Source: Zopfochytrium polystomum
Lineage: Eukaryota > Chytridiomycota > Chytridiomycetes > Chytridiales > Chytridiaceae
DNA: 64,000 nt
Direction of reading: 5' to 3'
NCBI GenBank assembly: GCA_025765615.1
Contig: JAIVFJ010000251.1
Location: 25,195 to 89,194 of the forward strand
The notes beneath the pieces are model-generated. The model saw only the letters and a program-made list of their open reading frames with translations. It did no database searches and was not told the DNA's origin. Every line of letters begins with the position of its first letter. Positions within the stretch are counted from its first letter, which is position 1. The translations under genes were made by a program, and so were the position numbers. Below are positions 1 through 64,000 of this stretch, in pieces.

Positions 1-755
1 GTCAGTCTCCAGATCGTGGTTCCTCAATTCTCACAGCGTACGCCTATTCCAGCCCCGCACCACATGAAAATCGACGATCAAACTGCTTTCAGGGAAGGGG
101 TGACACTTTCAGAGAACGTTGAACGTGGAACTTTGGTGGATTGTGGGATGCGGAAGCCTGTTATTGTGGAGAAAGTTATCAAGCCTGGCGTTCGGGTTAC
201 CGTGAAACTGGACGGGGAGCAATGGACCTCACCGTCACCGAACTATATTGCCGGAACGATCGTTAGCCCGAATGCGCCTCGGCAGGAAGCTGGACTATAT
301 TGGGGATTTCGAGTCCGCCTTGCAGCGTCGCTAGCAAAGGTCATGCAGGATTCCCCTTTTAGGAGTGGTTACGACGTGACAATATGTGTTTCAGAAAAGG
401 CAAAATGTAGAATTGGGACCCTATTTGATTGTGCGTCTGATTCCAAATCTCCCAATGACGTTCTCTCTTCGCTGGGCGCATTCGAGCACGCTCTCGTTGT
501 TCTGGGAGGAATGAAAGGTATTGAGTACACGGTCGAATGCGATGAAAGTCTGCCTGCTGGTGACTGTGTTGATGTATTTGATCATTACGTGAAACCCTCG
601 ATCCATCTGGTATTGACTGCAAGTTTGCGGTAGTTTTGAAGTCTAATGGCACTTCTTTCTCCCAGGGCAGTCGGGTGGTTCGGCCGGAAGAAAATCTTCT
701 CATATCTCTAACAAGCTTGGGGCCGCTCCTTCATGAACGGCAGCGAAAGTTTTAG
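1..755 (+). CDS. SPOUT1: SPOUT-domain RNA methyltransferase (SPOUT1/C9orf114 family), 3' part
   Basis: The start lies left of the window; frame 1 is open from base 1. Exons: up to 609, then 666-755; the intron (610-665) has a GTATTG donor and a CCCAG acceptor. Family hallmarks are visible in order: an APHHMK block, a REGVT segment, LVDCGMRKPV, VRVTVKLD, GLYWGFRVRLA, SPFRSGYDVTI, HALVVLGGMKGIE, VFDHYV, then across the splice GSRVVRPEENLLISL. The splice restores the spacing between VFDHYV and the GSR-EE motif seen in human SPOUT1. This knotted fold binds S-adenosylmethionine and methylates RNA; the precise substrate cannot be told from sequence. A 30-residue stretch after TICVSEK is unusually long and could hide a further small intron. 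Family call is confident, the upstream exons are unseen. Confidence 0.85.
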
Positions 756-1812
756 CACTCAAACAGCACTACCTGTTTTATAAATCCATCATCAATCACA
801 CTAAAGAAAACCAGCCTTTGCGGCTAAACTGGCAATTAGTGGAGCATTTTTTGTCTTTGGTGAGCTTGGTGGAAAAATCGGAAAAGGAAGGAGCTCATTG
901 CGTTGTCTGTCTGGCTGTCTGTCGCTCTGCCTGTCTCTCCATCTCTTCGCTCTGTCTCTCTCACTGTCGCTCTTTCTCTGTCTCTCTGTCTCTCTCTCGC
1001 TCTTGCTCTGTATCGCTCCCTGTCTCTCTCTCCCTCTCCCTCTCCCTCTCGCTCTCACTCTGCTTGGTCTATGGGCCAGGGAGGCCTCTGACAACTCAAC
1101 GAAAGGACGAGACACTCTCTATATCTCTGCTCTCTTTCTGTATCTCTCTTGATGGATCAAGGGAGGGGGTGGAGGGGGGCGGCAGCCCCCTGGGAGCCCC
1201 CTGACTCAAAAAAGAACAACCCAGCCTCTCTCTCTATCACTTTCACACTCTCTCTGTCCGCTCTGTAAACCTGTTTTCTAATTGCAATAGTGGAGTAGGG
1301 GGCGGAGTGGGGTTAATGTTTTTTCTTTAGTGCCCAATCGAAACACAGTTCTTTCTGTCTCTCTGCCCCCTGACTCAAAAAAAGTTTTTTTTAAATCTGC
1401 CTCTCAGTTGTTCCACCCGCTTTTTCTCTGTCTCTCTGTCTCTCCTCTTACCTCTTCTGTCTGTGCATCTGACTCTCTTGAACCTGTCTCTCTTCCAGTC
1501 CCTCCCTTTTGGGCTGTCTTTCTGTCTGATTTTTTTTTCTCTGTCTCTCTGCCTCTTCGCTGTGTCTCTGTCTCTGTCTCTCTCTTTCTGTCTCTCTTTC
1601 TGTCTCTCTCTTTCTCTGTCTCTCCCTCTCCCCCCTCTCTCTCTGGATTCTCTCTGTCTGTTTCTCAGTTCTTGGCGCAGCGTGAAAAAACAATTTTCCC
1701 CTCTGTCTGTCGCCCTCTCTCTCTCTCTCTCTGTCTCTCTCTCCCTCTCTCTCTCTCTATTTCTTTCTCTCTCTGTCCTCTCTCTCTTTGCTCTCTCCTC
1801 TCTCCTCTTGCT

Positions 1813-1844
<32 letters not shown>

Positions 1845-1912
1845 CTCCCTCTCTCTCTCTCTCCTCTCTCTCTCCTCCTCTTCCCTCTCTCTCTCTCTCT
1901 CTCTCTCTCTAA
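756..1912. repeat. CT-rich microsatellite block with a dispersed repeat module
   Basis: Almost pure pyrimidine on the plus strand in several runs (about 895-1070, 1420-1660, 1715-1912), built of TCTG and TC units. Between them two copies of a non-repetitive module are visible: 806-870 (CTTTGCGGCTAAA then CAATTAGTGGAGCA) and 1276-1345 (CTAATTGCAATAGTGGAG then GTGCCCAATC). The same module occurs reversed near 47950-48050, there with GA-rich DNA. Long ORFs here encode only Ser/Leu repeats and are not genes. Confidence 0.85.
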
Positions 1913-2345
1913 TCTGCTTGAGCAGAGGAGGAGGAAAACTGTTGACACCAGGTTTCCGTTCCACTTAATACTCAGAGCATTTGTCATCAGCGCAAGCCAG
2001 CACCCAGGTCTGCATTGGCGGTGGCTCGCTCTCCCATGGGCATCGTGAGAACGATAACTGACAGTCACAATAGGTTCAGGTCTGTCTTGTGCCTCTTGCT
2101 GCTAACCAGTCAGTTCTGCCTAACACTCCCTCGCACGATGGCCATGGGTGTAGCACCTGTTATGCAAGGTGTGTGTAAGCGTCTGAGGCTTCGACCGAAA
2201 GGGTGTTTGAAAGGTCAGAGCAAAGTAGTGAGGCCAGTTGCTGGCGCTGACATGCTGAGAGTGGTTTTGTGAGAATGTCTGCGATCTGGTTGTTGGTTGG
2301 TACGTAGTGTACAGTGATCTCTCCAGTGGCTACACCTTTTCAGAG
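1913..2345 (-). mobile_element. Copia family B fragment: partial 3' LTR plus RNase H end
   Basis: Read on the minus strand, 2345-2126 encodes the tail of a copia RNase H with the YVPTNNQIADILTKPLS motif, followed by a polypurine stretch (GCGAGGGAG) and then the LTR starting TGTTAGGCAG at 2125. The LTR is nearly identical to that of the element at 16433-21062 but stops at 1913, where pyrimidine repeat begins, so about half of the LTR is missing. The fragment is open-ended at 2345, where an inverted-repeat arm starts. No complete coding domain remains. Confidence 0.8.
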
Positions 2346-2351
2346 GTCTTA

Positions 2352-3797
2352 GTTTTGGGCCTTTTGGTGTAAGCAGTGTGCAGGAGCTTTGACCTGATAC
2401 TGCTCTGCAAGGATGACTTGCAGCATTTTGCAAGTGATGATCCTTGTAACAGTTTTGCATAAAGACAAACACAAGACTGACAGAAGCCAAGCTCAACCTC
2501 CCACCACCACCATCTTCAGTAGTGTACACCACAGCAGCCCAATCCATCAATCAGCCAACACGCGAAATCTTTCAGGACCTGTTTCAGAGGAGGTGGAGTC
2601 CTGAGCAGGGAGCCATTCTGCAAGGAGTACCAACCAGGAGACAGTTGTTCTCCTGATGTGCCTGGGCGAGACGCAAGGGATAGTGTTGAGGGCGAATTGT
2701 GTAGGGGAGTGGTTGCCTTGCCTCATAGGGTAGTGGGAGGAGCCCAGACCGGGCCACACTTGCCTCGCCACACTAGCCTACAAGCTGGGACTTCGGTGTT
2801 CGTGGGCCTTTGGTTGATTTACATTGCCAGTCTGCCACCCCAGTCTGGCCTTCCTCAGTCGTGCCTATAGTGCTCCCAGTAAGGCCCACTGGAGGTGACG
2901 TTAATTGCAGTAGCACGGAATCCAACCCATCATGCCATCACCTCCAACACCAGAGCTGTACACTGTTATCTGATTCACTTTCGCTGTGGATTACCATGTG
3001 GTTGATAGTTTTTACCAATTACAGTTTAATGGTGTTGCAGCAGATGTAAAGTTGGTTTGTTAGCTTGGTGTGTGTCAGGTAGGGGGGTGGTCGTTGTCTC
3101 CAATTGGGGACAAAAAACCAAAAATTAATGGTGAGGGTTGGAGGTAATCTGGTGACCCTGAATGGAAAAAGGCGTCGCTTATCACGAAGGAGAGCGATTT
3201 TGGGATGCCGTTGGTGACAGTCGTGTAGTCCCGAAGCAGGCCTTTCCAATGATAGCTTGGGATCGGCTGGGGGAGGTCTGGAAGGCGAGCAAATTGAGGT
3301 TGAAGTCGGAAAAGTGGGTGACAACTTTGGAGGTGGTGGATACGACGTAGGAGCGTCCGATCCAAGATCAGGAGCGTTCGTTGGAAAGAAGAGATCAAGA
3401 GCTTTCCAATGGTAGTAACGGAATTGTTGTCCAATGTCTGTAGCGCCCGTGATCGGTACGCAAAGTTGGCAGATCTGAAAAGCGTACAACCCCTTCTACT
3501 GATTGGATCTGGCTGGAACCAAGGGGAATGTGATTGGGATGGGTAACAGTTTTGTATGAAAGAATTTGCTATGTTGGCTGATTGATGGATTGGGCTGCTG
3601 TGGTGATGGGTGGAGTACACTACTGAAGGTGGTGGTGGTGGGAGGTTGATCTTGGCTTCTGTCAGTCTTGTGTTTGTCTTTATACAAAACTGTTACAAGG
3701 ACCATCACTTGCAAAATGCTGCAAGTCATCCTTGCAGAGCAGTATCAGGTCAAAGCTCCTGCACACTGCTTACACCAAAAGACCCAAAACTAACAGG
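2352..3797. repeat. Inverted-repeat module with about 200-bp arms
   Basis: Arm 1 (about 2352-2555) and arm 2 (about 3571-3797) are near-identical reverse complements, sharing for example TTTTGGTGTAAGCAGTGTGC and GACTGACAGAAGCCAAG. About 1 kb of unrelated DNA lies between. Neither arm encodes a domain I recognise. It could be a foldback-type element or two oppositely oriented copies of one retroelement fragment, since arm 1 abuts the copia fragment at 2345. Confidence 0.7.
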
Positions 3798-4078
3798 AGC
3801 CAGCCCCAACAGTGTCTTCCCTCGACTGTGGGGCCAGGGGCTTTGTTTGAGGCAAGAGATTTTGGCGTAACAATCCCAATTCAGCACGAAGATTGTAATG
3901 TGGTTGAGACGGTGAAGGTGATTGCAATTAACAGGAGATTGGTCACGATCTTGCTGGCAAGCTGGCAGAAGGTGTTTTCAGCAATCTGGCTGCGTTGGTG
4001 AGGGTAGCGGTTGCGGTTGCATTGAGGTGCTTTCGAAGGTGGTGAGCACAGCGGGGCAATCGCGATTGGGCTACCTGG

Positions 4079-4135
4079 CAGCAATCTGGCGGCGATCTGG
4101 CGGCGATCTGGCGGCGACCTCTCGGCGATCTGGTG
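4079..4135. repeat. Short tandem array of an 11-mer (GGCGGCGATCT type)
   Basis: Four to five consecutive imperfect copies of GGCGGCGATCT/GGCGATCTGGC are read directly. The surrounding 3798-4454 is G-rich and has no recognisable gene. Confidence 0.7.
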
Positions 4136-4454
4136 TCAATCAAATGTGAGGGAGCTGCGGCGCGAAGTGGCGAGTCAAGGGAGGTTGTGGGGTCGAGGTG
4201 GTGGAGCAGGGCTGCATTGAGCAACGGCGTGGATGGCCTGGGGGGTGGTGGCGGCAGTGGCAAAGGTGCAGCGGAACAGAGAGACAGACCCTGACTTTGT
4301 GAGATCAATGGGGTTGAGGTTGAGATCGTTGAGATCGCGACCTAAGGTTGCAATTGCAAATAGCGAGACTGGTGTAGAAGGCAGATATCCGGCAGATATG
4401 ATGCAGGAGGATGGCCAGGGCGGCGGTGGCGGCGGCCGCCGCAATGGCGGCAAA

Positions 4455-4850
4455 GGTGCGATCTCCCAGTTTAAGTTCAGTACTTTGTCTGGGCTAAGTA
4501 CCACCAAGAACCCGAAGCCACGCCAGTGCCATTGCAATGGACTCTGCCGTCTGCTATGTTACCTCCAAGGCACCTGGGACTACGGATTATTCTATAGGCA
4601 AAGCCACAAGCCACTACAGCTCTTCACAAACAACACCCTTGAACCAGCTGCATTCCCCTTGATGGCAATGATAGACTGCATCAGAGAAGCGTCCTTCATC
4701 TGTGCGGTCACACATGAACCAGGTAACACCCAACGCAAGCAGCCGCCTTGTTGCGTCCTGTGGAATTCGCCAGCTGCACTATGCACAGTTTGTAGGCAAG
4801 ATCGAGTTGGCATCTGGCAAGTGGGAGGTTGCAGTGATCGTGAGGAGGGC
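4455..4850 (+). pseudogene. Degenerate copia RNase H fragment
   Basis: The plus strand reads GLCRLLCYLQGTWDYGLFY in the position of the copia motif (R-x-L-R-Y-L-K-G-T-x-x-x-G-L-x-Y), then weaker similarity through a block resembling the A-D-W-A-G segment. Frame changes follow. It is a relic with no flanking LTR; the family is probably copia, but a distant relative of the two larger copies in this window. Confidence 0.5.
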
Positions 4851-5028
4851 GAGTCACCTTTTTTTCCTCTTTGATTTTTTTTTTTTGGCTTATTTACTGG
4901 TTTGTCACAGTATGAGATATTGGGAAGGAGAAAGAAGTTTTAAAGAAAAAATAAAGACTGAAACGAAAGTGTGGAGAATGAAAAAGGGAAGAGAACAAAA
5001 GAAGAGAGCGGCACAAGCGCAATCAATT

Positions 5029-6204
5029 TCACAGATCAAACTCGTTCTTCCACTTCGTGATGGCATCGAACGTCACGTTGGAGCCGCCGCACACCACCAC
5101 GACGACCACGGAAGCGTCCCGGGTTAGCTCGACCTCACCGCCGAGCTCCCGCAGCCTCTCGGCGATCAGACCCGGCTCGTAGACGGCGGCCAGCGCGGCT
5201 CCGCATGCCGGCTCGACCAGGTAACGCTCCTGGTCCAGGAAGCTGATGACGGCCTTGACGGCCTCGCGGTCGTTGACGGTGATATCGACTACCTTACCGG
5301 CGCCGTAGGCGGCCCTCGCGGCCATGACGGCGTCAGCCACCTTGGACATCCCGAGCGACTTTGCGATGGAGGTGATGGAGGGTATATTGGTGGGCTGACC
5401 GGCCTTGATGGCGGCGGAGAAGGACGCGGCGCCATTCGTCTCGACGGCGACGACGGCGGGTTGGTGCGGCATGTCCCGGAGGCCCTCGAGGATGCCGGTG
5501 AGCATGCCGCCGCCGCCGACGGCGCACACGATGGCGTCGACGCGCTCGTTCGGGCCCAGCAGCGTCTGGGCCTGGTCAAAGATTTCTGTCGACAGCGACG
5601 CGTGGCCCGCCCAGAGGTCCGGGTGGTCGAACGGGTGCACCATGACGGTCGGGAATCCGGCCAGCCGCTGCGCTTCGCAGTACGCGAGCGCCTCGGCGTT
5701 GGCTTCGTCCCAGATGGCGCCGGACACGACCACAGTCGCGCCAAAGGAGCGCAGGCGCGCGACCGTCGACGCCGGCGTGGACGACGGCGTAAAGACGCGG
5801 CACGGGATGCCGAGGGACTGGGCCACGTGCGCGGTGGCGAGGCCGGCGTTGCCGCCGGACGACGAGACGGCTTCCGGAGTGGGCCGCGGGCCGACGGTGC
5901 TGCTGCGGGTGGTCGCCGCCGCCTCCTCTTCGGCGAGGAGCTGCTGCTCGAGCCGCACGAGCGCGTTGGTCAGCATCCGGCCGATGCCGCGGATTTTGAA
6001 AGAGCCGCTCGGCTGGAGGTTGTCCAGCTTGTAGAGGACCTTGGAAACCCCGAGCGCTTTGGCGACGGCGTCCGGCGCGGGGACCAGCGGCGTGCAGACG
6101 TGCAGCTGCTTTGGTGCCGCTGCTGCTGCGGTCGCTCCTGAAGCGGGCGCGCCAGCAGAGGCGTCGAGGAAGGAGGAGTCGGGGGAGACAGTAAGGCCAA
6201 CCAT
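5029..6204 (-). CDS. L-serine/L-threonine dehydratase (PLP fold type II, SDS family)
   Basis: Intronless frame of 391 codons; ATG at 6204, TGA at 5029-5031. It deaminates serine (and usually threonine) to pyruvate or 2-oxobutyrate, a cytosolic step of amino-acid catabolism. Visible motifs: QPSGSFKIRG with the Schiff-base lysine (about residue 70), SSSGGNAGLA substrate loop, VGGGGMLTG phosphate-binding glycine loop, and C-terminal CGGSN. Family members such as human SDS are about 330 residues; the surplus is an N-terminal Ala-rich leader of about 30 residues and a roughly 30-residue Glu/Ala/Thr-rich insertion just before SSSGGNAG. The start is the first in-frame ATG. The coding region is much more GC-rich than its neighbours. 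A threonine deaminase of the IlvA type is less likely because no C-terminal regulatory domain follows. Confidence 0.9.
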   Translation of the reverse strand: MVGLTVSPDSSFLDASAGAPASGATAAAAAPKQLHVCTPLVPAPDAVAKALGVSKVLYKLDNLQPSGSFKIRGIGRMLTNALVRLEQQLLAEEEAAATTRSSTVGPRPTPEAVSSSGGNAGLATAHVAQSLGIPCRVFTPSSTPASTVARLRSFGATVVVSGAIWDEANAEALAYCEAQRLAGFPTVMVHPFDHPDLWAGHASLSTEIFDQAQTLLGPNERVDAIVCAVGGGGMLTGILEGLRDMPHQPAVVAVETNGAASFSAAIKAGQPTNIPSITSIAKSLGMSKVADAVMAARAAYGAGKVVDITVNDREAVKAVISFLDQERYLVEPACGAALAAVYEPGLIAERLRELGGEVELTRDASVVVVVVCGGSNVTFDAITKWKNEFDL

Positions 6205-6432
6205 GGTGCGTCCAGCGGTAGGTACAGGTAGGTGGATGAAAGTGGATAAAGTTGAAAGTGGATGGGGGGTTGTCCGCGGGCTGTGAAGGGTGGGTTGGTT
6301 TTGCTTTCGGTTGGCTGTGCCAACAGCGGAGGAGGAACTGTTGTTGCGGGGCGGGCTAGTGGTGTAGTGTGGCTGCTTCTGCTGCCTCTCTGCTTCTCGT
6401 GCTGTGGTATGTGTGCGTGTGTTTTGCGTGTG

Positions 6433-6463
<31 letters not shown>

Positions 6464-6576
6464 TTGTGTGTGTGTGTTTGCTTGCTCCTCCTCCAGCCTG
6501 AGAGGGGGCTGCTCTGCGGCTTTTATTAGGGTGGCAGGCCGACATAGTAACCTCACTGAGGCATCGCCGCCAACCC

Positions 6577-6623
<47 letters not shown>

Positions 6624-7080
6624 GCCTTTCTGCTTTCTTGCTCATTCCCACATGTGACTTTTTTTCTTCTTTGTTTTTTCTTTTTCTTATTCTTTGGTTT
6701 CCTCAACAAAACGCGGTGTCGATTGCTGCTGATTTTTGCAATTATTTTTTGGCTCTTTTTCTGTTTTTTGCCAAAAAAAAAAAAAAAAAAAAACGCGCGC
6801 GACCCGGCAGGCCAGCGGGATGATCCATTAATAATTGATCGAAAACAGAATCACCACCACTTTATCTACAATCTGGAGAAACGGAAAACTTTGGAAAAAC
6901 ATTTAAAAATGGCAAAAACTTTTCGGCCACGGGGCTTTCCGTTCCTTTTTGCTCCGTCTTTCAACCAGGGACTTTCCGATTCAGTTTCGGGGGGAAAGAG
7001 ATAAGGAGGAGATAGCGCGGGGAAAATAAAGATAAAGTGATAATAAAGAGAGAGAGATAGAGAGAGAGAGAGACAGGTGT
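6205..7080. repeat. Upstream region of the dehydratase with microsatellites
   Basis: No gene seen. Contains a (TG)n run at about 6408-6478, a (TC)n run at about 6578-6617, a 21-base A run near 6773-6793 and a GA run near 7045-7075. The first 300 bases should hold the minus-strand promoter of the dehydratase, but no specific element is recognisable. Confidence 0.6.
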
Positions 7081-8744
7081 CTGTTTCTCAGCTGCTTTCG
7101 AGTTGCGGGCTGACGAGCATCCGTCGCAATCGTCGAACCCCGCAATTGGGATGAGATCAGATCAGTTCAAAAGTTCAAAACCCTCGGGGACGGAAAAACG
7201 CTTCTTCACCACTTCGGAAGCGGGAAAACGCTTTCTCCGTAAACCTTATACACACTAATCTGGGTACAGAGAGGGAAGTAGTCCTGTGTGATCGGCTAGA
7301 AACAACGAGAATGACTATTCGGAGTGGTCACCAGATCGTCTACGATTTTACATAAGTGAACAAACAAAGTTGGCCATCGCTTAGCGACCAGGGACCCGGC
7401 GTACTACAACATGAATGGAACGAAAAAAAGCAGGGCTCTACTGGCCATTTGGATATGTCCTTTGGCACGGCTGAGCGGGAGTCCGTTTTCTGTTTTTGGG
7501 CAGACAAGCCTTGAGAGCCACGATTTTTCTGCTGCACAGCGTTCCTGAGCAGAGCTGGCCGTGCAGAACACGATGCCGCGAGGTGCGTTTTTTTGGTGCA
7601 AAACTGGTCAATCAATTATGCATCCTGATCGATGACGTTCCGCAGACGATCCGACTCGGCCAGTTCTCAACGCGGAAGGGCAGACGAGAGATCACGCCGG
7701 GGCCGGTTGCACGGGGACGATGAGTCCAGCGTTGGCCCACTTCTACGGGTCGACGGCCCAGCGCCCCCATTTTCGCGTTCGTGCTCTACACCATCAACAT
7801 GTCAAGCTGGAGATGCTTTCCACTCGTCGATTTGAGGCAAACACCAAACTGATTCTCGCACTGCAACTATTGGCTTGCTTGATTTGCTGGATAAGCATCG
7901 AAATGGATCGTTGTCGCTCATCAAACTAACAATGGGGAAAAGGAAATCAGCTGAGCATTACTGGCTGCAACAGAAAAGGGGAACCGAGTTACCGACCTCA
8001 GGGCTGTTGACCGCTTTCTTTGGCTGTTTTACCGGAAGACCTTTCGTTGGCTGTGATGCTGATGCGATGGGGTTTGGCTCTTGGCGCTGCGAGTAAGGTT
8101 TGGGTCAGATCTGATGAACGATCGCAAGCGTATCACCTTCACATAATAGGTGAGCCATAGATTGATGGGCTTATTGAAACAGTTGTACCGTTTCCACATT
8201 GCTTTCCAGTCTGCTTCCGGACCTGGTTTGTGATCATGCTCTGGCCCATTCCACTTATACCAGCGACAAACCAATTGAGAGTCCCATCTTTGATCCCAAC
8301 AATACTAGCACCATTTACTTGCTGAAGATCCAATGCCTCTCATACGTGAGCAAAGCAATTTTGATGCTGTCGAGGAAGTCGCCAAATTCACAATCTGAGT
8401 CAACAGCAAACTCCTCCGAGTCATGGATGAATGAGATTCCACCCTTCACGATCTTCCCGGCCTCATCTTCTGCATAGTTTTAGCACAAATGAAGCTGACT
8501 TCTTCTTTTGCAGTGGAGCCGTGAATGGTGCCAGTTGAGTGTTTGATTGGTCGCGCAGAACTGGCCGTTCGCTCTGCTGCCCCACGTTGGGCTGTGGTTG
8601 ACTTTGTCGTGAGAGTTGTCTGTTGGCTCGTTGTCAACTGTCCTGGAAATTCCCAGAAACGAAGGAACGGACGAAAAGAAAAAGAAGAAAAAGAAAAAGG
8701 AATGTGAAGCCATGTGACGAAAGCCAGTTTGTCTTTGTGTCTTA
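7081..8744. other. Unassigned intergenic DNA
   Basis: Only short frames (longest about 90 codons) with no recognisable domain on either strand. I see no RNA gene and no terminal repeats of my own finding. It ends at the TTA target duplication of the Harbinger element. Confidence 0.5.
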
Positions 8745-9580
8745 GAGGCTGTTTCAAGTGGAAATCCCGGGAAACTCCTGCCAATGAATTTCCTGGGATA
8801 AAGAATATCCTGTTCAAAGTGGGAAAGCCGAAATATATTTTTAAACCCGCAAAACCCTGCTCGGATGTCGTAGTCCTGAATGCGCTTGCGATGATCCACG
8901 ACAAACTGCACGTTGAACGCAGGGTACGACTTGCAGTAGTACCAACCCTCAAAATCCTGGAGAAGGGCATCCATCAGAAGTTGATAAAAAAGAATGAGTT
9001 GGTTGCACCTTACGTGAGGCCGCTCAATCTCAAACAAGGAACCATCGATTGCAAGGTAGGCATTTGGAAACCCACAGATTGCTTGGAAACCATCCCTTGT
9101 TTTGCGCCACTCTTCTGGGGTTTTGGGTAGAGCAATCTGGGAGAACGATGAGGTGATTACATCAATCACCTCCCACAGGTAGCGAGACGCCGACGCTTTA
9201 CACATCCCGAAGGCGCTTGTGGACTCTACTAGCGATCCAGAATGGCATAGATAGTGCATCGTTACTGCCGTTCGATGACGGATGTCAAACTCTGCATTTA
9301 ATTCAGGCAATGGGTGACAACGTGTCCAGTTCTGTTTGATTGCAGCTGCGATCTGGTCAAAGGAGGCGCGGCTGCAGCGGAATTGGTTGTAATACCAGCT
9401 ATTGTCATACCGAGCATCAGATTCAACGTCAAACCACGCCGTACATCGACTGGACCACTTGTTGGTGCGAGGTGCTCGATGTGATCGACCGTCGGCCAAG
9501 GCTGCGGCTGTGGCGCTGAGTCCGAGCAGTGCAGCACCTGAAGTAGCAGCAACAACAGCAGCGATTGTTCGCAAATTCAT
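8745..9580 (-). pseudogene. Truncated Harbinger DDE transposase
   Basis: From the ATG at 9580 the minus strand encodes a HARBI1-like N-terminal region (WYYNQFRCSRASFDQI, then an HYLCHSGS block) and the first catalytic aspartate in YLAIDGSLFEI (about residue 177). A second acidic cluster near DHRKRIQDYDIR could be the next aspartate, but directly after it the frame runs into the subterminal and terminal repeat DNA and leaves the element, ending at 8480. The segment that would carry the third catalytic acidic residue is absent. The copy therefore looks like an internal deletion derivative that needs a helper transposase. Confidence 0.75.
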
Positions 9581-9738
9581 TGGGATTTCCTGCTTTCTTT
9601 TCCTGGGATTTGAAAAATCCACCTGCGGGAGGTGGATTTGAGAAATCCCGGAAACATTTTCCAGGATAAGATTTTCAACCAATCATTTTTTGATCCTGAA
9701 AAAAAGAATTTACTGGGATTGCCACTTGAAACACCCTC
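8745..9738 (-). mobile_element. PIF/Harbinger-like DNA transposon, internally deleted
   Basis: Terminal inverted repeats: the left end reads GAGGCTGTTTCAAGTGG and the right end, reverse complemented, GAGGGTGTTTCAAGTGG; 22 of the first 24 bases match. Both ends are flanked by TTA (8742-8744 and 9739-9741), the 3-bp duplication typical of PIF/Harbinger. At 994 bp it is far shorter than autonomous elements (which also carry a Myb-like second gene). The transposase remnant inside is listed separately. Confidence 0.88.
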
Positions 9739-9794
9739 TTATTAAAATAATAAAACAAGACAAGCAGGGCAAAACCTCCTTTTCAATGTGTTTA

Positions 9795-9925
9795 TGTTGG
9801 AATATGCCCCCGCATGAAAAATAAAAAAAAAAATTGAAGTTGATCACACAACTGACTTGTCACGCCCTCCTGCTCGCACAACCACGACCACCGCCTTGCT
9901 CGTCTCACTGACTCAGATTCCAACA
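9795..9925 (+). repeat. 5' LTR of copia A
   Basis: 131 bp from TGTTGGAATATGCCCCCG to GATTCCAACA, preceded by the GTTTA duplication. The LTR is exceptionally short for copia (usually 200 to 500 bp). Confidence 0.93.
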
Positions 9926-10215
9926 CCTTACCAGGGAAACCTCTTCAGAGCGTGAAGATCCATCAACCCTGCCTGACCAACAATCAAAAGAGCGACCGTC
10001 CATCAGGGAATCGAACTGAAGCTGTCCACCGCTTCAACAAAGCGATCGCCTTCACCAGTCAGCTATACAGCCACTGTTTTACGCCCACCGATCACGTGAC
10101 CCATTTCTCTCGAAAGCGACCAATCACAAATCGAAAATCCAATTGCTTAGTATCCCAATTCCATTTCGACCCCATCCTTCAGAACCCCCTTAACAAACCT
10201 TTTCCCTGACACAAT

Positions 10216-12991
10216 ATGAGCGTCAAACTAGTCCACCAGGCCCTCAATAACCCCATCTACTTTGACACATGGTACAAAGACGTACTTGGCTATCTCACTG
10301 GCAAGGATGCACTTGCTACTGTTAGAGTTCGAGCAGCACGACGTGCCAGCACCGCCGTCAGCGCAGTAGCCAGGGCTGGAGCTGGTGCTGACGCTGCTGC
10401 TGCTGGAGCTGGCCCCTGCTGCTGCTGGACTGCTGCAGCACCCCCTGATGTGGAGCGATCAGATGTCATGCGTATCCTCCCAGTATATGTACCCAACCAC
10501 CCACAGTATGTCAGCTACTGGACCTTCAGTGACGACAGAACTGTCTTTCCTGGAACCTATGTGCAAAACAAACTGGCTATGATGCACATTCGGAATCGTG
10601 TTGGCGAAACCTCAAGCAAAAGATTAGTGGCATCTACTTTGTCTTCGAGGCCCTTGCCGAACTCAAGCGCAAAGTCGGCCGTGTCGACCCTGCACAGGTT
10701 ATGAACCTTATTGACGAGTTCAAGAAACTCCGCATTGGAGAGAAAGAAAGAATCGTGGACTTACAGCAGAAATTTGAGACGCACTATGCATCCCTACAGC
10801 ATGCATAGGAACTCAGTCCAATCAACATGCACAACCAGATTGACATAACCCTAAGTTTTCGTTCTGCTGTCCATGTACTAAACCAAAGTTTCAAGAACAA
10901 CAAATACTGGTTTCCCAAGTCAACCACTATATGAGCAAGATTGATGACGGCACCATCACAGACATCACTGGTCTGTTCGATTACCTGAAGATTATGGAGG
11001 CCTGCAACCGCAACCCTGAGGACTTCGTGGAGCCACCTGCTGACCCAGTGAACGAGGCAGCCCTACTCAGTGGTCCCCAAGGTCGACAGAACGATGGCCA
11101 CTCCCGACAGGCAGACAGGTCAGAGCGTCATGCTTGCTTTGACTCTCGTGAGAAGCAACGCAGCAACCGTCGGGAGAGGCCTTGTAAGGAACAACCTGAC
11201 CGAGGTGGTCGCCAGAACCGGGAGCAGTCTGAGGGTCGCCGCAGCCAGAGAGAGAGGAACAACAACAACAACCCACCTGCAGCATCAGCAACTGTTGACC
11301 AACAGCAACAAGATGCTTCAGTAGTTGACAGTGTTGTCCTCTGTACCAGTGTGGCCTCAAGAACCACTATGCCAAAGACTGCCTTGCAAAGAAAGCAGAT
11401 GCCCCAGTAGCCCTTGTTGCAGCCCTGGACGCCTCACAGTCTCTCAGTGAGTATGAGACTGAGTCTGACTACAGTGATTCAGGGGAGTCAAATTTTCAGT
11501 AGGCCCGAGGCCTCCACCTCAGGCGCACCAAAAGAGGACCTCTAACTTCCGCTCTGCACCTCATGTTCCAAAATCTGTTGCCCTCCTCTCATCGCACTCA
11601 GCTGTCTTCAGAGAGTCCCCAATCGTTGTTGACACTGGCTGCCCTAGGACCATTCTCAAAGACCTCCACCTGTTCACCTCATATGAAGAGAAAGACTCTA
11701 CTGTTGGCACCATAGATGAGGAGTCCCCACCACTCAAGACGAAGGGATCTGGCTCAGCGAGGATTACTCTATCAAACGGTGTCGAAATTGTCATCAAGAA
11801 AGCATTCTGTGCGCCAACTGCATTATACAGTCTCATCGCCACCAAATGACATTGAGAGACGGGAAGTTCTTTGTCTCTATGGATGTGGATAAACCTGGCA
11901 CCATATTCAACAGAAGCGATAGAACTCCTGTTGGTCGTTGCACCAAACGTCTTGGGCTCCACTTCCTCATCACCAAGAATTCGAGACTACACCGCCTCAG
12001 CCACGCCTCTGCTGCCATTATCGCCCTTGCCCACCGCGAACACTATCCAAGCCCAGACAGACCACCATCTGTTGTGAGCAAGGCCGAGAGCCTCCAGATT
12101 GCAGAGGTTGAAAGACTTCATTGTGCCCTGGGACACGTCAGCTTCCAGCGCCTCGGCTACATGCTCCACCACTGGACGACAGCAGACCTACCACCCATTG
12201 ATGCTTCGTACCCCACAAAGTGCCAAACTTGCGTCGCAGCCAAGATGCGCCAAAAGTCCCAGAGTGTGATGAGGAACAACTCCCATTTGCCCACACCCTC
12301 AACATTGAAGTCAACTCCATCCCCATTACTTCCTTTGATGGCTACAACTATGCAATCACTGTCGTTTGCAAGAGCAGTCGTTTCCCTTGGGACATTCCTA
12401 TTGCTCGTAATGCATTACCGTTTCTAATTCGGCTGATTCTCTTTCTTGAGAAAACAGAGGGACGCAAAGTACAGGTCATCCGATTGGATTGTGGCAAGGA
12501 GAGCTTCAATCGGACCTTCAAGTCCTTCTGCGACTCCCATGGAATTCAGCTCAAGGCATCTCCTTCACGCACAGCCCAGAGGAACTCTGTCGCAGAACGC
12601 CACATCCAAACTGTCACAGACATAACCCAGTCACTTCTACTTGGCGCACCTAATGTTCCACTCATATTTTGGAGCTACGCTTACCGTCAAGCTTGGCAAA
12701 TCAAGAACTGTCTACCAAACTTCCAGCGTGGCATCCTCTCTCCGTTCGAAAGCTGCCACCACATCCCACCATTGGCCACTTTCGCACCTTTGGCTCCAAG
12801 TGTTTCCACCTTGTTAGCCCAAGCTTCGCAAGAAACTCGATCCCAAGGGCTGTCCTGCTGTTTACCTTGGCAGCCCCTCGCGCTCCATTGATGTCCTGTG
12901 GGAGCTCCAAGAGCAGCGGATCATCTACCAGTGTTATTGTGACATTGAGTTTTTTGAAGATGAATTCCCCCAGTTTTTGGGAGTTCACGCT
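10216..12991 (+). pseudogene. Copia A gag, protease and integrase, broken
   Basis: Gag starts with ATG at 10216 (MSVKLVHQALNN) and shifts frame near 10690; an in-frame TAG follows at about 10807. A zinc knuckle reads YQCGLKNHYAKDC near 11345-11385, with leucine where the first cysteine should be. Protease shows VVDTGCPRTI (about 11617-11646). The gag-pre-integrase zinc region reads HCALGHVSF ... CQTC (about 12115-12235), and the integrase core keeps RLDCGKE and NSVAERH acidic residues (about 12485 and 12590), while the first aspartate of the triad is not obvious. The frame breaks again near 12800. Not able to make functional proteins. Confidence 0.85.
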
Positions 12992-13774
12992 GTGAGGGGG
13001 GGATTTGGGGACATCAGCGTTAATTTCCCTTCACTTTGGATGACCCTGCATATGAGAAAGCAGTTCAATCAATTGTAGATGCAGAACAGCACCTTCATCA
13101 GCTACTTCAGCAGAAAATCCAGCAGAAAATCCAGCAGAAACAGCAGCGCCAGGGTAAGGGGGAGCACAGCAGCACACCAGCGCCAGGACCAAAGAAGCGA
13201 GGTTGCCCACACAAGCCATCATCACCAGTGAGGCTACCATTGTGAGCATCTCAGCAGAGCCTCCACCACCAGCAGCTGCGCCTGCACCAGATGTCAAGCA
13301 GGAGCCACCCCCCAAACAGAAGCGCAGCACAACAAAGAAACCGGCAGCAGTCGCTGGGCAGGAGCCACCCCCTAAGAGGAAGCCAGGCCGACCGAGGAAA
13401 CACCCAATTCCACCTGACCTGGTGAGTCACTCCAAACTTCACTAAACTAATTCTTTCTTTTCTACACCATTCCCTTTTCAAATTTCCTCTTCACAACCAA
13501 AAACAATTCAAAACCATTAATGTCACCTCACGTTGCCCCACACCATCGCGCACAGGAAGCCTCAGCACCAGCCACTGCCAATGCCCTGGAGACCTTTCCA
13601 CCCAGCGACACAAGGGGCGGTGGGCCCAGCGATCTGGAGAATTTGCCCAGGTCCAGCGCAGAGGCTCATCAGCAGGCGGGTCGGGATGGTGAGGGCCCTG
13701 CTTGGAGGGGCCTTGCGTCGCCGGACGTCTAGAGTTCTCTATCTGCAAGGGGTATTGACAGGCCCAGTGGTGAA

Positions 13775-15685
13775 GTGGACCCCACCACATCAGGCAAAGT
13801 GCTACCTGCTGACAGCGCCCCTGTTGTGCAAGATGTGCTGTTTGCGTGTGAGCTTGACAAGGACTTAGACGATAACGATATCCAGTCAGTCTACAAGTCT
13901 GATGCTGACAATGAAGACAGACTCCTTTATGCCTTCTACGTCAACTCCAACTCAATCAAAGTGTCCCCAGACAAGGATCCACTGACGCACGAGGAGGCCA
14001 TGGCATCGACTCATGCAGGACAGTGGAAGGAAGCTGAAGAGTACAAGCTGGATATGCTTCGCAAGATGGGAGTCTTTGTAGAGTCAGCAGCTCTGCCTGA
14101 CACCAACATCGTCAGCTGCAAGTGGGTCTACAAGCTCAAGTTCAAACCTGACGGCACCATTGAGTGGTTCCGTGCTCGACTTGTTGCTCGTGGATTCACC
14201 CACCAGCCTGGCGTCGACTTCACCCTCACCTACTGGCCAGTTATTAGAGGCAACACACTTCGTTGGATGATTGCCCTCAGCACCCTGTATGGCTGGGACA
14301 TGGAGATGATTGACATCTCCTCAGCCTACCTATACAGATCCTAGACATACCAATCTACATGGCACCACCACCTGGCGTATTGATCTCCCCCGGACTAGTG
14401 TGGCTACTGCTGAAGGGTCTCTACGGGCTGAAGCAATCAGGACGGACTTGGTATCAGCGTCTAGCCCTCCACCTTCGGTCAAAAGGCTTTGCTCAGAGCT
14501 GTCCAGACCCCTGCCTCTCTTTTGGCGCTGGACCAAGTGCGGGCTCTGCTTCATTCTGGCATACGTTGACAACCTTCCACTCTTTGGCCACACTGCTGCC
14601 ATCAAGGAGGCTGTTGCAGACCTCAAGACGGTTCAAGCTTTGAGAGCTGGGAAAGCTCAGCTACATTCTCTCAATGGAAGTTATTCGTGGTTCAAACTTC
14701 ACAATCCTCCATCAGACTAACTTCCTCTGGAACTTCCTCTCACGCTTTGAGGCTAAGCATGGACCTGTAACACCTCGCAATGCACCACTCAAGGTAACAG
14801 CCAAGCTCACCCCTCGCGACTGGCACTCCACCGACCTTAGTGAGGAGAGCGTCGACAGCACTGAGTACCTCCATGTGATTGGCAGCCTCAACTACGCTGC
14901 AACGTCAAGAAGACCTGACCTGGCACTCAGTGTCAGCTTGCTTGGTTCCTTTGCTCAAGACCCGTGCATCAGGCACTGGCACAAACTACTCGACGTTGTG
15001 GGGTATGTCAAGGCCACCTCCACAGTTGGACTTCGCTACAGCTCAGACAGGAACAACCAAGTTGCTGGCTATGCTGATGCATCGTACAACTCCCGCTACG
15101 ACTCTCGCTCACAGATAGCATACCTGGTGCTATTAGCAGGGGGAGCCATAGCATGGAAATCAACAAGATCAGCAACTGTCCCAACCTCATCCACAGCAGC
15201 AGAGTACATTGCACTCAGTGAGCTTGGTCGGGAACTTGAGGCCATCAACAACCTCCACCTATCAATCCAGCATCCCCTCCATTGCATACGAGGACAACAC
15301 ACCATCGATCCACATGACAGTTAACGACCTTCACACGGATCGTTCCAAGCACATCCACCTTCGGTACCACCACATTCGGTCACTTGTTGAGGAAGGCCTT
15401 GTGCAAGTTGAGTACGTCTACTCGATGGACCAGCTTGCAGACCTCCTCACCAAACCACATGGATGTGACATGATCTACAAGGGCCAGACTCTACTTGGTT
15501 TCTCAGTTGAGTCAACCATTCCAAGACAATACCTGCAACGTCACAAGCAAACCCTAGAGACAAGATCAAAACGACGTGAGGAACATATTCGACAAAAGAG
15601 TATCAAGAAGAAGGAATGGAAGAACTTGGACCACGCTGTGGCGTGGAAGGCACAGCTGGTGCGCCAAGGGAAATCAGCAGGTTAG
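13775..15685 (+). pseudogene. Copia A reverse transcriptase and RNase H, broken
   Basis: RT opens with VSCKWVYKLKFKPDG and ARLVARGFTH, continues through DISSAYLY, then shifts frame near 14340; the active-site box near 14565 reads YVDN instead of YVDD, losing one metal-binding aspartate. RNase H follows (YLHVIGSLNY, ADASYNSR, TAAEYIALSE, about 14860-15230), shifts again, and ends with MDQLADLLTKPHG (about 15427-15465). The preceding 12992-13774 is a Pro/Gln-rich linker with several stops. Confidence 0.85.
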
Positions 15686-15959
15686 GCCCACCAGGGAGGG
15701 GGAGGGCACTGGACAAACTTTTCTTTACCTTTTGCCTTATTTGGCTCTTCATGTATTTTCTATTCCAACCCTTTTGAAGTTCACTCCTCAGCAGTATTTT
15801 CCCAGATATTTTCACTTCCTTTCCCTGCCACGGTTTTCCCAGATCGGCCAATTGATTTGGGTTTTTCATCCGAGCAGGGGCTTCAAGCACTCTTCCCCAG
15901 TTTCTTACCTATGGAGGATTTTGTTTGAAGTCTTGGAAGGGCGCGTGTGCAAGGGGGAG

Positions 15960-16091
15960 TGTTGGAATATGCCCCCACATGAAAAATGAAAAAAAAAAAT
16001 TGAAGTTGATCACACACCTGACTTGTCACACCCTCATGCTCGCGCAACCACAACCACCGCCTTGCTCGTCTCACTGACTCAGATTCCAACA
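15960..16091 (+). repeat. 3' LTR of copia A
   Basis: 132 bp, same ends as the 5' copy, followed directly by the GTTTA target duplication at 16092-16096. Confidence 0.93.
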
Positions 16092-16432
16092 GTTTATTGT
16101 GTTTTTAGGGCAGCCCCGCCTTTTTTCTATCAAGGAATATGAAATTCCCTGTAAAGAACAATGAAAAAGAAGGATAACAAATTATATTCGAATCGAGGTG
16201 GCGGTGCGGATTTGGCCTTTCCAAAATGTTTCCCTCACTGACAGACCCCTCAAATAGCCCGCAAAGAATCGTTTTTTTGCCGGCAATCAGAGAGAAAAAG
16301 ACAACCCAATTAGTGGGGGTGAAAAAAAAGTAGAAACATTGAAAAAACGAGCAAAAAAGTCGAACCACACCGGGTTCCAACTTGGCTCAGCCCTTCACCA
16401 CTGCCCTGCCGTGCGCACTGCCGCCTCCACTT
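16092..16432. other. Spacer between the two copia elements
   Basis: No gene. The last 70 bases (GGGTTCCAACTTGGCTCAG and following) recur to the right of copia B at about 21154-21225, so copia B landed in an imperfect direct repeat. Confidence 0.6.
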
Positions 16433-16843
16433 TGTTGGGCGGAACTGACTGGTTAGCAGCAAGAGGCACAAGACGGACTTGAACCTATTGTGACTGTCAG
16501 TTATCGTTCTCACCATGCCCATGGGAGAGCGAGCCACAGTCAATGCAGACCTGGGTGCTGGCTTGCGCTGATGACAAATACTCTGAGTAATAATTGGAAC
16601 AGAAACCCAGTGTCAACAGTTTTCCTCCTCCTCTGCTCAAGCAGATAATGTAGAAGAGGTTTTTACCCTGTGCCGGTCATGCTTGCCTAGCAACTATTAC
16701 AGTGTGCATATCATCATTATGTATCAATAATTCATAACAGTTTTTTCTCTTTCTCTCCGAGTTGGGGAGAAGGACCACCCACAAACACACATCTCCACTT
16801 CATTCACTCCTTCCACTCACTCACTCAGAGTAGACTGTTTACA
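16433..16843 (+). repeat. 5' LTR of copia B
   Basis: 411 bp, TG...CA ends. Shares long blocks with the fragments at 1913-2125, 19461-21062 and, more weakly, 28480-28740. Confidence 0.9.
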
Positions 16844-17486
16844 CATCAGCATGCCAGCTATCTGGCTGCATCAACCACAGATTCTAGCTCTGTAAAACAC
16901 TCTCTACCACCTCCAACAAACAGAATCAGCATAGCTCAACTTTAGAAACCATTTCGTTTGAGAGGCCCAAAATTTTCGACGCCCTCTCCCTGCCAACCCC
17001 ATCATTCAATCTGGGCTTTCTATAATGCATTTGAAAGCCCTGAATCTCCTCTTTCCAACAAGCTATCAGAGAACTCTCTACGTTGTCTCTACGGAATTTG
17101 ATTGATCACCGAAGTCAAAAACGCTTCCTCAACTCTGAGTGACATTGTCGCAACAGGGAGAAGCGATCAGAGGACACCCTTACACACCTGTATTTGCCTG
17201 CTTCTGCTCTTTTGATTGATACCTAAAGCGCCGCGCTGCGACGCCTACAGCAAGAAGCTACAAGAGATTTTGATAAGGAGGTCCAAAAAGTCGAACTACC
17301 ACTACCTCCACACCAAATTGCTCTAAGTTCTCTCTATTCCACTCTTCTACACTCTCCAAAGGAAAACACCACCAAAACTTCAATCTTCGGCCTGAAATTC
17401 AGCGCACAGTTGCTATTCAACAGTGCCAACCTGCTATTCCAATTTCAGAATTTTCCATCCATCAACCAGCTTGCAACAAGCATTGT

Positions 17487-19343
17487 GTGCAACACACATC
17501 TTCTATTCTGGACCGTTTTCTCCATCAAGTAGAGCATCAAACAACTCCTAGAGTCACTATTTGTCACTGCCGGACTGTTGAGCAACTCCTCCAAATTTTT
17601 CCAGCAACTGGTTTTTCTCCGCAACAGAATCATCACTATGCACAATGCAATGTCGTCCAACCTAACTTGTTGTTCTCTCCTCGGGCCTCACTTGGACTCT
17701 TCTTGGGTTTCGACACAGACAGCAAGTCTATTCCGCTTAGCTACAACTTTACTGCACAGACCATACTTTGGACACGCCACTATAACTTGCATGAGCATGT
17801 CTTTCCTGGCCTTGTCTGCAGTGATGCTAAGCTTCAATCTCTTAATTCTGATTTCTTAACTTCTCTCTCTGATGATTTACAGATTTTCCTGAAACTGACG
17901 ACTCTCCTTCTTTCGAGCCTGTCGAGCCACCACTTGACTCTTACTGTCGATTTTCCAACTCTCCCCCCACTCGTACTTGCCAGCAACTGTGCCAGGCTTC
18001 CAGGGGGGGGATAGCCACCATCATCATCAACAAACTCCTCAGATCAACCTCCAACTCTTCCCCAAAATATGGAAGACAATAATGACAATGATGACTATGG
18101 TTGGAACCCTGACACATTTGCTGTCATCCTGGGCAAAGATGAAGATGAACCTGAAGAGAGCCTAGCTCCATCAGCAGACCGCATAACAGCATCTATCAAC
18201 ACTGAACCGGAACCTGTCATTGAATCACCACTTCCACCATCTGTCATTGTCAACATCAAAGATACACCAACTGGACTTTGCAAACTGCTTGCAAATCGAA
18301 CAAGCACTCGCCATCTCTTGCAACTCTACCTTGCATCAACCAAACCAGAACCACACTTCCCAAAGCGCTTCCCTAAAGAACCAATCCACCAATCACAATT
18401 CCCACCAGTGCCACGTTCCCACAAGCAAGCCCACGCATCAGACTATAACGAAGAATGGACTGCATCTGAGCTTGAGGAGCTTCACTCTCTCATGGACAAG
18501 CACAAGGTCTGGGAATGGGCAGTTCTTCCTCCTGGCAAACGCGCAATGTTCTGCAAATGAGTTTATGCCTACAAGCTCGACCCCTTTGGCTGGCTGAAGC
18601 AATGGAAAGCTCGTCTTGTCGCATGTGAAAACACCCAATGCGAAGGCATCGACTACACAGACACCTTTTCTCCTGTGGTCTGGATCCAGGCCATCTGACT
18701 GCTCATTGCAATCAGCCTTGCTTTTGACCTCGAGTACCACAGCATGGATGTCAACACAGCCTACCTGTACGCTTTCCTCAAAGAAGTCATCTACATGCAC
18801 CCACCAAAAGGCCACAAGCGATTCAGTCCAGATGGAAAGAAACTATTCTGCAAACTCCTCAAGAGCCTCTATGGACTCCATCAATCTGGACAAAACTGGT
18901 TCCTGACCCTTCGAAAGTTCATTGTCAAGAAACTCGGCTTCAATCAATCTCTTGCTGAGCCCTGCCTCTTCTTTTGAGTAGACGCTCAGCAACAAATGTT
19001 TGAAATCATCTTTGTCTTTGTCGACGACATCAATGTCATGGCCAGGGTTACTACTCACTTTCTGAAGCCTTCCAAGAAGTACAATGGCTCTTTGCTGTAT
19101 TATCGGGGTTGCAACTCCCCACACAGCAGCCACTACCAATCCTTGAAAACAATCAATCTGCAACTGCACTAGTGCTCAACCCTCTCACACATGCTCGCAC
19201 AAAACACATTGACATATATGCTCATTTCCTCTGACAAGGTGTAGCCACTGGAGAGATCACTGTATGCTATGTACCAACCAGCGACCAGATCGCAGACATT
19301 CTCACAAAGCCACTCTCAACGTCTCAGCACCAGCGACTGACCT
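17487..19343 (+). pseudogene. Copia B integrase end, RT and RNase H remnants
   Basis: 17487-17870 carries the post-core integrase motif FLGFDTDSKS and the strand that follows it. 18069-18977 carries RT: EEWTASELEELHSLMDKHKVWE, then after an in-frame TGA the blocks WKARLVACEN, YTDTFSPVV, MDVNTAYLYAFL and LKSLYGLHQSGQNW, broken again by TGA at 18975. The YVDD region near 19018 (FVDDINVMA) is in another frame. RNase H is reduced to its last part, with TSDQIADILTKPLS near 19280-19320. Stops and shifts throughout; dead. Confidence 0.85.
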
Positions 19344-19610
19344 CACTACTTGGCCTCTGACCCCACTCTGACCTTTCAAACACCCTTTCAGTCGAAGCCT
19401 CAGACACTTATGCACGCTTTGCATAACAGGTGCTACACCCATGGACATCGCGCAGGGGGGTGTTAGGTGGAACTGAATGGTTAGCAGCAAGCGGCACAAG
19501 ACGGACCCAAACCTATTGTGACTGTCAGTTATCAGTCTCACAATTCCCGTGGGAGAGCAAGCCACAGCCAATGCAGACCTGGGTGTTGGCTTGCGCTGAT
19601 GACAAATACT

Positions 19611-20796
19611 TGTGAGACTATACTCACTCCTTTGACCCTGGGATCTGGGCCCTAGAGTGAGGGAAAGCAAATATTAGGCTAAAACTAACTTTATTGGGCT
19701 GTTGTCTAGGGGGTGTTTCAACCCTACTACTTGCCTAGTCCACGAAGTATCCCTACTGATCTGTCTAACAGGGGTCTCAAACACAAAGAATGAACATTCA
19801 GAGGGACAATCCTCTGAAGGACACCACCACTGTTGTGGATCGTTCTCACGATGCCCATGGGAGAGTGAGCCACCACCAATGCAGACCTGGGTGCTGGCTT
19901 GTGCTGATGACAAATACGCTGAGTATTAAGTGGAACGGAAACCTGGTGTCAACAGTTTCCCTCCTCCTCTGCTCAAGCATATAATATAGGAGAGGGTTTT
20001 CCCCTGTGCCAGTCACGCTTGCCTAGCAACTATTACAGCGTGTATATCATCATCATGCATCAATAATTCATAAAAGTGTTTTTTTTCTCTTTCTCTCCAA
20101 GTCGGGGAGAAAGACCACCCACAAACACACATCACTTCATTCACTCCTTCCACTCACTCACTCACTCAGAGTAGACTGTTTACAGCTGTAATAGTCGCTA
20201 GGCAAGCGTGACTGGTACAGGGTAAAAACCTCTCCTATATTATCTGCTTGAGCAGAGGAGGAGGAAAACTGTTGACACCAGGTTTCCGTTCCACTTAATA
20301 CTCAGAGCATTTGTCATCAGCGCAAGCCAGCACCCAGGTCTGCATTGGCGGTGGCTCGCTCTCCCATGGGCATCGTGAGAACGATAACTGACAGTCACAA
20401 TAGGTTCAGGTCTGTCTTGTGCCTCTTGCTGCTAACCAGTCAGTTCTGCCTAACATTATGTACAAGTGCCGAAAATAAATAACAAATAAGGCAGGTGTGG
20501 GGTACAGCCTGTCAGGCACCCCATCCCTAGGCAGTCGGGCAGTCTCCGTTAGTCACCGAAAAAGAAAATATGTTGAGAAAACCCTGGCGCAACGGAAACT
20601 GTTAAGACGAAAGTAGTAAAAGCAAGCCCAATAATAAAGACCGGTTAGCTGCAAATACACTTTGATAACACCTTGGAAACTAAAGAACTGGGAGCAATAA
20701 TAGGGGTCCCGATCCTTGCAGTTTTATGACAGGTTCGCTTGTTTTTGCGAATAAAATCCCTAGACTTTATCACTGAGACCTTGGTGTAGTCTCACA
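19611..20796. mobile_element. Element X inserted in the copia B 3' LTR (TGTGAGACTA inverted ends)
   Basis: The ends are perfect 10-bp inverted repeats, TGTGAGACTA at 19611 and TAGTCTCACA ending 20796, and TACT is duplicated on both sides (19607-19610, 20797-20800). The host LTR reads continuously across the site. Unique X sequence covers 19611-19838 and 20456-20796; the centre holds a forward copia B LTR piece (19839-20184) abutting a reversed one (20185-20455). No coding region. X could be a solo LTR (its ends are TG and CA) or a small DNA transposon; I cannot decide. Confidence 0.75.
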
Positions 20797-21309
20797 TACT
20801 CTGAGTATTAAGTGGAATGGAAACCTGGTGTCAACAGTTTTCCTCCTCCTCTGCTCAAGCAGATAATATAGGAGAGGTTTTTACCCTGTGCCGGTCACGC
20901 TTGCCTAGCAACTATTACAGTGTGTATATCGTCATCAAGTGTCAATAATTCATAACAGAGTTTTTCTCTTTCTCTCCGAGTTGGGGAGAAGGACCACCCA
21001 CAAACACACATCTCCACTTCATTCACTCCTTCCACTCACTCACTCAGAGTAGACTGTTTACACACTTCTGCGCCACTGCGTCAGCGCAATCCGCTTCGCT
21101 GCCACTGCTTCAGCACAATCCGCAACCACGACCCATCTGCCCACCCTTGCCCTACCACACTGGGTTCCAACTTGGCTCAGCCCTTCCAGCCGTTGCGCCA
21201 CTGCCCTGCGCCACTGACCTGAACCTCCTGCGCCGCCGCCTCCGCTTCAGCGTACAACTGCAACCTGTCTGCCCACGCTTGCCCTTACTGACACTTGTCC
21301 CTTGATTGC

Positions 21310-24008
21310 TTGAAAGTTGGTGATTGTCTCACTCGCACATTGCTCAATCATCCATTGGTCAATCAGTGCTGCCTCAGTCTTCAGTCTTGTCCAACTTTTT
21401 TTTTTTGAAGACGGCTGCAAGCGCAACACCCCCACGCAATACACATTCAAAGGATCTTATATCTGTGTACATTACATCAGGACCTGTTTGTGTCGGACCC
21501 TTTAACGCTGCAACCCAAGCTTATATTCGTGAGCTTCGTCTGGGCCAGTACAAAACTAGCTTTCTGACTGCCATGCTTACTGGTGGAGAAGAAGTCACAA
21601 GACTTGCTATTGAACTTGCAGCATTTGATCACACTTCAGCGGATGTGGCTGCCTCTGTGTTTGGAATCAAACCTTTTGTTAGATCTGTTGCATTTGCAAA
21701 CCGAAGCAGGGAGGAACTTGAGCGGGATGTACAGCTCAGGACAATTGAAGTTGGGAGGCTAAAAGAAAGCTTGAAATCCTGGACGCAAAAGGCTGTGAAA
21801 TGTCAAAATGTGGAGAGGTCTCTATTGGTGCAAAGGAAGACCAACACATTGGCTGAGGCAACACCTGGGCAGCCAAAAACCCTGAATGTCAGGGCTCATC
21901 GCATTCACCACCTTCAAAAGCTTTTGGAGTCGTCCAAGCTGGGAAGCTGGGAATTCATGGTGCCTCAGTTGAACTTCCCATGGTGTTAGGAACATGACAG
22001 GACAGGACTGTTATGAATCACCCTCTGGAAACCTCTGGAACCTTCTAGAACATTCCTTCATGGAACCTTCTGGAACCTTCTGGAACCTTCTAGAACATTC
22101 CTTCATGGAACCTTGTGGAACCTTCTGGAACCTTCTTTGCTTTCCTGACTTGTCTTGTTGTCATTGGTATCATTGGTATCATTGCATTACTAATTGCTCT
22201 TTCTGGAACTTTCTTGGAGTCTTGACAAGGAACACTCCCAAAAGGTATAAAAGGGGGATGGGGGACCTGTCCCATCCCTCAAGTGAATTATTGTTTCCAA
22301 TACAATCATCACTCCTCTCAGTTCCTTGTCTGCCTTGTCCTGTCCTGCCCTGTTCCTGACAAGGACAAGGCATGGCAGACAAGGAACTGAGAGGAGTGAT
22401 GATTGTATTGGAAACAATAATTCACTTGAGGGATGGGACAGGTCCCCCATACCCCTTTTATACCTTTTGAGAGTCTTCCTCATCAAGACTCAAAGAAAGT
22501 TCCAGAAAGAGCAATTAGTAATACAATAATACCAATGATACCAATGACAAGAACAAGACAAGTCAGGAAAGCAAAGAAGGTTCCAGAAGGTTCCACAAGG
22601 TTCCATGAAGGAATGTTCTAGAAGGTTCCAGAGGTTTCCAGAGGGTGATTCATAACACATGGCACCTTTCCTTGAAGAAGCTGAAAGGAAGGCAGGTGTG
22701 CCAAATTATGGGGATAATGGGCATGATGATATTTGGTGGAACTCTCCAGCAATCTTGAGTCAGTCACAAAAAGCTATCCTTATATGGCTTCTTTCTTCAT
22801 TGGGAAAAACAATCATGCAAGTGGAATCTGCTTTGGGAGACCAAGCATCCTATATTCAAGCTGTTGTTTTGACAGACAACTTAAACTCACGGTCAAGCAT
22901 TTATTCAACACATCGGCTGAAGTCTTCAACCTTTGAAAATACAAGGAAGTTGTTTTTATCTGTCAGTAAAGATATTGCTGCTTCTGGGATGACTGTTGCA
23001 TCGTGGGTTTCTGATGGTGCATCTGCAGGAATTGCACATGAGCCATATGTTGACTGTTACACTTCATTTCTTGCAGTTGCGCAAGCAGCAAAAGCAAAAT
23101 ATGTCTCTATCTTGAGCCAAACTGGGCGAATACATTCAAAAGCACGTCTGCTTAAGCAGTGCCATTATATGTTAATGAATTCCTGGTGGATTCTTGTTGA
23201 GCATGCGGACTGGCGCCAACCTGCACATCCTGCTATGAGGTCCTTCCTCGAGAAAGACTTACTACTCCAATTTGGATCTTTGAAGAGGAAGAGGGATTAT
23301 GAAATGAAGCAAGCAGAACCCATTGAACTCTTCTGAAGCAGCAAAAAGAGTTGGAAGGAACAATTACTTGCTGCAGAAGGCTGAAAACGAAAAACTGTCC
23401 AAAGTTGTTGATATCGGTGGAGAATCAGCGGATTTGGCAAGACAAAAAATTGCTATTCACCGGCAGGCAGCAACTGTAAGTCAAAGATATCACTATGAGA
23501 AAGAAAGGCAGGAAGCATTCAAGGAAACGGTTGAGGAATTGGTGGGACAGGCATTCAGTTGGAATCTGTGCATGCCAACCTCTGCCGGATTTGGTATCTT
23601 GTGGACTACAAGCTACTCTACAGAAGACTGAAATCCGAAGATTCCTCCAACAGAGTCAATGCATCGTTAGTGAATGAGCTGAAGGTGGACTTCTTGGATC
23701 TTGCAGCAACAAAGATTGAGGTGAAACATTTCCCTGGACGAGATCTTCAAGAAGACCTTCATAAACCTGCAAAGAATCAATTTGATCCAAGTGGATATCA
23801 TCTTCTGGCATTCTTCGAGGATATGCCACATTTAATTTGCAAATGTCTTGTGTGGAGATTTTTGGATGGAGGTGGCTTTGCAGGCCTGAATCCACAGGCT
23901 TGGAGAGAAGTAACAAAAGCAGACAGTTCAGTACTTCCTGAGTCATGGTGGAAGCGTGATGCCCTCACTGACAAGGCTTATACGGTCTTTGATTATCCCA
24001 CACCATAG
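21310..24008 (+). pseudogene. Unidentified broken ORF interrupted by LTRs
   Basis: Three stretches of long open frame in one orientation: 21483-21983 (about 165 codons, Glu/Arg-rich, possibly coiled coil), 22658-23336 (about 225 codons) and 23323-24008 (two frames). The first two flank the LTR insertion at 21984-22657, whose CATGG duplication shows they were contiguous, although they also differ in frame. A block reading ASWVSDGASAGI resembles the aspartate-glycine motif of P-element or hAT-like transposases, but this is weak. I cannot name the protein; a decayed transposon gene is more likely than a host gene. Confidence 0.45.
21984..22657 (-). mobile_element. Solo LTR (family C) with a second LTR of the same family nested inside
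   Basis: The outer LTR is in minus orientation, flanked by CATGG (21979-21983, 22658-22662). It is cut 25 bp from its left end by an inner plus-orientation LTR, 22009-22361, TGTTATGAATCACC...GTTCCTGACA, itself flanked by AGGAC (22004-22008, 22362-22366). Both carry a TATA-like GGTATAAAAGGGGG promoter (inner copy near 22245). No internal region remains, so each is a product of LTR-LTR recombination. A further copy lies at 45205-45555. Confidence 0.9.
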
Positions 24009-24752
24009 AACTAGAGGATTTCAAGTAATGACAAAATGGTGAGGATATTAAATATGAACAGACTTCATATGCCACACGAGTTCGCCTTCGATTGGCCTGT
24101 AAATGTTAGTCTCCTCTTTGATCGTTCACCGGATTCTCTACTGACGGACGGAGCCCTGACTGGCGCATGCTCTGTGTTTGAGGATATGCAAAGGACTCTA
24201 TCGTATCCGCAGACTCCGGCGATGTTAATTGCGACGTTGATTATGCAAATGCATTGGGCGAAAGAAAGCTGGAATCTAAATCGATCGATTCATTTCAGCG
24301 CTTCTTCAACTGACAGGACACATGGACTAACCCACGGTTGCTTGGCGCAGCTGGGTCCCCTGAACGGCATCTTTTTCAAAGTCAGGTTATTGGCTTTTTC
24401 GGGGAAATTGGAGGATTTGCTTTCAGCCCAGACGGGGGCGAGTTCTTGTTTCTGTGCAACGCTGCTAGGGCGCGTCGATAAGGCTTTCGATCATTTCTCG
24501 TGCTTGCCCTTCAGATCACAAGTACAGTTCCATTCTTGAGTTTGAAAGAATGCATTCAAAGCTCTCGAAAATGCTGGAAGAGTTTCTTTGACTCGGCGTG
24601 CCCTCTGGGGGCCACGAGGATCGCGCGAAGGCATAAACGCCGCTCTCGCCCGCCGATGGCTTCACGCACTCTGGATACGCCGCTTTCCTCTCGAGCAAGG
24701 CGGAAAAGGAAGAAACAAGAAGCGGAGGTCATTGGCCCATTATTCCATTGTT
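24009..24752. other. Unassigned DNA with one 168-codon frame
   Basis: A plus-strand frame at 24036-24539 (ATG start) has no recognisable domain and no splice partners I can see. The rest is the 3' flank of the phosphatase gene on the other strand. Confidence 0.35.
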
Positions 24753-26488
24753 TTAGGACACGCATTCTTTTTTGAAGTTTTTCGGTATTGACTCCTCCAT
24801 TGTTGCAAGAAACGCTGAGAGGGTGCACATTTTTGGGTCTCCAAGGAAATGCGCACCTTTTTGAATCGAGTCAAACGCCAGCTCATTTTGCGTGGGAGGG
24901 TAGAACTCACCAGGCTTTGCGCATGAGGGAACAACGATGGGGATTCCGTTGTACTTGACCCGAACATAGTGATCCGGCCGCTTCCACCATGAAGGCGTTT
25001 TGGAGGAATCTTCAAAAACCTCAAGAGCGAGGTTTGCCTTGTTTGCGCGGGACTTCAGTTAGAACGTATGGAGACGAGCAAGAGAAAACCCATTGGTCAG
25101 CTTCACTTACCCCAAACCCTGGGTACGTTTTCTCACGGTGCCCCAGAGCGCCCAAAAGCGGCGCGACGGTGCTGCAAGGAAAAATTAGGCAAGATTGCCA
25201 GACAATTCAAGCGGAAGCGGTGGTGCCGCTTACGTGTCGTGACCCGAAAAGACGGCAAATTTCGGAGAGTTTGCGGCTCCAGCCACGCCGGATTTCATGA
25301 CGGTGATCAAGTCGTGGATAAAGTTTCCAATGGAAAGCTTTACGATTTCCCTCTGATCGGGTTGAAACGCGTCCCACCACATCGCCTGGAACAGCGCGTC
25401 CAGTTCGGCGACGTCATTGTCGGTCAGGCCCTTGGGCAGGCTGAGGCCAGAAGCGCGAAGGCAGGTGGCAGCGTCCACGACGTTGACCACGTCCGCAAAC
25501 ACGTGGCTGTCGCTGCCCTTGTGCAAGCTCCTGGTGTTGTCGCCGCCAGGCTCACCCGTTCCGGCCGGGAACAGAGTTTCGAGCCGTTCACCGACCGCCT
25601 TGAGCCGATCGCGCCTCTCTGCGCCCCTCGCGGACGAAAATTCGTGGAGCAAGCGCTCGAGCTTGGGGCAGTCGGAGGTCTTTGGGAAAGCGTTCTCGAT
25701 GGCGCGGATGTGGATGGGGATGTCGACGGCGCCGTCGCCCGGCTCGCGCGTGTGCAGCGGAAAGAGGCCGCTCAAGAGGTACTGGGTGCTTTCGATGGTG
25801 CGGAGATAGCCCGTCGAGCGCACGTACAGCTGCTGGGAGGACAGGTAGTCGCTGGTGAGGTGCTGCGGGAGGAACTTGACGGCGTCGACGTAGTGGGCGC
25901 GCAGGGCCGCGCCGATCGACAGCATGTGCATCTTTCCAATGTCTGTCAGGTGGCCCGGCTCGCACCGGCTCGTCCCCACGCGGTGGGCCGCCAGCTGCGC
26001 CGAGGTTCGCGGGCTGAAGAGGGGCTGGTCGATCTGGTCACCTTGGATGATCCGGATCTCGGAGATGTTTGGCGGGGCGACGGCGGGCGAGACTGGCGGC
26101 GGGCCGTCCGGCTCCAGCACGGTGTGCAGCGCTCGGAGGAAGGGCGCGAGAGAGCATTGGTCCCATGCAGCCGGCGACACGTACCCTGACAGAGTGTCGC
26201 GAACCGGAGTGCGCTCTGCGTGAGTGAGTGGGTGAGCGAGTGAGTTGTGTGTGTGTGTGTGTGTGTGTGTGAGAGTGAGTGTGAATGAGAGTGTGTGAGT
26301 GTGCCGAGTGAGGAGAGTGCTGCTGGTGCAAATGATGCGAGAGCGCTAGTGCAAGTGTGCTAGATGCCAGTAGTAGGAGGAGTGCTCTTACGGCCATGGC
26401 GGTGCACGAAGAGCACCTGCTTGAGGGTGAGGAGGCGGCCACGATCGTCGTCATCATCAGAGTCACGGAGGCCGAAGTGGCCCTTCAT
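24753..26488 (-). CDS. Histidine acid phosphatase (branch 2 histidine phosphatase), 4 exons
   Basis: Hand-built exons on the minus strand: 26392-26488, 25234-26215, 25111-25171, 24753-25037; total 474 codons plus stop, all phases consistent. The N-terminal active-site motif HRHGQRTP is assembled across intron 1 (RHG at residues 30-32) and the C-terminal catalytic pair HD of FSGHDT (residues 358-359) lies at the end of exon 2, with T360 split by intron 2. After it come TVAPLLGALG, NLALEVFED and YVRVKYNG, all typical of prostatic-type and lysophosphatidic acid phosphatases. It hydrolyses phosphomonoesters through a phosphohistidine intermediate. The model starts MKGHFG with an acidic run and no signal peptide, suggesting an intracellular enzyme such as the LPA phosphatase (ACP6) group. 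Intron 1 (176 nt) contains a (CA)n run. The 25038-25110 acceptor could alternatively sit 12 nt upstream. Confidence 0.88.
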
Positions 26489-28474
26489 GTTGTTATTATA
26501 TTGTTGAAAAATGAGAAAGAAAGAAAGGAAATAGGAAAAACAAGAAGAAAGAAAAAATAAAGAAAAATAAAGAAAAATAAAGAAAAATCAAGAAAAACAA
26601 AGGATGATTTCATTCAAAAAAATAGCGATCGATCGATCCGAGAGCAAAAAAAAAAAAGTATGCGAGGCCGCGCCCAATGTGCTTTCGACCACTACACACG
26701 CGCGCACTCTTTCACTCAGGCACCTTTTCCCTCACTGACTATGAACCCAATTCAAAAGGTATCAGGATTTTGGGAGAGAACTAATCAGGACATCTTTTGG
26801 GAAGTTAAGTTAGTTGTATTCTCCGATGCATTTTCAATAAGCAATTCGATAGGAATTCATCTGGACCCATGGTCACTTCTTTGCTCACATACTCCATGGA
26901 GGTTTGGCCATATCAACATGATGCAACAGGATGTAATCTCCCAGCAAGGCCACCTGAGTGTCTTCTGACGCCGAGCCTTGCAGGTACAGGTGCTGTGACT
27001 CAGCGATGTCGCCCAGGCTGTGACTCAAAACAACACACCACACCATTGCAATCAACCTCTCAAACCCCCAGAATCATGGTCATCAGTCAGCAACGTCAGC
27101 AACACAACCTCGACAGTACGATCACCAACTTAACACATCACTCACAACTCATTGCCACCGATTGCAGCATTTGAGTTATCCAATCTCAGACAAAGGTCCA
27201 CGCACACCAGGAGGAACTCCAACAGAAGCAGAATGAGATTATGCTGTTGCCTTGCACATAGATGATACCTTAGCTCCGTGGGGTAGGAATTTGACAGAAA
27301 TTGTGAGACTACACTGTCGGCGCAGCCACCACTCATCGCCTCCCCCTTTCCCGTCCTGCAAGGGTGGCTGTGCAGTGCTATGTGCTGCCCCCGACACCTG
27401 AGAGTTCGATCTACAAGTGCCTGCCTCAGTCCTATTGCATTGAGAGAGAGTTGTGTGGGCACGAGTGCAATAAAGCCCGTTGGTCAAGTGGTCATGCCGA
27501 CACAGCCCAGCAGGTGGGTGTGCTATCACAGGTGTTTCCACATGCAAGTTCCCTGCTAGGAACCTTCTGACCCCAACATAGTTGGCTCCCTTCTCTCTCT
27601 CCACCTTGTCACTGGCGATGACAAGGGGTCCCACAGCACCCCCTGTGACAAGGGGCGCAAGGTCGTGTCCTGTCCATCCTGTTGCTACTAACTGCTCCTG
27701 TTGCGTTAGATTAGGTTCTTTGCGAGATAAAACCACCTGTTGCCCTCTTGTCCCTCTTTATTCTGCGGTTGTGTTTCGCCTTAGGGCGGGCCTTTCCATT
27801 TCCTCTCACACCAGCCTTCACCAGGAGAGAAAAAGTTTTTTCATTATTACTTCCTGTTCTCTTCGCCTTTCAATAATTACTGTTGAAGTTGCAGTGTAGA
27901 AGGTGAAGTTGTGAGCGAACGTGACATCACAAGAAGGTAGAAGTGTCAAGGCTGCGAGCAAAGCAAGAGTGTGCATGACGGAGTGCAAGTGAGCAAAGAG
28001 AGCTTGTTTTAGACAGGAACTGGCAAATTGGAGTGAGAGTGTTGCTTTTTCAATAGAAAACTCTGTCCAATTTTTACTCCTGCAGGGAGTTTGACCAGTT
28101 TTCCTGTTTTGCCTATCTGAACAAGTTGCAAACTGCTTCAGACAGTACTTTGCTCTGGGGAGGTGTTGTAAGCCCCTTTTCATGGAGGGAGGGTGATTGA
28201 AATATTCAGAGCATTTCAAATCAACCAAGCTCTGTGTGGGGACCTGTGTACAGCAACTGGATCAGGAGTATTTCAAATCAACCAGTGTGTACAGAAGCCT
28301 TGACAGCAGTCTCTTTACAGCAGAAAAAGGGTGTTGCACACAGAGGCAAAAGTCAGCTGACCTGGGGCTGCTGTGAGCTGCCCCAGTTCAAATATTCTCT
28401 GGACCCATTGAGTGTTGTACTCAGATTTCAACAGAGGGAGTGAAGAAGGTGGAGATTGTGTGTACGTGTTATTG
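26489..28474. other. Unassigned intergenic DNA, probably retroelement debris
   Basis: A/T-rich tract 26510-26660 (repeated AAGAAAAATAA units) lies upstream of the phosphatase. Around 27050-27240 a Gln-rich frame (VHAHQEELQQKQNE) has the look of a gag or coiled-coil segment but no zinc knuckle or protease follows. No host gene is recognisable. Confidence 0.4.
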
Positions 28475-28479
28475 TAAGT

Positions 28480-28740
28480 GGTGGTCCTTCTCCAGAACTT
28501 GGAGAGGAAGAAAGTTGTGTAATGAATAACAAATACATAGTGATCATATGCATGCTTAATAATCCCTGGGCAGGTGGGACCAGTACAGGGTAAACACCTT
28601 TTCTATGATTTTCTGCTTTGCAGTGGAGTTAGAAAACACTTTTACAGTGGTATACTTGGAGTATTTGTTAACAGTGCAAGCCAGCGCCCAGGTCTGCATC
28701 AGCAGTGGCTTGCTCTCCCCATGGGCATTGTGTGGCATGA
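28480..28740 (-). repeat. Diverged LTR relic related to copia B
   Basis: On the minus strand it follows the copia B LTR in order: GCCCATGGGGAGAGCAAGCC, CAGACCTGGGCGCTGGCTTG, then CCTGTACTGG and, at 28475-28510, CTCCAAGTTCTGGAGAAGGACCACC. Similarity is patchy, so it is an older or different subfamily. No coding region attached. Confidence 0.6.
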
Positions 28741-29254
28741 CAAAAGGGATCGTGTCAAAGGCGGCGAACAGGGCTCACACATGTTCCTTCCCATCCCGTC
28801 CCAGTCAGACTCAGTTATGAGATCCTCTACATCTCTGAAGGCTCATCCCATAGTCTAGTGGATATGTGGGGAAAGGACAAGTCATCAATGATGGGGAACT
28901 CCTGGTTCTAAGGGCCAGTACCCTGGTGTTGGTGTTAATACTACTCTCTATGTATGCTCTGAAAGCACAGATATACCAATCAATAACTGTCATGAGTCAT
29001 TGCTGACCCATGAGTGCCATAACAGCCATGGACAAACATACAGAGACAAGTCTCCACATGAATGAATCATGGGTGCCATAGGCATGAGATGACAGGGTTA
29101 AGCCCTGGAGCGCCCATACAGGACGGGATGGTATCCGACATACCAACTTGATGTGGAAGATGAGACAGGCTTGACTTGAAGAGGGAAGAACCTGATGGTG
29201 AAGTTGTGCTCAAAAGAGGGGTACAATGGCAGATTAATGTAAGTAACAAAGAAA
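28741..29254. other. Unassigned DNA
   Basis: No open frame over about 60 codons with any recognisable feature; nothing further seen. Confidence 0.4.
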
Positions 29255-29545
29255 GCTTGGCCCACTCTGCACTAGCCTCTCTAAGTTCTCATCTCAGTAG
29301 ACCCAACCCAACTTGGTCTTCACACACTCTTGCTTTGGGGAGGGGGCACTCACACAGCTTGGCCTACTCTGCACTTGCCTGGGGGAATGCTACCTCTACT
29401 TGCTTGGTCTGGGGGCTCTGGCCAAAGAGGACTTCTAATCCACCCTGCTTGGCCTACTCTGCACTTGCCAGGGGGATCTCCTACACCAAAAGAGGACTCC
29501 ATCTTCCCTGCTTGGCCCACTCTGCACTTTGCCAGGGAAGGTCTC
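29255..29545 (+). repeat. Four spaced copies of a GCTTGGCC(C/T)ACTCTGCAC unit
   Basis: Copies start at about 29255, 29357, 29447 and 29510; three are followed by (A/T)TGCC(T/A)GGG. Spacing is irregular (102, 90, 63 bp), so it is a degenerate satellite or part of a repeat element rather than a clean tandem array. Confidence 0.65.
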
Positions 29546-29589
29546 CTATCCACCACACACATGGTCTTTTGGGGAGGCACTCACCTTAC

Positions 29590-30222
29590 AACACCCTGAA
29601 AGGAGATATGAGGGACGCAACTAGTCAAACAGGGGCTGCCCAAGGGGGAGTCTTATTGATTGTTTTGAGTTGAGAGTTATTATTGAAGAGAAGAAGGGGG
29701 GAAAGGGGCAGTATTTATGGGGATCAGAGAGAGAAAGAAAGAAGGAGGAAGAAAAAGAAGAAAAAGACAAAAGATAGTAAAAAGGAGAAAATGAAAGAAA
29801 AGAACAATTTGTAAGAATGAATCATCTTTCAGCCACACCCCCCTCCACCCAGTGTCTCTCCTGCCTCAAATTTGAGATGGGCTGAAATTGAGGGCTGGGA
29901 GGCCACATCAGTGCAGGGACAGAGGCTTGAAAGGTGGGAAAAAGGGAAAATAAGAAAAAATGAGTAAACATAAGAAGAAATAAGAAGAAATAAAGGGTGT
30001 GCCCCTTGTGCTTAGGCCCATTCAGCACAGGGAACACCAGATGCTGTTTTGATGCGGGGCATCAGCACTGAGTTACTTTTGAAAGTAAGAATAAGTATTC
30101 AAACATAGGAATAGAGTGGTTGTTTGTGATTGATGGGGGGCCACTATACGTAAAGGTAAAACCAATGAACTAGTCAAGGAAGAGCTTTTAAAGAGACCTC
30201 AATAGCTCAATGGCCCATGAGA
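29590..30222 (+). repeat. Dispersed repeat D, copy 1
   Basis: About 630 bp present again in reverse at 44592-45204. Shared landmarks include AACACCCTGAAAGGAGAT at the left edge, GCCCAAGGGGGAGTCTTATT, a CATCAGTGCAGGGACAGAGG block and AAGAGACCTCA near the right edge. It has an AT-rich TTAAATA-like box read on the minus strand (cleanest in copy 2) and no ORF of note, as expected of an LTR, but I could not fix TG/CA ends or a target duplication. Confidence 0.75.
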
Positions 30223-30534
30223 TTAGGAATCTCATACAGTTGGTTGCCTGCCTTTCGCGCTGTGAGGCGCACTCGCGTTAGTCTTAGGAGAAGTCAAACC
30301 TCTCAAAAGAGAAAGTTTAAAAATCGATTTTCTCGTTTGACAAAACAACAGCACTACGTAAGGAAAGAGTTAGCAGCTAATTGCATCTAGCATCGGTTTC
30401 CTTGGCGAAGGTTGGTATGAGAATCGCTGAGAAAATCGACTTTAAAATTTTTGTGGCAAGACGTTTGACCACCCCTAATAAATATTCCCTTTTTTTTTTT
30501 TGTGGTACCATCAGTGTGAAATCCAGCGATGATT

Positions 30535-30566
<32 letters not shown>

Positions 30567-31598
30567 GCATTCTCTCTCCTCTCTCTCTCTCTCACTCTTT
30601 TTTCCACCCACTGTCTCCCTCCTCTCTTTTTCTTTGTGTCACATGATTTTGGCCCAAATCACCAGGCCCGAAATGCGAAAACGCGGCGCGTTCTTCAAGA
30701 ATGAAAATCAAGAAAAAATTTTCCTCTCCTCCAATGTTGTCAGGCAATAGAAAAATGGAAAGAACGCGAACAAGGCAAAGAAAAAATTTTGGAGCGAAGA
30801 GAAAGTAAGAAGAAGAAGACAGAAATCGTGGGCGAGCCAAGTGAAAGAGACGAAAAAGGAAAAAACGCCAGAAGGGCGCTTCTGTCTCGCGGTCTCGCAC
30901 TCTCCTCTCCTTTTTTCTATTTTTGTCCATTTTTTTCTTTTTCTTCTTTTTTTCCCTGTTTTTTCCATCTCGCCGGGTCGAAAATAGCCACGCTCACACA
31001 CAGCGAGGTTGAGCCTTTTCCCATTTTCCTCCTCCTCTCTTTTTTCTCTTTTGCAAGTTATCGCCTGTCTGTCTCGCTCCCGTCCCCGTCCCTCCCTCCC
31101 TCCGCCCAGCGACCAGCGACAGCGGCTTCCCTCCGTCACCCACACCCTCGCTCCTTTGCCCTCCCAAACAAGGCTTTCCATCCCTTCCCTCGAGTTCGCT
31201 GCGAGAACTCCTCCACTGAGGGAAAGAGACCCGGAACAGAGCGGCTCGGTATCGTTGCCATCAAACGCAATCCGGCGACAGAAGCTTGGCACAGCATCAA
31301 ATCCCACCAACCACCCACTCTCGCAGTCGGCCACACTCGCTGCCTCCACTTGCGTGTGAGCGACATCGTAAGTCGTGGAAAGACCTTGCGATCTGCCGAC
31401 CGCCTCTCGCTCCCCGCTCTTCCCATCGGTCTTGGATTGTTGAATAGGGCATCCCGCGCTCTCCGTGTTCCTGCACTTCTTCTTTTTCACTTCGTCTCCG
31501 TTCGTCTTCTTGTACCTGTGGGGATTTCGTGACCTTCTTTCTGAGACAAAACCCTTCCATTAAGGGTACCCTCCACCCCTCGACAGACCTTCCGAGCC
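30223..31598. other. Upstream region of the APSES gene
   Basis: Pyrimidine-rich: (CT)n at about 30535-30610, then C/T runs between 30890 and 31150. Such tracts are common in fungal promoters and 5' leaders. A 247-codon frame at 30789-31532 has Ser/Phe/Pro-rich low-complexity content and is judged non-coding. No Mbp1-type ACGCGT box is present in this stretch. Confidence 0.5.
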
Positions 31599-34500
31599 AT
31601 GCCATCGCCACGCCAATCTCCTCAGCAGCCCTCTCCTGTGCCTGAGCATGCCCCAGATTCGCCTCGGTCGCCTAGTCAGCAAAAGCCACCAGAAGATGAC
31701 GTCGGTTCGGCATCTGACTCCTCGGACGACGTCTCCTCGGGTGCACAAACTTCACCCGAGCCTTCAGCCTCTGTCATCGCCGCAGAAGTTCCGGCCATCA
31801 ATCGAGCAAGTTACCCTCACTCTATCGCAGACATCTCCGAACCAGCAGCAGCATCCTCCACTGGATCATCTGCTCCGGGCAGCCAACCCCTCTCTCCAGT
31901 TCTTCAAAGCAATTTAGGATCGCGTCAGAACTTTGTTCAGGCTGGGTCGTTTGTTGCACCAGCTAACGCCCCTCCTTACCGAGCCGTGTCCTCATTTGCA
32001 TCCCCGTCACCAAATCGGCCTTCTGGTGCTCCGATGCACTTAGTTATGCCAGGCGTACACCCCCCTCCCTCAACAATCTACACCATTCAGCCGCCGAAGC
32101 CAACAGTGGTTTACGGGGCAAGTGCTGGAATCAGCTCTCAGTCCAGTGCCTCGTCATCCTCTACCTTGCAAACCGCTCCCAAGCTTAAGGCGCCAGACGT
32201 GCCCAGGGGACGACCTCCGAATTCGGCTAAAGGAACTCGACCGGCCCAGCCCGTTAATAACCCGCCGACAGTTACCATTGGATCTTATAGAACGAAACTA
32301 CCAGATTCACCCATCTACATGGCTGTGTACAGTGGAGTATCCGTCTACGAGAAGATCATTCGTGGCGTTCCTGTCATGAAGAGAGTCGATGACTATTATA
32401 TGAATGCAACTCACATCTTGAAGGTCGCTGGGTTCACGAAACCCAAACGAACCAAAATTCTTGAAAAAGAGGTGCTTCAGGGCCATCATGAGAAGGTACA
32501 GGGCGGTTACGGCAAGTATCAAGGCACTTGGTAAGTGGTTATCTCCAATGGCGTCCGACGCTAATGAGGTCGTGCAGGATTCCCAGACAAATTGCGAAAT
32601 CGCTTGCAAAACAGTATGGTGTGGATCAAGTGCTAAAGGACATCTTTGACTACACAGGAGATTCATCGCAGACGATCTCGAAGTCAACTTTCATCGCCGC
32701 GGCAACAGCAGCCGCGAAAGCCTCTGCTGCTGCCAACGGAAACCGCAAACCAACAGTAATATACAATAAGGCGCCTCCCGTCCCCACAACGGCGTTAGTT
32801 GCTTCACCACTGCCATCCCCTCCTCGTATTCAAGGATCTCCAAATCGATCGTCCGTTCCTAAGAATGCTGGTGACGAATCCTTGTCACCCTCGCTCAGGT
32901 CTGCACGCCTTCGTCGCCCTGGCCCCGGTGGACAGGCCGAGCCCAACCTCACTCCACAAGAGTCTTTGCAGATGATCAGCCACCCGCACCCTCATTCCGG
33001 CACCCCTATGATGATACACCAGTATATGCCGGTCACACCTCAATACTCTATGTACCACGTGCCTCCGCCACCAGCAGCGTTGAGTTCTATCGGGCCTACC
33101 CAATTATATATGCACTCTAGCGGCTCTGGGTCTCGTGGTGAGAGACTTATTCAATCCTTTGTGCATCCTGCAAGCCGGAACACAAGTCAATCTAGTTTAT
33201 ACCCCGCGTCGAAAGAATCTGAAAGTGGGCCGGGAACAGCCGCTTCGTCGAGAAGAGGTTCTCTTTCTTCTCATCCGAATCCAGATGGACTGCGGACTCC
33301 ACCTCAAAGATCCAATAACCCGAATACGCAAATTGAAGGCTCTGGCCGTGTTTCCCGATTATCGTACGACGAGCGGAGGAGGGAGGTCCTGATGGCGATA
33401 TTTGAAGAGAAAGATCCTATGCTCCTCCTGAGTCTGCTTGCAGATGATTCGCCATCATCTCCTAGCCTGAAGGACGCCGCTTTGCTGTTCGGACTTTCTC
33501 AAAGAACGAACCCAGCTGACGCGTCCTCCAAATCCCACACGAAGTCTCCGGTAACGACTCCAAGTTCGTCAAACCCATTAAACCTCGCGCTCCCGCTGGA
33601 TTCCCATTGCTCGACAGCTCTACATTTCGCATGTGCGTACGCACGACTTGAGCAAATTAAAGCTCTACTCAGCGCCAATGCGGACCCTTGTGCAGCCGAC
33701 TTGGAGTCCGGAGCCACTCCTCTTCACAAATGCGTCGCAATGTCATACGCTTACGACGCCCAAAACTTCGCGGCCATCGTCACTGCATTTGAAGATGCAA
33801 CTGTTGACAAAGCGAAGACCAAAAAAGAGAACGATGGCGACCGTGCCGTGCAATGGTTGGATTATATAGATGGGAGCAAAAACACCATTCTTCACGCTAT
33901 TGCAAAGCGAAGCACCTGTGCCCCTGCTGCAGTGGAGTCGATTGCGGAGTCCGAGGGTCGGCTTGTTGCGCTCTATTATGCTCGCTGTCTGGCACTAAAA
34001 CTCAGCGAACACCTACATCCGTCAAAGCAATCTGCCCCCGAAAGACTAAACACAACAAAGTCATCCGAGGAGGATTCTGGATCTGATTCTGACGACACTG
34101 ATGTCATCGAAGACGAAAACGACGAAGACGCTGCAAGCGATGCAAGTGAATTTTCCGGGGGAAAGAAGCGCAAACAACGTCTTCAGCATGGGCGATCCAA
34201 GCAAAGCAAAGTTTCGAAGCCGGTCAGCTCGTCAAAAGTGCGATTGGACGAAGGCCGAATTTCAGAGTTCGTGAATGCACAGAACGATGATGGCGACACA
34301 GCTCTTCATATTTGCACACGGTCTCGATGCAAACCCCTCATACAATTGTTGTTACAAATGGGTGCCGATAAAGGTATACGGAACAAGAACGGACGAAATC
34401 CGGTGGATGAAGCGGGCACGGATTCGGCGATTGTGGCTTGCCTTTCCGTGAGTGGCCTTTTTTCCATTTCATAGCACTGTTGACGCCCATACTTTACCCC

Positions 34501-35348
34501 TTCAAAAGGCCGAATTACCCGATATCGAGAAATCCATACGCCCGCTTCTCTATGGCGACCTTCACCCTTCAACCGTGATGTCTCCGGAGCCAGATTCTCG
34601 TCGTGTCCACCTTCAACTGAAAGCTGCGTGTGATGAAATAAGCGAGCTTCAAGACCGGCAAGAGAGGTTGGAACGACTTCGGGAACGAAGCGAAGACCTC
34701 CGACTGCAGCTCGACAGAGACGCCTCCTTACTCTCGGAGGCCGGAAACCTCGCCTCGAGCAGTCTGATTGCAGAAAGTGGCGTTGCTAAGGAGACGGGGG
34801 CGGATTCGGACGCCGTCGATCAAGACATTAGAGTACCCCGTGGACGCTCGGCTCCTTTTGGGGAGGGCAGCTCGGCTATGCCAAATCTGGCGGCATCGGC
34901 TCTCCCGGCTCTTCCTACTCCTGCTCTTACTCCCACACTAGCACCACGACTTCCGGCTTCTACAGTCGGAGGCGCGATTAACGCTTCTGGGTCCACTCCA
35001 ACGATTCGGGTCACGTCTATGTCTGGCCATGCAGTCAACGCCGATGTGTCAGTACGGGGTGCTCTTCCCCACAGAGGTGCTCAACCGGAGGTTCCCGCTG
35101 ACAGACCTCAATGGGCGGTAGTTTCTGCCTCAGGATCGGTAGCTCGCCCAGAGTCATCGTCGGCAACCACCCCCCCTGACCGACAAATTCATGGTCTCCG
35201 TCGCTCAGTGGAGGCTCGCAAGAGAATGTTTGACGAGCTTGACAGCCTTTGGCGGCGTAGAGAGAGCAAGGACCAAAGGTACAAAAAGCTGGTGGCCGAA
35301 GCGTGTCAACTTCCACTTGCCATAGTTGATGACTTGCTGAGCAAGTGA
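31599..35348 (+). CDS. APSES/KilA-N transcription factor with ankyrin repeats (Mbp1/Swi4 type)
   Basis: Exons 31599-32530, 32578-34447, 34509-35348 give 1213 codons. The introns are 47 and 61 nt (GTAAGT and GTGAGT donors). The DNA-binding APSES domain spans about residues 233-345: [44 protein letters not shown] joined across intron 1 to [16 protein letters not shown]. Ankyrin repeats follow at about 653-715 ([21 protein letters not shown]) and 875-925 ([28 protein letters not shown]), then a coiled coil at about 970-1010 and a conserved-looking C-terminal helix. Family members drive G1/S transcription as MBF or SBF with Swi6. It is longer than yeast Mbp1 (833) because of a Ser/Pro-rich N-terminal 230 residues and an acidic Asp/Glu/Ser insertion near 820-850. 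The start is the first ATG of the frame. Confidence 0.92.
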
Positions 35349-35482
35349 AGAGTCCATGATTTTTCTCTTTTTTTCCCTCTTGCAATCTTTTTTATTTTCT
35401 CTGTTTTGTGGGAAATGAACGGGTGTGCTTGACAAGGTTTCTTTCTTGATCATCTTCTTTCTTTGCAATTTTTGAATATTCA

Positions 35483-37771
35483 ATGTGCGACAACCCTTCC
35501 ACACCCGGTGGATTCCCAACCGACTTAATCGACCATGACAATAGAGAAGCCAACTCCACGTCCTCCACAGTGGAGGGTGGCAACGATGACCTTTCACTGT
35601 TACACACACTCTCCGAAAGCGCTCACGCAGACTCCGTGCTTGACTCAAGCACAAGTACTCAGTGCAACATGGCTCAAGCAGCCAATGGATTGTCACGACC
35701 ATTAAACGACGTCAACGCCGATATATTGGGCGTGGCGGACAAACCCGATTCTCAAGACAGCGTGGATTCGACATCTCATGAGGAGAGCGAGGAAGAGGAG
35801 GGAGAGCTAAAGGAGCGGACCGGAAGTTTCCATCAGGTTGATGAACTGTTAGTGTCGGAGAGCGCCAGCCCAAAACAGAGCCAAGTCGATGACGTTGGTG
35901 AGGACGCCGACAGCAACAACGACTCTTCGGACGGGTTTGAGGCCATTTTGGACTCATCGCCAACTGCTGGACTGCCTATGAGCATTCCTCTGGACGTTGC
36001 GCAAATCTTACAAGGACGTCTCATGGAAAGCAATACTGCGCTAAAGCTTATCCCGGTAGATGATGCGGTTAGGGCCCAACCGCTTGCGAGCGATGCTGAT
36101 GGCAGTGACGACGATCAGATCGACGACAATGAGGAGTCCGATTTCAATTTCTCTGATTCTGAGTAAGTCGTGGCAGCCCCGTTGAATCTTGGCTCATTTT
36201 TTGCTAGCGAGGAAGCAAATCATGCACGCCCGGCGAGTAAGGTGGCTTCGAAGGCTGTTCGCAAAGATGATGAGAGTGAATCTGATGATGATGAAAATGG
36301 CAGAGGACTTCGAACGAAAAACGAAATTGTTCGTGAGAAACTCATATCCCCCTTGTGTCAAAATAACGGCTTTTGCAACACCTCAGGTTCCACCCGTTGA
36401 CGAAACGGTTCAAATCGAGATACCGCAAACAGCCCGACTCGACTTTGTCGGCATTATTACGTCATTTGTTGAGGACCAAGTGATAATCGAGGCGTCGGGC
36501 TCTGGTGATCACAGAGTGTTAGACGCAGATTCAATCATGGTTTTAGAAGACCGTACGGTCATTGGGAGAGTTTTCGAGACTTTTGGACCAGTCACGAGGC
36601 CCATGTACTTGATTCGACTGGCGAGGAATTCGCCCGTCGACAAGTCGTCGCTTGGGCAAAAAGCCTTTTGCGTACCAGAGCTTGCACATTATGTTTTCAC
36701 AAGCCAGCTTCGATTGATGCAGGGGTCAGACGCATCAAACATCTACGATGAGGAAGTCGGCGAAGATGTAAGAGGATGAACTGCGTCTTTTCTCGCGCTA
36801 ATAGTGTGCGGCAGGAAATGGAGTTTTCCGACGATGAGAAAGAGGCTGAATTCAGAAGGATGAAAAAATCGCTGAGGAAACCCAGGACCGGCGAGCCTGC
36901 GGGACCAAGTACTGGCCCGAGCTCAAACCTGAAACGGCGTGATCGATCAGACCAATTCCAATCGAGTACGGACCGGGCCGAGCGTGCTCCAAAACGACCG
37001 AACGCTGGAGCAGAAGTCATTTCCCAGAGGATAAATAGTGGAAGTATTCGACCGTCGGCCCAGACTGCTTCTCGCAACAGTTCTCGTCCATACGGAATGG
37101 CACGGCCGTTTCAACCACCTCCTCTTCCGAATTATCAGCAACGACCTCAGCAGCAATTTCTAGCCAATCTGGCCGGCCAACCAAACATCAACTCCAACTG
37201 GCACAATCATGCACCTGATTTTAGCAATCGAGCCGTCCTCCCACCATCTATTCACATCAATCCCGCCTTCTCCCCGATGCAACCACAGCCACATGGAATG
37301 GTTGCTACGCCGGCTTCAAACCTTTCGACCTTCCCTGTTCAGGACAACCAACTGGCCACTTTGCCCCTTGCCGTCAATTCTGGGAACACCCAAATGGCGG
37401 CTCAGCTCTTTACACTCATGCAGCAGCTTCAGTTCCAGCAGCAGCAACAGCAGCAGCAGCAGCAGCAGTTTCAACAGCAGGTCCTGCTCGCGGCGGCTTC
37501 GCTTCATTCAGCCTCCGCAAGTGGAAGGCCATTGGACATGAGCAGCGTATCAAGTATATTAAGCTCCTCAGCACGGTTGTCAGCATTGCCAACAACAGCA
37601 CCGTATTTGAGTAACGCCGCACCCTCTCTGGCCGGTCCGATGCAGCATCCACCACCATCATTAAGTTTCCCCTCACCCATCGCTTCGTTGAATTTGGCAC
37701 CGACTTCGAGTCCATCTACCAATCCTACTAGCAATTTTGAAGGCCATCAGCCTTGGAGGAGATTTGGCTAA
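35483..37771 (+). CDS. NAF1: NAF1, H/ACA snoRNP assembly factor
   Basis: Exons 35483-36162, 36208-36328, 36387-36767 and 36815-37771 give 712 codons. Exon 1 and 2 encode an acidic Ser/Asp/Glu-rich N-terminus ending GLRTKNEI. Exon 3 encodes the Gar1/Naf1 beta-barrel (about residues 268-370): VPPVDETVQIEI, DFVGIITSFVEDQVIIEA, VLEDRTVIGRVFETFGPVTRPMYLIRL. Exon 4 begins EMEFSDDEKEAEFRR, typical of the segment after the barrel, then a Pro/Gln-rich tail with a polyglutamine run (about 37434-37471). NAF1 holds Cbf5/dyskerin during H/ACA RNP assembly and is replaced by Gar1; it acts in the nucleus. The intron 2 donor is GTTCGT, chosen because only this site keeps frame between TKNEI and VPP. The gene starts 134 bp after the APSES gene on the same strand. 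Confidence 0.9.
37434..37471 (+). repeat. CAG-type microsatellite coding polyglutamine in NAF1
   Basis: About a dozen CAG/CAA codons in a row, interrupted by one TTT and flanked by FQ residues; in frame with exon 4. Confidence 0.85.
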
Positions 37772-37987
37772 ATGCATCTGAATTATAATAGATATTTTCT
37801 GCATCATCGCTCTGGACGCTACGCTTGTTTACGTTTCTGAACTTCGTTGTTCAACAACACCAACCCTCAGTCGGAGCCCTTGCCATCAGTGCAGGAGGTG
37901 AAAGTGTGTACCCCCCCAAGCTTGGGCCAACAGATTGGTGCGGGGTTTGATTTGGACGTTTGTTTGTCTCACTGGCAACCTCAAAGG

Positions 37988-40327
37988 ATGGCGGCCGTGC
38001 TTGCAACCCCACCATCTCCACCCACGCCCGATTTGACGTCGTCCCCGTCGTCACCCGCAACCGCGGCGAATTCGATATCCTCCCCCAACTCGACGCCCTC
38101 TTCTTCGCCATCACCTTCATCTTCGGCATCGATTGGAACGGCTGCCAACTCCCCGCCGTCCGCACTTTCGTACTTCACTTCACCAAGACGTCCAAGCAAA
38201 ACACCAACTGCCGCACCGTTGGCTGCCGCTGCCCATGGTGAAGTCTACTCATCCGCTGATCCTTTTCAGTTCATCTGCTTTCATTGCTCTAAAGGATCCT
38301 CTTCCCCAATTTCGCATTCTCGATCGTTTCGGCGAAATATGACAGGTATCTCCAACATTGACACAAACCCGCCCGTAAGTTTTGGTCCCGTCGCTTCATC
38401 CAACCTTGCTTTGTGCTAAAGATGGCGAAGTCGGACTCCCTCGGCGCAACATCTCCAATAGGTCCGGTCGGTCCGGTTGCCCCATCTCAGCCTTCTTCGT
38501 CGAGATCACTTGGTTTTCTAAGCGGTTGGAGGAAGTCCCTCAGCTCCAACACATCTTCAAACACATCAGCTCCTTCGGCCTCGCCACTCCGTAATTTCTC
38601 TCTCTCTTCCGACGGCAGCAGGGGCCTGTTCGAAGAACCTACTGTTGTAACGTTTGGTGGCGTTGACCCTTCTACCATCAATAATGGATATGCCTCCGAC
38701 GACGACGACTCCCAATTTATTTTGGCGAGGATCGACGAACGAAGTAAAGGCGAGAAAGATTCGAAGGGGATGTCGAGTTTTGAAGCATTTACAGCGCAGC
38801 TGCGCTCGAGCTTTGCTGGTGTGCGGGAAACAATGGCAGGGGCGTCGTCTACTACCCTGAACGATGCAGAGGGTGAAATTGACTGGGGTCGGTTCCTTTT
38901 TCTCTCAGTGGTACCGTGCTTACGACTTACACATTGGTTTAGACTTCTGGGGCAAAGTGATGAACAACTATGAGGAAATTGCAAGACGGCAGCCCAAGAT
39001 ACTGACAAGGAAGTTACAACAAGGAATCCCAGATGCCATTCGCGGAATGGTCTGGCAGCTTATGTCGAAGGGGAAATCGCTGGAACTTGAGGCAACTTAT
39101 CGAACTTTGTTAACACGATCGTCGTCGCACGAGAAGCAGATCCAGAGAGATCTTGCTCGGACCTTCCCCAAGCATGACCACTTTTCCGAAGTTGGGGGTG
39201 CTGGTCAAGAGTCTTTATTCAACGTCATCAAGGCTTATTCACTCTATGATCCCGAAGTCGGCTACTGTCAAGGCATCGCGTTTATTGCTGGCCCTTTGCT
39301 GCTAAACGTTGGTAGTGCTGTTGGTATGGTCCATTCTAACTTGCGTGCAGATGCCAGATGAAGAGGCTTTTTGCGTTCTTGTTCAGCTCATGAAAGCCTA
39401 CAACTTTCGAGAGCTGTTTACGAAGAGCATGTCCGGTCTTCACCTTCGACTCTATCAGTTCGATAAGCTTCTCGAAGAAATGCTCCCAGTCGTCGCAAAG
39501 CATCTTGAAGCGCAGGACATCAAGTCAACCATGTACGCTTCGCAATGGTAAGCCTCGGAACGTGGATCTTTGAGTTTCTCTGATTCATCTGTTCAAGGTT
39601 CATGACCCTATTTGCCTACCGCTTTCCATTGGAGATGGTCTTCCGCATCATGGACATTGTGTTTGCCGAAGGGATTGAAGTCATTTTTAGATTCTCTTTC
39701 GCATTACTAAAACGAAACCAAGACATGATTTTATCTCTCGATTTCGAGCCGCTGTTGGATTTTCTGAAGATTGGACTCTTCGATGTCTATATCAACAACA
39801 TAAACGGACTGATTCAAAATGCGGCTTCCATTCATATTGCCAAGTCCCGGTTGGACAGACTATTACAAGATCATTTGGAAGAGCTGAAGAAAAACGATCC
39901 GGAGACGCTTACGACCGAAGCCCTTAGAGGTGAAAATAGACGGTTGCAGGAATCGCTTAAAAAGTTGGAGGATGGCTACGAAGCGTTGAATCGCGAGCAT
40001 ATCGATCTGGCCAAGGAACACCTCGACGCGAAAGCTGCTATTGAGCGCTCAAATCTCCGCGTGGAAGAGCTCGAAATGAAAGTTGAAGGCCTACAGGGTG
40101 TTTTGGCTTCAGATCGGTCACAAGCGGAGGCGGATGTCAAAGACGAGATGGATAGGTTGGCCCAGAAGAATTTGGAGCTGACGAGACGCAACTCGGAGTT
40201 GGAGGATACGGTAGAAAGGCTCCAGGCCCTGCTCAAAGATGCGACAACGAAGGTCTCTCTGTTGGAAAAGGAGAAGATGGATCTGCAGGCGAAGTGGGAC
40301 GGATTGCGTTCCGCCTTGAAGAGATGA
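37988..40327 (+). CDS. TBC-domain Rab GTPase-activating protein (Gyp5/EVI5-like)
   Basis: Core exons 38422-38887, 38943-39307, 39351-39547 and 39598-40327 give 585 codons. Two probable upstream exons, 37988-38237 and 38295-38374 (Ser/Pro/Ala-rich), join in frame before the 38422 ATG and give 695 codons; the alternative is a start at 38422. The TBC domain shows GIPDAIRGMVWQLM, the arginine finger in IQRDLARTFPKH and the glutamine finger in GYCQGIAFIAG, so both catalytic residues for accelerating Rab GTP hydrolysis are present. DEEAFCVLVQLM and WFMTLFAYRFPLE complete the fold. The last 150 residues are heptad-rich coiled coil (about 39870-40320), as in Gyp5 and EVI5. Introns are 43 to 57 nt. 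Donor of core intron 1 is GTCGGT and of core intron 2 GTTGGT. It acts on membranes of the secretory or endosomal system; the Rab target is unknown. Confidence 0.9.
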
Positions 40328-40501
40328 CGCGTTTATTTAGTAGTGTCCCCTACCAATCAAGAGTTCTATGAAACAAGGATCGATTCAGCTAGAGAATAAA
40401 GAAAAGTTGAAAGTGGCTTTCTGATGGGAGACATTGTGCCTGTATTCTGTGGTCCAGTTCGTTGATCGTGGTGCCTATAGAAATCACGGCCGTGTCAAAG
40501 A

Positions 40502-41492
40502 ATGAAGCGTGTCAAGGTGGGGACCCGTTTCTGCAAAACCGATCGGACATAACCCTCACGGGCCAAAGAACGTAGCAGTGCCGCGGCCGATCGTCTACGG
40601 ATCCTATGCCGCCAGCATTACCAAGAAAGACCCCCCGCCCAACGATCCGTCCCACACCCACCGGTGGACTGTCTACGTCCGAGGGCTGAACGGAGAAGAT
40701 CTCGGGTACTTTATAAAGAAAGTCTCCTTCAAGCTGCACGAGAGCTTTATTCCCCAAAACCGCAGTTGAGTTCTTCCTAACCCCCTCGGACCTCCTTACG
40801 CTAAACCGTTCCGCCCACCCCACCTTTCTCCCACCCACTCGCAAACACACACACACACACACACACTCGACCCCAAGTCATTGACCGAGCGCCGTTCGAA
40901 GTCACCGAGACCGGCTGGGGCGAGTTTGAGATCCAAATCAAAATCCAGTTCCAGGACCCGCAGGAGAAGCCGTTGATGCTGTTCCACCAGCTCCAGCTGT
41001 ACCCGAAGGACGACTCTGCGAACGCGACCGTCAAGAAACCCGTCATTGCCGAAAAGTACGACGAAATTGTTGAGTACACATCCTCCTGCGCCTACCGTGT
41101 GCCTGGGAGTGGACGGGAAGGGTTTATTTTACTGTTCTAACGGTTTCGATGGGTGGCTGGTGGATTCAAAGGTCTTTAATGAGCCCACCGAGGACATGTT
41201 CAAGATTCTGAACAGCCATCCGCTTGTCAGCGGCGGGAAGAAGCCGACGCATGGATTCAGTTGAGTGCAGGAGGCTTCAGTTGCATAGATCTTTTCTTTT
41301 TTTAAACTTAAGTATCTTCCCACTGGTTCCCACCAACAGCGGTCGAAGCGGAGGCGGAAGAGGCGATGAAATACGCCACGATCAACGAGCGGATCCTGGC
41401 GGAAACCGAGGCGTACAAGGCCCGGTTGATGGAGGCAGAGGAGGCCATCAAGACGCTCCAGGAGGAGATTAGAGCAATGGAGCAGAGCTGAG
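40502..41492 (+). CDS. YAF9: YEATS-domain protein, YAF9/GAS41 type
   Basis: Exons 40502-40516, 40570-40764, 40878-41068, 41172-41259 and 41340-41492 give 213 codons. The 5-codon first exon (MKRVK) is placed because it matches the conserved family start and splices onto NVAVPRPIVYG. The YEATS fold shows HTHRWTVYVRG, DLGYFIKKVSFKLHESF, PFEVTETGWGEFEIQIKIQF and LFHQLQLYP, and the domain ends near residue 130. The C-terminus is an AEAEEAMKY...EEAIKTLQEEI coiled coil, as in GAS41. Yaf9 reads acylated histone H3 within the SWR1 and NuA4 complexes. Three donors are GTTGAG and one GTGGGG; intron 2 contains an (AC)n run (about 40845-40866). The stop lies 87 bp from the stop of the convergent GPN3 gene. 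Confidence 0.93.
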
Positions 41493-41579
41493 GCCAAGCA
41501 AGAAGACGGAAAGGGCAGTTGGCGCGGAAGGCGAACATTATAGTGTATTAAATATTTGTGTATCAGTACAAAAGTCTTC

Positions 41580-42976
41580 TTAGTAATCGTCGTCGTCGTA
41601 GTCGTCAGCCATGTCCTGAGGAAAGAAGAAATGAACGTGTTTAAAGGTGGTTACGGCAAGACGTGGATAGCAGGACGGGAGGAAACTCTGCAATGACGGG
41701 AAGAGTCTCCCACGCAGAGACAAGCCAAACCTCAACCGACCTTTGGTTCCTTTGGTTCCAAATCTTCCCCATATTGTATCGCGTTGTCGACGTGCGACAG
41801 AACCATACTAACAGAGTCTTCGTCGTAGATGTTGAGGGGAATAAAACTGACCATATTGAACTCGTCAATCTTGGGAGGGGTTGACGCTTCAGCATGTAAA
41901 TCTTCGAACGGTTGCATGACCGGAGCGAGGTTTACCAGTTGCACTATAGCCCGATTCAGGGCGTGGAGTTTCGTCTGGGTCGTTTTATTCGCCTCTTCCT
42001 CCAGCAGCGTCGGGTCCGGGTCGAAAAATCTGTGGAGTCCGTGAGGTTCAGCCGGCTATCCGCCACCTCCCCTTCCCCCCAAAGAGACGCTCTCCAATTC
42101 CCCCATTTTTTTTCTTTTCTTTTGGTACCTCTCCATCTCCGCCGAATCCTGCCGCTTGCCCAGCAAGTCCATTTTCGTCAAGACGTTAATGTGCGGCACC
42201 TCGAGCTGGATCATGGCCGACATGGCGCTCATGACGCCTGCGAAAAACTTGGCGCGGTCCTCGATGAACTGGCTGTCGAGCAGGTACACGCCGCACACCC
42301 GGTAACCGTTGCGGGCCATGGTCTCCACGAGGCGGCGCATGATGGTGAAGTGCGTGTACAGCTCGATTTGTCCTGTCGATGGCCGGCCCGGGCGGGCGGA
42401 GGGGGCGGGTGTCACAGGGGGTCTCCTCACAACCTTCGCGCGCTGCTTTCGCAAATATTGCCTCGCCACAATACCTGGACAGTCGATGATCAGGTAGTCG
42501 TCCTCAAAGTTTTCGATTTGGTCTTCCAGCCAGTCGATGTTGTTGATGAGGTATCTGGGGGGGGTGGGGGGGCAAGAACGGGTCCATTATGCAAAACAAA
42601 AAAAAAAAAAAAAAAAAAAAGAAGAGCTTACTCCATGCAGTAGATAAGCCCACCGTTCGGGCCATACTGCAGTTCTTCGACGACATCATCCAGCGAAATC
42701 AGGTCCCGTATGTCTGGGGGGAGAAGGGTGTTTTCGTGTGGAAAGTGAGAAAGAGCGGCCAACCAACCAACAGCCTCAAACACAGGTTTCGGGGGGCAGA
42801 ATAAAAAAAACCGACCGACCGATGGAGGGAGAGTAGCTAAAGTTCTCCGCGGCGGGATCCAGGTTGACGAGGTGGACGGACCGGCCCGACGTCTGGCAAT
42901 GGGTCATCATCGTCGAGCAGTAGGTCGACTTGCCGCTCCCCGCTGGGCCCATGACGAGCTGGCACATCTTGCCCAT
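41580..42976 (-). CDS. GPN3: GPN-loop GTPase 3
   Basis: Six exons on the minus strand, 42820-42976, 42632-42713, 42475-42554, 42129-42372, 41741-42029 and 41580-41615, give 295 codons with all phases matching. Seen in order: P-loop [15 protein letters not shown] (GPN3 has GPAGSGKS where GPN2 has GPPGSGKT), [19 protein letters not shown], the GPN loop [43 protein letters not shown] (the TKxD-type base motif), [14 protein letters not shown], and a last 12-codon exon coding an acidic tail. GPN GTPases act in assembly and nuclear import of RNA polymerase II. Intron donors include GTCGGT twice; an intron holds a 22-base A run (about 42599-42620). Length agrees with the family (about 280). Confidence 0.94.
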
Positions 42977-43518
42977 CTTAGTTTGTTCTGTCGATTTTAC
43001 TAATTGGTTTTCTTTCTTTCTTCCTTTTTTCCCCTTTCCCGTCGACTTGTGGTGGCCGAAAAAGAAAAAAGAAAAAAAGCAGGAGAAGAAGAGAAAAAAT
43101 GAAGACAAAGCCTTCAATGGATATTGGTAGTCCAACCTGCTGCTGAATTGGAAAGAGAAGGGCATGCCACAATGAACATTGTGTGACAGGTGTGTGACAG
43201 GCAATGTAGAGAGTGATCAACAAAGCTCAGGGCGTTAGCCCCGAGCCACTGACACACTGACAGACAAAGACGCAGAAGGAGAGAGGTTGCAGTCTTGCAG
43301 CACAGCCGTTGGCAAACCCAGAACCTCGGACAAACTGAGTGCTGCCCTCACGGCCATTGGCTACTCATGCGGTAAAACCCATTGACTGCGGCAGGACGAC
43401 AGACAGCCTGTTGACTGCAACAGACAGGTGGGCACTGGCTCGAAAGTACTCACAGAATCCAGAGGGAGAAATAAGATATGGGAAGGCTACGCCTTACCGC
43501 CTCGCCAGCGAAGATATT
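42977..43518. other. GPN3 upstream region and repeat edge
   Basis: No gene. A perfect-looking hairpin GCTCAGGGCGTTAGCCCCGAGC sits near 43225-43246, and GTTGACTGC/ATTGACTGC repeats (43381, 43412) recur near 47690-47930. The hairpin could be a Helitron 3' terminal hairpin, but no CTRR end is found next to it. Confidence 0.4.
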
Positions 43519-44591
<1,073 letters not shown>

Positions 44592-45204
44592 GACCATTGA
44601 GCTGTTGAGGTCTCTTTAAAAGCTCTTCCTTGGCTAGTTCATTGGTTTTACCAGTGGCCCCCCATCAATCACAAACAACCACTCTATTCCTATGTTTGAA
44701 TACTTATTCTTACTTTCAAAAGCAACTCAGTGCTGATGCCCCGCATCAAAAAGAGCATCTGGTGTTCCTTGTGCTGAATGGGCCTAAGCACAAGGCGCAC
44801 ACCCTTTATTTCTTCTTATTTCTTCTTATGTTTACTCATTTTTTCTTATTTTCCCTTTTTCCCACCTTTCAAGCCTCTGTCCCTGCACTGATGTGGCCTC
44901 CCAGCCCTCAATTTCAGCCCATCTCAAATTTGAGGCAGGAGAGACACTGGGTGGAGGGGGGTGTGGCTGAAAGATGATTCATTCTTACAAATTGTTCCTT
45001 TCTTTCATTTTCTCCTTTTTCCTATCTTTTGTCTTTTTCTTCTTTTCTTCCTCCTCCTTTCTCTCTCTGATCCCCTTAAATACTGCCCCTCTCCCCCTTC
45101 TTCTCTTCAATAATAACTCTCAACTCAAAAACAATCAATAAGACTCCCCCTTGGGCAGCCCCTGTTTGACTAGTTGCGCCCCTCACATCTCCTTTCAGGG
45201 TGTT
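44592..45204 (-). repeat. Dispersed repeat D, copy 2 (inside the Helitron)
   Basis: Reverse-orientation copy of 29590-30222, with the same landmarks. A promoter-like CCTTAAATACTGCCCC lies near 45073-45090. It abuts the family C LTR at 45205 with no spacer. Confidence 0.75.
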
Positions 45205-45555
45205 TGTCAGGAACATGGCAGGACAAGGCAAGGCATGGCAGACAAGGAACTGAGAGGAGTGATGATTGTATTGGAAACAATAATTCACTTGAGGGATGGG
45301 ACAGGTCCCCCATCCCTCTTTTATACCTTTTGAGAGTCTTCCTTGTCAAGACTCAAAGAATGTTCCAGAAAGACCAATTAGTCATACAATGATACCAATG
45401 ATACCAATGACAAGAACAAGACAAGTCAGGAAAGCAAAGAAGGTCCCAGAAGGTTCCACAAGGTTCCATGAAGGAATGTTCTAGAAGGTTCCAGAAGGTT
45501 CCATGAAGGAATGTTCTAGAAGGTTCCAGAGGTTTCCAGAGGGTGATTCATAACA
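45205..45555 (-). repeat. Family C LTR, solo or truncated element end
   Basis: 351 bp, TGTCAGGAAC...GATTCATAACA on the plus strand, that is a minus-orientation LTR; same family as 21984-22657. The bases on its two sides (GTGTT and CCAGT) do not match, so no simple target duplication is left. It contains a tandem duplication of a GAATGTTCTAGAAGGTTCC unit near 45473-45525. Confidence 0.85.
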
Positions 45556-47035
45556 CCAGTGCTCCAGTGTTTGCAGCATTATGGAGCGAAGAACAGTAAA
45601 GGGGTCCTTATCATCTCCTGCTCTTTGAACAACTGCATCGAATGTGCTGGTGATATTTCTGCTGCGCTTTTCAGCCTTTAATGCATACTTGACCATATAT
45701 TCAAACTCAGCCCTCACATCATTAATAATTTGGAGGTCCACATTTCCTCTCCAATGGTGAAGCTGTAGAGGACAATGTGGATTCATAAATGAATCATTTC
45801 TCTTGAGAACAATTTTTGCTGTGACCTTTCCAGAAACTTCTTCAAAAATTATGTGAGTGCTCTCACACACAGAGCAGGGAAATCCAAATCTACACCCATC
45901 CTGCCTCTCGGAATAGCAGTATCCATTAGGCCTTCAGACATGCTGCTGCGCACAGTTCCACAATTCTTCATAATCCTTGGCCATTTCTTCAGCTTGATCA
46001 AGTATCCCTGAAATCAACAGATGATGGAATATGGAACAGTGCCGTTTGGATTTTACACAGCCTGTCGTGGATTGTAGGCAGAGATGAGTGTGTCCACATG
46101 GTGGCAGACTGACTTTCTGGATCAAGATTCTCCACCTCCAGTGCTTCTGGATTGGCCAGTTTCTTGGCAGCTTCCCTTCCAGTCCACACTTCGCCGCATA
46201 GGTTCACAAGGTCAGGATCATTTGAAAGCTTGACAGCACCATGAGCATGAACTGTTATGCATGCCTGCCACTCATATCTATACCAAATCCAATCATTCTT
46301 CAAGTTTTTGAAAACAAAGCATCGACAAATGCTTCAAGGCGCTCTGTGAAATACCAATCCACAAGGTGTTGGCACTGAGAAACTTTGCAAAGCCCTCGCT
46401 GCAGAGGATGCAAGAAGCCCTGTTGGCAGCAAGTGATGCAAATCTGGGAGATGATTGTCTGCGTAGCTGAAAGTGAAGAAAGCAGTTGCTGCACCCTTCT
46501 GCTGAAAAGCAGCTTCCAAACCTTTCTGCCTGTTGTGCCAGTAGCTGTCAGAACCAGTAATATTGCCAGCATAAGCAGTTATTCTATGCATGATTCCAGC
46601 CTTAGCCTCTTCATCCTCCAATGCTGCCTGAAGCTCATCTAGAGGCAATGACTGAAGCAAATATGAAAAGTTAGTCAGAGAGAGCGAAACCTGCAGTGTA
46701 GGCTCGTCTGCCTCATGCCTCTCATTCTCATGCTGTGCAACTGCTTGGTTGTGCAGTGCAACTTCCTCTGCTGCAGCTTGTGCTTCACCATGAGCAAGTA
46801 CTTGAACATGAATGGGTGGATGAATTGGAGCTTGAGTTGCTGCTCCAACTGTAAGTCTTCTTTGTGCAGCGGCCCTTGACACTGCTTGGCGCAGTGCAGC
46901 ATCAGTGGCAGCTTGGACTTGAACAGCAGCCTCTCAATTGGCTTCCCTTTGTTCTTCAGTCCGCTTTGGTCTGCAAACTCTTGATCGTTTTGGACCCATT
47001 CTGTGTAGCAGGTTTTGTCGGCTTTCACCGTGATT
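45556..47035 (-). pseudogene. Helitron Rep (HUH endonuclease) domain, broken
   Basis: Pieces in three frames. 46334-46882 carries the Helitron-like N region (GSDSYWHNRQKGLE, FFTFSYADNHLPDLHHLLP). Around 46260 the HUH motif reads WQACITVHAHGAV. Near 45850-45910 comes the CRFGFP signature, then KRNDSFMNPHCPLQ and EYMVKYALKAEK with the YxxKY catalytic tyrosine pattern (about 45690). The frame is cut at 45556 by the LTR. Rep nicks and joins DNA ends in rolling-circle-like transposition; this copy cannot make an intact protein. Confidence 0.85.
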
Positions 47036-47210
47036 CCCAGTGTTTAGGATGAGGAAAAGTGCCAGAAAAAAAAAACAAAACAGAAAAAAGAAAGAAAGGA
47101 GGAAAGACAGCAGCTTCCCCTGCAAAAGCCCTCACCTCACTGCCTGCCCCACACTCCCCTGCGTGCCCTCACTCAAATACACAGCACTCTTTACTACACA
47201 GACACCATGT

Positions 47211-47260
<50 letters not shown>

Positions 47261-47640
47261 TCACTCACTCACTCACTCACATGCACAGATACTAGCCAGC
47301 AGCAGCACCAGCAGCCTGTGATTCAGGGAGAGCAGGCTGTGTTGGTGGTGGTGGCAGCAGCTGCAGACGACAACAGCAGACGATGACAACTGCTGTCGTT
47401 GGAATTTTTGCCTATTGTTTCTTATTGGTCGTTTCGCCTTTTTTCTATTTTTTCTACCCTTTTTTTCCCCTTTTTTTCCTTTTTTTTGTCCTTTCCTGTT
47501 TTCTAATTGTTTCTGACAAAACCCCTGAGCGAATTAATGATTGGTTCCCCTAATTCACTAATCAAAAAATGGGCCCTTGGGGATTCACGTGTAGGTTTGA
47601 ATCCTCCCCTGCTGCGCAGGTTCAGAACAAAAAGCCTGTT
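47036..47640. repeat. Microsatellite (AC)n/(ACTC)n and flanking unassigned DNA
   Basis: (CA)n from about 47212 to 47256 followed by ACTC repeats to 47280. Poly-T rich DNA at 47430-47490. A tRNA box-B-like GTAGGTTTGAATCCTCC occurs at about 47591 without a matching 5' half. Confidence 0.7.
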
Positions 47641-48110
47641 GCCTTTAGTTCAAACAAAGAGAGAGTCTTTGATTGAGAGATCGACAACAGCCCGTTGACT
47701 TTGCCAAATCATTAACCAAATATCATTTTAGTTGGCTCCGCCCCCCAGTGTGGGAGAGAGACAGAGAGAGAGGGGGAGAGAGAGAGAGAGACAGCGAGAC
47801 AGAGACAGAGAGAGAGACAGAGACGGAGAGACAGACAGAGACACAGACAGCCCGTTGACTGCCAGTCCAAGAGACAGGGAGGTAGACAGACAAGCTGTTG
47901 ACTGCCACTCTGATAGACAGACAACCCATTGACTAACTTCCTTTTTTGATTTTTCTGCTGAGTTGTGATTGGGCAACAAAGACAAAATATTAACCGCCCT
48001 GCTCCACTAATTGCAATTAGAAAAACTTTAGCCGCAAAGCCTTTTTTTTTATTATGTAGACTAGGGGATGCCTGTTGACTCATAAACAGTCCTTGCAGAA
48101 AAAAGAAAAA
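47640..48110 (-). repeat. GA-rich repeat, reverse copy of the 806-1345 module
   Basis: GACAGA/GAGA runs at about 47755-47860, several CCCGTTGACTGCC/CCATTGACTA units (47690, 47850, 47890, 47927), then CCCTGCTCCACTAATTGCAATTAG and TTTAGCCGCAAAGCC, which are the reverse of the module near 806-870 and 1276-1345. Confidence 0.7.
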
Positions 48111-48445
48111 AGAAAGAGGGAACAAAATTTTTTTGGTAAAAAGGTTGCATAGAGAGCTTGAGAAGCAGCATAGAATGAGTTACCACCAACTCCTTGTAAA
48201 CCACATTTCTTTTGTTGGTCCGCTTTTTCTGCATTGTGTCTTGCAGTTATTGTAAGATTTGCTGGGGCGTCACTCTTAAAAAAGGAACTTAAAACTGTCC
48301 AATCTTCCCACATATCCAGTCCAACCTTTTTCAAAGTCTGGCCTTGGGACTTGTTGATGGACATTGCAAAGGTGGGTCAAACAAGAAATTGCTTTCTGGT
48401 GAACTCAAAGGGAAATCCTGAATCACTGGGTTGCAAAGAGATTCA
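48110..48445 (-). pseudogene. Second Helitron helicase fragment
   Basis: On the minus strand FPFEFTRKQFLV, then PTFAMSINKSQGQTLKKVGL, matches the end of the Pif1-like helicase (motif VI) of Helitron proteins. It is a different copy from the one at 43519-44591 because that copy has its own motif VI. A TAG-type break separates the first two blocks. Nothing upstream to about 48800 is clearly helicase. Confidence 0.75.
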
Positions 48446-49911
48446 GGGAAGGAGGACTTTCTCTCCTTTCCTGCTGCCCACAACAACTTCACAGAGCAGC
48501 ATGCTGCGAACAGATTTTCCCTCCTACTGGTGAAACTTGTGTCTCCTGGAGAAAAGGTGATAAGAAAAAAGGAGAAAAACTGTAAGAAAAACAGAAAAAC
48601 CCGAAGACATCCAACACGAATCCACACAAAAGTCCTTTTCTCCTCGTTTGGTTGGCACTATGGCCTTTTTGCTGCAAAAAAAACTGTAAAAAATAATCGA
48701 ATGGGTGACACCCTTTGGATAGCACGTCGCAATTTTCGCCAACAACGTTAAGCCTTCTTGTACTACTTTCATGGATGCTACATGTCCGACCTGCTCCAAC
48801 AGCCTGCCTGCTATCTCATCTTTACGCATCTGTGTGAGACTGTGCTCTCTAAATCCTCACCCTGGGCTATGGGTGGCAAATAGAGCAATGGCCTAAATAC
48901 CAATCCTGAAAAGTGAAAAAGGGCAAAAAGGAGATGTCTAGGGGTCACTAGACAGGACAATGTATTTGGAGTCTTAAGAAGCCCAAGAAACACAAAGAAA
49001 CTCTCTTATTACACACAAAGAGAAGACTCTCACACTCAGACCAAAGGCAACTGTGAAAAGGTGGCACACTAGCAAAGAATGTGCAGGGTTCTCTGGTCCA
49101 TGACACAGAGTGGGCCCAATGGGAGGCAAAAGCCAAAGCCAAAGGGGACCGGGAAATCTGGTAACAATGCTGGAGGTGCAAGATGCAGCATGCTCCAGGG
49201 AGCGGCACTAAGTGCAGCACTCCAATCCAACTGAAGAAGACAAGAGAGTGGGGAGGAAAGTGGCCAGACCCCGGTCTGTTGGAGCCACCACCATGGAGCA
49301 AGGCTCCCTCTCTGTCAAAGACAAGCCCTAAGTTGGAGGGGGTTGGACACAGAGGGCAAACACAAGGAACAGTTAGTGTGCAGAGGTGTCTGTTGAATTA
49401 AATCAGAACTGTTTTCCACTTAACAGAACCAGACACAACTTGTCTCACTCCAAGGAGAAGTTCCAACTCAATCCAAGGAGGGGGCACACAAGGGTGGGAG
49501 ACAGTGGGACTCTTCTTACTTCATCCTACTAGGACACAGACATCTGCTTCACCAAGCCAGAGGAATTCCCTATCTTAGAAGCAAGGAAGGTTAACACCCA
49601 CTCCCTCACCCAAATGTGGCACCATGACATCACAGGCATTAATCTGAGAGAAAGAGGGTCTGAACCCAGTGAAGACCAGGCCCACCAGAGGCCACAGGAG
49701 CCAACAACCAGGGAGGAGGGGGCATACCTGAGAGACCGTTCCTGCAGCAGTACCTGACCAGACAGCTCATTCATATCCCCTTGAGAGACCTGGATTTGAC
49801 TAGATGTATTGACAGGAACCTAGAGGCACCACCACAGATTTACCCTCCATCCTTCCATCACCAAGTGGCTCCTACCCAGTCCAACCTAAGCAGCATGCAG
49901 AATTGGTGAGG

Positions 49912-49990
49912 TGCACTGGGGCTTGAACCCAGCACACTGCCATCATGGCCAAGAGGACTTCAACCTCCTGTCACACACCAGGGGACTGCC
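49912..49990 (-). other. tRNA-like relic (perfect T arm)
   Basis: On the minus strand CTGGGTTCAAGCCCCAG forms a perfect 5-bp T stem with a canonical loop and box B, followed by TGCACC that could pair with a GGTGGCA about 80 nt upstream. The anticodon region GGAGGTTGAAGTCCTCT can fold but leaves an irregular long variable region. It is not a convincing functional tRNA; a tRNA-derived SINE or pseudogene is likely. Confidence 0.35.
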
Positions 49991-50682
49991 ACCCCCAGCT
50001 CTACATACAGTCAGGAAGAAAAGGGCAGGCAAGGGACTTCAGGCACAGGTTCTCACAGTCAACAAGATGGGGGGCAGCTGCTTAAATAGGAAAGGGTTGG
50101 AATCAGCAGGGTGAAGGAAGAAGGAAGGGAAAAGAGGGGAAAACATATACAAAAGAACAAAACAATAAATAAAACAGCAAAGAAGAGAGAGGAGGAGTGA
50201 GTCACCAAACAATGGGGCTGAGCCATCAAACAAGGAAGACAGCTCAGAAAATCATGGAGCATTTCTTGGCATCAGCTGCCAAGAAAGATGGAGGAGATGG
50301 AGAGAGCTGGTTGGTGCAAAGAGGAAGACAGTCACTCTCAGCCACACAAGAAAGAAAAGACACAGACAGAGACAACAAGGAATAAATAAAAGAGAAAACA
50401 GGAAAAACAGGAAAAACAGGATAAATTACTAATTGGAAAAATAAGTAAAAATCACCAATGAAAAGATAAAGAAAAACCCTGTGATCTCATACCCTTTTAT
50501 GAGGTATTACATCATGGTAGCAGGTGGTAGGGCTTGTTAGCTCTGCCATCATCTTGTTAACTCTGTCCATCTGGGCTTAGCACTTCTCCCACAGAAGTGT
50601 TTCAGTCCTAAGTCATTTCCAAAAGTGAGGGGCCATTGGCCAGGCATAGTAGGACTTTGCATTTCTGCCCAGTCTGTCAACT

Positions 50683-50747
50683 AGCATGTCTCGAACTTGG
50701 CACCTTCCCAATTGAAGGGAGCGCTCTAACCACTGAGCAAGGGAACC
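50683..50747 (-). other. tRNA-like relic next to the Ty3 element end
   Basis: On the minus strand GGTTCCC then TTGCTCAGTGGTTAGAGC gives a good D arm with box A, an anticodon-like CTCCCTTCAATTGGGAA hairpin and GTTCGAGAC matching box B, with normal spacing. T-stem pairing and the 3' acceptor strand are lacking. Probably a tRNA pseudogene or SINE head. Confidence 0.4.
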
Positions 50748-50748
50748 T

Positions 50749-51023
50749 TGTATCAGCAATCAGAATCAAGACTGAGTCTTTCTGTCTGCAACATCGCCAA
50801 TAATAAGTAATAATAGTAGAGCTCAGAGGCAGACATACAGAGCCAGTCAAAGGCCGTATGGAAACCCAATAAATAATAAGAGAGTAGGAATCCAAGCCTA
50901 GTCACGTTTTGCCAGCAAAACGCGGGTCGAGACGGGGTGGTAATCCTCACAATTACCAGTTAAAAAGTGGGTATACACTTAATTTATTTGAGGTCACAGG
51001 CTTGACAGCCTGTCGTCCTCACA
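50749..51023 (-). repeat. Putative 3' LTR of the large Ty3 element
   Basis: Minus strand, 77 bp after the polyprotein stop: a purine-rich AAAAAAGAGGTAC then TGTGAGGACGACAGG, and a possible end CTGATACA at 50749, giving TGT...ACA ends and about 275 bp. The partner LTR is not in the window, so neither the limits nor the identity are proven. Confidence 0.4.
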
Positions 51024-51099
51024 GTACCTCTTTTTTATTATCGCAGCCATAGATGCGACAAAAGAAAGGTTGTTGCAAAGTCATTCGCGGGTCCAAGGG

Positions 51100-54000
51100 T
51101 TACTTGGTTTTCTGCAGGCGGGCGCTTCTTCGCGTTCCGGTTGCAGGGAGTGGGATTGGTGTGACGGGCTGTTTCGGAATGCTCGTCGGTTTTGCAAGAG
51201 TTTCTGCAGTTGCAGGCTCTTTGCCTTTTGTAGTTGAAGCACGTGCGCGCTTCGCTGGTCGGATTGCAAGGAATTCCTCGCGTTTCTTAAACTCGCCTGG
51301 GTCGTTGTCTTTCACAAGATCCCAGTAGTCTTGGATAGCTTTTGGATGTAAGTCTTCCTCAAGCTGGTTCCAATCATGTTTGGAGGAATATCCTAACCAC
51401 TTAGTCAGATATATGTATTTCTCACCATCAAATGTGTGAGATTTAATCCGCTCGATTTGGTACTCAATATCGGCAGGATCTGCTTCATCCTCTTCAGGCT
51501 CAAAGTATCGTCTGACAAATTCAGGATGGATTCCAGGAGCCATCATTGTCTTGGAAGAAGGCTGGCGGTGTCGCTTTTTCGCTGTGCGCCATTGTTCAAG
51601 TTCTTCGTCATAGGTTGCACCAGCGAGATCTGCTGCTTCTTCTGCAGAGTCAGCAGGAAGTCGCTCAGTGTATGGTCGCAGTCGTGAGACATGCACGGTC
51701 CTGGTCACAATCTGGTTTCCAGGGAATGCCTCAACAATAGTATATTGAGCTTCAGAGTCTTTGCCGGTTATTGCAATGACTCGTACAGGGCCAACCCAAC
51801 GGAACATGAGTGAACGGTTCTTGTCGTTAAGTTTGCCAGGATTATCAAGAGGAACAGAAAGCCACGCTCTCTGCCCAAGTTGAATCTTATGTGCTTCCTT
51901 GTCTTTATCAAGCGAAACTTTTTGCAAAAGGTTATGGTGTTCTTTTGCACGTGTCATGACAGCTTGCTGCGCAGCAGCGAGTTTGTCAACAACCTCAGCT
52001 ACGTAGGGTTCTGTCAGGATTAGTTCTGAGTTCATCGATTCTTCTGAGTCAATTAGAGGCAACTCAAAGAGAATTGGAGCAGAGGCTCCAGCCCACAGTG
52101 GGAGAGCTGGTGCGAGAGTTTCGAGTGAAGGCGGCGTGAACAAGTTCAGGGTGACCTGGCGTCCTGTCTTGTTGACATAAACATACAACATCTCTCCGTT
52201 TCTTGACAAAACAGTGAGTCCGCGTTTATAAGTAGTGACTGCAACTGAATGCAGTAAGTGTTCAGGGCAAATGAGATTGCGTGGCCCATACACATAACAG
52301 GCAGAACGGTCAGCAAAAACCTGGGACGCAGCCAGAGCTGTTGTCATTCCACTAGGATTCAGTGAACTTCGCAGAAAATAAGGGAACTTTATATGTTCTG
52401 GTCGGCGACCTGGAATAGCAGGAGGCCGCTCATGAAATATGTAAAGGACATCAATGGAGTATCTGAAGATAAACTCACTCAGCACTTCATGAAGGGGATA
52501 CTCTGTCGGAAAGGGCCAGAGTTTCATTGGCAGATACTGACGGAATGTGAGTCTGGGGTTAGTTGTTCTCAGAAACACAATCCGCAGTTGTGAAGAAGAA
52601 GGCACTGGGTCTTTAGAGAAGAGCGGAAGTGCTTTCTTAGGGTACACTGCTTTTGTTGTAAGTGTCTCAGGCTCAGAGCTCTGGGACTTGAATTTGAGGC
52701 CCAGTGTGGGAAACACGTCATCATCTAACAACAAAGTTTCAGTGCTGGGTTCTCCATCCTCATCTTCAGGATAAAGAGCTTTTTCCTCTTCACTCAGGGG
52801 ATCATCTCTGTCTACTCCAGAAAACATGTCAATAGGGAGTCGACAGTCACGTCCGTGCATCAGGAAAAACGGCGTTTCTCCGGTTAGCGGGTGAACGTGG
52901 GTCCTATATGCAAATAGGACATATGGGAGAACAGACGGCCAGTCATTGTGGGTCGTCTGATCAATGAAAGACCTAATCATAGTCTTCAAACTTTTAATGG
53001 AGCGTTCTACAGCACCATTTGCTCGAGGCCATCGTGGCGACGAGAAAGTTTTCTTGGTTCCAAGTGCTTTACATAGGGCAGAAAGCAAGTCGCTGGGAAA
53101 CGGCTGACCTCTGTCAGAGTGAAGGAAAACAGGAACCCCATGTCTGCAGAACACTTGCTCTACTAAAGCGCGTGTGGTGGTTTCTGCGGTGATGTCTGTG
53201 ATGGGGACTGCTTCAACCCAACGGGTGAAGTAATCTATCACAATCATAATGTAGTGGTAACCTTCGGGAGTCTTTTTGAAAGGACCTGCAAAGTCAACAG
53301 CTACACGTTCCCAGGGATACATTCCAATGGGGACAGGATGCAGAACTCCAGATCGAGAGGGCACTGGCTTGCTTTTCTGGCAAGTTTCGCAACTTGCAAT
53401 ATGGTTGCGGAGGTCTCTACCCATTGTTGGCCAGTAGAAACGTTCAGCAAGATTATCAAATACTTTCTTGGCACCAAGGTGTCCAGAGAGGAGGTCATCG
53501 TGGACAAGTCTAAGGACATCTCTCCTTAAATTGTCAGGGACACATATGGCAAGTCGTAGCGGGGCCCTCTTCATCATGAAAGAGTATGAGTCTCTCACAG
53601 CATGGAGAACTCCACGTCGTATCACCGTCATGGCTGCTCTCTGAGTCATGGTACGAGGAGAAATACCTTCAGGGAGAGTACCATCTCTTCTAAAGCGAAG
53701 GATAGGTCCGAAGTAAGGGTCTTTGTTCTGGAGATAACTCAGAGCTCGTGGGTTATCTAAAACTTGAACCTCAGATGGGAAGCTCTCATGTAGGGCTTCC
53801 AGTGTTGCATCTGTTATGACAGTAGGTACACTATCTTCACCAGGCATATCAATTGTCATATCAAGCGGTGAGATGGCGTCAGTAATCTCCTGTTCTGTCG
53901 GAACAGTAGGCACAAGATTGCTGAGGTTTGTAAGCAGCTTGATGCGATAATGATCGCTTATGGCAAGCCCATCAAATGAGGGATGGTCTGTGTGAATTTG

Positions 54001-57000
54001 GACACTATATCTAGAAGGGTCAATGTCGTTACTCACAAGGAAATAATCTACTCGTAGCAGGGGGATCCATTCACCCGAACAAGAGGACTTCATAGTCCAA
54101 GTAAGTCCACGGGATGAAGGGAATGTACGTCGAAACGCGTCGACATAGCCAGATGCTAAGAATCTGTCAAACCACTGTCTCTCGCTCTCTAAGAGGCCAG
54201 GGAAAGTGGCATGCTCTCTCTTCAGGCGAAGGCGAAGAGAGTGGTCGACATCAAGGTCAGCATGCGCAATGTTCAAGTCTCCAGCCACAATGATGGTAAA
54301 TCCTTGCAGTCGGAGGGCTGAACAGTTTTGCATAATTTCTTCAAGGAAATTCATCTTGTAGGGTTGTCGGGATCCAGTCTCATCCGCGAAGCTGCTTGGA
54401 GCATAAACATTGAGGATTGCAAAGGGTCCAACAAGTAGAACAACAACACGTCCTTCTCTGGTGTGTTGAGGGTCTCCTAAGAAGGTGAATTCTCTACCGT
54501 TCAATTCAGAACGGTAAAAGGTGGCGACGCCATTACTTCCAGTTCTAGGATCGCAAAGCAAGCACTTCCATCCTTTAATCTGGCATAACTCATCAACAAG
54601 TTTCTGGCGTTTTAGGCCAAGACGGGTTTCTTGCAAACAAACAATACAGGAAGATTGGGAGTTGAGGAAGTCCTCAAACCGTTTTGCAGGGTCGGTTTGC
54701 TGTGCAAAGGCGACACCAGATTTATGAGCGACTCTAAGCCAGGAATACAAACCATTAACATTCCAGGAGGAGATGTTAAAAGTAGACACCCATTTAGGCC
54801 GTTCGTAAACTTCTACTACAGCAGGCTCATGCCGTCGTAGGAGATGGTGGCGGAGTATATCTTTCCGAATTGTGGGGTCAAAGAGAGATACTTCGCGCAA
54901 TGGTTTAGCTTCATCTCCTGAGTCCAACATGTTGGTCTCAGGGTCCAATTCATTGTCGGTAGCAGGGGCTACCTCTTTTTTCGCTGTGTCTCCATTATCA
55001 GAGGGAACCACAGGTTGAATGGTATCTGTCTGAGTTGCAGCTTCATCAGTGAAAACTAAGCGTTTCTCTTTACGGGCAGCAGGTCCAAGAAAAACATGTG
55101 AGAGAGCATCAGCAACGACGTTCTGTTTTCCTGACACATGAACAAGTTCGATGTCATAGTCAGAAAGCGCATAGGCCCATCGTGCAAAACGGCCAGTCAG
55201 AGGTCCTTTCTTAAACAGCTGGATGAGAGGTGCGTGATCAGTTTCAATAATCACAGGGCGGTTGAAGATGTATCGTTCAAACGTGTTGACAGCCCATACT
55301 ATGGCAAGTCCTTCACGATCGTGAGTCCAATAGCGCGTTTCTGCGTCACTTAGAACTCTTGATGCAAATCCAACGGGTTTCCGTTTCTCACGGTTATGTG
55401 GGTCATCAGGGTCCACAACGTATAGTGCAGCACCAAGGGCATAACCAGAGGCGTCACACTCAATGAGCAACTTATCATTGGGACCAGGAGTCACAAGAAT
55501 GATATCTCGTTTCAGCTCATGGCGCAGGTTGTTGAAGGCTTCTTCCTGAAAGGGCCCCCAAACAAAAGGGTTCTTTCCAGAAAGGAGGTTATACAGCGGT
55601 TTAGCTTTCTCAGAGAAATTCTGGATAAAACGCTTAAAGTAATTCGCAAATCCAAGAAACTGTTGCAGCTGGTTAAGCGTCCGTGGTGTCGGGTACTCGT
55701 CCAGGCTAACAGTCTTCGAGGGGTCTTTACGCAGTCCTTCCTTGGAGATACGATGTCCAAGGAACGGGAGATCCAGGTGAAAGAGATTGCACTTAGAGGG
55801 TTTCAGCTTAAGATTGTATTCGCTGAAGCGGGAGAAAACACTTTCAAGGTGTGCGAAATGTTCGTCAATGGAGTTTGAGTAAACTACAACATCGTCGACA
55901 TAAACCATACAATATAACCACTTAATTCCAGCAAGGACGCGATCCATTGCTCTCTGAAAGGTCGGAGGGCTGTTACAAAGTCCAAACGGCATAACGTTGA
56001 ACTCGTGAAGTCCTTGTGAGGAGATGAAGGCGGTCTTATGACGGTCTTCTTCAGCAACAGGAATCTGCCAGAATCCACTAAGTAAATCCATAGCGCTGAA
56101 CACATATTTATTACTAATTGCATCAAAAACCTCCTCTATTCGTGGGAGCGGATAGCGGTCTTTGATGGTGATTTCGTTAACTTTACGAAAGTCAGCACAG
56201 AAACGCCACGAGCCATCAGGTTTCTTTGCTAAAACAACAGGAGCAGCAAACGGGGATTTGCTTTCACGAATCACGTTAGCTTCCTTCATTTTTTGAATAT
56301 GTTCGCGTAACACTTCAGTTCTGCCAAGGCCCTCAGGGTAAGGGTTGCTTGCAGGAATGCGCGCACCTTCTTGGAGTTTGATAGTGTGCGGTGGTGGAAA
56401 CTTCTTTCCAGTAATTTTACCAGGTCGGAAGATATCGATATAGCGATATACTAAATTTTTGAGGCGAGCTACAACGTCGTCACCAAAAGTCTTAGCAATA
56501 TGCTCTGTTTTCAGTTTGGCCCAGATCTCATCATCAGTCATCTGGGACTCAGGTGGGAGATATTCCAGTTTATCTCCTTGTGTTGTATCACGACGAGGCA
56601 TATCTGCTACAGGAGTAGCTACAGCTTCAATATTGTCCTCATTTACAAGTGTTTCTTCTGAATCTGATTCAAAAAGACATTCTATCTTAGCCATTTCTTC
56701 AAAAGAGGGCGGTACAATAGAATCGGGGAAGGTCTCCACTGAGCCTTGTGTCGTATATCCTCTTCCTGCATCAGGGAAGCGGGGATAGAAAGATGTACAG
56801 GATTTGTCTACATCATCAAGGGCAGAGAGGAAAGATTCTGTATCTGCTGGGTTGTGACAATGGGCAATATTCACCATAGTCAGTAGTTGTTCCGGCTCTT
56901 CATGGAGCGTATCAGGCACGTCAATGATGTAAGATCCTGGATCAGGCGGTACATCAAGGAAATGGGCGACACAAGTTCCTTTCTTTAGAGACACTGGTTT

Positions 57001-60000
57001 GTCGCGCAGATTTAATAACTGGACCTTAAAGATCTTAGGACTGCCATCCTCATTATGGAGATCGGCAGCTGTAAATATAGAACCAGGGAAATGTATTTGG
57101 CTCTCCATCAGTGAGCCAACTGGTACAGCATGCACAGTTGATTCTTTGAATTGGAGAGGTTGCTGGAGGTGTACTTTCACAGCATGACCACATCTAGGGT
57201 CAAGAACAGTCTTTTCTGCAACAACTAGGTCAATAATGTCGCTTGGTACTGCTTCAGCCTGCATAGATTCAGTGCTACGCAGGTAATACAGTAGCGGGGT
57301 TTTAAACCAACAATCTTCTCTGCGTGGCGTAGTGGCTTCCCACATAATTGCCTCGTGTTTGAAGGAGATTATGGCGCTAAAGGCATGCATTGTCGGAGTT
57401 CCAATAATGACAGGTTTGGGACACTGCTGCATTACTGAAAAACGGAGCCATTTTCCACAGGCACCAGATTGTCCAAAATTAACTTTCAGATAAGCATATC
57501 CGATAATTGGCACATGTCCTCCAATTCCTCTGTTCATCACAGGACGAGAAGGAGGATGGATGGCAGGTGGTTTTGGTAAAGAACTCAGAAAAGAGGTAGT
57601 CACAACATTGTGACTAGAGCCGGAGTCGATAAGACATTCGGGGATAATCTTGCCGTGCACCCACATAGCAGCACGGGCAATGGTTGGAATGTTTTCGTCG
57701 AAAGCGACGTAAGACTCAGGGTACATGGTTTCATCATAAAACCTTATTTCATCGCTAAAACGCACTTGTTTTCTTATTTTCGGAGGTGTTTTACCTTCCG
57801 ATTCGTTTTTGGTAACAGACTTGTTATCCTTGTTCTCTATGATTTCTTCTAGAGGTGTTTGGATAACTGGTGTGTTGTCCCTATTTTCTGTCTCAGTGTT
57901 GATGACAGGTGCTTTCTCCTTATGTTGTGAGGGAGATTTTCCAATGACAGTGTCATCTTCTTCGTCATCGGTGTCACTAAGTTCTTCAAGCGGTGGTGGA
58001 GTGTCATCTTCAACCTCTTCAACTCTGCTGTTCGGTTCTGTCGCAGACGCGGCAGAGCCTCCCGGGGGGTCAAAAAGGGAGGGGGTACTTTGAGAGGAGC
58101 TCTCCAAAGTATCAGGAACAGGAGAAGCAGGTTCATCAGCGTCAGAGAAGGCACCACTTGTGGTGGGGGAAACCAGCTCTTTTGGAGGTGGTGTGGGTGC
58201 CAGGTGAACTTTGAAAGGGGAAGGGCGAGCCAGTTGTTGCATCCGCAACGTACAGGCAACTGTAGGCGTAATGTGAGGTAAAGGTGGAGTAACAGAGCGT
58301 ACACAAATAACATGGCCGTGGACACGCTTGTACTCAGATTTACTACTCACAAATGCACGGAGCTTCTTAGAGAGCGGCTTAACAACTGCGTAAGCACGGC
58401 AATCCCATTCAGAGCCATCAGGAGATGGAAAAAACAGGTATGGCAAGTTGTTTTGAAGAGTCAGGCGGGACTCGGTAGGAAAGTGATAAGCAATCCATGT
58501 TGGCTCATTTTGTAAGCGGTCAGGAAAGACTTTAGCAATGGCAAAACCAAGTGTAGGATCGCGTACTAAGTCAGGTGGGATCTCAACTTGACGGGGGAGA
58601 ATGAGTGTCAAGTCGACGTGTGGCGCAGTTAATTGGAGCGTCTTGACATAAAGTGGGTTGACTTCCTTACATACCCAAACAAAATGAGAGGTATGTTCAA
58701 AAGTTGAGCAAAATATTTGTTCAAAAACCACTTTATTTTTCTCATATTCTTTCAAATGAGTAAAAAATGCATCACTACCGATACGGGAAATGTGTTGAGC
58801 GCCCAATTCAGCAAAAAGGGAATTCAACGCATTGAAGAATCCCCAATTCAAACCATAAACTTGAAGGTCGGGACTGGACTTCTTGAAATCAAACAACAGA
58901 GGCACTGGCGTGGAGTCTGGAGGTTGATCAGTAAAAGAAGTGGGCAAAGAAGGGTCATACTTCTTAGCAATGAGCGCGTCGATCTCTGCAGCATACGGGC
59001 AGTCGTCGCGGAGGTGGCCAGTTTGCTTGCAGCGGTGGCAGGGCATCAAGGCTCGATCGCGTGAAGAAGAACAGGCACGCGTAGGTTCATCAGGACGGCG
59101 TTCATCTCGTCGGTCGGGACGACGGTCATCACGATGAGAGTTTGAACGACAGTCATCAGAGCGGCGAGAGGAGCCAGAGGGCTGCTGGAAGAAGCTCTGA
59201 CTGAAGTCTTCACCAATGTAAGAGCGTCGAGGTGATAATCCACGAGAGTTGTGATGGTCATGACTATCACGGCTGTCGCGACGGTCACGACTGTCACGGC
59301 AATCAGGATTTTCGTCAAGTCGAACGGTACCTGAGCGGCGATTGTAGGTGGCCTGAAGTAATGACATCCGCTCTGCAACTTGGAGAGGGGTAATGTCTAG
59401 GTCGTGGAACTTCCGCACACCACCTTCGGCTGTGAAGAAGGGTTCGGCCACCATTTGGTAGCGTAAAAGTTCATCACGGCAGGAATGAATCAGGTATTCT
59501 TTCAGTCGAGTCTCATCATAGGGCTCCTTGAGGTGCTCATTCAACAGACTGAGTTGGTTGAGTGCCACAACTGGGGAATCAACAGCGGCATTGGGCCAGC
59601 GATAATTGATCCAGGTGTTGCGAATTTTTTCGTCAGCAGTGGGACCAAGGAAGTGTGAGTCAAATTGTTTCAAGAACAAGGTCCATCGCAATTTTTGCAG
59701 TGATTTGAGGGAGTGGAAGAAATTGCGTCCACTCAGAGTCTCAAAATTCTTGATGGAGAGGAGTCCAACAAAGAAGGAACCGTCGTCCAGGTAAACGGGG
59801 CCACGGTCATCAACACTGTCTGTAACCATACTGCGGTGAGCGTTGATGAGCGACATGCGAAAACTGAGGATCTCTGGCACATCCTTTGTCATGTCCGTTG
59901 CCTTAAGTATAGGGAGGGCGTTGGCCATACGGTAGGTCTTAACCTCTTCCTTGCTGAAGGCAGGGTTAAGGCCAGTCGTTGGTACAGGCTCATCTGAAGT

Positions 60001-61911
60001 ATCAGAGTAGGCTGTTTCTCTGCGTCGGTAGGACTGTTGGGAGCTTGACTCAGAGGGGCCGTGCGAGTGACGTAACAAGGGCGCAGGGGTCTGTTCGCGA
60101 GGGCCATTGTCACTAGAATTGTGACTGGGTCCAGACAGTAGAACAGAGGTTCTCCCAGGGCTGTCCGTCAAGCCGCTGGGGGAGTGCAGTGACCTGCGAG
60201 CACGCTCGGCAGAGGCCACAACCGAGGGGTTCGGTAACACATCTGCATCCTTAACCGGTGGAGCAGGGATAATCTTGCGTCGAGGTGGCAAACGAAACTG
60301 GAACCGTGAACCAGGAGTCGTAGCAGTGGGAGGGATCTTCAGGATTGAAAGGGCCCACGCAACCCACTGATCGCGGCGCTCAGGTCGAGGCGGAAATCCG
60401 GCAGCGTGTTGGAGAAAGTCTTCTCCAGCAGAACCAGGCTGCAGGGCGCAGTCCTCTACAACAAAGAGACCAGAAATGAAGTCAAACTCCGTGTCAATAG
60501 CTTGAACAGCAAAGTACGCAAAGGGCCCTGGTACAGAGCGGAAGCCAGGGTCGTCACGGAGCGTCAGGTGGATGATTGTAGGCCACGCAACACCGTCACG
60601 AGGGTCGTCGTCTCGCGGCAAAAAGAAGCTGCCAGGAATCCGAAGGGCAGTTGCAGGTGTTCGTCCACAGTGGCGAAGGATTGAGGCGGCCCAGAGGACA
60701 GACCGTCGAAGAAAGCCAGGTCGAACAGTGGTTGCGTACCAGTGGTCGAGGTGCTGGTAGATGCGCGAAGTCTCTGAGACCTCATAGCAATCTGGAAAAG
60801 TTCCGTCCGTTAAGCGTGGAAGCATAACCAGAAATCCATGTCCGAAAGCATCAGGCGTCGGTGAATGCATGGTGAATGCAAATAAGTAGATGCTCAGTGT
60901 GATGTATCCAACTGAGGGGACACCATTGGGGTCGCTAAAGGGGCCTGCATCAAACGGGTCACCACCAGAAGGGCTGTTAGGTGGGCGGGTGTCGTCACTT
61001 TCGCCGTCATCACCATCAGAGCCAGAGTCGTCAGTTCTCTCCTGCTTAGGAGGGAGAGGAGGAGGAGCAGTGGTGTCGTCTGTTGACAGACGATGACGAG
61101 GGGCAACAGGATCACGCTTGAGTATCGTCATATGGGGAACAGCACTGGTTGGTTGTTGCTCAGGCTTAAGCAAACGAGTGGCCACAGCAGGCTGTGTGCT
61201 GGCCAGCGGTCCATGGGAAGCGACAGTGTCAGGGTGTCGATCATCGGTGCTGCGTGGGTTGATCTTGTGCGCAGCAGGGGCCTTACGAGCGGCGGCAGGA
61301 GTCTCTTCTGCTGAGAGGGTACTGTCAACAGTAAAGCGGACTCCAGGGTTCTTGGCACGCAAGGGGGAATCGTCCTCATCAGAGGGGAAGAACGACTTGA
61401 AGCGCTTCTCGCTTGCGACATTGGTGAACACTGGGGTAGTGTGGTCGATGGGCTTTGGGTCCGTAGGTGTAGCAACAGGATTGGCAGTACGCTGAGTGTT
61501 ACCAGAGCCGTACGTGCCAGCGAGGCCACAGGCGAAAGTGGGGACCTGGGCGCCAGCGGTAGGTGTCTTGGAAGGCAAAGGCGAGATTGCCATTGGAGTC
61601 GGGTCAGGGACTTCATCGAATGCAGTCTGGAGGTAGTCTGTGATAGTTGACTTGAACGGGGTGCTCAAGACGCCAATGCGTTCCTTTGTAAAGCGCAAGT
61701 CGTATCGTTGAGGCGCGAAGGGGCCATCCAACTGGGAAGAAAGGCCACCAAAAGGCTCGACAGAAGCAGGGGCGGCCTTGATAGGTGTCGAACGAGCACC
61801 AACCTTCTTTTTGCCCTGGGCAGCCTTCGGCCTAGGAACAGTGGGAGGACGGGTGGACGTAGAACCAGTCGGAGTGTAAGGGACTGAAGCTGAAGTTGTC
61901 TCTAAGGACAA
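51100..61911 (-). CDS. Ty3/gypsy polyprotein: Gag-PR-RT-RH-APE-IN-chromodomain, 3603 codons
   Basis: One open frame, no stop. Gag about 1-990 with zinc knuckle C958-C961-H966-C971. Protease CLIDSGSSHNVV (D1429). RT about 1855-2065 with YVDD (D2006, D2007). RNase H about 2145-2275 (IECDASGYALG, VSGKQNVVADALSH). Then about 2378-2660 an exonuclease III/AP-endonuclease fold: SSWNVNGL (N2384, N2386), CLQETRL (E2428), AGDLNIAHADLD (D2545, N2547), RVDYFLV (D2622), ISDHYRI (D2653, H2654). Integrase: HHCC zinc region about 2805-2855, triad D2873, D2933, E2969 (35 residues between the last two), GPY/F module about 3375-3412, chromodomain about 3480-3530 (YQIERIKSH, YLTKWLGYSSKHDWNQ). Gag packages RNA, RT/RH copy it, integrase inserts it, and the chromodomain likely guides it to marked chromatin. 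The frame opens at a TTG after a TGA; the first in-frame ATG is near residue 107, so the true start is probably upstream at 62029 (see findings). Confidence 0.93.
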   Translation of the reverse strand: MSLETTSASVPYTPTGSTSTRPPTVPRPKAAQGKKKVGARSTPIKAAPASVEPFGGLSSQLDGPFAPQRYDLRFTKERIGVLSTPFKSTITDYLQTAFDEVPDPTPMAISPLPSKTPTAGAQVPTFACGLAGTYGSGNTQRTANPVATPTDPKPIDHTTPVFTNVASEKRFKSFFPSDEDDSPLRAKNPGVRFTVDSTLSAEETPAAARKAPAAHKINPRSTDDRHPDTVASHGPLASTQPAVATRLLKPEQQPTSAVPHMTILKRDPVAPRHRLSTDDTTAPPPLPPKQERTDDSGSDGDDGESDDTRPPNSPSGGDPFDAGPFSDPNGVPSVGYITLSIYLFAFTMHSPTPDAFGHGFLVMLPRLTDGTFPDCYEVSETSRIYQHLDHWYATTVRPGFLRRSVLWAASILRHCGRTPATALRIPGSFFLPRDDDPRDGVAWPTIIHLTLRDDPGFRSVPGPFAYFAVQAIDTEFDFISGLFVVEDCALQPGSAGEDFLQHAAGFPPRPERRDQWVAWALSILKIPPTATTPGSRFQFRLPPRRKIIPAPPVKDADVLPNPSVVASAERARRSLHSPSGLTDSPGRTSVLLSGPSHNSSDNGPREQTPAPLLRHSHGPSESSSQQSYRRRETAYSDTSDEPVPTTGLNPAFSKEEVKTYRMANALPILKATDMTKDVPEILSFRMSLINAHRSMVTDSVDDRGPVYLDDGSFFVGLLSIKNFETLSGRNFFHSLKSLQKLRWTLFLKQFDSHFLGPTADEKIRNTWINYRWPNAAVDSPVVALNQLSLLNEHLKEPYDETRLKEYLIHSCRDELLRYQMVAEPFFTAEGGVRKFHDLDITPLQVAERMSLLQATYNRRSGTVRLDENPDCRDSRDRRDSRDSHDHHNSRGLSPRRSYIGEDFSQSFFQQPSGSSRRSDDCRSNSHRDDRRPDRRDERRPDEPTRACSSSRDRALMPCHRCKQTGHLRDDCPYAAEIDALIAKKYDPSLPTSFTDQPPDSTPVPLLFDFKKSSPDLQVYGLNWGFFNALNSLFAELGAQHISRIGSDAFFTHLKEYEKNKVVFEQIFCSTFEHTSHFVWVCKEVNPLYVKTLQLTAPHVDLTLILPRQVEIPPDLVRDPTLGFAIAKVFPDRLQNEPTWIAYHFPTESRLTLQNNLPYLFFPSPDGSEWDCRAYAVVKPLSKKLRAFVSSKSEYKRVHGHVICVRSVTPPLPHITPTVACTLRMQQLARPSPFKVHLAPTPPPKELVSPTTSGAFSDADEPASPVPDTLESSSQSTPSLFDPPGGSAASATEPNSRVEEVEDDTPPPLEELSDTDDEEDDTVIGKSPSQHKEKAPVINTETENRDNTPVIQTPLEEIIENKDNKSVTKNESEGKTPPKIRKQVRFSDEIRFYDETMYPESYVAFDENIPTIARAAMWVHGKIIPECLIDSGSSHNVVTTSFLSSLPKPPAIHPPSRPVMNRGIGGHVPIIGYAYLKVNFGQSGACGKWLRFSVMQQCPKPVIIGTPTMHAFSAIISFKHEAIMWEATTPRREDCWFKTPLLYYLRSTESMQAEAVPSDIIDLVVAEKTVLDPRCGHAVKVHLQQPLQFKESTVHAVPVGSLMESQIHFPGSIFTAADLHNEDGSPKIFKVQLLNLRDKPVSLKKGTCVAHFLDVPPDPGSYIIDVPDTLHEEPEQLLTMVNIAHCHNPADTESFLSALDDVDKSCTSFYPRFPDAGRGYTTQGSVETFPDSIVPPSFEEMAKIECLFESDSEETLVNEDNIEAVATPVADMPRRDTTQGDKLEYLPPESQMTDDEIWAKLKTEHIAKTFGDDVVARLKNLVYRYIDIFRPGKITGKKFPPPHTIKLQEGARIPASNPYPEGLGRTEVLREHIQKMKEANVIRESKSPFAAPVVLAKKPDGSWRFCADFRKVNEITIKDRYPLPRIEEVFDAISNKYVFSAMDLLSGFWQIPVAEEDRHKTAFISSQGLHEFNVMPFGLCNSPPTFQRAMDRVLAGIKWLYCMVYVDDVVVYSNSIDEHFAHLESVFSRFSEYNLKLKPSKCNLFHLDLPFLGHRISKEGLRKDPSKTVSLDEYPTPRTLNQLQQFLGFANYFKRFIQNFSEKAKPLYNLLSGKNPFVWGPFQEEAFNNLRHELKRDIILVTPGPNDKLLIECDASGYALGAALYVVDPDDPHNREKRKPVGFASRVLSDAETRYWTHDREGLAIVWAVNTFERYIFNRPVIIETDHAPLIQLFKKGPLTGRFARWAYALSDYDIELVHVSGKQNVVADALSHVFLGPAARKEKRLVFTDEAATQTDTIQPVVPSDNGDTAKKEVAPATDNELDPETNMLDSGDEAKPLREVSLFDPTIRKDILRHHLLRRHEPAVVEVYERPKWVSTFNISSWNVNGLYSWLRVAHKSGVAFAQQTDPAKRFEDFLNSQSSCIVCLQETRLGLKRQKLVDELCQIKGWKCLLCDPRTGSNGVATFYRSELNGREFTFLGDPQHTREGRVVVLLVGPFAILNVYAPSSFADETGSRQPYKMNFLEEIMQNCSALRLQGFTIIVAGDLNIAHADLDVDHSLRLRLKREHATFPGLLESERQWFDRFLASGYVDAFRRTFPSSRGLTWTMKSSCSGEWIPLLRVDYFLVSNDIDPSRYSVQIHTDHPSFDGLAISDHYRIKLLTNLSNLVPTVPTEQEITDAISPLDMTIDMPGEDSVPTVITDATLEALHESFPSEVQVLDNPRALSYLQNKDPYFGPILRFRRDGTLPEGISPRTMTQRAAMTVIRRGVLHAVRDSYSFMMKRAPLRLAICVPDNLRRDVLRLVHDDLLSGHLGAKKVFDNLAERFYWPTMGRDLRNHIASCETCQKSKPVPSRSGVLHPVPIGMYPWERVAVDFAGPFKKTPEGYHYIMIVIDYFTRWVEAVPITDITAETTTRALVEQVFCRHGVPVFLHSDRGQPFPSDLLSALCKALGTKKTFSSPRWPRANGAVERSIKSLKTMIRSFIDQTTHNDWPSVLPYVLFAYRTHVHPLTGETPFFLMHGRDCRLPIDMFSGVDRDDPLSEEEKALYPEDEDGEPSTETLLLDDDVFPTLGLKFKSQSSEPETLTTKAVYPKKALPLFSKDPVPSSSQLRIVFLRTTNPRLTFRQYLPMKLWPFPTEYPLHEVLSEFIFRYSIDVLYIFHERPPAIPGRRPEHIKFPYFLRSSLNPSGMTTALAASQVFADRSACYVYGPRNLICPEHLLHSVAVTTYKRGLTVLSRNGEMLYVYVNKTGRQVTLNLFTPPSLETLAPALPLWAGASAPILFELPLIDSEESMNSELILTEPYVAEVVDKLAAAQQAVMTRAKEHHNLLQKVSLDKDKEAHKIQLGQRAWLSVPLDNPGKLNDKNRSLMFRWVGPVRVIAITGKDSEAQYTIVEAFPGNQIVTRTVHVSRLRPYTERLPADSAEEAADLAGATYDEELEQWRTAKKRHRQPSSKTMMAPGIHPEFVRRYFEPEEDEADPADIEYQIERIKSHTFDGEKYIYLTKWLGYSSKHDWNQLEEDLHPKAIQDYWDLVKDNDPGEFKKREEFLAIRPAKRARASTTKGKEPATAETLAKPTSIPKQPVTPIPLPATGTRRSARLQKTK

Positions 61912-61923
61912 GGGTCAGACCTT

Positions 61924-62029
61924 ACACGGTGTTGGTGTACAACTTCATACCCTCAGGGCGGTAGGGGCCCTCACCCGAACGGGAGGCTGAAGTCGCAGTC
62001 TTCGAAGCCACAGTCGTAGTTGAAGCCAT
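61924..62029 (-). other. Short ATG leader ORF just upstream of the Ty3 polyprotein
   Basis: ATG at 62029 opens 35 codons (MASTTTVASKTATSAS...KLYTNTV) ending in TAA at about 61924, in a different frame from the polyprotein. Composition (Thr/Ser/Ala) resembles the polyprotein N-terminus. It could be the true start joined by a tiny intron or frameshift, or a separate leader peptide. Confidence 0.5.
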
Positions 62030-62698
62030 GAAGGGAAGCTGAAGTTGTTCAGTTGGTTTTTTCTGGAGCAAGTTTTGTTGCAAGCAGAAAAATCATCACT
62101 CCTTTTTACAGCAATATTTTCGCGTTTTATTATTATTTTTATGCAATTTTCTCAGCATGTGTGTTCTTATGGCACAGCATAGCACAGGGTTCAGACAAGC
62201 AGAATTGTCTGATCTTTTGTCTTTCAAACTCCGCTTTCTGCAAATGCAGGAAAGACACCAGCTTGGTAATAGAAAAAATTCTATACCTGCGGGGAGAGAC
62301 ACTTGCCAGGTAATAGGGTGAAATCCGATGTTCAGCAGGGAAAACCACTGGAAAAACAACGGAATCCAGCAAAGTGGCAGAAAACCGTTACATCATGTAG
62401 TCTGGGATAATAGAGTGAAATTCTACCCCCCAGACTTGGTAAGTTCTGTAATTCTGACGGGTTTTCAGCAGTTTGTACATTTCCTAAACAGGAAGCAGAC
62501 AAAGTTGGCTATATTGATATGGATAAATGAAAAACCAAAAATGGTTGCAGGAACGCGCAGACACGCAGAACTGCAGGGACGCATAAAAGTTGTAAACACT
62601 CGCACTATACAGGGTGCAAGAGAAACAAAAAGAATTCGCATAAAATCATCATAGTAATAAAATGATGGGGATATGTAAATGAATAACACATATAGATC
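62030..62698. other. AT-rich spacer upstream of the Ty3 polyprotein
   Basis: No recognisable frame on either strand. No copy of the putative 3' LTR start is found here, so this is not the 5' LTR of the same element as far as I can read. Confidence 0.45.
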
Positions 62699-63691
62699 TC
62701 AAGCAATATTGGTGTTGTTGTCACTGTTAGAAGTCTCAACAGTGACAGTGGGGTCCGTGGGCACAGGAGCAGTGTTACCAGGTGATACAGCTTCTGAAGC
62801 TGTGGGAGATGTGGGCAACACTAGCGGTGACGAGGGCTCATACACTGAATAAGTGTCGCATGCCTCATCGTTGTCGGCAGAAGCATCACCGATGTTGTCT
62901 GTGTGTTCCACTGCAGGTGGCGGAGCAGAGCTATACGGGGGCGATGAAGGCGTCACTGCATTGTTTCCAAGAAGAAAGCGCAACACTGCACGAGCGTTTT
63001 CAGGCAGTTGATCCACAATGACGCGAGCTGAAGCTGGAGTGGGGTTCGTCGCAAAATGAGAGACAAGTGAGGCAGGGATGGGATCCTCAGGGACCACAAC
63101 CTGGTGAACAGCAACTTGAGTTTGTTGAGGTCACCTGCCTTGGTGTCCTGCAGCAGAACCTTGAGTGCCAGGACGGTGTCAGCGTCAACACGAGTGAGTG
63201 CTTGTTCTGACGTGTGTCTGGTTCCTTTCCTTTGGGCGGCGGGCGCCAGCACCGTTAGGAGCAGGATCGGCCTTCGAGGCGAGACGGCAGAGGTCGTGCA
63301 GGCAATACTCGATCCATGAGAGTGCGAACAACAGTCTAGCTTGTCCAGCTGCAGCTGAGGAGACGAGGAGGAGGGACATATCCTCAGCACGTTGGGCGTT
63401 CCGATTGTATTGGTACTGGAGCTTCGACACGCGGTTGCGCCCGAGTCGGCGGCCGTTGTGAGTTGAACGCCCTGCCTCAGCGGTTGGGCACGCGTACAGC
63501 AGGCTTCGCAAGGTTGTCCTCCGCTCCACAGACAGAGGTGGGGGTTCGATGGAAATCGGCAGACGTATGGACTTGGTGTGCGTCTCGGGTGTGTTAAGCC
63601 CACAGGGATACGCACAGACCAGAGGGAGAAACACAAGGTCTTGAGCGGTGAGAGAGCAGAGATCGATGGCGCTGACGCTTAAGAGCGGCAA
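62699..63691 (-). pseudogene. Unidentified ORF with two compensating frameshifts, upstream of the Ty3 polyprotein
   Basis: About 330 codons in the same orientation as the polyprotein. The frame from 63691 runs to about 63208, shifts by one (…KERNQTHV then TSEQALTRVD), runs to about 63117 and shifts back (…NKLKLL then QVVVPEDPIPASL), ending TAA-type at 62699. The two shifts cancel, so the outer parts share one frame. The C-terminal third is Pro/Ser/Thr-rich. The start at 63691 is not an ATG; the nearest in-frame ATG is further in. No domain recognised; it may be an accessory ORF of the retroelement or a neighbouring gene. Two single-base errors in the sequence would also explain it. Confidence 0.45.
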
Positions 63692-63723
63692 CTAAACCGA
63701 AGAAGAAGGAAGCTATTCCCAGA

Positions 63724-63966
63724 CTTTGGCACGTGTAAGGAGACCTTCAACACGCGGGGAACACGGCAAACTGACAGCACAGTACCTTTGGCACGTGTAA
63801 GGAGACCTTCAACACGCGGGGAACACGGCAAACTGACAGCACAGTACCTATTCCCAGACCAAATCGTTCTCAATTAGTTAAAACCTCAAAGAAAAAGTCC
63901 TTCCACCTTTGGCACGTGTAAGGAGACCTTCAACACGGGGAACACGGCAAACTGACAGCACAGTAC
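63724..63966. repeat. Three copies of a 62-bp unit carrying CACGTG
   Basis: Units at 63724-63785, 63786-63847 (directly tandem) and 63907-63966 (2 bp shorter, after a 59-bp spacer). Each begins CTTTGGCACGTGTAAGG and ends GACAGCACAGTAC. The E-box palindrome CACGTG is present in all three. A CTATTCCCAGA motif occurs at 63713 and again at 63848. Confidence 0.9.
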
Positions 63967-64000
63967 CTATGTGCCCAAGTGGAAGTGAAGAAGGGGGGGG

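What the first reader, a model, noticed from the sequence alone, without database searches (positions are those of the whole stretch)
51100..61911. AP endonuclease domain embedded in an integrase-bearing LTR retrotransposon
Seen: one uninterrupted frame has RNase H, then a full exonuclease III/APE fold (residues about 2378-2660 with WNVNG, LQET, GDLN, RVDY and SDH motifs all intact), then a complete DD35E integrase and chromodomain. Known: APE-type endonucleases are the nicking enzymes of non-LTR retrotransposons; LTR elements use integrase and I know of none carrying both. The DLNIAH, ER-WFD-FL and VDYFL blocks look more like cellular APE2/Apn2 repair enzymes than like non-LTR endonucleases, so capture of a host repair gene is my inference. 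Possible roles: processing abasic or 3'-blocked ends of cDNA, removing uracil-derived lesions, priming from nicks as an alternative insertion route, or trimming the target site.
Basis: partly seen in the sequence, partly recalled or inferred. Interest (0 to 1): 0.93.

Follow-up and report, generated by a model that had tools for sequence, protein, structure and literature searches.

The report
Jumping gene carrying DNA-repair nuclease
A family of virus-like jumping genes in one eukaryotic genome carries, besides its own reverse transcriptase and integrase, an intact and selectively maintained exonuclease III/AP-endonuclease DNA-repair domain, which suggests that some of these elements bring along their own nuclease to mend or trim the DNA copy they make of themselves.

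Summary
One open frame of 3603 codons (51100-61911, minus strand) encodes RT, RNase H, an exonuclease III/AP-endonuclease-type (EEP) domain and a DD35E integrase; the chromodomain match is below Pfam's cut-off. It is not a one-off: 32 of 37 listed integrase loci of this family in the genome have an EEP just upstream, against 0 of 109 listed loci of its ordinary Ty3 elements. A 3585-aa protein of another source has the same order. The EEP is under purifying selection (dN/dS 0.04-0.09 within A and from A to A2; its linkers 0.31-1.61 within A, 0.07-0.29 from A to A2), and 24 of 25 examined element EEPs keep all eight catalytic residues (one is cut short). Two further lineages carry an EEP: C (RH-EEP-IN) and D (PR/EEP-RT-RH-IN). 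LTR pairs with 4-bp target duplications in two B copies and a D insertion with its empty site point to integrase as the inserting enzyme. The domain resembles ExoIII/APE, not LINE endonucleases; capture of host Apn2 is neither shown nor excluded. Most likely role (inferred): clearing abasic sites and bad 3' ends of the cDNA. Nearest precedents: dUTPase in Ty3 elements, and one sentence on sporadic Exo_endo_phos in Kuafuorterviruses.

The parts
51100..61911 (-). gag-pol polyprotein ORF, 3603 codons; start codon uncertain
53932..54780 (-). ExoIII/AP-endonuclease (EEP) domain, residues 2378-2660, eight catalytic residues intact
   Evidence: Pfam PF03372 60.3 bits; NCBIfam TIGR00633 xth 132.4 bits, cut-off 99.05; model pLDDT 89.8; catalytic columns
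55747..56226 (-). reverse transcriptase, nearest solved relative yeast Ty3
55156..55560 (-). RNase H
53365..53541 (-). integrase H2C2 zinc-binding domain
53032..53307 (-). integrase core Pfam match with the two D; the catalytic E lies just downstream at 53005-53007
57604..57633 (-). aspartic-protease motif LIDSGSSHNV, by eye
   Evidence: motif recalled, no protease family at E<=1
58996..59043 (-). CCHC zinc knuckle of Gag (below Pfam cut-off)
51319..51462 (-). chromodomain-like stretch (below Pfam cut-off)
48833..51023 (-). 3' LTR, 2191 bp, TGTGAGG...TCTCACA; 99.9% identical to an LTR at C55:164321-166511 that is followed by the leader
51024..51040 (-). polypurine tract, same GAGGTAC end before the LTR as in subfamily B
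61912..63457 (-). 5' leader of the element (the rest and the 5' LTR lie beyond the contig end)
63458..64000 (-). end of the 3' LTR of a nested D-type EEP-bearing LTR retrotransposon inserted in the leader; the contig stops inside it

Best explanation
This is a large Ty3/gypsy-type LTR retrotransposon family that has acquired an exonuclease III/AP-endonuclease-class nuclease inside pol, between RNase H and integrase, and keeps it under selection. Shown: domain order, multiple copies, LTRs, target duplications in relatives, purifying selection, intact active site. Inferred: the protease cuts the polyprotein so that the nuclease is packaged with RT and integrase. During and after reverse transcription it incises abasic sites and removes blocked, mispaired or untemplated 3' ends of the cDNA. 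RT can then extend, and integrase receives clean 3' ends. Integration itself is done by the DD35E integrase. The slot (between RT/RH and IN, or between PR and RT) is one that dUTPase uses in retroviruses and LTR elements, and dUTPase works on the same problem, uracil and abasic sites in cDNA.
Against: No activity has been measured. Nothing shows packaging, processing or a substrate. The EEP diverges faster than RT and IN between subfamilies (A to B: EEP 36-39% identity, RT 70-79%, IN 62-65%), so its substrate may vary or matter less. Five of 37 family integrase loci show no EEP. Relatives of D at C27:91834 and C96:9645, both degraded, have no neighbouring EEP hit. Plain Ty3 elements without it are more numerous in the listings. 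For rotifer LTR elements with another 3' exonuclease, the authors report no unambiguous correlation with copy number and no significant departure from neutrality (PMC5408684, passage).
Confidence: 0.55

Rival explanations
1. The nuclease nicks target DNA and primes reverse transcription as in LINEs, giving an alternative insertion route.
For: EEP domains do this in LINEs (established knowledge). Two A copies (C350, C77) keep the 3' end but lack the 5' part. In lineage D the EEP precedes RT, as in LINE ORF2. A clean target duplication around a full-length A copy was not shown.
Against: Two B copies have 100% identical LTR pairs and 4-bp TSDs; D has LTRs, TSD and empty site; an LTR standing alone in C55 is flanked by GACC on both sides. 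The EEP is ExoIII/APE-like, not LINE-EN-like. Integrase is itself conserved.
Confidence: 0.08
2. The domain is a passenger or structural module without catalytic use.
For: It diverges faster than RT and IN between subfamilies; capture of unused ORFs is known in retroelements (general knowledge).
Against: Catalytic residues kept in 24 of 25 examined copies across A, B, C, D and P0001; dN/dS below that of its linkers in A.
Confidence: 0.1
3. The domain acts mainly on the host or target: opening damaged chromatin sites for integrase, removing host-made lesions such as deaminated cytosines, or processing RNA.
For: ExoIII-class enzymes have several substrates (established knowledge); the best structural match, Mth0212, is named a DNA uridine endonuclease in two of its entries.
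Confidence: 0.22
4. Origin rival: the domain was captured from the host's Apn2/APE2 gene.
For: The AU test does not reject A/B plus P0001 with the host Apn2-like gene (p 0.48); YKM and GD-N-AH-type blocks are shared.
Against: Similar blocks are in bacterial ExoIII; best sequence and structure matches are ExoIII; pocket unlike the host Apn2-like gene; no GRF zinc ribbon among the ten families.
Confidence: 0.2
5. Assembly join or one-off chimera.
For: The contig ends inside a repeat next to the ORF.
Against: The same order is found in many loci on different contigs and in a protein of another source.
Confidence: 0.01

Closest known systems
Ty3/gypsy LTR retrotransposons (chromoviruses), e.g. yeast Ty3 and fungal Tcn1-like elements
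   Same: RT-RH-IN order, DD35E integrase, LTRs, PPT, 4-bp TSD in relatives; RT/RH matches yeast Ty3 (4ol8) with 235 bits
   Different: Extra ExoIII/APE domain between RH and IN; polyprotein of about 3600-3740 codons in one frame; chromodomain only weakly recognised
dUTPase-bearing fungal, planarian and rotifer LTR retrotransposons (PMC2864245, PMC6431247, PMC5408684; passages)
   Same: A nucleic-acid-maintenance enzyme captured into pol, in positions that vary between lineages
   Different: Nuclease instead of nucleotide hydrolase
Bdelloid rotifer LTR elements with DEDDy 3' exonuclease ORF3 (PMC5408684; passages)
   Same: Captured 3'-5' exonuclease in an LTR element
   Different: Unrelated DEDDy fold, separate ORF3, no significant departure from neutrality reported; here an EEP fold inside pol under purifying selection
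Kuafuorterviruses (PMC11673190; one passage)
   Same: Exo_endo_phos reported in an LTR reverse-transcribing lineage
   Different: Described there as only sporadic and perhaps host-derived; position and conservation not given in the passage; animal lineage with I/V/LADD RT motif
ExoIII/APE family: Mth0212, XthA, ExoA, APE1, APE2
   Same: Fold and catalytic residues
   Different: Cellular stand-alone repair enzymes; A/B EEPs have L in the column of APE1 W280
LINE endonucleases; AP-EN of Helentrons (PMC6431247; passage)
   Same: EEP-superfamily nuclease in a mobile element (recalled for LINEs)
   Different: No DDE integrase or LTRs there (recalled); sequence closer to ExoIII here

Membership tests
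Ty3/gypsy LTR retrotransposon | PR-RT-RH-IN order with DD35E integrase | tested here: met
   PR by motif only
Ty3/gypsy LTR retrotransposon | paired LTRs | tested here: met
   B copies C40, C61; A: window 3' LTR matches the leader-bearing C55 LTR 99.9%. The window copy's own 5' LTR is beyond the contig
Ty3/gypsy LTR retrotransposon | 4-6 bp target-site duplication | tested here: met
   B: CGGT, GCCT; D: ACGG with empty site; A: one lone LTR, GACC. Against: the C55 A copy has unequal flanks
Ty3/gypsy LTR retrotransposon | tRNA primer-binding site after the 5' LTR | tested here: inconclusive
   sequence after the LTR is GGGGGGGGCTTCC (A) or GTGGGGGGGATTC (B); no tRNA comparison done
chromovirus | C-terminal chromodomain | tested here: inconclusive
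   18.6 bits against cut-off 25.1
ExoIII/Xth (TIGR00633) | profile score over curated cut-off | tested here: met
   132.4 bits, cut-off 99.05
ExoIII/APE | catalytic N, E, Y, D-x-N, D, D-H | tested here: met
   24 of 25 examined element EEPs; the 25th lacks its C-terminus
ExoIII/APE | AP-endonuclease or 3' exonuclease activity | not testable with these tools
   needs protein
APE2/Apn2 | lack of the F266/W280-type hydrophobic pocket | tested here: not met
   A/B EEPs have W and L, host Apn2-like C and T, by alignment
APE2/Apn2 | tree placement with Apn2 | tested here: inconclusive
   AU p 0.48; only one Apn2-like row, itself pieced from exons
LINE endonuclease | nearest solved relatives are LINE EN | tested here: not met
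   no LINE EN at E<=0.01 for the window EEP; the genome's LINE-type EEP L063 finds L1 EN first
Kuafuortervirus | I/V/LADD RT motif | tested here: not met
   window RT has YVDD; motif of the lineage from PMC11673190 passage
Kuafuortervirus | RT phylogeny | not tested
   no reference sequences fetched

The most novel reading that the evidence does not exclude
LTR retrotransposons of this genome repeatedly use an ExoIII/APE module as a cDNA repair and proofreading device: a retroelement with its own base-excision/3'-end-editing step. The module was recruited or exchanged at least twice (A/B and C/D lineages) and placed in two different slots of pol.
Probability: 0.35. Interest if true: 0.88.

Novelty: new variant of a known kind. 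Interest (0 to 1): 0.74.

Why it matters
Retroelement RTs lack proofreading, and cDNA can gather uracil, abasic sites and ragged ends (established knowledge). An element family that keeps an ExoIII/APE nuclease in pol offers a natural test of whether cDNA repair limits LTR retrotransposition. It also blurs the textbook split between LTR elements (integrase) and LINEs (APE-type endonuclease), and it means that annotation by domain alone (PF03372 taken as LINE) can misfile such elements. EEP-bearing and EEP-free Ty3 elements in one genome give a built-in control.

Tried and rejected
Non-LTR (TPRT) nature. At first no LTR pair was found around the window copy, and two copies looked 5'-truncated. 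The LTRs were found later; the window's 5' LTR is beyond the contig end. A 202-bp 'LTR' that I first assumed is only the end of the 2191-bp LTR: of the ten loci fetched, nine matched the window without a break back to the end of the stretch held, and one (L054) with a break.

I first took the D loci (L025-L027) for LINEs, because the EEP precedes RT; the protease ORF upstream and RNase H and H2C2 downstream showed otherwise. The Pfam rve profile did not reach E 0.01 in D, and in C it is below its cut-off (28.4 against 32.6); the D integrase core is read by eye.

I first read the abasic pocket as APE2-like; the column table showed one aromatic kept, so that reading was dropped. Viral-contig scans found nothing. 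A protein search from lineage C found no relative at E<=0.001 among 5553 candidates. A GRF zinc-ribbon search in the genome was uninformative, as the control rang nowhere. Rfam found nothing in the window.

Full report
What is there. The minus-strand frame 51100-61911 is open for 3603 codons. Pfam finds RVT_1, RNase H, Exo_endo_phos (residues 2382-2654, 60.3 bits, cut-off 24.5), H2C2 and rve (43.5, cut-off 32.6). CCHC and chromodomain matches are below their cut-offs, and no protease family is listed. The integrase D and E have 35 residues between them. The start codon is uncertain. A polypurine tract (51024-51040) precedes a 2191-bp 3' LTR (48833-51023). The window reaches the end of contig C251. 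The leader stops at 63457, and 63458-64000 belongs to the 3' LTR of another element nested in the leader, so this copy's own 5' LTR lies beyond the contig.

It is a family. In the same 80.16-Mb genome a window-EEP search gave 103 hit rows and a window-integrase search 151 (only the best 150 of 1033 candidates were scored, so counts are lower bounds). I took the 41 integrase rows of at least 49% identity, merged to 37 loci: 32 of 37 have an EEP upstream on the same strand within 2.5 kb. The five without are C19, C26, C85, C139 and C244:89403 (with 75 of the 103 EEP rows; again with 197 rows transcribed, same result). As a control, 0 of 109 integrase rows at 33-34% identity (the genome's ordinary Ty3 elements, many with 1255-codon frames) have an EEP within 5 kb upstream. 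At 8 kb one does, a relic of an EEP copy 5.2 kb away on C10. Their RT/RH-to-IN gap is 316 nt in all 12 pairs measured, against 1687 nt in the window.

Subfamilies by EEP identity to the window: A 94-99%, A2 74-83%, A3 54-55%, B 36-39%. Three B copies keep frames of 3723-3741 codons. Outside this genome, a search with the EEP region of the polyprotein returned one protein among 601 candidates: P0001 (3585 aa, JGI source, organism not given), with RVT_1, RNase H, Exo_endo_phos, H2C2 and rve in the same order. Its EEP is 32% identical to the window's.

Further lineages with the domain. Lineage C (L010, L019) has the order RT-RH-EEP-H2C2-IN. It lies in one frame of 1223 codons in L010 and in two frames in L019; its rve match is below the cut-off. 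Its RT is about 26% like the window's. Lineage D (L025-L027, three copies) has a protease ORF (Asp_protease_2, 23.7 bits, cut-off 24.3) followed by EEP, RT, RH, H2C2 and an integrase core read by eye. D's RT is 38-41% like C's and 28-33% like the A/B and plain elements listed; two degraded relatives (C27, C96) are 47-49% like it. The window RT/RH is 38% like the plain Ty3 elements, more than like C. So A/B and C/D look like separate Ty3 lineages. This rests on pairwise scores, not on an RT tree.

They insert as LTR elements. B copies at C40 and C61 have 908- and 1098-bp LTR pairs, 100% identical, with 4-bp duplications CGGT and GCCT (read). D in contig C55 sits in the leader of an A copy with duplication ACGG. 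The empty site is present in C117, and 185 of 185 bases at the start of its 5' LTR recur in L037 at the start of its 3' LTR. For A, an LTR standing alone in C55 (with an internal deletion) is flanked by GACC on both sides. The full-length C55 copy, however, has unequal flanks in a tandem LTR array, so a clean duplication around a whole A copy was not shown. Two A copies (C350, C77) lack the 5' part; this is a LINE-like trait, and simple deletion explains it as well.

The domain is maintained. By the Nei-Gojobori count, EEP dN/dS is 0.04-0.09 between the window and L013, L016, L017 (A) and L004, L005 (A2). Over the same pairs RT is 0.01-0.15, RH 0.04-0.11 and IN 0.07-0.38. The two linkers give 0.31-1.61 within A (small numbers) and 0.07-0.29 from A to A2. 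L001 against L007 (B): EEP pN 0.142, pS 0.849. L010 against L019 (C): 0.136 and 0.736. From A to B dS is saturated in nearly all domains, and the EEP (36-39% identity) has drifted more than RT (70-79%) and IN (62-65%). Of 25 element EEPs examined (24 copies of this genome and P0001), 24 keep all eight catalytic residues and one is cut short at its end. Left out of that table: L023, L024 and L029 (degraded or partial), L026 and L027 (further D copies), and the relics in L062, L068 and L070.

At the two pocket columns, matched by alignment, A and B have W and L (one A3 copy V), P0001 W and W, C W and F, D W and M, host APE1 Y and W, host Apn2-like C and T. PMC5785985 (passages) says that the pocket varies, that E. 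coli ExoIII has one aromatic and relatively strong exonuclease, and that APE2 lacks it and prefers exonuclease substrates. PMC6122073 (passages) says that APE2 has strong exonuclease but weak AP-endonuclease activity. I therefore predict combined AP-endonuclease and 3'-5' exonuclease activity.

How it most likely works (inference). The domain is made in pol and presumably packaged with RT and integrase. It would nick abasic sites and clean or proofread 3' ends of the cDNA so that RT can extend and integrase can use the ends. The analogy is dUTPase, which several LTR elements and retroviruses carry in variable positions, including between RT and IN and between PR and RT (PMC5408684, PMC2864245, PMC6431247; passages). 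I put this mechanism at about 0.55 including the anatomy; the anatomy alone is close to certain.

What is in print. Full-text searches (an open-licence library; of 77 papers only 15 were listed) showed me, by listings and the passages I opened, no paper describing an ExoIII/APE domain in the pol of a DDE-integrase LTR element. Most listed papers were not opened. Passages in PMC11540331, PMC4112212, PMC5348765 and PMC3391268 concern the APN2 gene, LINE endonucleases, a figure key or a list of search profiles. The nearest is one sentence in PMC11673190 (passage): Exo_endo_phos is sporadic in Kuafuorterviruses and may come from hosts. PMC3248453 (passages) mentions complex fungal LTR elements with many inserted domains, regarded as multiple insertions; its Figure S1 was not seen. 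Novelty: a new variant of a known kind, with an unusual domain and unusually good evidence of selection.

Noticed in passing
window 63458-64000; L037 about 2872-4847; L059 start: A D-type EEP-bearing LTR retrotransposon (LTR about 1976 bp, TSD ACGG) is nested in the leader of the window copy and of the C55 copy at the same site, so these two A copies look like duplicates or alleles; 62-bp repeats lie in this LTR (63724-63966).
   Followed up: yes
C117 (L033, L034): A copies stand head to tail sharing an LTR; 4894 bp repeated at 99.98% identity.
   Followed up: partly
C55:164321-171868 (L059): Three A LTRs in tandem, two intact ones 2797 bp apart, with about 606 bp of other sequence between neighbours that is repeated with them.
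   Followed up: partly
window 49908-49996 (-); also L033, L034, L059: ARAGORN calls a tRNA-Phe inside the A LTR; in the leader of C117 a stretch ending in CCACCA also looks tRNA-like by eye.
   Followed up: no
junction after the 5' LTR in A (GGGGGGGGCTTCC) and B (GTGGGGGGGATTC): No orthodox primer-binding site recognised by eye; the primer is unclear.
   Followed up: no
window about 51472-52821 (-), residues 3031-3480: About 450 residues between integrase core and chromodomain-like stretch have no Pfam match but share at least a DVLY block with P0001 by eye.
   Followed up: no
C153:45993-47604, C241:271-2197, C88:215264-217058: Further C/D-type RT, EEP or IN hits that were not fetched.
   Followed up: no
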